From NCBI GenBank assembly GCA_002292325.1, contig DBBR01000072.1:47849-100375 (forward strand): a DNA stretch of 52,527 bases. The letters run 5' to 3'. Below the pieces are notes generated by a model. It had not been told where the DNA came from and searched no databases. It was given only the letters and a program-made list of their open reading frames with translations. Positions 1-52,527 of the stretch are shown piece after piece. The DNA comes from Flavobacteriales bacterium UBA979. Its GTDB lineage: Bacteria; Bacteroidota; Bacteroidia; Flavobacteriales_D; Sanyastnellaceae. The translations under genes were made by a program, and so were the position numbers. Position 1 is the first letter of the stretch; each line of letters opens with the position of its first letter.

Positions 1-16
1 TTGAAATTTGATAGAG

Positions 17-1312
17 ATGACAACCACCATTCTTTTAACCATTGTTTTTTTCCTGGCGGTCATTTTGATGCTCGTGGGGTTATTACTTTTTGCAAAAGCG
101 AAGTTGTCACCGAGCGGCAAGCTCAAGATTGTGATCAACGGTGAGCAAACGATCGAAGTGGACGGCGGGAGCACCTTGCTAACGACGTTGGGCAACAATG
201 GCGTCTTTCTACCTTCGGCCTGTGGAGGAGGAGGAACGTGCGTACAGTGCCGCTGCCAAGTACCTGTAGGAGGGGGGTCCATATTGCCGACCGAGGAACC
301 TCATTTTTCTCGCAAAGAAGTGACGGATAACTGGCGCTTGGGATGTCAAGTGAAGGTCAAAGAAGACATGGAAATCCAAGTTCCTGAAGAAGTCTTTGGA
401 ATCAAAAAAATGGATTGCGAGGTGGTTTCGAACTACAACGTCGCCTCATTCATTAAGGAGTTCGTTGTGCGCCTACCAGAGGGCGAAACACTCGAGTTTG
501 AAGCGGGAGGCTACATTCAAGTGGATGTGCCAGAAACCGTTGTGAGTTTTAAGGACATGGACATCGCTGCCCACCCGGATCACCACAAGGATCCCAACAC
601 ATTCCAGAATGAGTGGGATAAGTTTGGCCTCTGGGACTTGAGTATGACAAATGATGAACCCATTGTCCGTGCGTACTCCATGGCCAACCATCCAGCTGAG
701 GGCAACATCGTAATGTTGAACATTCGGATCGCAACACCACCCTGGGACCGGGCACGGAATGCGTGGATGCAAGTCAACCCAGGTGTTTGTTCTTCGTATG
801 TGTTTGCTCAAAAGCCGGGTGATAAGGTGACCATTTCGGGACCTTATGGCGAGTTCTTTATCAAAGAGACTGAGGCTGAGATGGTATACATTGGCGGTGG
901 CGCAGGCATGGCACCAATGCGATCCCATTTATTTCATCTGTTTCACACCATGAAAACGGACCGAAAGGTGACTTTTTGGTACGGTGGGCGTTCGAAGCGA
1001 GAATTGTTTTACCTCGATGACTTCAATAGCATTGCAAAAGAGTTTGAAAACTTTGACTTCCACGTTGTTTTGTCGGAGCCGTCAGAGGAGGACGATTGGA
1101 AGGTAAAGAAGGACATGAAGGACGAAGGGGACGGGTTCCTTGGATTCGTTCACAATGCTGTGATTGAGCATCAGTTGTCTCAACACGATGCCCCCGAAGA
1201 CATCGAGTTTTATTTCTGCGGTCCTCCATTGATGAATCAAGCGGTTTTGAAGATGTGTGACGACTGGGGGGTACCTCCTGAGAATGTGGCCTTCGACGAT
1301 TTTGGAGGGTAA
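17..1312 (+). CDS. nqrF: Na+-translocating NADH:quinone reductase subunit F
   Basis: NqrF takes electrons from NADH through FAD and a [2Fe-2S] centre into the membrane-bound Na+-pumping NQR complex. From the ATG at 17 the protein is 431 residues. It has one N-terminal membrane segment (about 3-25), then a ferredoxin-like domain whose cluster cysteines C69, C75, C78 and C110 match the CX5CX2C...C pattern of the family. The flavin motif RAYSMANHP, the NADH-binding IGGGAGMAPMRS loop, and a YFCGPPLMN and terminal DDFGG signature follow. An upstream in-frame TTG at 8 is possible, but ATG 17 puts the cysteines at almost the numbering of the Vibrio protein. The rest of the nqr operon must lie upstream of the window. 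apbE follows after four bases. Identification is secure. Confidence 0.97.
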   Translation: MTTTILLTIVFFLAVILMLVGLLLFAKAKLSPSGKLKIVINGEQTIEVDGGSTLLTTLGNNGVFLPSACGGGGTCVQCRCQVPVGGGSILPTEEPHFSRKEVTDNWRLGCQVKVKEDMEIQVPEEVFGIKKMDCEVVSNYNVASFIKEFVVRLPEGETLEFEAGGYIQVDVPETVVSFKDMDIAAHPDHHKDPNTFQNEWDKFGLWDLSMTNDEPIVRAYSMANHPAEGNIVMLNIRIATPPWDRARNAWMQVNPGVCSSYVFAQKPGDKVTISGPYGEFFIKETEAEMVYIGGGAGMAPMRSHLFHLFHTMKTDRKVTFWYGGRSKRELFYLDDFNSIAKEFENFDFHVVLSEPSEEDDWKVKKDMKDEGDGFLGFVHNAVIEHQLSQHDAPEDIEFYFCGPPLMNQAVLKMCDDWGVPPENVAFDDFGG

Positions 1313-1316
1313 TTCG

Positions 1317-2462
1317 ATGCAGGGTTTTTTACGTTTGGCTAGACTAAAACGAGTGGCTCTTGTGCTGCTCGTTTTGGTGCAAGGAGGTTTTGTTTTTCAA
1401 GGCTGCAATGAGGCGTCGGTGCCGACAAATGCGGATGCCAAGGGTGATGTCATCGTGCACCAGGGTGATGCACAGGGAACGACCTATTTGATCAAGTACC
1501 ATGGTGCGTCTGCGGTTCCGCAAGCTGCGGTCGATTCGGTCCTTGAAGTAGTGGATATCGAATTTAACTTGTGGCGTCCAGAGTCCCGGATCAATATGCT
1601 TAACTCATTCTCCGATAAAGACTCCTTGTTCAAATTTGTGGATGAGCACTTCCTGTGGTCTTCGATTTGGGCTCAAAGTATGGATTTATTCGAAGCGTCA
1701 CAGGGTGCATTTGACCCGACTGTGCAGCCGCTTGTTGAATTATGGGGATTCGGGTTGAGTAAGCGCGGCGAGGTCACGGCAGAAGCAGTGGATTCTGCAT
1801 TGAATCACATTGGAATGACCTTCGAGAACATCGATTTGAATGAGGTGGAACGTGACCGAATCTATCAATTCACAACAGTGAGAAAGCGCAATCCTGATAC
1901 CCGTCTTGATTTCAATGGGATCGCTCAAGGCATGACGGTTGACTTACTCGTAGAAATGTTGGAAGAAAACGGAGTCAAGAATTTTATGGTGGAAGTAGGG
2001 GGTGAGGTCCGTTGCGGTGGAGTTCGACTGGACGGCACCCCTTGGAGGATAGCCGTGGACCAGCCCATTGTCGCATCAGAGGGTGAATATGAGAGAGAAA
2101 TGCAAACGGTCATGAATGTTTCCGATGCGGCAATTTGCACCAGTGGTAATTATCGGAAATTCTATGAAACAGACGGGATCAAGAGATCACATACCATCAG
2201 TCCTTTTTCGGGTTATCCTGTCCAGCATGGACTTTTGAGTGCGACCGTGCACGCTACCAACGCTGCAACGGCCGATGCATTGGCCACTGCATGCATGGTT
2301 TGGGGGCCTGAGGATGGGAAGAAATTTATTCTGAATTACCGGAGTTCCAATCCGTATGATCGGATTGAGGCCTATTTCATCAGCGATGATGGCAAGGGAA
2401 ACTGGGTGAATTGGGTTTCGCCCGGATGGCAAGCACTTACGGCAGTCGAAATTCAGGAGTAA
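1317..2462 (+). CDS. apbE: FAD:protein FMN transferase (ApbE family lipoprotein)
   Basis: ApbE enzymes transfer FMN from FAD onto a threonine of NqrB and NqrC outside the cytoplasmic membrane, a step NQR needs. The 381-residue protein starts with a lipoprotein signal ending FVFQGC (lipid-modified C30). Family motifs are visible: an early GTTYLIKYHG, DFNGIAQGMTVDLL (the usual nucleotide-binding DxxGIAKG region), VEVGGEVRCGG, TSGNYRKF, and the HTISPFSGYPV stretch that carries the Mg2+/FAD-binding residues. The gene begins four bases after nqrF, so the two are almost certainly co-transcribed, which fits a dedicated role in NQR flavinylation. A longer reading from 1257 lies inside nqrF and is rejected. 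Confidence 0.95.
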   Translation: MQGFLRLARLKRVALVLLVLVQGGFVFQGCNEASVPTNADAKGDVIVHQGDAQGTTYLIKYHGASAVPQAAVDSVLEVVDIEFNLWRPESRINMLNSFSDKDSLFKFVDEHFLWSSIWAQSMDLFEASQGAFDPTVQPLVELWGFGLSKRGEVTAEAVDSALNHIGMTFENIDLNEVERDRIYQFTTVRKRNPDTRLDFNGIAQGMTVDLLVEMLEENGVKNFMVEVGGEVRCGGVRLDGTPWRIAVDQPIVASEGEYEREMQTVMNVSDAAICTSGNYRKFYETDGIKRSHTISPFSGYPVQHGLLSATVHATNAATADALATACMVWGPEDGKKFILNYRSSNPYDRIEAYFISDDGKGNWVNWVSPGWQALTAVEIQE

Positions 2463-2468
2463 GGACGA

Positions 2469-2687
2469 CTAATTCGCTTTTATTTCGCTCTTCTCCTCAC
2501 CACGGCACTGCTCTTCGGGTTTGGCGCCGCAGAGGGAACAAGCGGCGCCTTCTTCATTGAGGAAAGGATTTTGGCTTGCACAGGTTCCTGCGAATTTCCC
2601 GTCCTTTTTCACAAGGATTTTGATTGCTATACCAGCAAAGCCAAGTGCCAGTAAACCGATTGACAGAGCAATAACTTTCCATTCCAT
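2469..2687 (-). CDS. nqrM: NqrM-like membrane protein (candidate NQR maturation factor)
   Basis: This is a 72-residue protein with one N-terminal membrane helix (about 5-26), then a short hydrophilic tail with four cysteines: C36, C50, C53 and C61. Known NqrM proteins (DUF539 family) are similarly small, with one helix and a KG.C...C.C...C cluster, and they supply iron for the Cys4 centre between NqrD and NqrE. Here the helix is followed by KFAGTCAS and later by ACSLCG. The order and number of cysteines agree, but the spacing differs and the sequence is divergent. It converges on apbE (six bases apart) and has its own perfect TATTTTTG box ending four bases before ATG. The NqrM role is inferred from architecture and neighbourhood. 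Confidence 0.7.
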   Translation of the reverse strand: MEWKVIALSIGLLALGFAGIAIKILVKKDGKFAGTCASQNPFLNEEGAACSLCGAKPEEQCRGEEKSEIKAN

Positions 2688-2691
2688 ACTG

Positions 2692-2699
2692 CAAAAATA
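2692..2699 (-). promoter_or_regulatory. TAnnTTTG -7 box of the nqrM-like gene
   Basis: On the minus strand TATTTTTG is followed by CAGT and then the ATG at 2687. It matches the Bacteroidota -7 consensus TAnnTTTG exactly. The short distance places the expected transcript start at or next to the initiation codon. Confidence 0.7.
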
Positions 2700-2783
2700 A
2701 CAGGTTCATGGAGGACTAATTGCGATTTCATGGCCTATTTCCGCGAAAAATTGCGTATTTTCTATTTGCTTAACGATGAAATT

Positions 2784-4565
2784 ATGATGCGGAGCTTTGT
2801 TCTTGCTTTAGTGACTTTGGGTTGCTTTGGAGCGATTCTGGAAGCCAGAGGGCAGCAAGGACCGTGCAATTGCTTGCCGATTGCCGATCGCCCAACAAAG
2901 GAAGTTACGGATCAGGCCGGGCTAGGAACGGGAACAGCCACATGGAGCTGTGACACGGTTTATGTTCTAACGGAAACAGTCTTTGTGAACGAAGGAGATG
3001 CATTGACCATCGAGCCGGGTACGCTTATTCAAGGTCGAACAGGCCTCGTAGTTGACACGTTGACCTACGTCCTGCCCAATGGCAATCCTTCTCCTCGCCA
3101 GGATTATGTTTTTGGCCAAGAGGCCGGCAGTTTGGTGGTGAGCAAGGGTGCGAGCATTTTAGCGGATGGATCCTCCAATTGCCCCATTGTGTTTACGTAT
3201 GAAGGCGATCCAATGGATGGGAGCACGGGGTATGATACCAGAGGAATGTGGGGAGGATTAATCCTCTGCGGTGATGGTGAATTGAACACATTCGATGGAG
3301 AGGATGAAATAGAAGGAATCGTGGATGTGACGGGACAAGATCGGCATGTTTATGGTGGAGATGGCAGCACGTTCCAGAATTCGGGCATTGTTCGATACGT
3401 CAGTCTGCGGCATGCGTCCACGTCCATGGGGATAAGTCAATTTGAAAATGGATTGGAAACCAATGCACTTACTCTTTGCGGTGTGGGGGAAGAGACAACC
3501 GTCGAATTTGTTGAAGCCATCGCAAGTGGGGATGACGGTGTTCAGGTGTTTGGAGGAAATGTCAATGTTCGTTACCTCGGTCTGGCGTTCAATCAGGAAG
3601 ATGGATTGGAATACGATCAAGGTTGGCAAGGCAAAGGACAGTTTATTTTTGTCGTGACAGACGAATTGAATGGAGCAGGAGAACATGCGGGCGATTACGA
3701 AGGGGATGATTACGAGGAGTTTGATGTGGCCATGACATTCATGCCCTATTCGAATCCTTTGTTGTACAACCAAACCTACCTGGGGAGGGGTCAGGCCACA
3801 GCCATTCGAATGCACAACGGTGCGGGTTTGCGCATGCACAATAGCTTGATTGTGTCGTTTGAACTTGGGATTGATTTTGAAGATGAAGATCCCTGCGATG
3901 CTTGGGAACTGTTGCTTTTTGGGGAAACGAACATCGAGAACAATCGATTCTGGGCCATCGGAGACTCGACTCAGCTCGATGAGATGATTTTGTACAACGC
4001 GGGGTTTGTATTCAATGGCCAAGAAGAAGTAGAAGCTCATTTTGTTGAGAACAACAATTATGCAGCGAATCCGGGAGTGGATTTTGAATTCTCATCGGTG
4101 GACGGGCATGTGACGGATCCGATCAATCTAACACCTGATGCCACGTTAGAAATGACCGTGAACAGTGAATATTTACCGAGCGACGACTGGTTTTATCCTG
4201 TTGGTTACATCGGTGCATTTGCCAGTGATGGAACAAACTGGCTCACATGCTGGACGTACATGGAACAATTGGGATTGTTCGGTGAATGGATTCAAGGCGG
4301 TTCGGAGCTGGCTGGTTGCATGTACGACTTTGCTTGCAATTTTGATCCAAATGCAACGGTAGATGATGGCTCTTGTGAGGTTGAGAGTTGCTCAGGATGC
4401 ACATGGCCTGCTGCAGCAAATTATGATGCGACAGCGCTTTGGGATGATGGCTCATGCCAATGGCCCGATGGTGCATCATGCCCTGAAGACATTAACGCAG
4501 ATGGCCAAGTGAATACCATCGATTTGCTCATGTTTCTAAGTGCTTTCGGTGCAATTTGTCCGTGA
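2784..4565 (+). CDS. Secreted beta-helix protein with Cys-rich repeats and dockerin-like tail
   Basis: A 593-residue exported protein; the signal peptide is MMRSFVLALVTLGCFGAILE and onward, cleaved near the GQQ. Residues about 30-480 resemble a Bacteroidota family of right-handed beta-helix surface proteins: an IEPGTLIQG start, RGMWGGLILCG, EGIVDVTGQ, YGG, IVRYVSLRHAS, GVGEETTVEFVEA, DDGVQVFGG, and YDQGWQGKGQFIFVV. After that come two Cys-rich repeats (GCMYDFACNFDPNATVDDGS plus C, then GCTWPAAANYD...DDGSC). The last 28 residues form a dockerin-like segment, CPEDINADGQVNTIDLLMF, ending in a cysteine. No T9SS YPNP-type tail is present. Start 2784 or 2787 is chosen because it opens directly into the signal peptide. 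No function is known; a surface structural or adhesive role is likely. The upstream sequence resembles that of the giant gene at 14108. Confidence 0.85.
   Translation: MMRSFVLALVTLGCFGAILEARGQQGPCNCLPIADRPTKEVTDQAGLGTGTATWSCDTVYVLTETVFVNEGDALTIEPGTLIQGRTGLVVDTLTYVLPNGNPSPRQDYVFGQEAGSLVVSKGASILADGSSNCPIVFTYEGDPMDGSTGYDTRGMWGGLILCGDGELNTFDGEDEIEGIVDVTGQDRHVYGGDGSTFQNSGIVRYVSLRHASTSMGISQFENGLETNALTLCGVGEETTVEFVEAIASGDDGVQVFGGNVNVRYLGLAFNQEDGLEYDQGWQGKGQFIFVVTDELNGAGEHAGDYEGDDYEEFDVAMTFMPYSNPLLYNQTYLGRGQATAIRMHNGAGLRMHNSLIVSFELGIDFEDEDPCDAWELLLFGETNIENNRFWAIGDSTQLDEMILYNAGFVFNGQEEVEAHFVENNNYAANPGVDFEFSSVDGHVTDPINLTPDATLEMTVNSEYLPSDDWFYPVGYIGAFASDGTNWLTCWTYMEQLGLFGEWIQGGSELAGCMYDFACNFDPNATVDDGSCEVESCSGCTWPAAANYDATALWDDGSCQWPDGASCPEDINADGQVNTIDLLMFLSAFGAICP
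4479..4562 (+). other. Dockerin-like C-terminal segment of the beta-helix protein
   Basis: Residues 566-593 read CP-DIN-DG-VN-DLL-F----FG---C-P, an EF-hand-like calcium loop (D, N, D, Q, N/T, D positions) followed by a helix, as in one half of a type I dockerin. The same arrangement closes the giant protein at 23225-23308. Confidence 0.65.
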
Positions 4566-4572
4566 CGACCAA

Positions 4573-5655
4573 TCACAGGGTGAATCGAATACCCAAAAAG
4601 GTATAATCTGCACGCAGCCGAAATGATCGGAGCCCGAGTTCTATGAAGAAGAGCTCACCTGCTTCATAGGCAAAAGCTGTGTGAAGGTGACGTTGACCCA
4701 GAATATGATCGGGGTTGGTCCATACCCATCCATGCACCATAGCCAAGTGCGCACGGCCAAAATGCCATTGGTTGCCAATTCCACTCGCAAATTGGATTCG
4801 GTCGTTGACGGACAAAGGATCGAAAGAAATGGCACGTAAGCTTTGATTGTAAGTGAGGTCCAAGGCGATAAGGCACCCCCAACGCATGTTCCATCTTCGT
4901 TCTGCACCCACCATGAAACTTGACACGGGATGGAGCGGATCACCTGCCGGAGGAACATCACGCACGCCGGCACGAATGGCCATGATACCGTTCCATTTGG
5001 CAATCATGGCATCAACCTCAGGAGGGGTGTTGAGCTGTCCGACTTCGTTCCTGTCCGGAAGATCAGCCATGCGCTCAAAGGATAAGCCGACGTGGATGTT
5101 ATTGATTCCTAGATTTGGCAATTGCACGGCCCCATTTGAAAAGTGTGAGAGCCCAGCGGACATGGAGAAGATGTAAGAGTCGAATCTGCACAGTTCCTTT
5201 GATAGTGCCAGACGCAGTCCAGCATTGAGGTGGGTGCCCAATGCAATCGACAAAGGGTTTTCACGGATGTCATACGGTTTGGTTGCCCAGCCCAATCCAG
5301 CCCCGAGTTCGGCGTGTGAACTTGAACTGAGAGGCAATTCAACAAGCCAAAGTGCGCTGATTACATGGCCCAGTGATGTGCTTCCGCCATAAAGCCAGCC
5401 CAGTTCAACGCCTTGCCAGGCATCGCCATGACGAGACCAGTTCGATCGCCAGCCTTCTTTTCCGAGGGTTCCCTTTCTAAGCCCTAACCCACGTGCATGC
5501 CCCGTAACCAATGCATTCATTTCTTCGCGGTGAGGCAGTACATAGCCTCCTTCAGCACGACAAGACCATGTGTTAATTTGACCTTCAGCAGTCAAAGCAA
5601 CAAGCAATGTCAGGACAGTGAGCGAAGGACCGAATGAAAATGCAGAAAGGCTCAT
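4573..5655 (-). CDS. PagL-like acyloxyacyl hydrolase / lipid A deacylase family outer membrane protein
   Basis: A 360-residue exported protein with signal peptide MSLSAFSFGPSLTVLTLLVA and a likely cut at EGQ. The segment SAGLSHFSNGA carries the H-x-S-N arrangement that holds the catalytic His and Ser of PagL-type lipid A 3-O-deacylases, and alternating hydrophobic strands ending in an aromatic C-terminus (IRFTL) fit an outer membrane beta-barrel. Bacteroidota homologues of about this length are generally called acyloxyacyl hydrolases. The extra length relative to Pseudomonas PagL is normal for this group. An upstream TTG at 5673 is possible but adds no signal. The gene is divergent from mazG with only 34 bases between starts. 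The substrate is inferred; confidence in the fold is higher than in the reaction. Confidence 0.75.
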   Translation of the reverse strand: MSLSAFSFGPSLTVLTLLVALTAEGQINTWSCRAEGGYVLPHREEMNALVTGHARGLGLRKGTLGKEGWRSNWSRHGDAWQGVELGWLYGGSTSLGHVISALWLVELPLSSSSHAELGAGLGWATKPYDIRENPLSIALGTHLNAGLRLALSKELCRFDSYIFSMSAGLSHFSNGAVQLPNLGINNIHVGLSFERMADLPDRNEVGQLNTPPEVDAMIAKWNGIMAIRAGVRDVPPAGDPLHPVSSFMVGAERRWNMRWGCLIALDLTYNQSLRAISFDPLSVNDRIQFASGIGNQWHFGRAHLAMVHGWVWTNPDHILGQRHLHTAFAYEAGELFFIELGLRSFRLRADYTFLGIRFTL

Positions 5656-5677
5656 GAATTGTGAATTTAGCAAGGCT

Positions 5678-5685
5678 TACCTTCG
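5678..5685 (+). promoter_or_regulatory. Near-consensus -7 box (TACCTTCG) of mazG
   Basis: TACCTTCG departs from TAnnTTTG at one base and is followed by CAAT and the ATG at 5690, the same four-base spacing as the exact boxes elsewhere in this window. A TTG lies 16 bases upstream. It lies inside the short spacer shared with the divergent PagL-like gene. Confidence 0.5.
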
Positions 5686-5689
5686 CAAT

Positions 5690-6505
5690 ATGCACAGCAT
5701 GGAAGAGAAATTGGCCGCATTTGAAAGGTTGTTGAAAATCATGACCGAGTTGCGGGAAAAATGTCCGTGGGATCGAAAGCAAACCATGGATTCGCTGCGG
5801 CATCTGAGCATCGAGGAGACGTATGAATTATCTGAGGCAATTCTGGATGGAGACTGGAATGAAATCCGCAAAGAGACAGGAGATTTGCTCCTGCACATGG
5901 TATTCTACGCTCAAATTGCTAGCGAGAAGGCTGAGGCGCAGGGTGGCTGGGATATTGCGGACAGCCTTCATGGAATTTGTGATAAGCTCGTAGATCGGCA
6001 TCCGCATATTTACGGCGATGTCAAAGCGGACGATGAAGAAACGGTCAAAGCCAATTGGGAACAATTGAAATTGAAAGAGGGCAATAAATCAGTTCTGGAA
6101 GGAGTGCCTAAAGGCCTTCCGAGCATGGTGAAAGCGTATCGCATCCAAGACAAGGTCCGTGGAGTTGGTTTTGATTGGGAAAATGCAGATCAAGTTTGGG
6201 ACAAAGTAGAAGAGGAGATCGAGGAATTTAAAGCTGAAATTGAAACGGAATCAGATCGGGCGACGGATGAACTGGGAGATGTCTTTTTTGCTTTAATCAA
6301 TTATGCGCGGTTTAAGGGAATCAATCCAGATGAGGCGTTAGAACGAACGAATCGGAGGTTTCAAGCTCGTTTTCAGCACATGGAGCAAGCCATACAGGAA
6401 CGGATGGCGGATGGTGGTAAACCCATGTCCGATATGACGCTGGCTGAGATGGATGCCTTTTGGAATAAGGCCAAACGCGCGACGGATACAACCGTGCATG
6501 AATGA
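5690..6505 (+). CDS. mazG: Nucleoside triphosphate pyrophosphohydrolase MazG
   Basis: MazG hydrolyses nucleoside triphosphates to monophosphates and pyrophosphate, acting as a house-cleaning enzyme. The 271-residue protein has two tandem MazG domains. The first carries KCPWDRKQTMDSL, the metal-binding EETYELSEAI, and ETGDLLLHMVFYAQIA. The second carries VEEEIEEFKAEIE and DELGDVFFALINYAR, giving the expected four acidic metal ligands. Length matches the E. coli enzyme (about 263). Start 5690 is preferred over 5699 because a TACCTTCG box sits exactly four bases before it. The downstream lipoprotein gene overlaps by ATGA. Nothing suggests a toxin or defence context. Confidence 0.95.
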   Translation: MHSMEEKLAAFERLLKIMTELREKCPWDRKQTMDSLRHLSIEETYELSEAILDGDWNEIRKETGDLLLHMVFYAQIASEKAEAQGGWDIADSLHGICDKLVDRHPHIYGDVKADDEETVKANWEQLKLKEGNKSVLEGVPKGLPSMVKAYRIQDKVRGVGFDWENADQVWDKVEEEIEEFKAEIETESDRATDELGDVFFALINYARFKGINPDEALERTNRRFQARFQHMEQAIQERMADGGKPMSDMTLAEMDAFWNKAKRATDTTVHE

Positions 6506-7266
6506 GACAGGGCAGCAGATACCTTCGAGTTTCCATTGGTGCTGTGTGCCTCTTTGTTCTGGGATGCAATTCACCTGAAGCTCCGGCTTGCTTGAAGTCT
6601 GCAGGTGAATTCGAAGTGCATGAATTTACGTTTGAGCACCCTTTGGATGTGCTGAAGACCCAAGGCCATATGCTGGTCTCGTTTGAAACGTGGGACAGCA
6701 GTGACGTGCACATTTCCGTTGAGGTTCACCGCAACCTATTATCGGATCTTCGAATGGAGTGGGATGGTGGAGAACTCAGTATTGGATTCCAGGAGCCATG
6801 TCAATGGGTGCGCGATTTGTCCAATATGATTGAAATCCATGTTCAATCTCCCGAGGTTCCCGAATTCATTTTACGTGGCCAGGGCGAATGTAATATTCAG
6901 CCAAATTTGCCGGGTGCCAATGTGTTCATTGACGCCTACGCCTATGCCGGGAAATTGCGCGTGGCATGCGATGCGGATACCTTGCAGGTGCGCCTGCACG
7001 ACGGGGTGTGTCTTGCAGAGCTTTCGGGCTATGCTTCGCTTTTGGGGTGCTATTCATCTGGATATTCCCGAGTCGATGCCTCATCGGTCGAAGCCGATTT
7101 TGCCTACATCACCCAGGCAAGTATACAGCCGATGCAGTTTGGGGCTACCGAATACGCTTATGTTGCAATCGAGTCAGCAGGAGATGTATATGGAGGGTGG
7201 GTACCTCCTGAGCTGTACACACTGAATAGAACGGGTTCGGGGCAATTAAAATGGGAACACTGGTGA
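6502..7266 (+). CDS. DUF2807-type lipoprotein (putative autotransporter adhesin head, GIN domain)
   Basis: A 254-residue lipoprotein with signal ending LFVLGC (C22). The body is built of short repeated beta-strand turns: EVHEFTFEHPLDV, VHISVEVHRN, LSIGFQEPC, FILRGQGECNIQ, FIDAYAYAGKL and AYVAIESAGDVYGG, each opposing a strand with a glycine turn. This is the pattern of the DUF2807/GIN beta-helical domain common in Bacteroidota, though here it is more divergent than most. Its start overlaps the mazG stop as ATGA, so it is translationally coupled to mazG without an obvious functional link. No biochemical role is established for this family. Confidence 0.7.
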   Translation: MRQGSRYLRVSIGAVCLFVLGCNSPEAPACLKSAGEFEVHEFTFEHPLDVLKTQGHMLVSFETWDSSDVHISVEVHRNLLSDLRMEWDGGELSIGFQEPCQWVRDLSNMIEIHVQSPEVPEFILRGQGECNIQPNLPGANVFIDAYAYAGKLRVACDADTLQVRLHDGVCLAELSGYASLLGCYSSGYSRVDASSVEADFAYITQASIQPMQFGATEYAYVAIESAGDVYGGWVPPELYTLNRTGSGQLKWEHW

Positions 7267-7315
7267 GTGGGATTTTGGGATAGCGGGTGTAAATTGAGCC
7301 CTTATTCGAAAGAAA

Positions 7316-9697
7316 ATGAAGCGATTATTCTCACACGGGTTCCACTTGGCGCTGGCCTTTGGTTTATTTCTTGCATTGGATGTAAACTCCCAGCAGGAGT
7401 TGCAGGATATCCCATCCCAAGTCAACACAAATAAATTTCGTCAACTGGGGCAGGAGTTGCCGACCCCCAATGTTTACCGCGCCGCGAGTGGCGCTCCGGG
7501 ACATGCCTATTGGCAGCAGCAGGTTGACTACAACATTTCAGTTGCACTGAATGATGAAACCCAACGAATCGATGGGGAAGAGCGAATTCTGTATAAGAAT
7601 AACAGCCCCGATGAGTTGAGGTACCTCTGGCTGCAATTGGACCAAAACGTTCGGGCATTGGACAGTGATAGTTACAAGATCAGAGAATCTCGAATCGACA
7701 ATCGGTCGAGTTTCGGAGCTGTGCAAGGACTTGAGCCCACGTTTGACGGGGGATTCAAAATAGAATATGTGGGGGATGAGACGGGAAGGCCCTTGCCTTA
7801 TACCATCAACAAAACCATGATGCGCATCGACCTGCCACAACCGCTCAAGCCAGGAGGTACGTTTGTGTTTGATGTAGAATGGTGGTACAACATCAACGAT
7901 CGAATGAAGGACGGCGGCCGCAGTGGATATGAGTATTTTGAGGATGAGGACAATTACCTGTACACGATTGCGCAATTTTATCCGCGATTGGTGGTCTACA
8001 TGGACAATGAAGGATGGCAGAACAAGCAATTTTTGGGAAGCGGTGAGTTCACCTTAAACTTTGGTGATTATCACGTGGAAATCACCGTGCCAGAGGATCA
8101 CGTTGTGGCTTCAACGGGAATCCTGAAGAATGAAAAGACGGTACTCACTCCGGAGCAACGCAAGCGCCTGCAATTGGCTCGAAAAACCTACGATCAACCT
8201 GTGATGATCGTCAACGAGGAAGAGGCCCGAGAGACGGAAAAGGATAAAAAGAAAGGAACGAAAACATGGGTTTTTGATGCTGAGAATGTCCGAGACTTTG
8301 GGTGGGCCTCCAGTCGAAAATTCATTTGGGATGCCATGGCAGTGAAAGTGGGAAAGAAATCCCCTTTGGCAATGAGCTTTTATCCGAAGGAGGGAAACCC
8401 GCTTTGGGAACAGTATTCTACCAAAGCTGTTGCACAAACCTTGAAGACGTATTCGAAATTCACAGTGGACTATACATACCCGGTGGCCATCTCTGTTCAT
8501 ACGAAATGGATTGGAATGGAGTATCCCATGATTTGTTTCAACGGCGGCCGCCCAGAGCCGGATGGAACGTATACCGAGCGCACTAAAATTGGGATGATTT
8601 CGGTGATCATTCATGAGGTTGGTCATAACTTCTTTCCGATGATCATCAATTCAGACGAGCGTCAGTGGACGTGGATGGATGAAGGACTCAACACATTTGT
8701 GCAGTATTTGACGGAAAAGGAATTTGATCGGAACTACCCAACACGCCGAGGGAGCGCCCGGAACATTCGCAATTACATGGGAGGGGATAAGTCGCGAATC
8801 AGTCCAATCATGACCAATTCGGAATCGATCTATCAATTCGGAAACAACGCTTACGGCAAACCTGCAACCGCCCTGAACATTCTGCGAGAGACGGTAATGG
8901 GACGAGATCTGTTTGATTATGCATTCAAAGAATATTCGAGGCGTTGGGCCTTCAGGCATCCATCACCTGCAGATTTTTTCAGGACCATGGAGGATGCATC
9001 TGGTGTGGATTTGGATTGGTTCTGGCGGGGATGGTTTTACAGCACTGATCATGTGGACATCGCGATGGAGGATGTGAAGTGGTTTCAAATTGATACCCAA
9101 GATCCCGATATCGAAACGGCATTCGATCGCGCTGAGGCTGACGGAGAGCCAGCGGACATCTCATTGATTCGGGATGCAACCTACATCGAGTCGACTTACC
9201 TCGAGAACGACGCTACTTTGCACGATTTCTACACCACGACGGATCCATTCATGGTATTGGAATTGGACAAGGTGGAGTATGCAGAGCGCCTGGAAAAGTT
9301 GGACGAATCAGAAAAAGCCTTGCTTGCAAGCGGAAAGAATTTCTACGAGATCACTTTTCGGAATGAAGGTGGGCTGGTGATGCCGCTGATTTTGCAATTC
9401 GAGTACGAAGACGGTGAGAAAGAGATTCATCGGATTCCGGCGGAAATATGGCGCATGAGTGAGCCAACGGTGACCAAGGTGTTTGTAACGAATCGCCCCG
9501 CATTGCAAATTGTGCTTGACCCGATGTTGGAAACGGCAGATGTGGACCTGTCAGACAACTACTGGCCAGCCCGGCCCCAGCCTACGAGATTTGAATTATT
9601 CAAGTCCGATCGAGGGCGCCGCGGTGGGAGTGGTGGTGAGAATCCGATGCAACGTGCTCAGCGCGATGCGGAGATGAAGGAGCCTGTGGAGGAGTGA
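7316..9697 (+). CDS. Exported M1 family zinc metallopeptidase
   Basis: The 793-residue protein begins with a signal peptide (MKRLFSHGFHLALAFGLFLA, cut near NSQQ). The peptidase domain has H433-E-V-G-H437 followed by 18 residues and E456 (WMDEGLN), the HEXXH-x18-E zinc site of M1 aminopeptidases. A gluzincin-type substrate stretch, KWIGMEYPMICFNGG, precedes it in place of the usual GAMEN. A beta-sandwich N-terminal region and a long C-terminal domain follow, and a Gly/Arg-rich, charged end closes the protein. It lies 49 bases after the lipoprotein gene. Its predicted location is the periplasm or outer membrane, where it would trim peptides. The GXMEN motif reads GMEYP, so the aminopeptidase specificity could differ. 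Confidence 0.93.
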   Translation: MKRLFSHGFHLALAFGLFLALDVNSQQELQDIPSQVNTNKFRQLGQELPTPNVYRAASGAPGHAYWQQQVDYNISVALNDETQRIDGEERILYKNNSPDELRYLWLQLDQNVRALDSDSYKIRESRIDNRSSFGAVQGLEPTFDGGFKIEYVGDETGRPLPYTINKTMMRIDLPQPLKPGGTFVFDVEWWYNINDRMKDGGRSGYEYFEDEDNYLYTIAQFYPRLVVYMDNEGWQNKQFLGSGEFTLNFGDYHVEITVPEDHVVASTGILKNEKTVLTPEQRKRLQLARKTYDQPVMIVNEEEARETEKDKKKGTKTWVFDAENVRDFGWASSRKFIWDAMAVKVGKKSPLAMSFYPKEGNPLWEQYSTKAVAQTLKTYSKFTVDYTYPVAISVHTKWIGMEYPMICFNGGRPEPDGTYTERTKIGMISVIIHEVGHNFFPMIINSDERQWTWMDEGLNTFVQYLTEKEFDRNYPTRRGSARNIRNYMGGDKSRISPIMTNSESIYQFGNNAYGKPATALNILRETVMGRDLFDYAFKEYSRRWAFRHPSPADFFRTMEDASGVDLDWFWRGWFYSTDHVDIAMEDVKWFQIDTQDPDIETAFDRAEADGEPADISLIRDATYIESTYLENDATLHDFYTTTDPFMVLELDKVEYAERLEKLDESEKALLASGKNFYEITFRNEGGLVMPLILQFEYEDGEKEIHRIPAEIWRMSEPTVTKVFVTNRPALQIVLDPMLETADVDLSDNYWPARPQPTRFELFKSDRGRRGGSGGENPMQRAQRDAEMKEPVEE

Positions 9698-9698
9698 T

Positions 9699-10586
9699 TT
9701 AACCGGCCAAGGCATCCCAGAGGAGCAAGGCAATGGCCAGAATTCCCAGGATAAGCCCAAGGTAATTTTTACGAATGAGCGTCTCTTTGAGCAGCCATAG
9801 GCTCAGGGCGCTGCTCATCAAAATGACGCCCAGATTATTGACGGGCATAATTGCGCTGCGGTCTACCCCCGTCTTGTCATAGGTCTCGAGAAGAAAATAC
9901 AGTGAGCCAAAATTGATGACGCCGAGTCCTATGCCACCGAACCATGTCTGCTTGGCTGGAAGTGACCAGTGATTGGATTGATATGCCCGCAGAGTCCACC
10001 AGGACGCCCCGGAAAAAAATGCCGTGACCAAAGGTAGTGAGGCGAATAAATACCGGTGCTCCACTTGTCGCATGTGCTCAGGGCCTGAAAATCCTGCGAA
10101 CATGAGATCGATCAGTCCACTGCCAAAGAAAATGATCAACGGAATGGTCCATTTTGTGACCTTGCCTTTTTCACCTCCTTTCCAAGAAGCTAAAATAATC
10201 GCCGGTATTGCCAGCGCAATGGCGAGTCCTTTTTGCCAGTTGAGCGAATCGTTTGGATCAAACAAAAGGAACAAGGCAACGGGCAAAACCATGCTCAATT
10301 TGGCGGCGATTGAGGTGACCGTCACTCCGTTTTCTTGGGTCGAACGTGCAATGAGTTGAAACAGATAAATGAAGAGCAACCCCATACAGAGTGCCACCTG
10401 TGCCCAGGGTTCGTGCATGACCGATTCGAACACAGTCATTCCTCCAGCCAAGGTCCAGCCCAATCCAGCGGCGACACCGTAGTTAATGACGATGGCAACA
10501 AATGTGTCGACATTCCATCTCGCAAAGAGCTGAAATAAAAGGAAGATGCCTGCTGACAGGCCGATGCTGGTTAACAAATACACCAC
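9699..10586 (-). CDS. EamA/DMT superfamily permease
   Basis: About ten hydrophobic segments in two halves identify a drug/metabolite transporter of the EamA type. The conserved ending of the second half is visible in the glycine-rich NLGVILMSSALSLWLL and GLILGILAIALLLWDAL. The substrate is unknown. The start is uncertain. An ATG at 10685 would overlap the 3' end of ribD by 77 bases and add a hydrophilic leader, whereas GTG at 10586 (or 10583) opens directly into the first membrane segment, as in relatives, and lies 22 bases after ribD. It is the last gene of the ffh-folD-ribD operon and stops one base from the convergent M1 peptidase gene. Confidence 0.85.
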   Translation of the reverse strand: MVYLLTSIGLSAGIFLLFQLFARWNVDTFVAIVINYGVAAGLGWTLAGGMTVFESVMHEPWAQVALCMGLLFIYLFQLIARSTQENGVTVTSIAAKLSMVLPVALFLLFDPNDSLNWQKGLAIALAIPAIILASWKGGEKGKVTKWTIPLIIFFGSGLIDLMFAGFSGPEHMRQVEHRYLFASLPLVTAFFSGASWWTLRAYQSNHWSLPAKQTWFGGIGLGVINFGSLYFLLETYDKTGVDRSAIMPVNNLGVILMSSALSLWLLKETLIRKNYLGLILGILAIALLLWDALAG

Positions 10587-10608
10587 ATTGGCGAAGGTAA
10601 AACAAAGC

Positions 10609-11709
10609 CTATTGTTTAGAAACTCTAGGATGAATGAACCAATTCCATTGATCGCTTCCGGACATTCCTTCCGTATTGCTTTCATACGCAGGTGCCAGCA
10701 AGGTTTGAGGAAGTTCAGGAGCTTTCAAGCCTGAATGAAATTGCTTTGCGCTGGTCCATGTTTTGATCTCATTCCATCGATCAGCGTCGAGGAATGCGCT
10801 CAGAACGGCAGCGCCGCCTTCAATGAGCACGCTCATCACGCCAAACTCACCATATAATTTGGTCAATAAATTATCGATGCCTTGATGGATGTCCCATGTG
10901 CATCCAAAATCACCATGGGCAGCATGCCCTGACCCCACCACATGAATGAGGTTCTGAGCATTTTTGAACAGAGGATGCGATGCGGGCAGTTCACCGGATG
11001 GATCCAGTAGGATTATCCGAGGAGATGGAGCATCTATTTCCCTGACATCGAGTCGGGGATTGTCGACCAATGCTGTATTCGACCCAATTGCAATGGCTTG
11101 TTCCTTTGATCGCCAGTCGTGTGTAATAGCTCGTGCCTCAGGTCCCGTGAGTGCAAAGCTTCCAGCACCTGGTGTGCGTTCCTCTGAGGAACGAGGGTCC
11201 AAGTATCCGTTTTGGCATTGAGCCCATTTAAGCACTACCCAAGGTCTTTGGTGGAGCGCATTCCAAAAAAATCGCCTGTTTTGCCATTGGACCTCATTTT
11301 GTAAACAGCCAGTTTCGACTGAAATTCCAGCTTGCCTCAGTCGTCCGGCGCCACCTCCTTGAACATTCGGGTTGGTATCTGAACACGCAATGACCAGCCT
11401 TCTTGGACGCACGCTTTCAATCAATGCAGCGCACGGAGGAGTTCGTCCCATATGGTTGCAAGGCTCGAGTGTCACATACCACGTGCTCATTGGCAACATT
11501 GACCGGTTCGAATCGGAAACGCTCTGCAACGCTTTCACTTCCGCGTGATCATTCCCTGGCTTCTCGTGCCAACCTTCGCCGATGACTTCTCCGGCCTCAG
11601 AGGTGATCACACAGCCCACCAACGGATTAGGAGCGACGGTCCGAGCGCCATTTTCAGCCAGGACTATGGCACGTCGCATGTGCCTTAGGTCGTCTGGCGT
11701 CCATTTCAT
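10609..11709 (-). CDS. ribD: Bifunctional riboflavin biosynthesis protein RibD (deaminase/reductase)
   Basis: RibD deaminates the pyrimidine product of GTP cyclohydrolase II and then reduces its ribosyl side chain. The 366-residue protein has the N-terminal cytidine-deaminase-like domain with zinc motif H55-A-E57 and PCNHMGRTPPC (C84, C93), preceded by APNPLVGCVI. The C-terminal reductase domain shows RPWVVLKWAQ, AIAIGSNTALVDNPRLDVR and VLIEGGAAVLSAFL. The length is standard. The start codon overlaps the folD stop as ATGA, so the two are coupled. Riboflavin supply would feed flavin-dependent enzymes such as NqrF, although no regulatory FMN riboswitch is visible near this internal operon gene. 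Confidence 0.96.
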   Translation of the reverse strand: MKWTPDDLRHMRRAIVLAENGARTVAPNPLVGCVITSEAGEVIGEGWHEKPGNDHAEVKALQSVSDSNRSMLPMSTWYVTLEPCNHMGRTPPCAALIESVRPRRLVIACSDTNPNVQGGGAGRLRQAGISVETGCLQNEVQWQNRRFFWNALHQRPWVVLKWAQCQNGYLDPRSSEERTPGAGSFALTGPEARAITHDWRSKEQAIAIGSNTALVDNPRLDVREIDAPSPRIILLDPSGELPASHPLFKNAQNLIHVVGSGHAAHGDFGCTWDIHQGIDNLLTKLYGEFGVMSVLIEGGAAVLSAFLDADRWNEIKTWTSAKQFHSGLKAPELPQTLLAPAYESNTEGMSGSDQWNWFIHPRVSKQ

Positions 11710-12581
11710 ACGGGTCGTTCTGTGGCTTCCAAGGTGTTCCTCAATAGCATGGCAATGGTCATAGGACCCACCCCTCCGGGCACAGGTGTGATGCTCCCGG
11801 CCACTTCAGAAGCTCCTTCAAAGTCAACATCGCCTGTTAAACGGCTTCCCGATTTGCGCGATGGATCAGGAATTCGGTTGATTCCAACGTCAATGATGAC
11901 GGCACCCGGCTTGATCATGCTTTTCGTCACGAAGTGGGGTCTACCGATGGCAGCAATTAGGATGTCAGCCGTTCGGGTGATTTCTTCCAGGTTTTGGGTG
12001 CGAGAGTGGCAGAGTGTTACCGTGCAGTTCCCGGGATTCGCATTGCGACTAAGGAGGAGTGTCATGGGGGTTCCTACGATGGCTGACCGGCCGATGACTA
12101 CCGCGTGCTTCCCACTGGTTTCGATCTCGTATCGCTTGAGGAGTTCAATGATGCCGGAAGGCGTAGCAGGTTGAAAGCCGGGCAATCCCAAACTTAAATT
12201 CCCAGCATTTACTGGGTGAAAACCGTCAACGTCTTTGTCCGGGCGCACTGCTTCCAATACTTTTTGGTCATCGATGTGGTCGGGCAGGGGCAACTGAACG
12301 ATGAATCCATCAATGGATTCATCGTTGTTGAGGGCCTCTACTTCCATCAGAAGTTGCTCTTCTTGGACGCTTTCAGACAATTCGACCAATGTGCTTTCAA
12401 AACCAACGCGTTCGCATGCTTTTATTTTATGTCCAACGTACGCGCGGCTTGCAGGATTGTCGCCGACAATAATGGCCGCGAGGTGGGGCTTTTTATGGCC
12501 GTCTCCCGCCCTCAATTCCACACGTGCTTTAATCTCCTCTTGGATTTGGAGCGACGTGCTCTTTCCGTCAATCAGTATCAT
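11706..12581 (-). CDS. folD: Methylenetetrahydrofolate dehydrogenase/cyclohydrolase FolD
   Basis: FolD interconverts 5,10-methylene- and 10-formyl-tetrahydrofolate, producing the formyl donor used by Fmt (encoded at 48544) and in purine synthesis. The 291-residue protein contains SRAYVGHKIKAC with the catalytic Tyr48 and Lys52, the cyclohydrolase region QLPLPDHID and KDVDGFHPVN, the TPSGIIELL stretch, the NADP site GRSAIVGTPM, and the C-terminal PVPGGVGPMTIAMLL. It follows ffh by 34 bases on the same strand. Identification is secure. Confidence 0.97.
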   Translation of the reverse strand: MILIDGKSTSLQIQEEIKARVELRAGDGHKKPHLAAIIVGDNPASRAYVGHKIKACERVGFESTLVELSESVQEEQLLMEVEALNNDESIDGFIVQLPLPDHIDDQKVLEAVRPDKDVDGFHPVNAGNLSLGLPGFQPATPSGIIELLKRYEIETSGKHAVVIGRSAIVGTPMTLLLSRNANPGNCTVTLCHSRTQNLEEITRTADILIAAIGRPHFVTKSMIKPGAVIIDVGINRIPDPSRKSGSRLTGDVDFEGASEVAGSITPVPGGVGPMTIAMLLRNTLEATERPV

Positions 12582-12615
12582 GGTAATTCGCTCATTGGTT
12601 CTAAATCAATTCTGC

Positions 12616-13953
12616 TCAGCGTCCCAAAGCAGAAAGTCCCGCCATGCGGCTTCGCTTGCCTCCTTTCCCTTTTGTCATGACATGCATCATCTTTTTCATG
12701 TCTTGGAATTGCTTGAGTAAACGATTGACTTGTGCAATGTCCGTTCCGGATCCCTTCGCGACTCGTTCTTTTCGGCGCGAATCGAGGATTTCTGGCTTCG
12801 AACGCTCAATAGGGGTCATGGATTGAATGATGCACTCCACTTGCTTGAACGAATTATCGTCCAATTCTATGCCTTTCAGCGCTTTTGACATTCCGGGAAT
12901 CATGCTCATCAAATCTTTGATGTTGCCCATTTTCTTCAGTTGCTGGATCTGACTTAGAAAGTCTTCCAGATCAAATTTATTTTTGCGAATCTTGGCCTCC
13001 AAGGCAGCAGCTTCCTTTTCGCTGATTACGTCCTGAGCGCGCTCAACCAATGAAACCACATCGCCCATCCCTAGAATTCGATCCGCCATTCGGTTCGGAT
13101 GGAACGTATCCAAGGCATCCATTTTCTCACCGACCCCGACAAATTTGATGGGTTTACCGACCACGGAATGAATCGCCAATGCCGCACCGCCTCGTGTGTC
13201 ACCGTCCAGTTTTGTCAGTACGACGCCTGTGAAATCGAGCGCTTCGTTAAAGGCTTTGGCAGTCCGCACTGCATCTTGACCTGTCATGGCATCAACCGTG
13301 AAAAGAATCTCTTCGGGCTTGACAGCCTGTCGAACAGCTTGGATTTCGGCCATCATGGCTTCATCGATGGCTAGACGTCCTGCAGTATCCACGATGACAG
13401 CGCTGTGCCCATTGGATTTCGCGTGCACAAGCGCTTTCGTTGCGATTTGGACGGCGTCCTTGTTACCGGGCTCAGCATACACTTCCACACCAATGGATTC
13501 GCCCAATACCTTCAGCTGGTCTACAGCGGCTGGACGGTGAACATCACAAGCGACCAAGAGTGGCTTCTTTCCATGCTTGTCCTTCAGCAATTGAGCAATT
13601 TTTCCTGAATGCGTTGTTTTACCCGCACCCTGCAGGCCGGCCATCAAAACGGTGAAAGGATTGCCTGTAGGCTTGAAAGGAGCTGCCGCAGTTCCCATGA
13701 GGTCCGTCAACTCTTGGTGCGTGATTTTTATGAGAAGCTGTCCAGGTTTAATGGAGGTAAGTACCTTTTGCCCAAGTGCTTTGTCTTTCACCCGTTGAGT
13801 AAATTCTTTCGCTGTTTTGAAGTCGACATCGGCATCGAGCAAAGCCTTACGGACCTCTTTTAGAGTCTCTCCGATATTGATTTCAGTGATTTGGCCGTGT
13901 CCTTTCAGCGTTTGAAAGGCTTTATCGAATCGTTCTTGCAGGTTTTCGAACAT
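12616..13953 (-). CDS. ffh: Signal recognition particle protein Ffh
   Basis: Ffh is the GTPase subunit of SRP, binding 4.5S RNA and hydrophobic signal sequences. The 445-residue protein shows an N domain (1-90), the G domain with P-loop GLQGAGKTT (106-114), DVHRPAAVDQL, DTAGRL, and TKLDGDTRGG, and the Met-rich M domain at the end (FQDMKKMMHVM). Length matches the family. It leads the operon ffh-folD-ribD-permease. A TAAGTTTG box lies eleven bases before the ATG. Confidence 0.97.
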   Translation of the reverse strand: MFENLQERFDKAFQTLKGHGQITEINIGETLKEVRKALLDADVDFKTAKEFTQRVKDKALGQKVLTSIKPGQLLIKITHQELTDLMGTAAAPFKPTGNPFTVLMAGLQGAGKTTHSGKIAQLLKDKHGKKPLLVACDVHRPAAVDQLKVLGESIGVEVYAEPGNKDAVQIATKALVHAKSNGHSAVIVDTAGRLAIDEAMMAEIQAVRQAVKPEEILFTVDAMTGQDAVRTAKAFNEALDFTGVVLTKLDGDTRGGAALAIHSVVGKPIKFVGVGEKMDALDTFHPNRMADRILGMGDVVSLVERAQDVISEKEAAALEAKIRKNKFDLEDFLSQIQQLKKMGNIKDLMSMIPGMSKALKGIELDDNSFKQVECIIQSMTPIERSKPEILDSRRKERVAKGSGTDIAQVNRLLKQFQDMKKMMHVMTKGKGGKRSRMAGLSALGR

Positions 13954-13964
13954 TTTTTTTCTTG

Positions 13965-13972
13965 CAAACTTA
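13965..13972 (-). promoter_or_regulatory. TAnnTTTG -7 box of ffh
   Basis: On the minus strand TAAGTTTG is followed by eleven bases (GCAAGAAAAAA-rich) and then the ffh ATG at 13953. An exact consensus -7 box implies a very short 5' leader. No clear -33 TTG was found at the usual distance. Confidence 0.55.
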
Positions 13973-14107
13973 ACACCTGAACGCTTGATTATACAGTAGA
14001 TTGTGCGTTCGCTGAATGATATGATTTACCCGATTGAATTATTTTTCTAATCGACGGGTTTGTTTCTAAGCAAGATATTTCGTAATTTTCGATTGCTTAA
14101 CCTAGGA

Positions 14108-17100
14108 ATGATGCAGACGAAATTATCCATCGTGTTCGGATTGCTTGTAGGAATTACAAGTTTCTCCAACCCACTTTTTGCCCAAACTGAATGTTTTGGC
14201 TACGACGCTAACGCAAATGCGCCAGCCGGCTTCCAATTGGAAGTTGAGTCCTTCGCTACCTTCGACGGTACCGAAGCAACTCCAGCCTTAGCCGCCTTGG
14301 CAGGTTCCACGACCTACCGCATTTACCTTCAAACAAATTCCGCATTGGATTTTGTCTCTGCAGTACACACGGATGGTGCTGAGGGAGAGGTTCAATTGAC
14401 TTCCAGCACATCATTCTACATGAACGATTTTGGAGGGATCACGGTGAATGCTATAAACCCGGGTCTCTTCTCGTTCTTTCCTGAATTGGAGTACGATAGC
14501 TATGTGACCATTGGACTGAATTCGGAGGCTGTGTCGAGCGCTGGAGAATCCTCTATTTCTTTGAGCGGTTCGGAAAGTTGGGGATCTAGCTTCCTCGCAG
14601 GAAACAACCTCAGCATTGATAGCTCAAATTCCGCTGCAGGAAGTGGTTGGTTTGTCGATGCAGATGCGGCGAACGGTTTTGCGGGAGATGATATGAAGGT
14701 TATGCTCGCGCAGGTCACTACAGATGGTGTATTGAATGGCGCATTTTTTGTTGAAATTTTGGCCGATGGTGCAGAATCAGCTCAAAGCTATCAGTTTTCT
14801 TTCAGCAATGAGTTGTGTGGTTGCACAGATGGAGCAGCTTCCAACTACGAGGCAGGAGCAACGCAAGACGATGGTTCATGCCTTTACCCGGGTTGCACAG
14901 ATGACGCGGCTTGTAACTATGATTCAGGCGCCAACGACGATGATGGTAGTTGCGATTTTTGCTGCGATACCGTAGAGTCTTCGAATGCAGATTACGGTGT
15001 AGAAGTTGAGCTTCACGCAGTGGGTGGAATTACTGGATTTCGAACCTACCGTTTGTATGTTACGACAGCCAATGCAACAGACGCTGTTTCCGCTGTAACC
15101 GGTTACGCTGCATATCCCATGAATTTAGCGACGTCGACGGACTTTTACCAGTACTTAGGTCCTGGTGGAGGATCTACCCCAAATGGTTGGCAATCAGCCT
15201 TTGGTGTCATTCCAGAATTTGCTGCTGGTGCGTATGACTCATTTGTGACGATTGGAAACACTGAAATGGCAGATGCCGGTGCGGGTGAGTCCGATATACA
15301 AACTGTATCTACTCCAGGTGAAGACTGGGAAGCAGAATTTGAAGCAGGCAATGATATCTCGATTGAGTCGACCTCCGGTGGTGGATGGTTTCTATCACCA
15401 GGTTCTGTAAGTGGAATTGCCGGTGATGACAACCGTGTTTTAATTGGCCAATTCACGACCAATGGATTCTTAAGCGGAGACTTATTTGTACAGGTGTTCC
15501 CTGAAGGCAATCAATTAGCCAGTGAAGAAGTCTATATTTCCTTCACATCACCAGCATGTGCCTGCACAGATGAAACTGCATGCAACTTTGATCCAGTGGC
15601 TATGTGGGATGACGGGTCTTGTCAAGACGGTCCTGCATATTGGGGCGAAAACATCGATTGTGAAGGCAACTGCTTGAACGATGCTGACGGAGATTATGTA
15701 TGCGATGAAAATGAAATTGAGGGTTGTTTGAACCCGAACGCTTGTAATTATGTCGAAGCACCAACAGACTTGGTTTCTTGTATTTTCCCAGACGAAGGAC
15801 TGGATTGTGATGGCAACTGCCTGAGCGATGTGGACGGAGATGGAGTTTGTGATCAAGATGAGCTCGGAGGTTGCACAGATGCAACAGCTTGTAACTATGA
15901 TGAAACCGCAACAGAAGACAATGGAACTTGTGATTACCTAGATGTCTTGGTGTTGGATGATGAGCCAGTCATCGTTTATGACTGCGACGGTAATTGCTTC
16001 AATGACACGGACGGTGACGGCGTGTGTGACGAATTAGAAATTGATGGTTGTACAGATGACTCAGCTTGCAACTATGATGAAGCTGCCTCAGAAGAGGATG
16101 GATCGTGTGATTACTGCTGTGCTTCCGGAGCTTCAGTTGTAGGTTACAACATCATCATCGAAGATATGGGGGATTCTCCTGAAGGAATGATTCAGCGCAT
16201 GTACATCGAAACTCCGAATTCAACGGATGTTTTATCAGCCGTTACGGGTGATGTACTGAACCCCACATACATCCGTTCGACGCAGTCGTTCTTCCAGTCT
16301 CCACTCGGTGACATAACACCGAACGGAATCAACCCTGCTTTCTTCCCAATTTTTGAGGAATTGGCTTATGACAGTTGGGTAACGATCGGAATTGAGAACA
16401 ACATGCTTTCTCCTACGGAATCAAGTGTTCAAATAGTACCTCCAACAACAGATTGGCAAGCGGCCTTTAATGCGGGCGGTGACATCGAGTTAGAAGGTGA
16501 TTTCGGGGACGGTTGGTTTGTCATTTGGGATGAAACTTCAGGAACTTACACAAACGGTCTTTCGGGTGACGATAACCGCATACTTGTGGGTCAATTCACT
16601 ACGAATGGAGTTTTGAGTGGTGAGTTATTTGTGCAGATGTTCCCCGAGGGAGATCAGCAAAATCCAATTCAAGTGCACTTGCCGTTTGGATATGCGAGTG
16701 ATGATGCTGACGCACCAGTCTTTACTTCCGTGCCTGCTGACGTGACTCAAAGTTGCTCAGAAGCATGGCCTACTGAAATGGCCACGGCTACGGACGAAGG
16801 CTGTATCGCGGAAGTTACATTGACTGTCGAAGAAACGTTAGCCGATGCAGATTGCGGATACGTTTTGACGCGAACTTTCACAGCAACTGATGCGTGGGGT
16901 AACTCTGCTGTTGCCACCCAAGTTGTGAGCCTCGAGGACAATGAAGCACCTGTTGCTGTTGCTCCAGCTGACGCTACAGCCCAATGTTCTGATGACTTAA
17001 CACCGGGTTCTGGTGTGGCTGAATTCCCAACGAACTCGTATGACAACTGCTCTGATGATTTAAGTTTCAGCTACGTTGATACTCCATACAGCCCCGGCTT

Positions 17101-20100
17101 TGACCTAGATGGGGTAGTAGCTGATTTCCATGTGGAAATGGGTAAAGATTTTGGAGGACCTTTCGGACAATCATTGATCTTGGAAGCTACAGGTGTGACC
17201 ATTGGTTCTGGCGCTGAAATTGGCTACGGTGATTTGGTTTCAAATCCTTCATCACACCGTGGCGCGATTGCTGTGGATATTGAAGGCTCAACCATCAACA
17301 TGTCTGTTGTCGGAACAGACGGTTTCCCTTACCAATACGACTATGCTGTCGTAACCGTTTCGAACATGTCGATTGATGACTTGGCTGGCGTTTCGGTTGT
17401 TACCAACGGTATTGCCGCTGGTGCCGAACTTACCACTTCATCTTCTGGAGATGGCTTTACGGTGACTTGGACAGGCACGGCGACTTTCACAGAAAATGAT
17501 GCGGCTGAGTTTGCTGCTGACAACGTTTCTTCATGCTTAGCCCAGTCTGGTTTGATGCGAACATGGACCGTAACTGATGGCTGTGATAATAGCGATACAG
17601 CCGTGCAGTACTTCACAATCGTTGATACAGAAGGACCGGTCTTTACGTCTACGCCAGCCAATTTACAATTGAGCTGCAACGACGAAATTCCAATGGCAAC
17701 TGTTTCTGCGGAAGATTGCGGTGCGGTGTCCATCTCTGACCCCGTTGAGGAGACTCAAGAAGGAACATGTGGAACTTCTTACACTATTTTCCGAACATGG
17801 ACCGCTTCTGATGACTGCGGCAACTCTTCTGAGCACACGCAGACCATCATGGTCGTAGATACCGAGGCACCTGTCTTCACATCGTTCCCAGCGGATGTCA
17901 CGTACACCTTTGGTGAGGAAATGATGTCTGACGAACCCACTGCTTCTGATGATTGCAACGAGGTTACCATCGACTTTAGTGATGCGCAGGACAACAGCAA
18001 TGTTGAAATTACGGTGATTACAAGAACATGGACTGCAACGGATGCCTGTGGAAACAGTGTTTCACAAGACCAAATAATTACCGTGAATGAGGTGTTTGGA
18101 TGCATGGATGATGAAGCTTGTAACTACGCCAGTGGAGCATCCTATGATGACGGAAGCTGCGATTACTGTTCTTGTGGATCTGGAGGAGAAGCTGGATTTG
18201 GATTGGAGCTTGAATTGGTAACAACCCATGATGGTTCAAACCCTGACTTGCCTGTTGGCTTGAACACATATCGGGTTTACGTTACGACTCCGAGCAATGA
18301 TGATTTTGTGAGTTCTGTTTCTGGAAGTATGGATGTACCGGCCTACTTGAATACGACCACGTCATTTTATCAGCACCCATTTGGCTCAATTAGCCCTGAC
18401 AACATCAATACGGCCTTCTATGCTGTTGTACCAAGTTTGTTGTACGATAGCTGGTTGACCATTGGTTTGGATTCACAGCCTGCTGGTGGTCAAAGTGCCA
18501 TCACATTTGTCGAAGCTCCTGCGGACAATTGGATGGCTGATTTCAACGCGGGGAATAACCTGAGCATCGATAGTTTCTTTGGAGGTTCTTGGTTCGCCTT
18601 GATCACAGCAAACAACGGATATGCTGGAGATGATCAGCGTGTACTGGTGGCCCAATTGACTACGGATGGTGAGTTGAACGGACAGTTGTACGTGCAAGTC
18701 TTCCCGAACGGAGACCAAAGCCAGGATACTTATCTCACTTTAAGCTTTGGAGGCAATGAGTGTGGTTGTAACGACGAAATGGCATGCAACTACGATGCTT
18801 CTGCGACATACGATGACGGTTCGTGCTATTATGCATTAGATGGCGAGGAATGTGAAGCGTTGGGATGCATGATTTCATTGGCATGTAACTACGACGCCGA
18901 CGCCAATACAGACGATGGTTCATGCGAGTTTGCCTCATGCGCAGGATGTATGGACGAAACGGCATGTAACTATGACATGGATGCTACAGTGCCTGGATTC
19001 TGTGAATTCCCTGCTTTTGCTTGGGAAGATTGCGATGGAGGTTGCGCTGATGGCTTCGATGAGAACGGGAATGGAATCTGTGATCCGCTCGATTTCGGTG
19101 GTTGCACCGATACTGCTGCCTTGAACTACTCTCCATTCGCTACCTATGACGATGGCAGCTGCATTGCTTCCGTTTCAGGTTGCACGAATGTGAATGCCTG
19201 TAATTATGATAGCACTGCTACCTTGAATGACTCAGGTTCTTGCATCTACCCAGAGAGCATTTATGTCGACTGCGATGGCAATTGCTCGAATGATACGGAT
19301 GGAGATGGGGTATGCGATGAATTCGAAATCCCAGGCTGTACGGACGCAACTGCTGTTAATTTCAACGCTTTTGCAACGGATGATAACGGCACATGTTTCT
19401 ACACCGACGTGGTCGGTTGCTTGGTGCCAAGCTTGCCTTGCTACGATCCGGATGCGACGGTGATGCCTTCGATTTCATTGTGTTTTGATTGCACCGATGG
19501 AACAGGAGATTCTCCAACTCCACTTGGCGTTATCACAGAATGCACGGATGAAGCGGCTTGTAACTTTGGTGAGGACGGCGAATGCGAGTACTCTTCCTGC
19601 ATGGGTTGCACGGTGCCTACAGCATGCAACTACGACGAAGAGGCTGTGTACTTCGACGGTACATGTGAATACACCTCATGTGCTGGATGTACATTGGCTA
19701 GCGCTTGTAACTTTGATCCTGAAGCATCTATCAATGATGGTTCTTGTGAATTCACAAGTTGCACGGGTTGTACGGATGAAAATGCATCGAATTACGATCC
19801 TACAGCGACTGTTGATAATGGCAGCTGTGATTTCGCTGGTTGCATGATTTCGGCAGCATGTAACTATGATGCCTCTGCGACTTCAAGTGATGGAAGTTGT
19901 GAATTTGAATCATGTGCGGGATGTCTATCGGAGTTAGCATGTAATTATGATGATTCAGCCACGTTGCCAGGTGCTTGTGATTTCACAAGTTGCGTCGGAT
20001 GTACAAACCCAGCAGCGGATAACTACGATTCAGACGCCACGCAAGACGACGGCTCATGCGTAGTAACAGGTTGTATTGACCCTATGGCATGCAACTATGA

Positions 20101-23100
20101 CGACGCTGTGAACAATGCGGATTACGATTCTTGCACGTATGCTGAGGAAGGATTGGACTGCGACGGAGTTTGCTTGAATGACGTCAATCCAGCCAACGGT
20201 GTTTGTGATGAAGATGAAATTGTGGGTTGCATGGAAGAAGGCAACTGCCTATACGATCCAGAGGCAACTGCCAATGATCCAACGATGTGTCAGACATCTC
20301 CATTCTGCATTGGTTGCAATGATGCCACGGCATGCAATTTCAATCCAAATGTGAACCCTGAACCAAACTTCAACGATGGCTCATGTGAATATGAAACATG
20401 CGCAGGTTGTTTGGATGAAGCTGCTTGTAACTTCGACTTTGAAGCGACGCTCTCTGATGCATCGGCTTGTGAATATCCTGCTGAAGGATTTGATTGCGCA
20501 GGAAACTGCTTCGATAATAACGGCGACTTGATCTGTGACATCCTCCAAGGGTGCGCTGAGCCAGATGCTTGCAATTATGAGGAAGGAATTGAATTCCCAT
20601 CCTTGGATTTCTGTGACTTCTGCAGCTGCCCTAATATCGAATCTTCGGTTGACGGATATGGAATCGAAATTGAGGAGTTGACTTCTGAAATCGATGGAGC
20701 GATGACTTACCAAGTCTTTGTTACTACGCCAAGTTCGACTGATGTAGTGAACGCCATCTTGGGTAACGAAATGAATCCAATTGTTCTGGCATCTTCAAGT
20801 GAGATTTACCAAAATGTAGCCGGTTCAGCGTTGCCTTCACCAGCAGCCATGTTTGCCTTCTACCCAATGCTCCAGTACGATTCGTATGTGACTTTGGGTG
20901 CAGACACCCCTGCCGATGCAATGGCTTTCCCTCCAACAGCAGACGGAAATGAACCAACATGGGTCACTTCATTTGAAAACGGAGGAAACATCGAAATCAT
21001 GGACGCCGTTGGTAGCGGTTGGTACATGAACGCTGATGTAATGGGCCAGTACGGAGTAGCAGGTGATGACAACCGAGTAATGGTTGCTCAATTGACGACT
21101 CCAGGTTCTATCCATGGTCAGTTGTATGTGCAGGTGTTCCCTGACGGACTGTCTGCAGGTAATACATTGTATGTGAACTTATCCTTTGGAAGCGCCGCGT
21201 GCGGATGTACAGATCCAATGGCATGTAACTACGAAGATGATAACGTCACAGATGACGGATCTTGCTTCTATGCAGCTGAAGGGGAGTCTTGTGGTGCAAC
21301 ATGCTTGTACGATACATTCAATCCAGAAGTAGTCGCTTTTGAAGAGTCCTACACGACTTCCTGTGATGATGCTGAAACGGATGTGCGTGAGCCAATGTTC
21401 TCAGACAATTGCGATGATCTGCTCGATGTCACTTCAAGTGACGTGGTCTTCGAAGGTGATTGCAATGGGTCTTACACCATTGAGCGAACGTGGACAGCAT
21501 TCGATAACATTGGCAATTCCATATCAGTTGTTCAGACCATTAACGTTGTTGATTCAACGGGTCCTTCGTTTACGGTGCCTGCCGACGTCAACATCGCTTG
21601 TTCGAATGGGGACATTGATCCTTCGGCAACAGGCGACGTAACTGATGCCTCTGATTGTAGCGGAACAGCTCAGGTTTCATACGCTGACGCTTACACCACG
21701 GATGGTTGCTTTGCCAACAACGTCTTGACACGAACGTGGACAGTCACGGATGATTGTGGTAACTCAACTTCTCAAGAGCAAACCATCACGCTAGTGGATG
21801 ATAACGCGCCATACTTCACAAGTGTACCAGCATCTGCTACGTTGACATGCAGTGATGCATTGCCAACTGAAATGGCTACGGCTGCTGACGCATGCTCTGA
21901 GGTAACAGTAACATTCACGGACGCTGAAGGTGACCTGACATGCAGTGGTTTGACTGAAGTGATACGAACATTCACAGCCACAGACGCTTGCGGAAATTCA
22001 AGCGAGGCAACACAGGTGATTTCATTTGTGGACGAAGAAGCACCTGAGGGTTCTACTACGGATGCAACAGTTGCCTGCTCATCGTATGATGGGTCTGCAG
22101 AATTTGGTTCGTACGAAGCATCAGACAACTGTTCTGGAGCTGTAACAGCTACTTGGATGGAGGTGTCATCTACCCAAGATGGTGAGATGGGATGCTTTGT
22201 AGTCGAGCGTGAGTATACTTTCACAGACGGATGCGGCAACAGCTCAACTGCGATGCAGACGATCACCGTAGTGGATGACGAAGCACCTGTTTTGAGTTCA
22301 ATAGACGCAGAAGTGGTACTCCAATGTGGAGACGTTCTGCCTGATGCACCAACTGCAACGGACAATTGTTCTTCTGTCGAAGTAACATTCGAAGATGTTG
22401 ACAACGGGTTGAGCTGCTCTGGTGAGATGTCCTTCATCCGCACGTATACGGCTACTGACGCTTGTGGAAATAGCAGCACGGTAACACAGAGCGTATCTTA
22501 CGACGATGTGATTGCTCCTACATTCACGGCTCCAGCAGATGTGACAATTGAATGCGATTCAGACCTTTCTGACTTGAGCTTGACAGGCGATGTGATGGAT
22601 GCAGCAGATGTATGCAGCGCGGACATCTTCGTTACGTATGCTGACGTCATGAGTACTTCTGAAGGTTCTTGCTTGGCAAACAATGTCATTACGCGAACTT
22701 GGACGGTAACCGATGGTTGTGGCAATAGCACATCCGCAGAACAAGTAATCACGTTGGAAGACACGACGGCACCCGTTGTAACATATGACGCGGTTGTTAC
22801 GCTTGATAATGTTGCGACAAGTGAACTCGATGATTTCGAAGGTGTAGAGGTTATGGACGCTTGCAGCGACTGGACTTATACATCAACGGATACATGGCTC
22901 GGCAATAGCCTAACAGGATATGAGCTGAACCGTGTCATGACATTCACAGATGCTTGTGGAAACTCTACGACAATCGAACAATCGATCATAGCGGTTTACT
23001 CTTCAGGTTGTACATACGTGGATGCAGAAAACTACGACGCAGCTGCGATTGTGGATGATGGTTCATGTGAGTATGCTGGCTGTACCGATATGACATCTGC

Positions 23101-23311
23101 GAATTACAACCCGATCGCTTCCATCGATGATGGATCATGTGTAACGGTTGGTTGCATGGATCCTGACGGCTACGACTTCGATCCGAATGCAAACTACCCA
23201 GGTGGTTGTGACTATCCAGATCCATGTCCGGGAGACATCAACGACGACGGTGTCGTGAATGTTGGTGACTTATTGGAGTTCTTCCAATACTACGGGCAGA
23301 CCTGCGAATAG
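14108..23311 (+). CDS. Giant secreted mosaic protein, 3067 residues
   Basis: A single uninterrupted reading frame for a 3067-residue exported protein; the signal peptide MMQTKLSIVFGLLVGITSFS is cut near FAQ. Domain order in residues: unnamed modules M1 (39-237), M2 (295-486) and M3 (676-864), separated by Cys-rich repeats and DCDGNC..DGDGVCD loops; a run of four HYR-like immunoglobulin-fold repeats (868-1329), one with a large insert; M4 (1362-1554); a Cys-rich tract of about 620 residues; M5 (2182-2367); seven HYR-like repeats (2404-2966) ending TDACGNS; three Cys-rich repeats; and a dockerin-like tail (3040-3067). About 30 Cys-rich units occur in all. No enzyme motif and no T9SS YPNP tail are visible. 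It is probably a calcium- and disulfide-stabilised surface fibre or adhesin. Start 14108 or 14111 is chosen from the signal peptide. Confidence 0.9.
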   Translation: MMQTKLSIVFGLLVGITSFSNPLFAQTECFGYDANANAPAGFQLEVESFATFDGTEATPALAALAGSTTYRIYLQTNSALDFVSAVHTDGAEGEVQLTSSTSFYMNDFGGITVNAINPGLFSFFPELEYDSYVTIGLNSEAVSSAGESSISLSGSESWGSSFLAGNNLSIDSSNSAAGSGWFVDADAANGFAGDDMKVMLAQVTTDGVLNGAFFVEILADGAESAQSYQFSFSNELCGCTDGAASNYEAGATQDDGSCLYPGCTDDAACNYDSGANDDDGSCDFCCDTVESSNADYGVEVELHAVGGITGFRTYRLYVTTANATDAVSAVTGYAAYPMNLATSTDFYQYLGPGGGSTPNGWQSAFGVIPEFAAGAYDSFVTIGNTEMADAGAGESDIQTVSTPGEDWEAEFEAGNDISIESTSGGGWFLSPGSVSGIAGDDNRVLIGQFTTNGFLSGDLFVQVFPEGNQLASEEVYISFTSPACACTDETACNFDPVAMWDDGSCQDGPAYWGENIDCEGNCLNDADGDYVCDENEIEGCLNPNACNYVEAPTDLVSCIFPDEGLDCDGNCLSDVDGDGVCDQDELGGCTDATACNYDETATEDNGTCDYLDVLVLDDEPVIVYDCDGNCFNDTDGDGVCDELEIDGCTDDSACNYDEAASEEDGSCDYCCASGASVVGYNIIIEDMGDSPEGMIQRMYIETPNSTDVLSAVTGDVLNPTYIRSTQSFFQSPLGDITPNGINPAFFPIFEELAYDSWVTIGIENNMLSPTESSVQIVPPTTDWQAAFNAGGDIELEGDFGDGWFVIWDETSGTYTNGLSGDDNRILVGQFTTNGVLSGELFVQMFPEGDQQNPIQVHLPFGYASDDADAPVFTSVPADVTQSCSEAWPTEMATATDEGCIAEVTLTVEETLADADCGYVLTRTFTATDAWGNSAVATQVVSLEDNEAPVAVAPADATAQCSDDLTPGSGVAEFPTNSYDNCSDDLSFSYVDTPYSPGFDLDGVVADFHVEMGKDFGGPFGQSLILEATGVTIGSGAEIGYGDLVSNPSSHRGAIAVDIEGSTINMSVVGTDGFPYQYDYAVVTVSNMSIDDLAGVSVVTNGIAAGAELTTSSSGDGFTVTWTGTATFTENDAAEFAADNVSSCLAQSGLMRTWTVTDGCDNSDTAVQYFTIVDTEGPVFTSTPANLQLSCNDEIPMATVSAEDCGAVSISDPVEETQEGTCGTSYTIFRTWTASDDCGNSSEHTQTIMVVDTEAPVFTSFPADVTYTFGEEMMSDEPTASDDCNEVTIDFSDAQDNSNVEITVITRTWTATDACGNSVSQDQIITVNEVFGCMDDEACNYASGASYDDGSCDYCSCGSGGEAGFGLELELVTTHDGSNPDLPVGLNTYRVYVTTPSNDDFVSSVSGSMDVPAYLNTTTSFYQHPFGSISPDNINTAFYAVVPSLLYDSWLTIGLDSQPAGGQSAITFVEAPADNWMADFNAGNNLSIDSFFGGSWFALITANNGYAGDDQRVLVAQLTTDGELNGQLYVQVFPNGDQSQDTYLTLSFGGNECGCNDEMACNYDASATYDDGSCYYALDGEECEALGCMISLACNYDADANTDDGSCEFASCAGCMDETACNYDMDATVPGFCEFPAFAWEDCDGGCADGFDENGNGICDPLDFGGCTDTAALNYSPFATYDDGSCIASVSGCTNVNACNYDSTATLNDSGSCIYPESIYVDCDGNCSNDTDGDGVCDEFEIPGCTDATAVNFNAFATDDNGTCFYTDVVGCLVPSLPCYDPDATVMPSISLCFDCTDGTGDSPTPLGVITECTDEAACNFGEDGECEYSSCMGCTVPTACNYDEEAVYFDGTCEYTSCAGCTLASACNFDPEASINDGSCEFTSCTGCTDENASNYDPTATVDNGSCDFAGCMISAACNYDASATSSDGSCEFESCAGCLSELACNYDDSATLPGACDFTSCVGCTNPAADNYDSDATQDDGSCVVTGCIDPMACNYDDAVNNADYDSCTYAEEGLDCDGVCLNDVNPANGVCDEDEIVGCMEEGNCLYDPEATANDPTMCQTSPFCIGCNDATACNFNPNVNPEPNFNDGSCEYETCAGCLDEAACNFDFEATLSDASACEYPAEGFDCAGNCFDNNGDLICDILQGCAEPDACNYEEGIEFPSLDFCDFCSCPNIESSVDGYGIEIEELTSEIDGAMTYQVFVTTPSSTDVVNAILGNEMNPIVLASSSEIYQNVAGSALPSPAAMFAFYPMLQYDSYVTLGADTPADAMAFPPTADGNEPTWVTSFENGGNIEIMDAVGSGWYMNADVMGQYGVAGDDNRVMVAQLTTPGSIHGQLYVQVFPDGLSAGNTLYVNLSFGSAACGCTDPMACNYEDDNVTDDGSCFYAAEGESCGATCLYDTFNPEVVAFEESYTTSCDDAETDVREPMFSDNCDDLLDVTSSDVVFEGDCNGSYTIERTWTAFDNIGNSISVVQTINVVDSTGPSFTVPADVNIACSNGDIDPSATGDVTDASDCSGTAQVSYADAYTTDGCFANNVLTRTWTVTDDCGNSTSQEQTITLVDDNAPYFTSVPASATLTCSDALPTEMATAADACSEVTVTFTDAEGDLTCSGLTEVIRTFTATDACGNSSEATQVISFVDEEAPEGSTTDATVACSSYDGSAEFGSYEASDNCSGAVTATWMEVSSTQDGEMGCFVVEREYTFTDGCGNSSTAMQTITVVDDEAPVLSSIDAEVVLQCGDVLPDAPTATDNCSSVEVTFEDVDNGLSCSGEMSFIRTYTATDACGNSSTVTQSVSYDDVIAPTFTAPADVTIECDSDLSDLSLTGDVMDAADVCSADIFVTYADVMSTSEGSCLANNVITRTWTVTDGCGNSTSAEQVITLEDTTAPVVTYDAVVTLDNVATSELDDFEGVEVMDACSDWTYTSTDTWLGNSLTGYELNRVMTFTDACGNSTTIEQSIIAVYSSGCTYVDAENYDAAAIVDDGSCEYAGCTDMTSANYNPIASIDDGSCVTVGCMDPDGYDFDPNANYPGGCDYPDPCPGDINDDGVVNVGDLLEFFQYYGQTCE
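14222..14817 (+). repeat. Unnamed module, copy 1 of 5 in the giant protein
   Basis: About 199 residues. Signature elements: TYRIYLQTNSALDFVSAV, then SFYM, then a YDSYVTIG stretch, a GSGWF turn, GFAGDDMKVMLAQVTTDG, and FFVEILADG. The boundaries are approximate and end at a CGC junction with the first Cys-rich repeat. Confidence 0.75.
14990..15564 (+). repeat. Unnamed module, copy 2 of 5
   Basis: About 192 residues with TYRLYVTTANATDAVSAV, DFYQ, YDSFVTIG, GGGWF, GIAGDDNRVLIGQFTTNG and LFVQVFPEG. It ends at a CAC junction with a Cys-rich repeat, like copy 1. Confidence 0.75.
16135..16700 (+). repeat. Unnamed module, copy 3 of 5
   Basis: About 189 residues with QRMYIETPNSTDVLSAVTG, SFFQ, YDSWVTIG, GDGWF, GLSGDDNRILVGQFTTNG and LFVQMFPEGD. 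Unlike the other copies it runs directly into HYR-like repeats rather than a Cys-rich repeat. Confidence 0.75.
16709..18093 (+). repeat. HYR-like repeat block 1 (four units)
   Basis: Four immunoglobulin-like units, each ending in a variant of RTWTATDACGNS...QTI.VVD..AP. Each unit opens with a P(A)D(V/A)T or PANLQLSC strand and has a disulfide-type cysteine pair. The second unit carries a large insert (17084-17532). Confidence 0.75.
17084..17532 (+). other. Inserted domain inside an HYR-like repeat
   Basis: Between the strand SFSYVDTPYSP and the unit's closing strand CLAQSGLMRTWTVTD lie about 150 residues absent from all other HYR-like units here. The insert is Cys-free except at its edge, rich in Gly, Ser, Val and Thr, and strand-like (EATGVTIGSGAEIGYGDL; AVVTVSNMSIDDLAGVSVV). 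It looks like a separate beta-sandwich placed in a loop. Confidence 0.6.
18193..18769 (+). repeat. Unnamed module, copy 4 of 5
   Basis: About 192 residues with TYRVYVTTPSNDDFVSSVSG, SFYQ, YDSWLTIG, GGSWF, GYAGDDQRVLVAQLTTDG and LYVQVFPNGD. It ends ECGC at a Cys-rich repeat. Confidence 0.75.
18770..20625 (+). repeat. Long Cys-rich repeat tract of the giant protein
   Basis: About 618 residues made almost wholly of units of 20-30 residues with pattern GC(T/M/L)....ACNYD..A...DGSC (three cysteines per unit). Four acidic loops of the DCDGNC.ND.DGDGVCDE type are interspersed. Some nineteen units are readable, including degenerate ones. Further units flank the other modules. The sequence has high Asp, Cys, Asn and Ala content and no predicted enzymatic motif. 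Confidence 0.8.
20651..21208 (+). repeat. Unnamed module, copy 5 of 5
   Basis: About 186 residues with TYQVFVTTPSSTDVVNAILG, EIYQ, YDSYVTLG, GSGWYM, GVAGDDNRVMVAQLTTPG and LYVQVFPDG. It ends ACGC at a Cys-rich repeat. Confidence 0.75.
21318..23005 (+). repeat. HYR-like repeat block 2 (seven units)
   Basis: Seven immunoglobulin-like units of about 80 residues with closing strands such as RTWTVTDDCGNSTSQEQTIT and RTYTATDACGNSS, joined by VVD..AP linkers. The last unit departs from the pattern (IIAVYSSGC) and leads into Cys-rich repeats. Confidence 0.75.
23225..23308 (+). other. Dockerin-like C-terminal segment of the giant protein
   Basis: The last 28 residues begin CPGDINDDGVVNVGDLLEF and end QTCE. 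The calcium-loop pattern, the DLL helix and the flanking cysteines match the tail of the beta-helix protein at 4479-4562 nearly position by position. Confidence 0.65.
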
Positions 23312-23377
23312 TAATCGAAATCCGGTTAAAAACGACTTTATAGAGAATTCGAGTCTGGCAAGACTGATTCCTAGGGA

Positions 23378-23403
23378 GGGGGCTGCACTTCGGTGTGGTC
23401 CTT
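23378..23403 (+). terminator. UUCG hairpin after the giant gene
   Basis: An eleven-pair stem with several G-U pairs closes on a UUCG tetraloop (CAC-TTCG-GTG core) 67 bases after the stop codon. The following tract is pyrimidine-rich (CTTTCTTG) but not a clean T-run, so it could be a weak terminator or a 3' stabilising structure. Confidence 0.5.
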
Positions 23404-23457
23404 TCTTGTCGTTTATTGACGGTTCATGCTGTAATTTCGTAATCAAAGTGAGAGTCG

Positions 23458-23745
23458 ATGTCGAAAGATGAGTCAGCAGCTGAAAAGCGAGAACGGTTAA
23501 GAAAGCAATTGGATGATACACACAGCTGGCCGAGTGCTTTCACCTTTAAATTCATAGTCCCGAATGAAGGAAAGGGAGAGGGGATGCTGAAAGAGATTTT
23601 TTCGAAGGATGCTGATTTTCGTTCGAGGCCATCTCGGAACGGCCGTTTTATTGCTTTTACAATACAGGAGCGCGTGCATGCTGCTGAGGAAGTCTTTGAG
23701 CGTTACGAAGCTGCGGCTAGCATTCCAGGTGTTATTTCCTTATAA
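23458..23745 (+). CDS. DUF493 family protein
   Basis: A 95-residue soluble protein. The segment WPSAFTFKFIVPNEGKGEG and the later YEAAASIPGVISL match the small DUF493 (YbeD-like) alpha/beta family. Members have a ferredoxin-like, ACT-resembling fold and are proposed regulators with no settled role. The N-terminus (SAAEKRERLRKQ) is charged and helical. The gene lies 26 bases upstream of a small membrane protein gene on the same strand, so the two are probably one transcript. Confidence 0.8.
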   Translation: MSKDESAAEKRERLRKQLDDTHSWPSAFTFKFIVPNEGKGEGMLKEIFSKDADFRSRPSRNGRFIAFTIQERVHAAEEVFERYEAAASIPGVISL

Positions 23746-23771
23746 CCATCGGACAACAGCGAGGTAAAAGC

Positions 23772-24158
23772 ATGACGGGCAACCAACTATACGCAGCTTT
23801 AGAGACCGGTGTTTGGGCTTTATTGGTCACAGGTCTAATGGTGGTCGCCTATGTCGTTGTTCGTCGCATGGCGACCCAAATGCATAAAGGTGTGGTGAAG
23901 GCGAGTCCTGCTGTACTCGAAGAATTGCTGATTCGACGGATGGAGGACGGCCAATTGCTCATTGAACTTGCCATTCCACCTCATTGGAAAGGGACAATTG
24001 CGATGGCATATGAATTAGAAGATGGAATGAAGATGGAGGCTTTTTATACTTCCATAGATCCCGTCGAATCCATTGAATGCACGCAATTGATTCCAGAAGG
24101 GGCTCGTGCGCTTATCATTGATGTGCCCGGGCAGAAACTCTATCGTGCCCTGCCCTAA
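23772..24158 (+). CDS. Hypothetical single-span membrane protein
   Basis: A 128-residue protein that I do not recognise. One hydrophobic helix (about 10-30, VWALLVTGLMVVAYVVV) is followed by a basic turn (RRMATQMHK) and a soluble domain of about 90 residues with beta-strand character (LLIELAIPPHWKGTIAMAYE; RALIIDVPGQKLYRAL). The positive-inside rule suggests the soluble part is cytoplasmic. It follows DUF493 and stops 16 bases before the convergent argS stop. Confidence 0.6.
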   Translation: MTGNQLYAALETGVWALLVTGLMVVAYVVVRRMATQMHKGVVKASPAVLEELLIRRMEDGQLLIELAIPPHWKGTIAMAYELEDGMKMEAFYTSIDPVESIECTQLIPEGARALIIDVPGQKLYRALP

Positions 24159-24174
24159 TGCCCTAAAGGGAAAT

Positions 24175-25971
24175 TTACATCCGCTCAGGCATTTCGATTC
24201 CCAGAAGCGCCATCGCCGCCTCTATCTGACGCGTGTACATTTGAGTTAAGGCCACACGGGCAGTACATTTTGCTTCATTGGGCTCTTTCAGGACACTGTG
24301 ATCCTGATACCACCTAGAATACGCTTTGGTCAACTCATAGCCATGGTTCGCGATTACACTTGGGTCATATTGTGCCGCCGCCAATTGAACGATTTCGGGC
24401 CAATTCAGGGCCTGTTGAATGATGCGTAGCTCAGATTCATCCCAAGCACTGGCATCCACTGATTCAATATTTGTTGGAATTCCCTCATCTATGCACTTTC
24501 GCAAAACGCTTCGCGCTCTGACAAAATTAAATTGAATGAAAGGGCCAGTGTTTCCTATAAAATCCACAGAAGCGGCGGGGTCGAACATCATGGATTTCTG
24601 TGGACTGACCTTGAGCAAAAAATACTTTAAAGCTCCGTATCCAACTTGTTTGAACAAGGTGGCCTTTTCCTGTTCGGACAAATCATTGATTTTACCGAGT
24701 TCTGAAGCCATCCTTTTGGCCGTTTCAGCCATTTCGACGAGCAAATCATCCGCATCGACCACTGTGCCTTCTCTGGATTTCATTTTGCCCTCTGGCAATT
24801 CAACCATCCCGTAGCTTAAATGGAAATTTCGTTCGGCACCCTCAATGCCCAGTTTTGACAGAATCTTAAAAAGGACCTTGAAATGATATTCTTGCTCATT
24901 CCCAACGGTGTAAATCTGTCGGTCCAGGCCGGGGAACTCTTCGTAACGCATAAGCGCCGTGCCGATGTCCTGGGTCATGTAGACCGAAGTTCCATCCTTA
25001 CGGAGCACGAGTTTTTCATCCAAACCTTCGTCGCTCAAATCGATCCAAGTGCTGCCGTCTTCTTTCTGAAAGAAGACCCCGTTTTTCAGTCCTTTTTCAA
25101 CTTGTGCTTTTCCTAAGAGGTAAGTGTCCGACTCGTAATACAACTTATCAAACGAGACGCCCATTTCGCTGTAAGTTCCTTCGAATCCTGCATAAACCCA
25201 AGCATTCATTTTCTTCCAGAGTTCGACAACCTCGGCGTCTCCACGTTCCCATTGATGGAGTAAATTTTGTGCTTCGAGTAGGATGGGTGCCGATTTTTTG
25301 GCGTCATCTTCGGGGGTTCCTTCGGAAATCAGAACGGCGATTTCCTTCTTGTACTCAACATCAAAGGCGACGTAGTATTTTCCAACAAGCTTGTCTCCCT
25401 TTATTCCGGACGACTCGGGAGTTTCACCATTCCCATATCGCTTCCAGGCAACCATGGATTTGCAAATGTGTATTCCGCGGTCATTGATGATCTGGACCTT
25501 GATGACTTCGTGGCCGGCCGCACGAAGAATTTTCGCTACGCTAAACCCCAAAAAATTATTGCGCAGATGCCCCAGGTGAAGCGGCTTGTTGGTATTGGGT
25601 GAGGAGTACTCCACCATCACGCGAGGCAAGCTGTTCAATGGAGCGATGCCATACTCACTGACGTTCAAAGCTGAGACCAATTGTTCCGACCAAAACACGG
25701 ATGAAATACTGAGATTCAAAAACCCTTTAACAATTTGAAATCCAACCACCAATGGCTCATGCTCCATCAGCCATTCGCCCAGTTGCTTTCCTGTTTCTTC
25801 GGGAGATTTTTTGGAAACTCGCGTAAGCGGGAAAACGACGATGGTTCGATGTCCTTCAAATTCTTTCCGTGTTTGTTGTATTTGGATAGTGGATGCAAGC
25901 ACATCGACTTGAAAACAGGCTTTGCAACCAGCGATCGCGGATTGGGTAAGAAGGGTGTCCAAATGTTGCAT
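24175..25971 (-). CDS. argS: Arginine--tRNA ligase
   Basis: Class I aminoacyl-tRNA synthetase charging tRNA-Arg. The 598-residue protein has the N-terminal additional domain (1-115), the HIGH-type signature SPNTNKPLHLGHLRNN (H132-L-G-H135), and MVELPEGKMKSREGTVVDAD holding the KMSKS-like KMKSR. The C-terminal anticodon-binding helix bundle ends MYTRQIEAAMALLGIEMPER. The length is normal. It follows ctlX by nine bases at the end of a minus-strand operon with two guanidino-group-modifying enzymes, an arginine-related grouping. Confidence 0.97.
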   Translation of the reverse strand: MQHLDTLLTQSAIAGCKACFQVDVLASTIQIQQTRKEFEGHRTIVVFPLTRVSKKSPEETGKQLGEWLMEHEPLVVGFQIVKGFLNLSISSVFWSEQLVSALNVSEYGIAPLNSLPRVMVEYSSPNTNKPLHLGHLRNNFLGFSVAKILRAAGHEVIKVQIINDRGIHICKSMVAWKRYGNGETPESSGIKGDKLVGKYYVAFDVEYKKEIAVLISEGTPEDDAKKSAPILLEAQNLLHQWERGDAEVVELWKKMNAWVYAGFEGTYSEMGVSFDKLYYESDTYLLGKAQVEKGLKNGVFFQKEDGSTWIDLSDEGLDEKLVLRKDGTSVYMTQDIGTALMRYEEFPGLDRQIYTVGNEQEYHFKVLFKILSKLGIEGAERNFHLSYGMVELPEGKMKSREGTVVDADDLLVEMAETAKRMASELGKINDLSEQEKATLFKQVGYGALKYFLLKVSPQKSMMFDPAASVDFIGNTGPFIQFNFVRARSVLRKCIDEGIPTNIESVDASAWDESELRIIQQALNWPEIVQLAAAQYDPSVIANHGYELTKAYSRWYQDHSVLKEPNEAKCTARVALTQMYTRQIEAAMALLGIEMPERM

Positions 25972-25980
25972 TCGAGAGGG

Positions 25981-26916
25981 TTATAACTTGGGCAAGTGAA
26001 TTTCAGCAATCATGCAGCGAGCGCTGCCTCCGCCAAGGGTTTCGATGGTGGTCAAAGGAGATGAGATCAGTGTGCCGTGCGCGGAAAGTTGGCTTAATTG
26101 GATCGAGTTCAATGCTTCATGGGCTTGTTGACTCATCACGATAAATGACTTGCCATTGCCCTCTACTTCGAGCATATTTCCAGCAAATTGGGAAATTTGA
26201 TGCTCACTGAGCTCAATGATTTCCAGGCCATCTGACTCCAGTGAAGACCGCAAGGCATTTCTTTCATCGGTGTCGTCCACTGATTCAAAGCAAACCGCCG
26301 CAAAGTGGGTTCCGATGCTCATCATAACATTGGTATGGTAGATGGGAAGACGGTGTCCCTCGACGGACTGAAATGAGGAAAAGATGACCGGCTCGTAGTC
26401 AAAATTGGAACAAAAATGCTCCAAAGCGCGCGGGTCCGTCCTTTCGCTTCGTGCGGCATAGGCCTTGCGATGGATTCGGTCCAAAACCATGCTTCCTGTT
26501 CCTTCCAAAAACTTGGAATGTGATTCAAATTCCGTGAAGTCGATGATTTCATTTACCTCAAATCCAAAAGTGTGTTCGAGTGTCAATGGGATGTCTTCAC
26601 GGCGTTCTTTGCGTCGATTGGGGGCGAACATGGGGTACAATCCCACTGATCCATCTTCATGCATAGAAATCCAATTGTTGGGAAAGAGCGCATCCGGGGT
26701 TTCATGAGGCTCCGCCTCATCGAAGACCACAACTTCAACACCAGCCGATTCGAGTTGATCGACCAGACCATCAAATTCTGATTGCGCCAATTGTACAATT
26801 TCTTCCGGACCGATGTCCCCGAGCGTGCTTTGATAATGATTGTTTTCCGCGGTTTCCTCATTCATTCGGAAGGAGTGGGGCCGCACCATGAAAACGGCTG
26901 CGCTTGCTTGTTTCAT
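25981..26916 (-). CDS. ctlX: Citrulline hydrolase-type protein CtlX (arginine deiminase superfamily)
   Basis: CtlX proteins belong to the guanidine-group-modifying (arginine deiminase-like) fold and have been linked in Francisella to conversion of citrulline to ornithine. The 311-residue protein starts MKQASAAVFMVRPHSFRMNE, includes DALFPNNWISMHEDG (substrate Asp/Asn region), HRLPIYHTNVMMSIG (catalytic His), and ends GGGSARCMIAEIHL with the candidate nucleophile C301. The start is set at 26916, where ATGA overlaps the stop of the upstream DDAH-like gene. A longer reading into that gene is rejected. The reaction is inferred from family membership. Confidence 0.85.
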   Translation of the reverse strand: MKQASAAVFMVRPHSFRMNEETAENNHYQSTLGDIGPEEIVQLAQSEFDGLVDQLESAGVEVVVFDEAEPHETPDALFPNNWISMHEDGSVGLYPMFAPNRRKERREDIPLTLEHTFGFEVNEIIDFTEFESHSKFLEGTGSMVLDRIHRKAYAARSERTDPRALEHFCSNFDYEPVIFSSFQSVEGHRLPIYHTNVMMSIGTHFAAVCFESVDDTDERNALRSSLESDGLEIIELSEHQISQFAGNMLEVEGNGKSFIVMSQQAHEALNSIQLSQLSAHGTLISSPLTTIETLGGGSARCMIAEIHLPKL

Positions 26917-27836
26917 TCGTTGGGTGTTCGGCGTAATGGCAAGGTTGAACACCTCAGCAATCCCCCCATTTTGGAGGTTTCACTTAAGTTAACCTCTATG
27001 ATTTCATAGCCCCATGAGCGCATTTGCGCATTGGTTCGGTGAAAACTAGAACCTGAAACGACTGCATCGGGAGAGAGGCTTAATACATTGCACTTCATGT
27101 CCTTCATATCCTCTGCTGTCATTTCGAAAATGCGGTCTTCAGAATAAGAGGCGCGCACATCCTCGATGTCTTCCGGGTTCTTAAACCCTGCGGCATGGAT
27201 CATGAGGTGGCCTCGTCCTAGTGCTGCGAGGCAACAGTCCAAGTGCAAGGCATTTTCTTTCGGGATTGCATCCGATTTTTTCAATTCAAACCCGCGGACT
27301 CTTCGGTTGGGAAAAGTCTCCGCAAGCCATTCCACTGCCGCCTCGTTTGTGCGGGCTGTAGTGAAGGTCGTGAAGTCAGGCTCTTTGGCATAGCCCACCC
27401 ATATTTCATTCTTCATGGGCATGATGTCACCACCTTCCAAGCGAACCTGTTTCGGGGGGTAAATTACTCTTCCCGGATTCCGATTGAGCATGGATTCCAA
27501 TCCTTTTTGCTCCAGTTCGCGGTCTTCGACCATATGTGTCATGATGAAAAGGTCGTCAATGACCATTCCAATGTCCCGGGTGAACACCTGATTTATGCCC
27601 AATGCATCCGGACGCAGAACACGCACTCCTCGCTGTTCCAGAGTCTCTGCAAATGCATCAAGTTCCTCTTTGACGGCTTCTTCAGTAGGGTAAGTACCCG
27701 CTTGGACATGACGAAGCGACAAAGGATCGTACGTTTCATTCAAAGCGGGTGCCGGCCCCATCCCTGCGCCAATGCCCATCATAACAGCTTCAAGGGGCTG
27801 CCATTCATCTTCGATGTTCCATTTGATGGGCTTCAT
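26913..27836 (-). CDS. Dimethylarginine dimethylaminohydrolase / arginine deiminase-like protein
   Basis: A 307-residue member of the same pentein-fold superfamily as CtlX. Visible active-site elements: FTRD (85-88), LEGGD (133-137), HLD (198-200) and the C-terminal GGLLRC with nucleophile C296. Together they form the Asp/Glu-His-Cys set of DDAH and arginine deiminases. Possible substrates include methylarginines, arginine or another guanidino compound; the sequence alone does not decide. The N-terminus (EWQPLEAVMMGIG) resembles amidinotransferase-type members. It is translationally coupled to ctlX by ATGA and lies six bases after a lipoprotein gene. Confidence 0.85.
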   Translation of the reverse strand: MKPIKWNIEDEWQPLEAVMMGIGAGMGPAPALNETYDPLSLRHVQAGTYPTEEAVKEELDAFAETLEQRGVRVLRPDALGINQVFTRDIGMVIDDLFIMTHMVEDRELEQKGLESMLNRNPGRVIYPPKQVRLEGGDIMPMKNEIWVGYAKEPDFTTFTTARTNEAAVEWLAETFPNRRVRGFELKKSDAIPKENALHLDCCLAALGRGHLMIHAAGFKNPEDIEDVRASYSEDRIFEMTAEDMKDMKCNVLSLSPDAVVSGSSFHRTNAQMRSWGYEIIEVNLSETSKMGGLLRCSTLPLRRTPNE

Positions 27837-27842
27837 GCTTGA

Positions 27843-28562
27843 TTATTGCTTGGCCGTGGGATCATTGGCTCGTCGATGGCGCAGGGCTTCGACCATCGCG
27901 TTGGCTCCCATCATGCCCGCAGCACCCGTTTCGTTGAAATTGGGAGGCAAGAAACTCCAGTGGGATGAATCGACATGATTGACTGCCCAGATACGGTTCA
28001 AGCCATTGATTTCCCAGTATCTGATTTCTGGAATGGAGTCACCCGGTTGCATAGGTGTTTCTTTATATGTTGCATTTCCTTTGCCATAATTTGACTCGAC
28101 CATTCCTTTCATCCCTTTGGCAGGAGGACCGTCGTAATGTGCGAAAAATTCAACAAAATGAGACAAACGCATATTCAAGAGGACCACATTTTGGTCGTTA
28201 TCTCGCAATACGGGACTCGCATAAACAATTTCCGCCGAAGCGGTTCGGTTTCGGACGCCTCGTTCTGTCCAATGATCGAGGGCTCGCATGCTTCCGTTGA
28301 CAAAGGCGGTATCTCCCTGCTTTTTGTGCAAAGGAAAATAATGCATCAGATCATCCCAACGTGCCTCATTGGTGGCTTTAAAATATTCAGTTAAGTTCTC
28401 CGTGATAATCTCGAGCGTATCCATCGCCAGATAAGCGTTCAGTTCTTTATCTGAAATGGTGACTTCAGTGAGGAAGTCAGTATCGTCTTCCGAGCAACCT
28501 GTGGATCCTATTGCAATTAGACATATCAATGCAACGAAGCTCCATGTTCGTGTGTGGTTCAT
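27843..28562 (-). CDS. Hypothetical lipoprotein
   Basis: A 239-residue protein with lipoprotein signal MNHTRTWSFVALICLIAIGS and lipid-modified C23. After an acidic linker, a mixed alpha/beta region (ITENLTEYFKATNEARWDDL; VLLNMRLSHFVEFFAHYDG) recalls NTF2-like folds, but I cannot name a family. It heads the lipoprotein/DDAH/ctlX/argS unit from its own TATTTTTG box four bases before the ATG. The six-base spacing to the DDAH-like gene suggests a shared role, unproven. Confidence 0.7.
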   Translation of the reverse strand: MNHTRTWSFVALICLIAIGSTGCSEDDTDFLTEVTISDKELNAYLAMDTLEIITENLTEYFKATNEARWDDLMHYFPLHKKQGDTAFVNGSMRALDHWTERGVRNRTASAEIVYASPVLRDNDQNVVLLNMRLSHFVEFFAHYDGPPAKGMKGMVESNYGKGNATYKETPMQPGDSIPEIRYWEINGLNRIWAVNHVDSSHWSFLPPNFNETGAAGMMGANAMVEALRHRRANDPTAKQ

Positions 28563-28566
28563 GGAA

Positions 28567-28574
28567 CAAAAATA
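28567..28574 (-). promoter_or_regulatory. TAnnTTTG -7 box upstream of the lipoprotein/DDAH/ctlX/argS unit
   Basis: On the minus strand TATTTTTG, then TTCC, then the ATG at 28562. It is an exact match at the four-base spacing. It implies that this unit can be transcribed independently of the degQ and LON-domain genes upstream. Confidence 0.7.
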
Positions 28575-28579
28575 GGGGC

Positions 28580-29215
28580 TTAATTGGGAAAGTGCTCTCC
28601 TTTTCGCAGGGCTTCCTGTTCGTGGATCATCCGCTTGAACCGAACAACCTGTGCAAAGTGCTTTTCCATTTGAATACCAGGTACTTTGGAAAGTACCGCT
28701 TCCCGCTCCGTTGGATTAAACTGGAGTTTAATCATGGCTTCTGTGATCAAAGGCTTTTTGGCAGTTTCGTCTATCGGTTGGCCCATTTGAGCACCCATCG
28801 ACCGGGCGATAAAATCAAATTCGGAACGTGAATGCTCAGAAATGCGCCAATTCTTCCAGGTAGTGATGGCTTCGATCCGGCCGGTTGGAAAGGGCTCCGG
28901 TGAGAATGGAGGTGCCAAATGGAGCGCTTCAATTCGAAAGAGACCTACACATTTTAAGACGACATCCCGTGGACCGCTCGCACCTGTTGGGGTGACAAAA
29001 ACCAATCGCATTGTGCTGCCCCATTCTGCATTGGTTTCAGCGGACAGCGGTTGGCTGTTCTGCGCGGCGATTCCAAACTCTTCTAAATCTCCAAGCTCGA
29101 GCCTTCGAAATAGTTCTTGATATCGCGGTTCAAAAATGTGAAGCGCGACCGTCTCGCCAGGCATAGGAAGCATGGAGAGCGGAAACAATGGAAAGGATGA
29201 ATGTGACGTGCGCAC
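28580..29215 (-). CDS. LON peptidase substrate-binding-domain protein
   Basis: A 211-residue protein comprising only the N-terminal LON (PUA-like) domain, with no ATPase or protease part. The characteristic start SFPLFPLSMLPMPGETVALHIFEPRYQELF is visible in pieces (FPLFPLSMLPMPGE; LHIFEPRYQELF). Such stand-alone proteins are common, and their role in protein quality control is presumed, not proven. The initiator is GTG at 29215, with no in-frame ATG between it and a TAG upstream. It lies 30 bases after degQ, another quality-control gene. Confidence 0.85.
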   Translation of the reverse strand: MRTSHSSFPLFPLSMLPMPGETVALHIFEPRYQELFRRLELGDLEEFGIAAQNSQPLSAETNAEWGSTMRLVFVTPTGASGPRDVVLKCVGLFRIEALHLAPPFSPEPFPTGRIEAITTWKNWRISEHSRSEFDFIARSMGAQMGQPIDETAKKPLITEAMIKLQFNPTEREAVLSKVPGIQMEKHFAQVVRFKRMIHEQEALRKGEHFPN

Positions 29216-29245
29216 ACAGGTTGAACACTTCCAAGACTATTAGGT

Positions 29246-30721
29246 TCATTTCGGAATTTCGACTCCGTAGTACGCTCTTTTTCCATTTGGATAGATTCCT
29301 TCGAGAAGCAGACCTCTTTCTCCGTTTTCAAAGGCGTTTCGAATCTGTTCTGATTCATGAATAACCGAGCCATTGATGTGGGTAATGATGTACCCCTTGC
29401 GAATGCCTGCATCTTGCATTGGCCCTGATCCCAAAGAGCTTACTTGGATGCCTTGCGCTAGGTTCAGATCCTTGCGGATATGGGCTAAAGGGGTGGAAAA
29501 CCCAGCATTGCACGCTGCGACCCAATTGATTGTCGTTGCTTCTGAAGGGCCTGAATCCGCTCTGGCGTTCACAAATCCATCCCTGTTTTTTAGTTGAACA
29601 TCAATTTGCTCCTTTTGTCCATTGCGAATGATACTGACCGTGACAAAATCACCTGGATGGTACTGCGCAATGCATTCTTGCAATGCAGGAAAATTTGAGA
29701 TGGGCATAGCGTCCACGGCGAGAATAACATCTTGGAACGCGAGGTTCGCTTCCGACGCGCCGCTATTCGGAACGACCCCAACAATGGCACAACCAGCAAC
29801 GTCATCCAATCCAAGTTGGGAAGCCAGTTCCTCATCTACAGGTTCGATTTGGATTCCAAGGTATGCACGCCGGACCTCTCCAAATGTGACAAGGTCGTGA
29901 GCTACTTTTTGCACAATGCTGGATGGTACTGCAAAAGAGTAGCCACTGTAACTTCCAGTTTTTGAGGCGATGGCTGTATTGATCCCAACAAGCTCTCCTG
30001 CCATGTTGACGAGGGCTCCACCACTGTTTCCGGGGTTGACTGCTGCATCGGTTTGAATGAACGATTCAACGGGGTACTCCATGGTCTTTGGGTCACCTCT
30101 GAGGATGTTGATGCTCCTTGCCTTGGCGGAAACGATTCCAGCGGTAACGGTCGAGGTTAGGTCAAAAGGGTTTCCAACGGCTAGCACCCATTCGCCAATT
30201 TCAATTTTGGCGGACTCTCCAAAGGTGAGTGCAGGAATGTTTTTTTCTGTTTCAACTTTTAATACGGCTAGATCTGTTGCTGGATCTGTGCCGACAACAG
30301 TTGCAACGTAAGTTCTGTTGTCATTCATGGAAACCTCTATGAGATCAGCGGATTGGACCACATGGTTATTTGTAACGATGTACCCCGAAGGATCAATAAC
30401 GACACCTGATCCCGATCCTTGCGAGATCTGACTGGCGGAACCGTAACCAAACAAGTCATACCAGGGACTTCCTGTTGCTGCAGACTTTGTTTTCGTCTTA
30501 ACATGTACGACGGCATCGACGGATACCGCAGCTGCTCGTGTGAACGAAGGAGCTTCTGGCACAATTAAAGCGGGTGTGCTCGCTGTGAAATGAGGCTGAG
30601 ACTTCACATCAGCCGGTATCATTTGCGGATGATTTGCGAATGATTGAAGGGCGAAAAACATGACGGTAGCTCCAATGCTACCAGACAGGAGGCCAATGGT
30701 GATGAAGGTGGGTCTGTTCAT
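29246..30721 (-). CDS. degQ: Periplasmic serine protease Do/DegQ (HtrA family)
   Basis: A periplasmic chaperone-protease. The 491-residue protein has a signal or membrane anchor (5-28), the trypsin-like domain with catalytic H120 (YIVTNNHVV), D150 (DPATDLAVLKV) and S233 (NPGNSGGAL), and two PDZ domains (about 285-375 and 410-485; RRAYLGIQIEPV, then GIRKGYIITHINGS). Length and order match Do-like proteases. The upstream spacer of 105 bases contains an inverted repeat GTTTC-N4-GAAAC. Confidence 0.95.
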   Translation of the reverse strand: MNRPTFITIGLLSGSIGATVMFFALQSFANHPQMIPADVKSQPHFTASTPALIVPEAPSFTRAAAVSVDAVVHVKTKTKSAATGSPWYDLFGYGSASQISQGSGSGVVIDPSGYIVTNNHVVQSADLIEVSMNDNRTYVATVVGTDPATDLAVLKVETEKNIPALTFGESAKIEIGEWVLAVGNPFDLTSTVTAGIVSAKARSINILRGDPKTMEYPVESFIQTDAAVNPGNSGGALVNMAGELVGINTAIASKTGSYSGYSFAVPSSIVQKVAHDLVTFGEVRRAYLGIQIEPVDEELASQLGLDDVAGCAIVGVVPNSGASEANLAFQDVILAVDAMPISNFPALQECIAQYHPGDFVTVSIIRNGQKEQIDVQLKNRDGFVNARADSGPSEATTINWVAACNAGFSTPLAHIRKDLNLAQGIQVSSLGSGPMQDAGIRKGYIITHINGSVIHESEQIRNAFENGERGLLLEGIYPNGKRAYYGVEIPK

Positions 30722-30775
30722 TTGGATTTCTTTGATTCCAAAAAAACAGATGAATAAGTCGAATTGATATTGAAC

Positions 30776-30789
30776 GTTTCAAAAGAAAC
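30776..30789. promoter_or_regulatory. Inverted repeat upstream of degQ
   Basis: GTTTC AAAA GAAAC, a perfect five-base dyad in the 105-base spacer between degQ and the 2OG-oxygenase gene, about 55 bases before the degQ start. It may be an operator for a stress regulator. The short arms make a chance origin possible. Confidence 0.3.
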
Positions 30790-30826
30790 TTTAAATCATT
30801 TGCCAAGAGGCGTTAAGAAACGTTGA

Positions 30827-31798
30827 TTATTTGGCGAGACCGATCTCTTTCAATCGCTCATCCAAGTATTCCCCTGCGCTGATGGGAGCATCAATGGGTT
30901 CGTCTCCTTCACGCACCAAATGTGGCATGGCATCCAGGCGCATGTTCGGTTGAGGGTGACAGAAAAAGGGCATGGAAAACCTGGGCTTACCCCACTCAGA
31001 GCGAGGAGGGTTGACGACGCGATGCGTCGTCGACTTGAGGCGATGGTTGGTCAGCCGTTGTAACATGTCACCGACATTGACAACGATGTGTTCAGGCAAG
31101 GCGGTGATGGGAATCCACTCATTGTCATGGCGCAAAACTTCCAATCCAGCGGCTGAAGCACCAACCAGGAGAGTGATCAAGTTGATATCCTCGTGTTGGC
31201 CTGCTCGCACAGCCGATTCAGGCTCTTGGTTAATTGCAGGGTAATGAATCGCCCTTAGAATGGAATTGCCACCACGGACCCATTCATCAAAATAGCCTTC
31301 TTCGATTTCCAAATGAAGGGCAATGGCTTGGAGAATGCTTATTCCTAAATCTTCAAGTGCCTTGAACGCCTGAACAGCAGACGCCTGAAATTCAGGCCGC
31401 TCATTAACCGTGTCATTTGAGGGGAAGTGACTTGGGTCGTGCCCGGTGGGTGGCGTAGGTTGGCCAACTTGCCAAAACTCTTTGAGATCCGCTGCTTGAC
31501 TGCCCTTTGCATGCTCAACTCCCATAGAGACAAATCCACGCTGGTTGTTTGATTCGGGTCTGGCGTATTGTGCCTTCACTTCATATGGCAGCGAAAAGAA
31601 AGATTCCGATTCCGCATACAACTTCGAGATCAGATCATCTGGAATACCGTGTCCGTGAATGGCGGCAAATCCGATGGTTTCGTACGCATCGCCCAAGTCT
31701 TTGACGAATGAGCGTTTTTCGGATTCTGTTCCTTGGGTAAAAGAGCGGATATCCAGGGTTGGAATGCCTGCTAGGAGGCTGACTTGTCGGTGATCCAT
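30827..31798 (-). CDS. 2-oxoglutarate/Fe(II)-dependent oxygenase (isopenicillin N synthase-like)
   Basis: A 323-residue non-haem iron oxygenase. The N-terminal DIOX_N domain (IPTLDIRSF; GFAAIHGHGIPDDLI; ESFFSLPYEVKAQYA) precedes a 2OG-Fe(II) domain with iron ligands H202-x-D204 (GQHEDINLITLL) and H259 (STTHRV), and the co-substrate-binding R273-F-S275 (RFSMPFF). The substrate is unknown. The start at 31798 opens the conserved domain and overlaps the end of the GT4 gene by 28 bases. A longer start would lie deeper inside that gene. As the last gene of a permease/glycosyltransferase operon it might act on a surface or secondary metabolite, a weak inference. Confidence 0.88.
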   Translation of the reverse strand: MDHRQVSLLAGIPTLDIRSFTQGTESEKRSFVKDLGDAYETIGFAAIHGHGIPDDLISKLYAESESFFSLPYEVKAQYARPESNNQRGFVSMGVEHAKGSQAADLKEFWQVGQPTPPTGHDPSHFPSNDTVNERPEFQASAVQAFKALEDLGISILQAIALHLEIEEGYFDEWVRGGNSILRAIHYPAINQEPESAVRAGQHEDINLITLLVGASAAGLEVLRHDNEWIPITALPEHIVVNVGDMLQRLTNHRLKSTTHRVVNPPRSEWGKPRFSMPFFCHPQPNMRLDAMPHLVREGDEPIDAPISAGEYLDERLKEIGLAK

Positions 31799-33003
31799 GA
31801 TGATTCGTCCGTTTGTAGGTTCATTGAAGATACGAATGTATGAGAGAGAACAGCGGTTGAACGCCTCCAATCGCAGTGTTTTTCCACCCAGTTTCGTGAT
31901 AAACGGCCAATCTGCCGGCGTTTTTCGGTTTGACTGAGTAAGTTATCTATTTCATGGGCTAGTTGTGCAGGGGAATCTCCAAGGCACAAAGGAACGGGGT
32001 CGTTTGCTTCCCATAAAAATCCATTGAGGACGTGTTTGGTCGTCACGCAAGGCAGTTCCATAGCCATCGCCTCAAGAATTTTGTTTTGCTGCCCGGTTCC
32101 AATTCTGAGCGGTGCAACGAAAACATCGGACTGTGCATACGCTTCGCGAATATCCGGTATCCAACCCGTGACTTCTACTTGCTCGCTCGCTAGACGTAAT
32201 ACGGCTGAAACCGGCTGGGTTCCAGCGATGAGTACGCGAACATGGGGCGTTTGAATCAAGGGCAGAATTTGCTTGACGAGTTGCACGGCCGCATCCACAT
32301 TGGGAGGGTAACTCATGTTGCCAGAAAACAAGAGAGTCGGAAATTTAGAAGCATGGTGCTCTTCGGCTTGTTGGCGACGAAAGAAAGAGGTGTCTATTCC
32401 GTTGTGAACGACCATGATTTTGTTCCTCTCAGGGTGTGCTATTAGCGCGCGGTCTGCCTGGCTGATGATGGCCTTGCCATCGAAATAGTCAAAAATTTTA
32501 GATTCGTATGATCTTAGACGCTGGTATTCCAATCGATAGACCCAGCGCAACAGGGGCTTTGCCAATTTGGTTTGTCTTGCGATGCCTGCACTCAGTGCAT
32601 CCATGTAGTCCAATACACGAGGCACATCGTGCGTGTCTTTGACATATTCGGCCATGCGGACCAACTGACAGAGTACCACATCCGGTTGGATTTCCTCAAT
32701 CCATGCGTCAAGTGCAGCATGGGCTGGCCTTTGGTAAAACCAATGCACTTGAAATGGACGGGAACTGAACACGGCCAATGCCAGGCGCATCCATCGTCTT
32801 AACGGCTGGAGGACGTGAACTTTCAGGTCTACCGAAACAGCTTTGATCTCTTTAGAACATTCATCCGAAGGCTGTTTTTCAGAGAGGCTGAAGACGAATA
32901 CATCATGCTCTTGATTCAGGTGTCTTATTTGATGATAAGCTCTTAATTTGTCGCCTTTATCTAAGGGCCATGGAAGCCTCGATGTGATCATCAAAATTTT
33001 CAT
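31771..33003 (-). CDS. Glycosyltransferase family 4 protein
   Basis: A 410-residue GT-B fold retaining glycosyltransferase. The N-terminal domain starts MKILMITSRLPWPLDKGDKL with the substrate-loop glycine. The C-terminal domain has VVHNGIDTSFF, LLFSGNMSYPPN, and RIGTGQQNKILEAMAMELPC, the latter carrying the E-x7-E-like nucleotide-sugar motif. It overlaps the preceding GT4 gene by four bases (ATGA), so the two probably act in succession on the same glycan. The donor and acceptor sugars cannot be read from the sequence. Confidence 0.9.
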   Translation of the reverse strand: MKILMITSRLPWPLDKGDKLRAYHQIRHLNQEHDVFVFSLSEKQPSDECSKEIKAVSVDLKVHVLQPLRRWMRLALAVFSSRPFQVHWFYQRPAHAALDAWIEEIQPDVVLCQLVRMAEYVKDTHDVPRVLDYMDALSAGIARQTKLAKPLLRWVYRLEYQRLRSYESKIFDYFDGKAIISQADRALIAHPERNKIMVVHNGIDTSFFRRQQAEEHHASKFPTLLFSGNMSYPPNVDAAVQLVKQILPLIQTPHVRVLIAGTQPVSAVLRLASEQVEVTGWIPDIREAYAQSDVFVAPLRIGTGQQNKILEAMAMELPCVTTKHVLNGFLWEANDPVPLCLGDSPAQLAHEIDNLLSQTEKRRQIGRLSRNWVEKHCDWRRSTAVLSHTFVSSMNLQTDESSWITDKSAS

Positions 33004-34196
33004 CGTTCAATGGACTGATTCAAGCGGGATAGAAATTGAGTTACCAATTCGTTGTTCTCGAAGTTTTCGCAAACAAAAGCCCTTGCAGCACTGCCCATGT
33101 CCTTCGCGAGCTGGTCATTCTTCAATAACTCCACCAGTCTACGAGCGAAAGAAAAGGCATCGTCCTCCACAAAAAAATGAACGCCGTCCGTCCCTGTGAT
33201 CCCTTCAACCCCTAAAGTAGTTGTGACGATTGGCCTTCCCGCTGCCATTGCCTCAATGGCTTTGATGCGCATTCCGCTTCCTGAGCGCAAAGGAATGATC
33301 ATGGCAGCATGGCAGCTCATCATATCCCAAGGGTTTTCAATTTCTCCCAGTACAGTCAGACCCGGTTTTGTGAAAGAATGCACTGTCGGGAAATTTTTCC
33401 CGGCCAATTGCAGTTCCACATCCGGCACCTCGCTGCGAACCAAAGGCCAAACTTCGTCCACGAACCATTGAACACCTTGGACATTGGGTGCCCAATCCAT
33501 GGAGCCCAAATGGAAGACAAAACGAGCTGGGCCAAAAACAGGTTGAGGGAGCTCTTTCTCGTCCAGTCCAAATGGAATGGAGAATATGGGGGATCCACAC
33601 CCCAAAGATTTAAAATGCCGGGTATCGTCTTCCGAAATGGAAGCTAACGCATCAAAATCCTCCAGTGCATTGACTTCATATGCTCTGAGGCGCTCTGCGA
33701 GATGCTTTAGATAGAGGCGCTTCGTCAAAGTTCCTGTTTCTTGAGCCATTTGCTCCCAAATGCGGTGTTCGACGTTGTGGGTCCGCAAAACTGCGAATCC
33801 ATCGCAAAGTCGCCGAACGGTTTTCAGATAGGGTGCTGTGAAGAGGCTTTCAAAAATCACCAAGTCAAAGACTTGCTTTCTCAGAACATCGGTGAGCAGG
33901 CGCTCAAAATCGGGTGAATAAAACCGGCTGATGTTGTAGCTGTCACCGGTAAGAATGGTAGAGAATGCGTCGACTGGGTTGAGCGCCGTGTCCAAGGTGA
34001 CCGCCTCTATGTTTGTTTCAGCGATGTATTCTGCGGAGACTTCTTCAGGTTGCCACGGGTGCTTTTCTGTCGCAATCGTCAGCACTTTGACTTGGTTTCC
34101 TGCGGCAATCAATCCACGCGTCATGGCATCCATGGCTCGACATCCTCCATCTCTGCTGGGACGGGGAGGCTTGTGGCAAATTTGAAGTATCCTCAT
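33000..34196 (-). CDS. Glycosyltransferase family 4 protein
   Basis: A 398-residue GT4-type enzyme starting MRILQICHKPPRPSRDGGCR. The C-terminal sugar-nucleotide region reads VFHLGSMDWAPNVQG and GSGMRIKAIEAMAAGRPIVT. Its architecture resembles the neighbouring GT4 protein, and the two may be paralogues. The gene begins three bases after the LptF/LptG-family permease gene, placing glycan synthesis and envelope-lipid export in one transcript. Confidence 0.9.
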   Translation of the reverse strand: MRILQICHKPPRPSRDGGCRAMDAMTRGLIAAGNQVKVLTIATEKHPWQPEEVSAEYIAETNIEAVTLDTALNPVDAFSTILTGDSYNISRFYSPDFERLLTDVLRKQVFDLVIFESLFTAPYLKTVRRLCDGFAVLRTHNVEHRIWEQMAQETGTLTKRLYLKHLAERLRAYEVNALEDFDALASISEDDTRHFKSLGCGSPIFSIPFGLDEKELPQPVFGPARFVFHLGSMDWAPNVQGVQWFVDEVWPLVRSEVPDVELQLAGKNFPTVHSFTKPGLTVLGEIENPWDMMSCHAAMIIPLRSGSGMRIKAIEAMAAGRPIVTTTLGVEGITGTDGVHFFVEDDAFSFARRLVELLKNDQLAKDMGSAARAFVCENFENNELVTQFLSRLNQSIER

Positions 34197-34199
34197 ACC

Positions 34200-35618
34200 T
34201 TACTCACTCGGTGTGGATTTGATTCGAAATATACCCTTTAAAAAGTTCGGCGAAGCGAAGCGAAAAGCCCGGGCATCTCGCATGGCCTGTCGGGTAAGAA
34301 AGACGGCGAGCGGCAATAGAATGAGGGAACTCATCCACATGCCAAGAGCAGGGGAGACCTGCCCTGCTTTCACCATTTGCTCGCCAAGCATAGAAAGGAT
34401 GTAAAATGCTAAGAAAATGCCGATTGCAAGTACAGTAGGCATTCCCAAGCCGCCTTTTCGGATAATCGCTCCAAGAGGCGCTCCAATGAAGAATAACAGG
34501 ACACAGCTGAGTGCGAGAAAAAATTTCCGATGCCACTCGATGGCATGCCGATCCATGGCACGTTTTCGTCCCCTTGCATCTTCCAAGCCATTGGCAATTC
34601 CTTGCCGGCTATTTCTTGCAAGGCTTCGAGCACCATCAAAGGCCATCCTTCGCTTGGTTGGATTCAACGCATTCCATATCCCAATTGTAGCCCATGAGGC
34701 CCCGGCCGTTTCGATGGTATCCCTCAAGATGGCGGTTTGCCGAGCTCCAAAGAATTGAATTTCATCCAAACGATCGCGCGCCATTCCACCCAATGAATCG
34801 ATGGCTATTTGGAGCTGAGCGACCGTCATCATTTCATGAGCGCGCTTGAACAGCCCTTCATCCACTTTGCTAAAATCCAATGAAGCCAAATCAATTTCGA
34901 AAATTTGCTGTTCAAATCTTGAAGAAATATGGGGTTGCAATCGTTCTTTTCGTCGTTTAGACTGCTCTAAATCTTCTTCGTATGAAACGCCATTCTGGAG
35001 GGTCATAATCAACCGATTCCCTTTTTGTTCCATTTGTCCAGCCTCTGCACGAATGACCCTTGAAACTCCTGTCTCTCCCTCCCGGTGGTCGTGGATCAGA
35101 AGGTCGTTCAAAACGCCATTTTCTCCTTTCGAATCCACTCGGATAGCGAAGCCCTCTATGCCATTGTAAAAGGTACCTGGAACCAAATTGAGGGTTGGTT
35201 TTTTTTGCGTAACGGAAAACAATAAGGCTCGAAACTTCAGATTCGCAACAGGCCACGCAGCATTTGAAAACCAGAAGGCACCAAATGAAATCAGAAGCAT
35301 CGTGACCACCAAAGGCCTAAAGATCCTGGAAATGGATAATCCTGCTGACTTTAAAGCGGTTAATTCATTGCGCTCAGAAAGCGATCCGAATGCCATAATT
35401 GAAGCAACCAAGATCGCAAGTGGAAGGGCAAGGTTGACCAAGCGAGCCGAAGCGTAGAGCATTAATTCAGCGATCACCCAAGGTGCCAGTCCTTTTCCGA
35501 TGAGATCATCAGCATACACCCACAAAAACTGCATATCCAGAATAAACAGCGAAACGGGCATGGTCACTGCAAAGGGAGCTAGAAATGAACGCAGTAGAAG
35601 TCGGGAAAAACGTCGCAC
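34200..35618 (-). CDS. LptF/LptG family lipopolysaccharide export permease
   Basis: LptF and LptG are the membrane subunits that, with the ATPase LptB, extract LPS from the inner membrane. The 472-residue protein has three N-terminal membrane segments (SFLAPFAVTMPVSLFILD; ARLVNLALPLAILVASIMAF; LVVTMLLISFGAFWF), a large periplasmic domain, and three more segments at the C-terminus. Bacteroidota sequences are often labelled YjgP/YjgQ, and F cannot be told from G here. The start is GTG, set by a perfect TATCTTTG box four bases upstream. Heads the operon permease-GT4-GT4-oxygenase. Confidence 0.9.
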   Translation of the reverse strand: MRRFSRLLLRSFLAPFAVTMPVSLFILDMQFLWVYADDLIGKGLAPWVIAELMLYASARLVNLALPLAILVASIMAFGSLSERNELTALKSAGLSISRIFRPLVVTMLLISFGAFWFSNAAWPVANLKFRALLFSVTQKKPTLNLVPGTFYNGIEGFAIRVDSKGENGVLNDLLIHDHREGETGVSRVIRAEAGQMEQKGNRLIMTLQNGVSYEEDLEQSKRRKERLQPHISSRFEQQIFEIDLASLDFSKVDEGLFKRAHEMMTVAQLQIAIDSLGGMARDRLDEIQFFGARQTAILRDTIETAGASWATIGIWNALNPTKRRMAFDGARSLARNSRQGIANGLEDARGRKRAMDRHAIEWHRKFFLALSCVLLFFIGAPLGAIIRKGGLGMPTVLAIGIFLAFYILSMLGEQMVKAGQVSPALGMWMSSLILLPLAVFLTRQAMRDARAFRFASPNFLKGIFRIKSTPSE

Positions 35619-35622
35619 GATT

Positions 35623-35630
35623 CAAAGATA
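35623..35630 (-). promoter_or_regulatory. TAnnTTTG -7 box of the LptF/LptG-GT4 operon
   Basis: On the minus strand TATCTTTG, then AATC, then the GTG start at 35618. The exact box and four-base spacing support GTG as the true start. Confidence 0.7.
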
Positions 35631-35674
35631 GGATGCAGTAACTTGCCGTCGTTAACCTATGAACAACGTATTCG

Positions 35675-37783
35675 ATGGCCTCAAAATTATTACACTTTAC
35701 TTCAGCGGCTTCTGTTGCCGCCATTTTATTCCTCTCCGCATGCAGTGAGCGGGAGAATTCAGGTTCTACCGGTGCAGTCGTGGATGATTGGACCGCTCAT
35801 TCTGCGGCAGACCAAGGCGCTAGTGAGCCCGATGCCAATGGATTTGTTTGGCAAACGGAGCAATTTGCGGATTTGAAAATTGTTCGTTACCAAATTCCGG
35901 GATGGGAAAAGTTAACAACGCGCCAAAAGGCACTCGTCTATTGTCTGAATCAAGCAGGGCTTAGTGGTCGCGATATGATGTATGACCAAAATAACCGGTA
36001 CAATCTGCGCGTAAGAGACTTGTGCGAGGGAATTTACACTCAATTCGAGGGAGATAAAGGCACAGAAGGGTGGAATCGATTTGAAACTTACTTGAAACGA
36101 ATTTGGTTTTCAAATGGTATCCATCACCATTACGCCAACACCAAGATCATGCCTGAGTTTTCAGAGGCATATTTTGATGGACTGCTTGAAGACACGGGGC
36201 GTGAAGTGAGCGATGAGTTGAGAGCCGTGATTTTCGATCCTGCAATTGAGGCGAAGAAAGTTGAGCAGGACGCAACGAAAGGACTTGTTGAGGCTTCAGC
36301 CGTGAATTTTTATGCGCCCGACGTCAGCACAGAAGAGGCTCAAGCGTACCTCGAAAGCATCGTCGTTGAAGGCACTCGGACTCCGGTGGAGTACAGTTTG
36401 AATTCTCGATTGGTGAAGAATGCGGATGGCCAAATCGAGGAGCAGCCATACCGCGTTGGAGGTTTGTATGGCGAGGCACTCGAACAAGTTGTGTTCTGGC
36501 TGAATCAAGCAAGTCAGTACGCCGAAAATGATAAGCAAGCAGCGGCCTTAAGAAACCTCATCGCATATTATGAAACAGGAGACCTTGAAAAGTGGCAACT
36601 GTATAACATCAACTGGGTTCAGGATACAGAGGGAGATGTTGACTATATAAACGGTTTTGTGGAGGTGTACAATGATCCGCTAGGATACACAGGAAGCTAT
36701 GAGACCATTGTACAAATCAAGGACTTCGATGCCAGCGATCGAATGAAGGTCTTGATGGAAAACGCGCAGTGGTTTGAAGACAATATGCCTTTCATGGATG
36801 AGCACAAAAAGAAAGAGGTGGTGGGCATTACGTACAACGTAGTCAATGTAGCTGGTGAGGCAGGAGATGCTTCACCGAGTACCCCGATCGGAGTCAATTT
36901 GCCCAATTCCAATTGGATTCGAGTGGTGCATGGTTCTAAATCGGTGAGCCTAGGAAACATTGTGAGTGCTTATGCTCAAGCGAGTGGTGGCGGATTGTTA
37001 TCAGAATTTGCACACGATGAAGTTGAGATGGCCAGAACAGAAAGCCATAGTTCCCTTGCTGGTAAATTGCATACAGCCATGCACGAGGTGATTGGTCATG
37101 CCTCGGGTAAGCTCGAGGAGGGAGTGGGTGAGCCGAAGCAAACGATTAAGGAATACAGTTCTACCTTGGAAGAAGGAAGGGCCGATTTGGTGGCATTGTA
37201 CTTTATGCTGGATCAGAAAATGGTGGAATTGGGTTTGATGAAGACCCTCGAAACAGGCAAGGCTGAATACGACAGTTACATTCGGAACGGAATGATGTTG
37301 CAGTTGCGACGACTTGAATTGGGAGCGAACATCGAGGAGGCCCATATGCGAAACCGCGCTTGGATCAGCCATTGGTGTTTTGAAAAGGGACAAGATGCTG
37401 GAATCATTGAGAAGGTCGTGCGCGAGGGCAAAACGTATTTGGACGTCAAGGACTATGAAGGGCTCAGGGGACTGTTTGGCGAATTGCTTCGTGAAGTACA
37501 GCGCATTAAATCCCAGGGAGATTATGATGCAGCGAAAGCATTGGTAGAAGGCTATGGCGTCAAGGTCGATCAATCGACGCACCAAGAGGTATTGGATCGT
37601 TCGGCTTTATTGGGAATTGCCCCATATGGTGGATTCATCAATCCGGAGATGCAACCCGTATTCGTTGAAGACGGAATGATTGGTGACATTGCCTTGGTGT
37701 ATCCTGAGGACTTTGCCACCCAAATGCTTGGATACAGTAAAACCTATGGGTTTTTGCCGCTGAACAATGATTACCAGCCGTGA
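35675..37783 (+). CDS. Dipeptidyl-peptidase III (M49), lipoprotein
   Basis: DPP III removes dipeptides from the N-terminus of short peptides. The 702-residue protein bears the M49 zinc site H470-E-V-I-G-H475 (HEXXGH) and E499-E-G-R-A-D504, the family's EECRAD-type motif with Gly in place of Cys. The N-terminus is a lipoprotein signal ending FLSAC (C23), so the enzyme is predicted to be anchored outside the cytoplasm, whereas animal DPP III is cytosolic. Bacteroidota homologues of this kind are known. The gene is divergent from the LptF/LptG-type gene with 56 bases between starts. No consensus box was seen for it. Confidence 0.93.
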   Translation: MASKLLHFTSAASVAAILFLSACSERENSGSTGAVVDDWTAHSAADQGASEPDANGFVWQTEQFADLKIVRYQIPGWEKLTTRQKALVYCLNQAGLSGRDMMYDQNNRYNLRVRDLCEGIYTQFEGDKGTEGWNRFETYLKRIWFSNGIHHHYANTKIMPEFSEAYFDGLLEDTGREVSDELRAVIFDPAIEAKKVEQDATKGLVEASAVNFYAPDVSTEEAQAYLESIVVEGTRTPVEYSLNSRLVKNADGQIEEQPYRVGGLYGEALEQVVFWLNQASQYAENDKQAAALRNLIAYYETGDLEKWQLYNINWVQDTEGDVDYINGFVEVYNDPLGYTGSYETIVQIKDFDASDRMKVLMENAQWFEDNMPFMDEHKKKEVVGITYNVVNVAGEAGDASPSTPIGVNLPNSNWIRVVHGSKSVSLGNIVSAYAQASGGGLLSEFAHDEVEMARTESHSSLAGKLHTAMHEVIGHASGKLEEGVGEPKQTIKEYSSTLEEGRADLVALYFMLDQKMVELGLMKTLETGKAEYDSYIRNGMMLQLRRLELGANIEEAHMRNRAWISHWCFEKGQDAGIIEKVVREGKTYLDVKDYEGLRGLFGELLREVQRIKSQGDYDAAKALVEGYGVKVDQSTHQEVLDRSALLGIAPYGGFINPEMQPVFVEDGMIGDIALVYPEDFATQMLGYSKTYGFLPLNNDYQP

Positions 37784-37794
37784 ACAGGGCATGC

Positions 37795-37818
37795 AACCAG
37801 TTGTTATACGACTGGGTT
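37795..37818 (+). terminator. Weak hairpin after the DPP III gene
   Basis: AACCAGT and ACTGGgTT form an imperfect seven-pair stem around a nine-base loop twelve bases after the stop codon, followed by TAATTAAAAA. It could terminate DPP III transcription, but the T-tract is poor. Confidence 0.35.
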
Positions 37819-37846
37819 TAATTAAAAACTGAAACCAACCATTCTC

Positions 37847-39742
37847 ATGACTGCAAGATTCTTGATTCTTTGTGGAGCTTTATTTTTCGGATCATCCAGT
37901 TGGTCCCAATCTCCATTCCCATGTGAACTTTCTGGGGGTGAAGGAGATCCAGCGACAGGCGGATTGTCCGATACACAGGAAGGTCAATACCATGACAACA
38001 GCAATTTTTTCAATATCCTTGATTTGTATGAGCCCGTGACGTTGGTATCAGCCAAGGTTTTCGCAAATGGTGGGGGGCCAAGGACCTTTGCTTTGTTCTC
38101 GTTGGATGGCGATGTGCTTCAGGCAGAAGTGTTCGACGTTCCTGATGGAGAGAGCATTGTGGAATTCAATTGGACGATGGGTCCGGGAGTAGTAGGTCTT
38201 GGGTGCCTTTCAGGAGACCCTCAACTTTGGCGTGATGATTTGAACAGTGACATCAATTACCCATACGCCATTGGGGAGTATGGTGCAATTACAGGTACCA
38301 GCATTCAGGGCGACAATGAGTTTAACTATTATTACTTCTTCTATGACGTAACATTGGCTCCACAAGGTCCAACCGTTAACTCTGGCGGATACCCTTGTTC
38401 GAATGTGGAATTAATGGATGTCGAGTCTTTACAGGATCTTGGTGGCGGTGCAAATGGCAACGATTGCTGGGGTTGGATGGACAGTGAAACAGGCCGAGAA
38501 ATCGCGATTTATGGTCGTTCCACCGGAGCATCTTTCATCGATGTTACCGATGCCACGGATATGAAATATTTTGCAAATTTACCTACGGCGACCGATCCAA
38601 GTTTATGGCGCGACATCAAAGTCTACAATGGTTACGCGTTCATTGTTTCGGAAGCTGGAGGCCACGGTTTACAGGTGGTCGATTTGAATGCATTGTTGAA
38701 TTTGCCAACGGATGAGGTTACACAGATCCAACCAGATGCAACCTACGCTGGTTTTGGCAACGCACACAACATCATGATCAATGAAGAAACAGGGTTTGCC
38801 TATGCCATTGGAACCAACACATTCAGCGGTGGCATGCACATTTTGGATATTCAAGACCCATTGAATCCAACTTTGGTTGGTGCGTATGAGGGAGCCTATT
38901 CACACGATGTGCATCCCATCTTGTATCAAGGTCCGGATGCCGACTACGCAGGAAAGGAGATTGTGGTTTGTTTCAATGGCAATTCTGGAATTTCAATTGT
39001 AGATGTAGAAGACAAGTCTGATACGCAGTTGATTTCCCAATTATCCTATGCTGAATCAGGATACACGCACCAAGGCTGGGTTGGAGAAAATCACAGGTAC
39101 TGTTACTTCAACGATGAGTTGGATGAAATGAACTTCGGCAACAATACACGAACCTACATCATGGATATAACGGATCTAGATGCCCCGCAAATTGTTGGTT
39201 TCTATGAGGCACAGATAGAAGCGATTGATCACAACATGTACATTATTGGGGACAAATTGTATCAGTCCAATTACTTAAGCGGTTTGCGTGTTTTGGACTT
39301 GAGCGATGCCGAAAATGGAAACTTGGAGCTCGTAGGTTATTTCGATACAAACCCTGAATCCAATGCGCCATCTTTTAATGGAACTTGGAGCAACTACCCT
39401 TATTTCCCAAGTGGAAATATTGGGGTGAGTACGTTCACTCACTTCTTTATGGTTCGGCCGACAGCTGATATCGCTCCGAATCCCTCATCGGTGGTGATGA
39501 ATCCTCAACCTCTGAAAGCCGCGGTGTATCCAAACCCCGCGAATGAGTTCATTCGAATCGAGGGGTTTGAAGGCAATGCGACCATGGAAGTGCATGACTT
39601 GAATGGACGGTTGGTCAAGAGCTGGTCAACAATGCCTGTCCAGGATGGCCTTTGCCTCATGGTGGGCAGTTTACCTGCAGGGGTGTATGTTCTGAAAGGT
39701 GTGGAGTCGGGTCAATCTGCCCGTTTTATCATTCAACACTAG
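37847..39742 (+). CDS. Choice-of-anchor B (LVIVD repeat) protein with T9SS type A tail
   Basis: A 631-residue exported protein with signal peptide MTARFLILCGALFFGSSSWS. The central region has LVIVD-type beta-propeller blades (TSFIDVTDATDMKYFANLPT-like, HILDIQDPLNPTLVGAYEG, SIVDVEDKSDTQLISQL, YIMDITDLDAPQIVGFYE, RVLDLSDAENG), typical of the choice-of-anchor B family. The last about 75 residues form a T9SS type A sorting domain: YPNPANEFIRIEGF, MEVHDLNGRLVKSW, LPAGVYVLKG. It is therefore predicted to cross the outer membrane by the type IX system and be attached or released there. Its 3' end overlaps the convergent folP by 14 bases. Its substrate or ligand is unknown. Confidence 0.9.
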   Translation: MTARFLILCGALFFGSSSWSQSPFPCELSGGEGDPATGGLSDTQEGQYHDNSNFFNILDLYEPVTLVSAKVFANGGGPRTFALFSLDGDVLQAEVFDVPDGESIVEFNWTMGPGVVGLGCLSGDPQLWRDDLNSDINYPYAIGEYGAITGTSIQGDNEFNYYYFFYDVTLAPQGPTVNSGGYPCSNVELMDVESLQDLGGGANGNDCWGWMDSETGREIAIYGRSTGASFIDVTDATDMKYFANLPTATDPSLWRDIKVYNGYAFIVSEAGGHGLQVVDLNALLNLPTDEVTQIQPDATYAGFGNAHNIMINEETGFAYAIGTNTFSGGMHILDIQDPLNPTLVGAYEGAYSHDVHPILYQGPDADYAGKEIVVCFNGNSGISIVDVEDKSDTQLISQLSYAESGYTHQGWVGENHRYCYFNDELDEMNFGNNTRTYIMDITDLDAPQIVGFYEAQIEAIDHNMYIIGDKLYQSNYLSGLRVLDLSDAENGNLELVGYFDTNPESNAPSFNGTWSNYPYFPSGNIGVSTFTHFFMVRPTADIAPNPSSVVMNPQPLKAAVYPNPANEFIRIEGFEGNATMEVHDLNGRLVKSWSTMPVQDGLCLMVGSLPAGVYVLKGVESGQSARFIIQH

Positions 39743-40580
39743 GACGGAAAGTTAGCTTCTCGTGCAATCGAACGACCTCGCTTGCAGCGCTAACGTCATG
39801 GACTCTGAGGATGTTAGCTCCTCGCTCTAGGGCCCATGCATGCAGCGCTGTTGTACCATTCAAGGCCTCATCAGCGGTGCAATCGAGTGTCTTCCAAATC
39901 ATGGACTTTCGACTTATGCCGACCAAAATTGGACAGTCCAAGGCGTTCATGGCATGGAGTCGGCTGAGAAGATCAAAATTGTGCTGGATGTTCTTTCCAA
40001 ATCCAAATCCAGGGTCGACCATTAATTGATGGATGCCCTCTTGGCGCAAATGGTCCAACCTTTTTTGAAACCATAGGATTACATCGGACACGACATCTTG
40101 GTAAGTCGGAGCATCTTGCATGGTTCGGGGAGTCCCTTGCATGTGCATCATGGCATAAGGACATTGCATGGCTTTAATGACTTCTATCATTTGACTGTCT
40201 CGCGTGCCACCATAAATGTCATTGATGAGAAAGGCACCTGCCTCTAAGGCCTTATGAGCAACTTCTGCATGAAATGTATCAACTGAGATGAGCGCATCTG
40301 GGGATGCGTCTAAGATGCCTTTGAGTGGAGCCTCTATTCGTCGCCACTCCTCTGGTGCATCGACTTCGATGGCGCCGGGCCGAGAGGATTGCCCACCTAA
40401 ATCCAACATGTCAGCGCCAGAATTGAGCATTTTAACTCCAGCAATCACAGCAGCGTCTTCGGTAAAACGACTTCCGCTGAAAAAAGAATCAGACGTACAG
40501 TTGACAATCCCCATGATACGTGGCGAGGATAAACGCAATGTTTTCGAGCCGTTTTGGAGTTGATAAAATGGTGAAGACAT
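39729..40580 (-). CDS. folP: Dihydropteroate synthase
   Basis: FolP joins p-aminobenzoate to the pterin pyrophosphate in folate synthesis. The 283-residue protein has the signatures GIVNCTSDSFFSGSRF, MLDLGGQSSRPGA (in place of the usual GGESTRPG), DPGFGFGKN and VGISRKSMI, in order along the TIM barrel. Start ATG 40580 gives family length. A TTG start at 40637 is possible but adds nineteen non-conserved residues. It is divergent from the DUF1599 gene. FolD and Fmt encoded elsewhere in the window use the resulting folates. Confidence 0.95.
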   Translation of the reverse strand: MSSPFYQLQNGSKTLRLSSPRIMGIVNCTSDSFFSGSRFTEDAAVIAGVKMLNSGADMLDLGGQSSRPGAIEVDAPEEWRRIEAPLKGILDASPDALISVDTFHAEVAHKALEAGAFLINDIYGGTRDSQMIEVIKAMQCPYAMMHMQGTPRTMQDAPTYQDVVSDVILWFQKRLDHLRQEGIHQLMVDPGFGFGKNIQHNFDLLSRLHAMNALDCPILVGISRKSMIWKTLDCTADEALNGTTALHAWALERGANILRVHDVSAASEVVRLHEKLTFRPSVE

Positions 40581-40642
40581 TCGTGAATGGGCCAATTGTT
40601 GCTGGATGAGGCGTTGTATCTTGCCGAAAGATATCAAGATTG

Positions 40643-41212
40643 ATGGATTCGCCTACGATTGAAGAAACCTTAGCGCAGTATAACCGAGTTTTTTCCCGGT
40701 GTGCTGATCTGTTTGAAGCCAAAACTGCCGATTATGGAACGGCATGGAGAATCTTAAGGCCCTCATCTCTTACGGATCAGCTTTTCATCAAAGCCAATCG
40801 TATTCGCACGCTGCAACAATCCGGCGAGGCGATGGTTGACGAGGGCATCGATTCCGAATTCATCGGCATTGTCAATTACAGTTTCATGGCCATGATCCAA
40901 TGTGGCTTGCCGGAAGATCATCCGATGGAGTTGCCATTGGAAGAGGCCCGTTTGCGATATCAAGAAGCCTTTGAAGCGACCCGTTCCCTCATGATGGCAA
41001 AAAACCACGATTACGGCGAGGCTTGGCGAGATATGCGGGTCAGTTCATTGACTGATCTAATTCTAATGAAGATTTTGCGAGTCAAACAAATCGAAAACAA
41101 TGATGGCCAAACTCATGTTTCTGAAGGGGTAGAGGCGAACTATCAAGACATGGCCAATTACGCTCTCTTCGCATTGATTTTGCTTGATTTAACGGACGAA
41201 TCTGGTGCCTAG
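40643..41212 (+). CDS. DUF1599 protein with internal duplication
   Basis: A 189-residue soluble protein with two copies of one motif unit: KTADYGTAWRILRPSSLTDQ near residue 30 and KNHDYGEAWRDMRVSSLTDL near residue 120. Each is followed by a helix with an R/K-rich segment (KANRIRTLQQ; KILRVKQIE) and a closing NY.FMA/ALFAL helix. DUF1599 is assigned to nucleotide-modification-associated proteins, but no activity has been shown to my knowledge. The start is ATG 40643. The gene precedes a DoxX-like gene by 27 bases. Confidence 0.88.
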   Translation: MDSPTIEETLAQYNRVFSRCADLFEAKTADYGTAWRILRPSSLTDQLFIKANRIRTLQQSGEAMVDEGIDSEFIGIVNYSFMAMIQCGLPEDHPMELPLEEARLRYQEAFEATRSLMMAKNHDYGEAWRDMRVSSLTDLILMKILRVKQIENNDGQTHVSEGVEANYQDMANYALFALILLDLTDESGA

Positions 41213-41226
41213 CATTCTACTTATCT

Positions 41227-41234
41227 TATTTTCG
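41227..41234 (+). promoter_or_regulatory. Near-consensus -7 box (TATTTTCG) of the DoxX-like gene
   Basis: TATTTTCG differs from TAnnTTTG at one base and lies five bases before the ATG at 41240, similar to the mazG arrangement. It could give a second promoter within the DUF1599 unit. Confidence 0.4.
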
Positions 41235-41239
41235 CTTTC

Positions 41240-42616
41240 ATGAAAGAAACTCCCATTTTGAATGCCGTGGTTCACGCATGTCGCTTGGTCGTTGGTTCTC
41301 TTTTTATCGTTTCGGGACTGATTAAGGCCAATGATGCCTTAGGGTTCATGTACAAACTAGAGGAGTACTTTGAGCCTGGGGCATTGAATTTACCAGGTTT
41401 GACCGATTGGGCTCTTCCGCTTGCTGTGGTCATTTGCGTTGGAGAGATATTATTGGGCGTAGCCATGGTTCTCGGTGCATTGCCCAAGCTTACTGCAAGT
41501 TTGACGGGTGTCCTTATGGCATTTTTTACTTGGTTGACCTGGTATACTGCGAATTGTGATCCATTTGGAACGAAAATGATTTTGGATGCTGCAGGAACGT
41601 TGGTTGAAATTGACAATCAATGCGTTCTCGCCTGCGGATGCTTTGGCAATGCCATTCCGTTGACACCCTATGAGAGTTTTTTGAAGGACATTGTGCTCTC
41701 CGTATTAACCGTTCCAATTCTTTGGGGCGCCTTTACGGACAGAATTTCCTTAAATTCTAAGCAGCTGGGCATGTTCATGATCGCAGGCAGTCTCATTATG
41801 ATTTACTTGTTTGGTGAATTGATGTTGGAGTGGAATTTTCCCGTGCTGTTCGCTGCCATAGTTTATGCGTTGGCAGAAGCTTTGAAAATGCGCTGGGATG
41901 GAGCGGCGAAGGAATGGATGATGGCGTTGGCCGTTGCAGCGGCATGTTTGGTGTTCCAGTTCCATACCTTGAATCACCTGCCCATGAAGGACTACCGTCC
42001 ATATGCTTCGGGCGAGAGCATCATTGAAAACCGGAAGTCCGCCGAAGATTTAGGTCTTCAGGGGCCCATGTTTGCTACGGAGTATACATTTCGAAATCTA
42101 AAAACAGGAGTTGATACGGTCGTTCTCAGTTCGGAGTGGCTCAAAATTTACAACGAAGCTTGGTTCAAGAATGCTTACGAAACGGTGTCGTTTGATGGGA
42201 AAGAGGTAAAGATCGCAGACGGGTATGAGCCCCATATCATGGACTTTCAGATTTTGGATGCGGATGGAGAAGATCGTGCCGATGAAATTTTAAATTCTCC
42301 AGGAAACGTCATGTTGTATGTATCCAAGGATCTAGATCAAGCGAGTACAGCGGCACAACAAGAAATGAATGATCTAGCTGATCAGTTGACTGCTGAAGGT
42401 TGGATCAATGTGGGACTAACGAATGCGCCAGCAGATCAAAACCAGACGTTTAAAGATGAACACGAGGTCAGTTACTCCATGTTTACATGCGATCAAACGG
42501 AGTTAAAAATCATTGTCCGCTCCAATCCAGGGATTGTCTGGATCAAGGATGGCGTGGTGCAAGAAAAGTGGGCTTGGAAGGATGTGCCAGAAGCCAGTGA
42601 GCTACTGAATCCTTGA
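41240..42616 (+). CDS. DoxX/MauE-like membrane protein (BT_3928-type)
   Basis: A 458-residue protein with at least six hydrophobic segments in the first about 240 residues, including LVVGSLFIVSGLIKANDALG, a DoxX-like start with the FSGLIKANDP-type motif. The middle CDPFG...CVLACGCFGNAIPL carries paired cysteines as in MauE/DoxX-like redox membrane proteins. The C-terminal 190 residues form a soluble domain with no recognisable thioredoxin CXXC. The Bacteroidota BT_3928-type family has this layout. The function is unproven; a role in thiol or quinone redox is plausible. Confidence 0.8.
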   Translation: MKETPILNAVVHACRLVVGSLFIVSGLIKANDALGFMYKLEEYFEPGALNLPGLTDWALPLAVVICVGEILLGVAMVLGALPKLTASLTGVLMAFFTWLTWYTANCDPFGTKMILDAAGTLVEIDNQCVLACGCFGNAIPLTPYESFLKDIVLSVLTVPILWGAFTDRISLNSKQLGMFMIAGSLIMIYLFGELMLEWNFPVLFAAIVYALAEALKMRWDGAAKEWMMALAVAAACLVFQFHTLNHLPMKDYRPYASGESIIENRKSAEDLGLQGPMFATEYTFRNLKTGVDTVVLSSEWLKIYNEAWFKNAYETVSFDGKEVKIADGYEPHIMDFQILDADGEDRADEILNSPGNVMLYVSKDLDQASTAAQQEMNDLADQLTAEGWINVGLTNAPADQNQTFKDEHEVSYSMFTCDQTELKIIVRSNPGIVWIKDGVVQEKWAWKDVPEASELLNP

Positions 42617-42618
42617 TC

Positions 42619-43602
42619 ATGAAACGCTTGCTCCATGGACTGGGCGTTTTGTGGGGCACATTAACGGTTGTCTTTTTTTTATTTACGTTGGTACCTGATC
42701 CGGCGAGGCAATTAGCTGGTCAAAATGAACAAGAGGAGGTGGTTCAGGCCATTCGGATGAAATACGGATTGGATAAGCCTGCCCATGTGCGTTATGCACA
42801 GTTCTTTCGGGGATTCGTTCCGTTGGAGTTCAATTCTGGGAGTTTGCGGTGGTCGGGTTTGAACTTAGGACGTTCGTTCATAACAGATCGACCTGTAGTG
42901 GATGCGATTCGAGGAGCGCTGCCTGCGACCATGGCACTCGCTTGCTTGGCCATGTTGATGGCCATGTGCATCGGGATGGCAGTGGGGTTTGGATTGTCCT
43001 TGGTAAACGGTTCTTGGATCGATCGATTCATTTTGGGGATTGCGGCGCTTGGAATGAGTGCGCCATCATTTGTCATGGCCATCGGCGTTTCATGGCTTTT
43101 TGGCTCCGTATGGCATCGATGGACAGGGCTTCCCATGACAGGAGGATTGTGGGAGATTCATCCGTTTGAAGGGCCACGCATCGCATGGCAGCATCTCATT
43201 TTACCCGCGTGCACGTTAGGCGTTCGTCCCTTGTCAGTTGTCATACAACTCACTCGCAATAGCGCAACTGAAGTACTGAAGCAGTCTTATGTGCGAACTG
43301 CACGATCCAAGGGATTGAGTACCGCCAGGCTCATGTTCAAGCACGTCGTACGAAATTCACTGAACCCCGTTTTGACCGCTGCCTCTGGTTGGTTTGCCAG
43401 CATGCTGGCTGGAGCCGTCTTCGTTGAATTTGTTTTTGGTTGGCAAGGAATGGGTTTGCTCATGTTTCGAGCGTTGGAGCAGAGTGACTTGCCCATTATT
43501 TTGGGGTGCGTGACCGTGATTGCTTCGACGTTTGTCGTGATCAATGGCGCAGTGGACATTTTGTACGGTTGGCTCGATCCAAGGACCCGAGTCACTGCGT
43601 GA
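42619..43602 (+). CDS. DppB/OppB-like ABC transporter permease
   Basis: A 327-residue inner membrane subunit of a peptide/nickel-type ABC importer. The N-terminal segment and PDPARQLAGQ precede six membrane segments. The cytoplasmic EAA loop reads YVRTARSKGLSTARLMFKHV. It starts at ATG 42619, two bases after the DoxX-like stop, so it is cotranscribed. The cognate second permease, ATPases and binding protein are not in this window, so the substrate cannot be named. Its end overlaps the convergent aminotransferase gene by eleven bases. Confidence 0.9.
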   Translation: MKRLLHGLGVLWGTLTVVFFLFTLVPDPARQLAGQNEQEEVVQAIRMKYGLDKPAHVRYAQFFRGFVPLEFNSGSLRWSGLNLGRSFITDRPVVDAIRGALPATMALACLAMLMAMCIGMAVGFGLSLVNGSWIDRFILGIAALGMSAPSFVMAIGVSWLFGSVWHRWTGLPMTGGLWEIHPFEGPRIAWQHLILPACTLGVRPLSVVIQLTRNSATEVLKQSYVRTARSKGLSTARLMFKHVVRNSLNPVLTAASGWFASMLAGAVFVEFVFGWQGMGLLMFRALEQSDLPIILGCVTVIASTFVVINGAVDILYGWLDPRTRVTA

Positions 43603-44461
43603 TGCTTGCGTTGAGTAGTTGGATCAACTCCTTTGATGTCGCGTTGAAATACCGCTTGGTGCGATACCGTGATACCCATTGAATGCCACGAATGGCATTC
43701 GTTAAAAACAACTCATCTGCCCGTAGCATCTCTTGAGGTGAAATATTGCATTCGTAGACCTTGTATCCCTCTCGAAGGGCCAAATTGATAATGGCAGCGC
43801 GCATCACTCCTCCGACCGGGCCTCCGTCTAGGCCAGGCGTGTAGAGTACCCGATTGCTGACTAAAAACAAATTGGAACGGGTTGACTCGATGATCTGATT
43901 AGCAGAGTTGGTTAACAAAGCATCTTCCAAAGCTTGCTCTTGCGCCCAAAGTCCAGCGTGGACATAAATGGACGCACTGATGTTTTTAAAGTTCGACAGG
44001 GGATCTTGAGATTTTTTCATCTCAGGATAAACGTCCACAGCTAGTCCTTGCTCATTGAGCACATACTCGGAGTCTTCCAATTTCTCAGCTTCCCCAATCC
44101 AGATGAGTTGATTGGATAACGGAGTATATCTGCCACCGCTTTCTCGGAAAAATGTCAACCGCAAACGTCCACCTTGATGGATGCCATTGGCCTCGCACAA
44201 GGAGAGGAGAGCATGCTCGAAGCGGGATTGATCCCAAGCATCGCCATCGATTTTATGAGCCTTCAAACTGGATTGAATGCGGTTCCAATGGAATGGAGTC
44301 AGTTGAGGTTTCCCAAAGCACACCCGCACGGATTCAAAGAACCCATCGCCATAGAGAAATGCCCGGTTTTCGATAGCGGGAGGGAGGTTGGCCGCTCCGG
44401 TGATTTGACCATTGACCAAGAACTTTGGTCGGGGTTCAGGATTCCACTTAAACCGTTCCAT
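43592..44461 (-). CDS. Class IV aminotransferase (branched-chain/D-amino-acid/ADC-lyase fold)
   Basis: A 289-residue PLP enzyme of fold type IV. The family regions are NRAFLYGDGFFESVRV, LTPFHWNRIQSSL, NFKNISAS with the PLP lysine, NQIIESTRSNLFLV, and GVMRAAIINLA. This set fits 4-amino-4-deoxychorismate lyase (PabC) or a D-amino-acid or branched-chain aminotransferase. Loss of the typical branched-chain sequences and presence of folP nearby leave PabC an attractive guess only. The start is placed at ATG 44461, giving a 14-base overlap with the upstream HAD gene. Confidence 0.82.
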   Translation of the reverse strand: MERFKWNPEPRPKFLVNGQITGAANLPPAIENRAFLYGDGFFESVRVCFGKPQLTPFHWNRIQSSLKAHKIDGDAWDQSRFEHALLSLCEANGIHQGGRLRLTFFRESGGRYTPLSNQLIWIGEAEKLEDSEYVLNEQGLAVDVYPEMKKSQDPLSNFKNISASIYVHAGLWAQEQALEDALLTNSANQIIESTRSNLFLVSNRVLYTPGLDGGPVGGVMRAAIINLALREGYKVYECNISPQEMLRADELFLTNAIRGIQWVSRYRTKRYFNATSKELIQLLNASITQ

Positions 44462-44999
44462 TCGATGCCGTCTTTGGGTGGTTTTCACCGTTCGGAACTT
44501 GGGTCAGGGTTGGGACGATTTGAAGAAGGTCACCATTGACTGGAATCAAGACTCCGGCCACTCCCGCTGCATTTCCCGCCTGAATATCACGTGGCTTATC
44601 GCCAACCATCCAGGATTGAGTTGGATCGATTTGATGCTTGGCGCAGGCTCGCTCAATCATGAGACCACCCGGTTTTCTGCTCAAGCTTTCTCCAAAATCA
44701 GGATGATGGGGGCTGTAATAAACGTCGGTGATGTCAATGCCTTGCGATTGACAGTCACGGCGAAACGCCGAATGGATTTCATGTACGGCTTGATGGGTAT
44801 ATAGCCCCTTTGCGATGCCGCCTTGGTTTGTGATGAGAATGAGCAGGTAGCCCTTTGCCTGTAATGCCTGAAGCGCAGGGTAGACTGTTGGTAAGACGGT
44901 GAATTCCGCAAGCGAGCGTGTGTAATCCCCTGGATCATGATTGATGACCCCATCGCGGTCAAGAAAAATGGCTTTCTGCAAGCTGTTTGAATTCATCAT
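44448..44999 (-). CDS. HAD-IIIA family phosphatase (GmhB-like, without the zinc motif)
   Basis: A 183-residue HAD hydrolase with motif I FLDRDGVIN (nucleophile and acid Asp), motif II LITNQGGIAKG, motif III Lys in LSRKPGG, and motif IV MVGDKPRDIQAG. GmhB heptose bisphosphatases and histidinol phosphatases share this outline, but the usual CxHx(n)CxC zinc loop is replaced here by SPHHPDFGESLSRKPG with no cysteine. It is thus a HAD-IIIA phosphatase of uncertain substrate, possibly a heptose or other sugar bisphosphate. Start 44999 or 44996 (MM). Confidence 0.82.
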   Translation of the reverse strand: MMNSNSLQKAIFLDRDGVINHDPGDYTRSLAEFTVLPTVYPALQALQAKGYLLILITNQGGIAKGLYTHQAVHEIHSAFRRDCQSQGIDITDVYYSPHHPDFGESLSRKPGGLMIERACAKHQIDPTQSWMVGDKPRDIQAGNAAGVAGVLIPVNGDLLQIVPTLTQVPNGENHPKTASNGTV

Positions 45000-45050
45000 G
45001 GGTTTCTCATCGTGGTTCGAATCTAAACAAAGCGGGTTCAACGCCCAAAA

Positions 45051-45392
45051 TTAAGACACGGGACTACCTAGCGGAACATCGGTAGGAACTTCGAGCACGG
45101 CAGTCCCCAGGTTTCCATTCAATGCGCCCAAAATTAGAAATTCAGATAGGATGGGGCCGATCTGTTTCGGTGCAAAGTTGACGACGCCGATGATGTGTTT
45201 GCCAATCAATGCTTCGGGGGCATAACGCTCGGTCAACTGAGCAGATGTCTTTTTAATTCCAATGTGACTTCCAAAGTCGACTCGAATGATATACGCTGGA
45301 TTGTGGGCTTCAGGAAATGGCTTGACTTCGACAACGCGTCCAACGCGCATTTTTGTTTTTTCAAACTCCGTCCAAGTGAGTGCCGTATCCAT
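45051..45392 (-). CDS. csaA: CsaA-type tRNA-binding-domain chaperone
   Basis: A 113-residue protein that consists of the tRNA-binding OB-fold domain typical of CsaA, a proposed export chaperone. Signatures are MRVGRVVEVKPFPEAHNPAY, GIKKTSAQLTERY, GVVNFAPKQIGP and SEFLILGA. The start is at ATG 45392, fixed by an exact TACATTTG box four bases before it. Any longer reading would enter the spacer. It is divergent from mutA with 51 bases between starts and 51 bases upstream of the HAD gene. Confidence 0.9.
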   Translation of the reverse strand: MDTALTWTEFEKTKMRVGRVVEVKPFPEAHNPAYIIRVDFGSHIGIKKTSAQLTERYAPEALIGKHIIGVVNFAPKQIGPILSEFLILGALNGNLGTAVLEVPTDVPLGSPVS

Positions 45393-45396
45393 GAAC

Positions 45397-45404
45397 CAAA
45401 TGTA
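45397..45404 (-). promoter_or_regulatory. TAnnTTTG -7 box of csaA
   Basis: On the minus strand TACATTTG, then GTTC, then the ATG at 45392. Exact match at the four-base spacing. Confidence 0.7.
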
Positions 45405-45431
45405 AGTGGAAAAGGGAGGGGGGAGGTTTTG

Positions 45432-45439
45432 TAAATTTG
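45432..45439 (+). promoter_or_regulatory. TAnnTTTG -7 box of mutA
   Basis: TAAATTTG, then GAGT, then the mutA ATG at 45444. Exact match at the four-base spacing. The spacer also contains a purine-rich run (GGGAGGGGGGAGG). Confidence 0.7.
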
Positions 45440-45443
45440 GAGT

Positions 45444-46490
45444 ATGACGACGAAGCGTTGGTCTTCTTTTCCTGATTTTGATGTGAATGCATGGGAGCGA
45501 CAATTGCCTCATTCAGCGGAAGCCGTGCACCCCTTCGAGGGCTGGAGAAAGCCTCTCTGGACAGCGCATAGCGTATTAAGGGAATTGCCAGAACGCGGTG
45601 TTTCTCCAAGAACGGAGGGCAATCCGTGGATGTTGACTCAGACTCTGTCCCACAAAAGTCAAGTGATGCCTGCATTGATGGGTGGGGTTGAAGGACTTCG
45701 ATTTGCAGAAGGCTCGGCCAATGACGGTTGGCTGGAAGGGGTCCACTTGGATATGATTTCAGTGGAATTGAATTCGGAGGAGGTCAGGAATGGTGCATTC
45801 GCTCAAGGTCACTGGACTTCGACCGAATGGCAAGGAGCTTGTGGATTGGATTGTAACTCCATGACCTCGTTGTCAGCGGCTGAACATATGTTGTTGTGGG
45901 CCAATCACCAAAAATTGCGCCGGTGGTTGCTGGATGGTGGAAGTGAGGCAAACCGCGTAAATCGTGCAGTCAAGGCCTTGCAACAGCTCGATCGAACCCA
46001 TGAGTTATTCCGAAGCATGGACATGGATGTTTCGGCGGAATGGGGAGCATTTCAATGGAAATGGCAGTCGGGGGTTCATGTCTTGGAAGAAGTGGCGTTT
46101 CTCAGAGCGATTCGATTTGTATGGGAGCGATGGCTGGAGGTCAATGATCATGCGCTCGTCCCTATTTGGATTGATGCTCAGACCTCGCATGATTTCATGG
46201 TGGAGACCCAGCCAACGGATCACCTGATTGGATTGACTGCGGCATCCTATGCAGCTGCTATCGGGGGAGCAGATTCGATCGAGACGTTGTCGCATGATCA
46301 CGCGCAGGAATCTGCATCCCATGATGGATTGCGCTGGGCACGAAACATTCAACATTTGATGCGAGAAGAATCGCATTTGGACAAAACCTTCGATCCGATG
46401 GGAGGGAGCAGGGTCATTGAGGCTTGGACCCATTCCATCGTTGATGCGATTTGGGCCACGTATACACGTTCAAAACCCACTGACCAATGA
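45444..46490 (+). CDS. mutA: Methylmalonyl-CoA mutase small subunit (short form)
   Basis: The small, catalytically inactive partner of MutB in the conversion of succinyl-CoA and methylmalonyl-CoA. The 348-residue protein begins [14 protein letters not shown], matches the MM-CoA mutase TIM-barrel in WMLTQTL, and retains the late [20 protein letters not shown] and [11 protein letters not shown] pieces. It is clearly shorter than typical small subunits (roughly 450-640 residues) and lacks a B12-binding-like C-terminal domain. Its end overlaps mutB by ATGA, so the subunits are made together. Confidence 0.85.
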
Positions 46491-48532
46491 GCCGAATCGC
46501 CTCGCATTATCCTCCGAAGGAGAATTCGGCCAAACCCCATGAGCGTTTTGGTCCTGGACAAGCGCCTTTTCTCGGCGGCCCTTACCCATCCATGTACACC
46601 ACTCGGCCTTGGACCATACGCCAGTATGCAGGTTTCTCTACAGCAGAGGCTTCGAATGCGTTTTATCGAGCCAACCTGGCTGCTGGCCAAAAGGGATTGA
46701 GTGTTGCGTTTGATTTAGCTACCCATCGAGGGTATGACAGCGATCATTCCCGGGTCTCTGGTGATGTGGGAATGGCTGGTGTGGCGATTGATACAGTCGA
46801 GGACATGAAACGATTGTTTGACGGAATTCCGTTGGATAAAATGTCGGTGTCTATGACCATGAACGGAGCGGTCTTGCCCGTGCTGGCTTTTTACATCGTA
46901 GCCGCTGAAGAACAAGGCGTATCGCAGTCCTCCTTGTCAGGAACAATTCAAAATGACATCTTGAAGGAGTTCATGGTTCGGAATACGTACATCTATCCGC
47001 CCGCTCCGTCGATGCGGATTATCTCGGATATTTTTCGGTACACCTCTGAATACATGCCGAAATTTAACTCCATTTCGATTTCTGGATACCACATGCAGGA
47101 GGCTGGTGCTACACCGGCCCTCGAGTTGGCTTATACGTTAGCAGATGGGTTGGAATACGTGCAAACGGGAATTGCAGCGGGATTGGATGTTGATGCGTTT
47201 GCCCCACGTTTGAGCTTTTTTTGGGCCAGTGGCATGGAGCATTTTGAAGAAATAGCAAAGATGCGGGCTGCTCGTTTGATTTGGGCCAGTCGGATGAAGG
47301 AGCTGGGTGCCAAAAACCCAAAGTCACTCATGCTGCGAACCCATACACAAACCAGCGGTTGGTCCCTCACGGCCCAGGACCCTTGGAACAACGTGGCGCG
47401 GACAGCACTCGAGGCCATGGCAGCGACTTTTGGTGGAACGCAATCCTTGCACACCAATTCCATGGATGAAGCGATAGCGCTGCCTACAGAAGCTTCGGCA
47501 CGCATAGCTCGGAATACTCAAAAGTTTTTGCAAGAAAGCGCTGGAGTCACCGATGCCATAGATCCGTGGCACGGTTCAAGGATGATGGAGGAGCTGACTG
47601 AAACGATGGTGACAGAAGCTGAGGAGTTAATGAGCGAGATTGATGCGGCAGGTGGAATGGCTCGGGCCATCGAACAGGGCATTCCTAAATTGCGTATTGA
47701 AGCGGCAGCAGCGGAAAAACAAGCTCGCATCGACCGAGCAGATGACCGCATTATCGGAGTGAATCTTTTTCAAGTTGAGGACGAAAGTGAGCTCGAAATC
47801 TTGGAAATTGACCAACAATCTGTTCTAGCCAATCAATTGAATCAGCTAAAGTTGGTGCGAGGGCGGCGAGATGAACGGGCCGTGGATACAGCACTCGAGC
47901 TGATCAAGAAGGGAGCAATGGGAAAGGAAAACTTGCTCTTGCTTTGTGTCGAAGCTGCTCGCTCCAGAGCGACGCTTGGTGAAATCAGTTCAGCATTGGA
48001 GTCCATTTTTGGACGTTACCAACCGACCGTCCAAAAAGTGAGTGGTATCTTTTCACGCGCAATGGAAGGCCAAAAAGCATACGAAGATGTCGTGCGATTA
48101 ACACGGCAATTTAATTCTTTCGCAGGACGTCAGCCTCGCATATTGATCGCTAAAATGGGTCAAGACGGACACGACCGAGGAGCGAAAGTCGTAGCCTCAT
48201 CGTTTGCTGACATGGGATTTGATGTGGACCTCGGACCGCTGTTTCAAACACCCGAAGAAGTAGCACAACAGGCGGTTGACAATGACGTCCATGTCATTGG
48301 TGTAAGCACGTTGGCAGCGGGGCACAAAGCGCTCGTTCCGGCGTTGATTCGGGCTTTGGAAATGAGAAAACGCGACGATATTTTGGTTGTCGTCGGAGGG
48401 GTCATTCCACCGAAAGATTACGATGTGCTTTATGATATGGGGGCAGTAGGGGTATTTGGCCCGGGAACGCCTATTACACATTCGGCTACTGAAATCCTTC
48501 AGATTTTGCTCGAGGCTTATGGAGAAGTGTGA
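46487..48532 (+). CDS. mutB: Methylmalonyl-CoA mutase large subunit
   Basis: MutB binds adenosylcobalamin and carries out the radical rearrangement. The 681-residue protein has the (beta/alpha)8 domain with [20 protein letters not shown] (substrate-binding), [27 protein letters not shown], and [15 protein letters not shown]. The C-terminal cobalamin domain has D560-G-H562-D-R-G565, where H562 is the cobalt ligand. No MeaB-type chaperone gene is present in the window. The reaction links propionyl-CoA degradation to the TCA cycle. Confidence 0.97.
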
Positions 48533-48543
48533 ATGGAGATCAA

Positions 48544-49524
48544 TTAAGTCATCCCCCAGATGCCTGGATCTGCAGTCAATCCGTTGAGCCATGCGCCTCC
48601 CTGCATGGATTTTTTACCAGGTGGCGTAAGTTCATCAATTTGTATCCAATCATCGCTGCACCAAATGCACAGGCTGTTCCGATGAGCGATTGCAAGGCCG
48701 GGTATGTTCTCGCCCGTGCTGACTACGGGTGTTTTCAGAGAAGATGCTCTGATCAGCTTGATGTCTCCGTGTGGACTGGAGGTCCAAGCTTTTGGAAATG
48801 GAGAGAGCCCATTAATCATATTCCGCACGTTTTCAGCCCCTTTCGTCCAATCGACTCGTGTGTTTTCTCGGTTTAATTTTGGAGCGTGCAGGACGGATTG
48901 ATCCATGCTTTGATCCAATTGTGGAGCTGATTCGAGGGCGCCTGCGGCCAATTCTTCAAGTGTTTCTACGAGTAAAGTTTTTCCACGCGCCAATAATTTA
49001 TCGTGCAGCGATGATGCATTTTCCGTAGGATCAATTTGAACCGAGGCCTGTTTCAGGATGTCACCTGTATCAATCTGGTGCTGCAAAGAAAAAGTCGTAA
49101 CACCGGTGGTTTTGAATCCGTATCGAATGGCCCATTGGATTGGCGCGGCTCCGCGCAATTGGGGCAGCAGAGAGGCGTGAAGGTTGATGGTCCCATAAGG
49201 TGGGGCGTTCCAAACACATTCCGGGAGCATTCGAAACGCAACAACGAGGTATACATCCGCATTCCATGTTTCGAGCGCGCCATTGAATGCCTCATCCTTT
49301 AAATTGGTCGGTTGCAATACGGGCAACCTTTCGTGCTGTGCAATGGATTTCACGGCCGATTGTTGCAGCTTTTGTCCCCTTCCAGCCTTCCTGTCTGGCG
49401 CCGTAACGACACCTGCAATGGTGTGTCGACTCTTCAGGACTTCTTGTAAGCAAATGGCTGCAAACTCGGGAGTTCCAAAAAATACCACACGGAGGGGACG
49501 TTGAAGGGGTTTGGACGGGAACAT
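48544..49524 (-). CDS. fmt: Methionyl-tRNA formyltransferase
   Basis: Fmt formylates initiator Met-tRNA with 10-formyl-tetrahydrofolate. The 326-residue protein shows VVFFGTPEFAAICLQEVL, VVTAPDRKAGRGQKL, NLHASLLPQLRGAAPIQWAI (catalytic Asn-His and SLLPxxRG), and the C-terminal OB-like part. Start ATG 49524 gives family length. It lies seven bases after the MATE gene, so the two share a transcript. Confidence 0.95.
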   Translation of the reverse strand: MFPSKPLQRPLRVVFFGTPEFAAICLQEVLKSRHTIAGVVTAPDRKAGRGQKLQQSAVKSIAQHERLPVLQPTNLKDEAFNGALETWNADVYLVVAFRMLPECVWNAPPYGTINLHASLLPQLRGAAPIQWAIRYGFKTTGVTTFSLQHQIDTGDILKQASVQIDPTENASSLHDKLLARGKTLLVETLEELAAGALESAPQLDQSMDQSVLHAPKLNRENTRVDWTKGAENVRNMINGLSPFPKAWTSSPHGDIKLIRASSLKTPVVSTGENIPGLAIAHRNSLCIWCSDDWIQIDELTPPGKKSMQGGAWLNGLTADPGIWGMT

Positions 49525-49531
49525 AGCGGGT

Positions 49532-50878
49532 CTAGTCTGAGAGGGTGCTGATGGATAAATTCCAATGTCTTCTTCGAAGATAATACCAACTGCCGAGTCC
49601 AATGCTGCTGAAGTAGACCCATTCAACCCGCCAGATAATCCAGACCGGTTGTGGCCAAATTAATGTCATCGAAGCGGCTGCCATCATGTACAAAGTGACA
49701 GCGAACAGTTCGATCTTGAACGCTGCTTTTGTGGCCCCACTTCCTTGGATGGTCGCCAACATGATTCCGGTAAACGAATAGATGCAAACAGCTGAAAAAA
49801 TGACTTGCAGGGTTTGAATCATTGCGTTTTGACCCATGGGATCATCGAAGAAAACCCCAACAAGAAGCTCCGGATACAACAGATATCCATGGCAAAGCAA
49901 GACAATTCCTGATACGTTGATGACCATTATTCTGCGCAATACGATGCGCAGATCTTGCATGCGCCGTTCTCCCAATAGTCCGCTCACATAGGTTCGGGTA
50001 GTTTGCTGCATACCTTGTTCTACAATGAAGGCGAGCATAAAAAAGTTGCGAGCGAGGTGAGAAACTTTGAGCTCCATCCCGCCGACCTTTTCTACAAAGA
50101 AGAAAAATGTTGTCCAGGTGGAAATGGTCAGGAGAAATTGTCCCATCATGGGGTAAGCGAGTTTCCACCAAGCTTGGAGTTCTTTCAGCGGTAGCCAAGT
50201 CCATGGTGACATGGCTTTAGGCAGTGCGAAGAGCGTCACCGCAATGGCCGCAAGAAATCCCACGCCTTCCGCTAACAAAGAGGCCCACGCTGCACCTGTG
50301 AATCCAATCGGTTCAATCCCCCACATGCCTTCCACCCAGGCAGCATCAAAAATGACATTGGTGATGGCGCTGATCCCACCTACGATGAGGATGGGCCACG
50401 TTCGAGTCGTTCCCGTGTAGAGGGCATTAAAGGCCAGAATCATGGAAAAAGGTACAAAACCCAATAAGCGAATGGTGAAAAAAGCATCAAACACATCTCG
50501 AACTCCCGGGTCAGCAATGGCTTTCAACATCCAGCCAGAATTCAATCCAAGAGCCAACACAGTGAGTCCAACTCCCATGCCGAGATGCAAGGCCAACCCA
50601 CTGCGAAAGGTCTGGTAAGCCTTTTCTTTCTGGCCTTCACCAATTTGCCGAGCAATGACAATCTGCAGAGCTGCTCCGCTTCCGACGGCAATCATTTCAA
50701 GCGTGAGATAGACCAATCCGGCATTTCCCGCTCCATTGATTGCATTTTCACTCAAGCGAGCAAGAAAGAAATTATCCGTGAGCAAGACGATGAATTGCAG
50801 CAGGGTTCCTAAGGAAATAGGGACAGCCATCCGCAACAAATCGCGGTATCCCAATTGAAGTAACCCCTGCTGTTTCAT
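49532..50878 (-). CDS. MATE family efflux transporter
   Basis: A 448-residue protein with about twelve membrane segments in two halves. The first half opens YRDLLRMAVPISLGTLLQF, followed by LTDNFFLARLSENAIN; the second opens LAYPMMGQFLLTISTWTTFF. MATE exporters exchange cations for drugs or metabolites; the substrate is not predictable here. A near-consensus GATTTTTG box sits five bases before the ATG. Confidence 0.92.
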   Translation of the reverse strand: MKQQGLLQLGYRDLLRMAVPISLGTLLQFIVLLTDNFFLARLSENAINGAGNAGLVYLTLEMIAVGSGAALQIVIARQIGEGQKEKAYQTFRSGLALHLGMGVGLTVLALGLNSGWMLKAIADPGVRDVFDAFFTIRLLGFVPFSMILAFNALYTGTTRTWPILIVGGISAITNVIFDAAWVEGMWGIEPIGFTGAAWASLLAEGVGFLAAIAVTLFALPKAMSPWTWLPLKELQAWWKLAYPMMGQFLLTISTWTTFFFFVEKVGGMELKVSHLARNFFMLAFIVEQGMQQTTRTYVSGLLGERRMQDLRIVLRRIMVINVSGIVLLCHGYLLYPELLVGVFFDDPMGQNAMIQTLQVIFSAVCIYSFTGIMLATIQGSGATKAAFKIELFAVTLYMMAAASMTLIWPQPVWIIWRVEWVYFSSIGLGSWYYLRRRHWNLSISTLSD

Positions 50879-50925
50879 GACGGCAAAAATCCAACGGAAA
50901 TCATGGACATCTACTCAAGTGAAGG

Positions 50926-51621
50926 CTATTTATTTTGGGTGGCCTTGCCTGTGTCGGGATCAATACCGAGGTGCTTCAATAATGCCTTGGATTTACGAAC
51001 CGATTTCATAGCCCATTCGACGCGTAATTGATCGGCTTCTTCCCCGGTGATTGACCAATCTATGGGCGGTCTTTGATGAATGTTTTCTAAAATACGGTGC
51101 ATGATGATTCCAGCAGCTACACTGATATTCAGTGACTCTGCAAAACCGTGCATTGGCGTGTAAACATGATAGTCGGCGGCATCCATCATCTCCTCGGAAA
51201 CCCCCGTGAATTCGGTGCCCATGACCAAGGCGACGGGATCGCTTGTAGGCAAGAGATGTGGTTGAAATCCATTCACATGTGGGGAGGTTACTGCAATTTT
51301 ATACCCCAAATTTTTCAATTGAGCGATGCAAGCTTCTGAAGGCTTTTTTTCCGAACGATACCGGTGGAGTGTAAGCCATGAAGGAGTGCCTTTGGATACA
51401 ATGCGGTTGAATACCCATGGGTTAACGTCCTCAATCAAGTGCACATCTTGCACACCAAGCCCATCGCATGTGCGCATGACTGCACTCGCATTCCTACTTT
51501 GGTAAACGTTCTCTAAGACAAGGCACAGTTTTCGTGTTCGTCGTGAGAGGACGTCATCAAACTTTTTCAAGCGCTCTTCGCTCAAAAAAGGAACGAGAGC
51601 TTCCAACCGGGCGTCTTGCAT
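50926..51621 (-). CDS. trmH: tRNA (guanosine-2'-O)-methyltransferase TrmH (SpoU family)
   Basis: A 231-residue SpoU/TrmD-fold methyltransferase with motif 1 ENVYQSRNASAVMRTCDGLG, motif 2 VALVMGTEFTGVSEEMM and motif 3 YTPMHGFAESLNISVAAGI, characteristic of Gm18 TrmH enzymes. The knot-forming C-terminal region is intact. It begins just downstream of the hup terminator without an evident own box, so it could depend on read-through or an unrecognised promoter. Confidence 0.93.
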   Translation of the reverse strand: MQDARLEALVPFLSEERLKKFDDVLSRRTRKLCLVLENVYQSRNASAVMRTCDGLGVQDVHLIEDVNPWVFNRIVSKGTPSWLTLHRYRSEKKPSEACIAQLKNLGYKIAVTSPHVNGFQPHLLPTSDPVALVMGTEFTGVSEEMMDAADYHVYTPMHGFAESLNISVAAGIIMHRILENIHQRPPIDWSITGEEADQLRVEWAMKSVRKSKALLKHLGIDPDTGKATQNK

Positions 51622-51635
51622 GGAGGTAGAAATAA

Positions 51636-51667
51636 AAAAGGCTCCGGAACGAGTCCCGGAGCCTTTT
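51636..51667 (-). terminator. Rho-independent terminator of hup
   Basis: Twelve-pair perfect stem (AAAAGGCTCCGG / CCGGAGCCTTTT) with an eight-base loop. On the minus strand it is followed by TTATTTC after the stem's run of Ts, just past the hup stop. The paired A/T flanks make it usable in both directions. Confidence 0.9.
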
Positions 51668-51685
51668 CATTAGAACAAGGGTCAA

Positions 51686-51955
51686 TTAAACCTTTGCACT
51701 CAATTCAGCACCAGCTTTGAACTTGATTACGTTCTTCGCTTTGATGGTGATTGCCTTGCCCGTTTGAGGGTTGCGGCCTTGACGCTCAGCTCGGTGAGAT
51801 ACAGAGAATGATCCGAATCCTACGAGGGAAACACGATCACCTTTGCTCAATGCGCCAGCTGTAGAGTCAACGAATGCGTCCAATGCACGCTTTGCGTCTG
51901 CTTTTGAGATACCGGCTCCTTCGGCCATAGCATCTACCAATTCTGCTTTGTTCAT
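51686..51955 (-). CDS. hup: HU family DNA-binding protein
   Basis: The 89-residue nucleoid protein shows MNKAELVDAMAEGAGISKAD at the N-terminus, VSLVGFGSFSVSHRAERQGRNPQTG with the DNA-intercalating arm, and IKAKNVIKFKAGAEL at the end. The length is that of HU/IHF subunits. A strong terminator follows it. No TAnnTTTG box was recognised upstream. Confidence 0.97.
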   Translation of the reverse strand: MNKAELVDAMAEGAGISKADAKRALDAFVDSTAGALSKGDRVSLVGFGSFSVSHRAERQGRNPQTGKAITIKAKNVIKFKAGAELSAKV

Positions 51956-52129
51956 GGTATAGGGTTTAAATAAATTTGTTCAACGAGGTCAAATATATAG
52001 GTGGGAATTCAACGCTGGCAAGGGGTTCCGGTCATTTCGTGAATAAAGGAGTGCTTTTTGTTAATAAGCACGGTATTCAGATGGGATTTTTACGTGAAAT
52101 CCAACGCTGCTGGTTGATTTTAGCATGTG
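51956..52129. other. Largest gene-free spacer
   Basis: 174 bases with no convincing reading frame. It holds two short inverted repeats: GTGCTT...AAGCAC (52051-52071) and GGATTT...AAATCC (52084-52102). Neither is followed by a T-tract. The upstream hup control region must lie at its left edge. Confidence 0.4.
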
Positions 52130-52465
52130 TTAGCTTGCTTTTGCCCTCACGATTCGTTCATGGTAGATCCAAAACAATAAGGAAAGAGCCGGGATGCCCA
52201 CGAGGTGAAGTGGACTCGCGTCGAGAACCAACCATTGAGCCCAGGATACGGCGATCGCTACAATCTGCAGGGAAACGACCAAAATGGAGAGGAAGGAGCG
52301 ATCCCATGCTTTATTGGAGCTTGCAATGCTCAATAACAATGGCAGTGTGGCCGATAAAAATACCATGAGCCAGGCTATGGAATCTAAATGCGTGGAAAAA
52401 CCAAGCAGTCCTACTAAACAAAGCACTGACCAAACAACTCTAGAAAAGATCAAACCTTTTTTCAT
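52130..52465 (-). CDS. Hypothetical small membrane protein
   Basis: A 111-residue protein with three or four hydrophobic segments (VVWSVLCLVGLLGF; IAWLMVFLSATLPLLLSI; FLSILVVSLQIVAIAVSW; LVGIPALSLLFWIY) and a basic C-terminus. I do not recognise the family. It is divergent from the partial gene at 52498. An exact TAATTTTG box sits four bases before the ATG. Confidence 0.65.
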   Translation of the reverse strand: MKKGLIFSRVVWSVLCLVGLLGFSTHLDSIAWLMVFLSATLPLLLSIASSNKAWDRSFLSILVVSLQIVAIAVSWAQWLVLDASPLHLVGIPALSLLFWIYHERIVRAKAS

Positions 52466-52469
52466 GGTT

Positions 52470-52477
52470 CAAAATTA
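52470..52477 (-). promoter_or_regulatory. TAnnTTTG -7 box of the small membrane protein gene
   Basis: On the minus strand TAATTTTG, then AACC, then the ATG at 52465. Exact match at the four-base spacing, back to back with the rightward box at 52486. Confidence 0.7.
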
Positions 52478-52485
52478 CGAGCAGG

Positions 52486-52493
52486 TACCTTTG
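52486..52493 (+). promoter_or_regulatory. TAnnTTTG -7 box of the gene leaving the window
   Basis: TACCTTTG, then CACC, then an ATG at 52498. Exact match at the four-base spacing. It is the main evidence that a gene starts here. Confidence 0.7.
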
Positions 52494-52497
52494 CACC

Positions 52498-52527
52498 ATG
52501 AACTCATTTCAATTACCTGAGTGCCAA
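52498..52527 (+). CDS. 5' end of an unidentified gene
   Basis: Only ten codons (MNSFQLPECQ) are inside the window, too few to name a product. The call rests on the exact -7 box placed four bases upstream. Confidence 0.5.
   Translation, partial: MNSFQLPECQ

Follow-up and report, generated by a model that had tools for sequence, protein, structure and literature searches.

A five-module giant exported protein from a marine Flavobacteriales genome ends in a dockerin-like tag common to dozens of other exported proteins

Results

The 52,527-nucleotide stretch of Flavobacteriales bacterium UBA979 analyzed here (the window) belongs to the draft genome of a marine member of the order, 2.04 Mb in 109 contigs and 73.9% complete; the relatives with which it was compared are metagenome drafts, mostly Flavobacteriales or Crocinitomicaceae. 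The window contains a giant gene and a second, shorter gene that ends in the same C-terminal tag (Table 1). An exported protein with a T9SS type A C terminus is encoded at positions 37847-39742, so that both kinds of C terminus occur within one window.

Table 1. Positions of the giant gene, its parts, and the second tagged gene in the window
Feature	Position	Strand	Remarks
Whole gene	14108..23311	+	3067 aa; signal-peptide-like start; enzyme domain not found
Module M1	14186..14818	+	aa 27-237
Module M2	14963..15571	+	aa 286-488
Cys repeats and CDGNC...DGDGVCD loops	15572..16108	+	
Module M3	16109..16723	+	aa 668-872
First HYR_4C block	16724..18097 (limits approximate)	+	Insert of ~150 aa inside
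Module M4	18164..18763	+	aa 1353-1552; predicted model, pLDDT 94.2
Long Cys-repeat array	18764..20614	+	Expanded relative to most orthologues
Module M5	20615..21202	+	aa 2170-2365
Second HYR_4C block	21320..23005 (limits approximate)	+	
Last three Cys repeats	23006..23209	+	Precede the tag
C-terminal tag	23225..23308	+	Dockerin-like calcium loop-helix, Cys on both sides
Second tagged exported protein	2730..4565	+	611 aa; homologues are the tag proteins of outgroup clusters

The first-pass annotation had described one intact 9.2-kb frame encoding an exported protein with HYR-like repeats and no enzyme domain, a description that held throughout. The giant gene is a single uninterrupted ORF and its product has, as judged by eye, a signal-peptide-like N terminus. 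Nine stretches match HYR_4C (PF23237; 139.7 bits against a cut-off of 27). Searches of Pfam and NCBIfam at E values up to 1 returned no enzyme family, a weak SET7_N match under its own cut-off aside, and no characterized family with the full domain order was found in the libraries searched. HYR_4C is, however, one spacer kind among others in the giant, which sets it apart from HYR_4C proteins. Near residues 985 to 1140 of the first HYR block (about 17060-17527), some 150 residues look unlike the other units of the giant. Asp and Glu together number 529, versus 23 Arg and 3 Lys, and the mature protein has a calculated pI of 4.05. Like the LapB-repeat adhesins (NF033932), the giant is large, acidic, repetitive, and exported, but its one NF033932 stretch, at 32.2 bits, falls short of the 45-bit cut-off.

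As had also been noted at first pass, five copies of an unnamed module are spread along the protein with differing fillers between them; they are about 200 residues each and 33-43% identical in pairwise comparison. A related module occurs at 53 loci, 30 of which contain ffh, argS, or both. At all 13 loci of other genomes that span ffh to argS, five modules lie in one frame, while the length from stop to stop ranges from 2613 to 3822 residues and the number of Cys repeats from 7 to 34 (by a looser pattern than the strict count given below). Module number therefore stays constant while spacer length drifts. These loci bear on the possibility that an assembly error joined separate genes into the long frame. 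The source genome is indeed a draft in many contigs, and one further locus (L058) has its frame split among three ORFs; nevertheless, the recurrence of the same five-module frame at every complete locus elsewhere makes such an artifact exceedingly improbable. The loci fall into two classes. Within a class, the module at the same position is the best match elsewhere in 70 of 70 cases (window included), whereas between classes this is so for only 16 of 70 modules; judging from these matches, the modules are renewed or homogenized inside each locus class.

The module is a predicted β-sandwich whose similarity to cohesin is weak. In profile searches, cohesin (PF00963) was absent from the listed family matches of 77 modules and had no match in the source genome. 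A 668-residue frame in genome G049 (L137) carries a PF00963 match over the cut-off and a double dockerin-like tag at its end; cohesin-like and tag parts can thus share one protein.

The Cys repeats are about 24 residues long, and the giant has 26 by a strict pattern and about 28 when degenerate copies are included by eye, in line with the initial estimate of about 30. The proposal of an odd-cysteine repeat had to be abandoned. Among 1309 distinct internal repeat-plus-linker units drawn from all sequence gathered (next repeat within 60 residues), 1304 have an even number of Cys; the linker Cys number is odd after repeats that have the second Cys (556/559) and even after those that lack it (748/750). 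We infer that a C1-C3 bond is present in every unit and that a C2-C4 bond is gained or lost as a pair. The giant has six calcium-type loops of the CDGNC...DGDGVCD kind, and its disulfide-rich spacers, presumably stiff, have balanced rather than odd cysteines.

The telling feature of the giant is its terminal tag, which is common to dozens of other exported proteins and was absent from the first-pass annotation. By sequence, the last 28 residues form one dockerin-type calcium loop-helix between two Cys, reaching the stop codon. In type I dockerins, calcium ligands occupy loop positions 1, 3, 5, and 12, and two loop-helix repeats stand in tandem. The window tag has ligands at these four positions, as do 91 of 100 distinct tags, and the flanking Cys are present in 89 of the 100. 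The giant has one loop-helix copy, not two, although some tagged relatives have two, and its match to dockerin type I (PF00404) is below the cut-off (12.8 bits versus 22.9; E = 0.14). There are at least 41 tag matches in the source draft genome and 89 in two near-complete relatives; 63 of 82 matches lie within 4 residues of the stop, and Cys repeats immediately precede the tag in 50 of 106 tails (by pattern). No description of a dockerin-like tail in Bacteroidota was found in the open-access literature searched.

A review of the T9SS distinguishes signals of types A, B, and C (PMC10202324). Neither the giant nor the protein of gene 2730-4565 matches the models for type A (TIGR04183, PF18962), type B (TIGR04131), or type C (NF033708), and in the tagged proteins scanned, the tag region is over the cut-off with no Pfam or NCBIfam model. 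None of the 32 tag ORFs of the source genome carries any of its 53 over-cut-off type A signals. Its 14 module ORFs end in the tag in four cases and in a type A signal in three, the remaining seven having no recorded match to either.

The survey of distribution covered 199 genomes of the order, 66 in the family of the window and 133 outside it. The tag is nearly confined to this one family (65/66 versus 10/133), and the module has the same counts; SprA, of the T9SS, is present in 196 of the 199. Outside the family, nine genomes have both tag and module, one the tag only, one the module only, and 122 neither (Fisher test, 3.6e-12, with the nine genomes non-independent, from five genera in three families). 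In the tag-only genome (G036), the tags are on short ORFs. In the module-only genome (G082), the contig ends within the second module gene, so a tag gene may have been lost to incomplete assembly. Within the family, at the cut-offs used, G158 has the tag without the module and G134 has modules without the tag. Tag and module counts, which are lower bounds, are correlated across the 49 family genomes outside the genus of the window (Spearman 0.93) and across 18 genus means (Spearman 0.88).

In all nine outgroup genomes, a tag gene is found with a module gene immediately downstream, and the cluster to which they belong contains four to six module genes as separate ORFs; one of these genomes, G070, has an additional tandem tag away from the cluster. 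The nine tag proteins are homologous to the product of window gene 2730-4565 (24-29% over the longest match). In family genome G104, the sole tag found is on a homologue of the same gene; in G062, the tag found is on a Cys-repeat protein. One outgroup cluster (L217) was read with curated models. It encodes four module proteins, three of them with TIGR04183, together with a TonB-dependent receptor, a FISUMP lipoprotein, a β-barrel protein, and the tag protein, on which these models found no T9SS signal. Across L208-L217, module proteins adjoin a large receptor-like protein, which in L217 is the TonB-dependent receptor.

To see what takes the place of the tag outside the family, the protein of gene 2730-4565, minus its tag, was compared with 49 genomes of the order, namely 47 with neither tag nor module plus G082 and G036. 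Matches numbered 43, in 42 of the 49 genomes. Of these proteins, the 30 whose loci were read are homologues but not necessarily orthologues. A lipobox is present in 19 of them (pattern search, 14; inspection by eye, 5), another nine have a C-terminal TIGR04183 match above the cut-off, the last two are cut short by the edge of the locus, and the tag is on none. From these ends, the tag appears to stand in for a sorting signal or an anchor. In 13 of the 19 lipoproteins, a Cys repeat immediately follows the lipobox (by eye), as Cys repeats immediately precede the tag in many tagged proteins. We therefore read the Cys repeat as a probable stalk beside the attachment point.

Discussion

Our tentative reading, held at somewhat less than even confidence, is that the giant is a cell-surface docking scaffold of cohesin-dockerin-like design. 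Its five predicted β-sandwich modules are held apart by HYR_4C and Cys-repeat spacers with balanced cysteines. The tag would be a calcium-dependent docking handle and the module its receptor, the two binding each other like a cohesin-dockerin pair. Tagged proteins would then be kept at the surface by module proteins, some of which have T9SS signals, and the giant would serve as an adaptor, presenting five receptor sites while its own tail docks. For passage across the outer membrane, tagged proteins might travel with module proteins that the T9SS exports. The spacer-and-ligand fiber proposed at first pass survives in part: a surface fiber of spacers and binding modules agrees with the fixed module number, the variable spacers with balanced Cys, and the calcium-type loops, whereas the "ligand" is unproven, no module ligand having been found.

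Comparison with the cohesin-dockerin system (PF00963, PF00404) brings out both likeness and difference. By sequence, the giant carries at its tail the calcium loop and helix of a dockerin; its module is a predicted sandwich that weakly resembles cohesin; and the combination of several modules and a dockerin-like tail, alongside many other tagged proteins, recalls an adaptor scaffoldin. However, the module has no cohesin profile match, the tag is mostly one loop-helix rather than two and has flanking Cys, the host is Gram negative with an outer membrane, and no cellulase or carbohydrate-binding family was found in the giant. We looked for a cohesin profile match and for a doubled repeat, found neither, and did not class the giant as a cohesin-dockerin system. 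A wider proposal, more doubtful, is that of a noncellulosomal, outer-membrane analogue of this system. The module would be a cohesin-like sandwich that makes up a new family of receptors, and the tag a new minimal dockerin class. In one Flavobacteriales family, the pair would have spread from a small ancestral cluster until each genome had about 40-90 tagged proteins, giving surface placement another route beside lipid anchors and T9SS signals.

The tag could instead be a further C-terminal sorting signal, for the T9SS or another exporter, the giant then being an adhesin whose five modules bind the environment without any contact between tag and module. Such a signal would resemble the known T9SS signals in being terminal and in its presence on dozens of exported proteins per genome. 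It shares no ORF with the type A signal in the source genome, where module proteins end in either; it occupies the place of that signal in nine of the 30 homologous proteins, and the T9SS itself, by SprA, is available almost everywhere in the order. Yet, with the T9SS near-universal, the tag follows the module and shares its cluster, being nearly restricted to module genomes. The untagged homologues are mostly lipoproteins (19/30) rather than T9SS substrates, and the 28-residue tag, with a calcium loop like that of docking modules, matches no profile of type A, B, or C. We consider this reading unlikely. Less likely still, and in our view quite improbable, is that the tag is a mere C-terminal cap stabilized by calcium and disulfide on a freely released matrix protein, with the link to the module reflecting common ancestry in the cluster. 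The conserved flanking Cys, the Cys repeats just before about half of the tags, and the weak sandwich similarity of the module would all suit a cap; however, a mere cap would not replace the anchor or sorting signal that homologues elsewhere carry at one end, nor would it be needed on unrelated proteins or be expected to be absent outside module genomes.

The giant and the tag system hint at an overlooked route of protein assembly on bacterial surfaces. In the tagged proteins scanned, no Pfam or NCBIfam model is over the cut-off at the tag, so dozens of tagged exported proteins per genome in this marine lineage would escape prediction from T9SS signals or lipoboxes. Should tag and module indeed dock, dockerin-like surface assembly would extend beyond plant-wall degraders and across the outer membrane. 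The docking question is made tractable by the outgroup clusters, each of which combines a single tag protein with four to six module proteins.

Two further observations concern genome G044. Of 40 tagged genes retrieved, eight (L222-L226, L229, L233, and L234) are near-identical in the tag and the downstream terminator. In some pairs, separated by about 2 Mb, the match is confined to a stretch that begins 20-30 bases upstream of the tag and stops 67 bases beyond the stop codon, as copying of 3′ ends between genes would leave it. In addition, at least 11 tagged genes lie on one strand over about 95 kb (G044:C2:734-828 kb), several of them encoding proteins of 1000-3000 residues.
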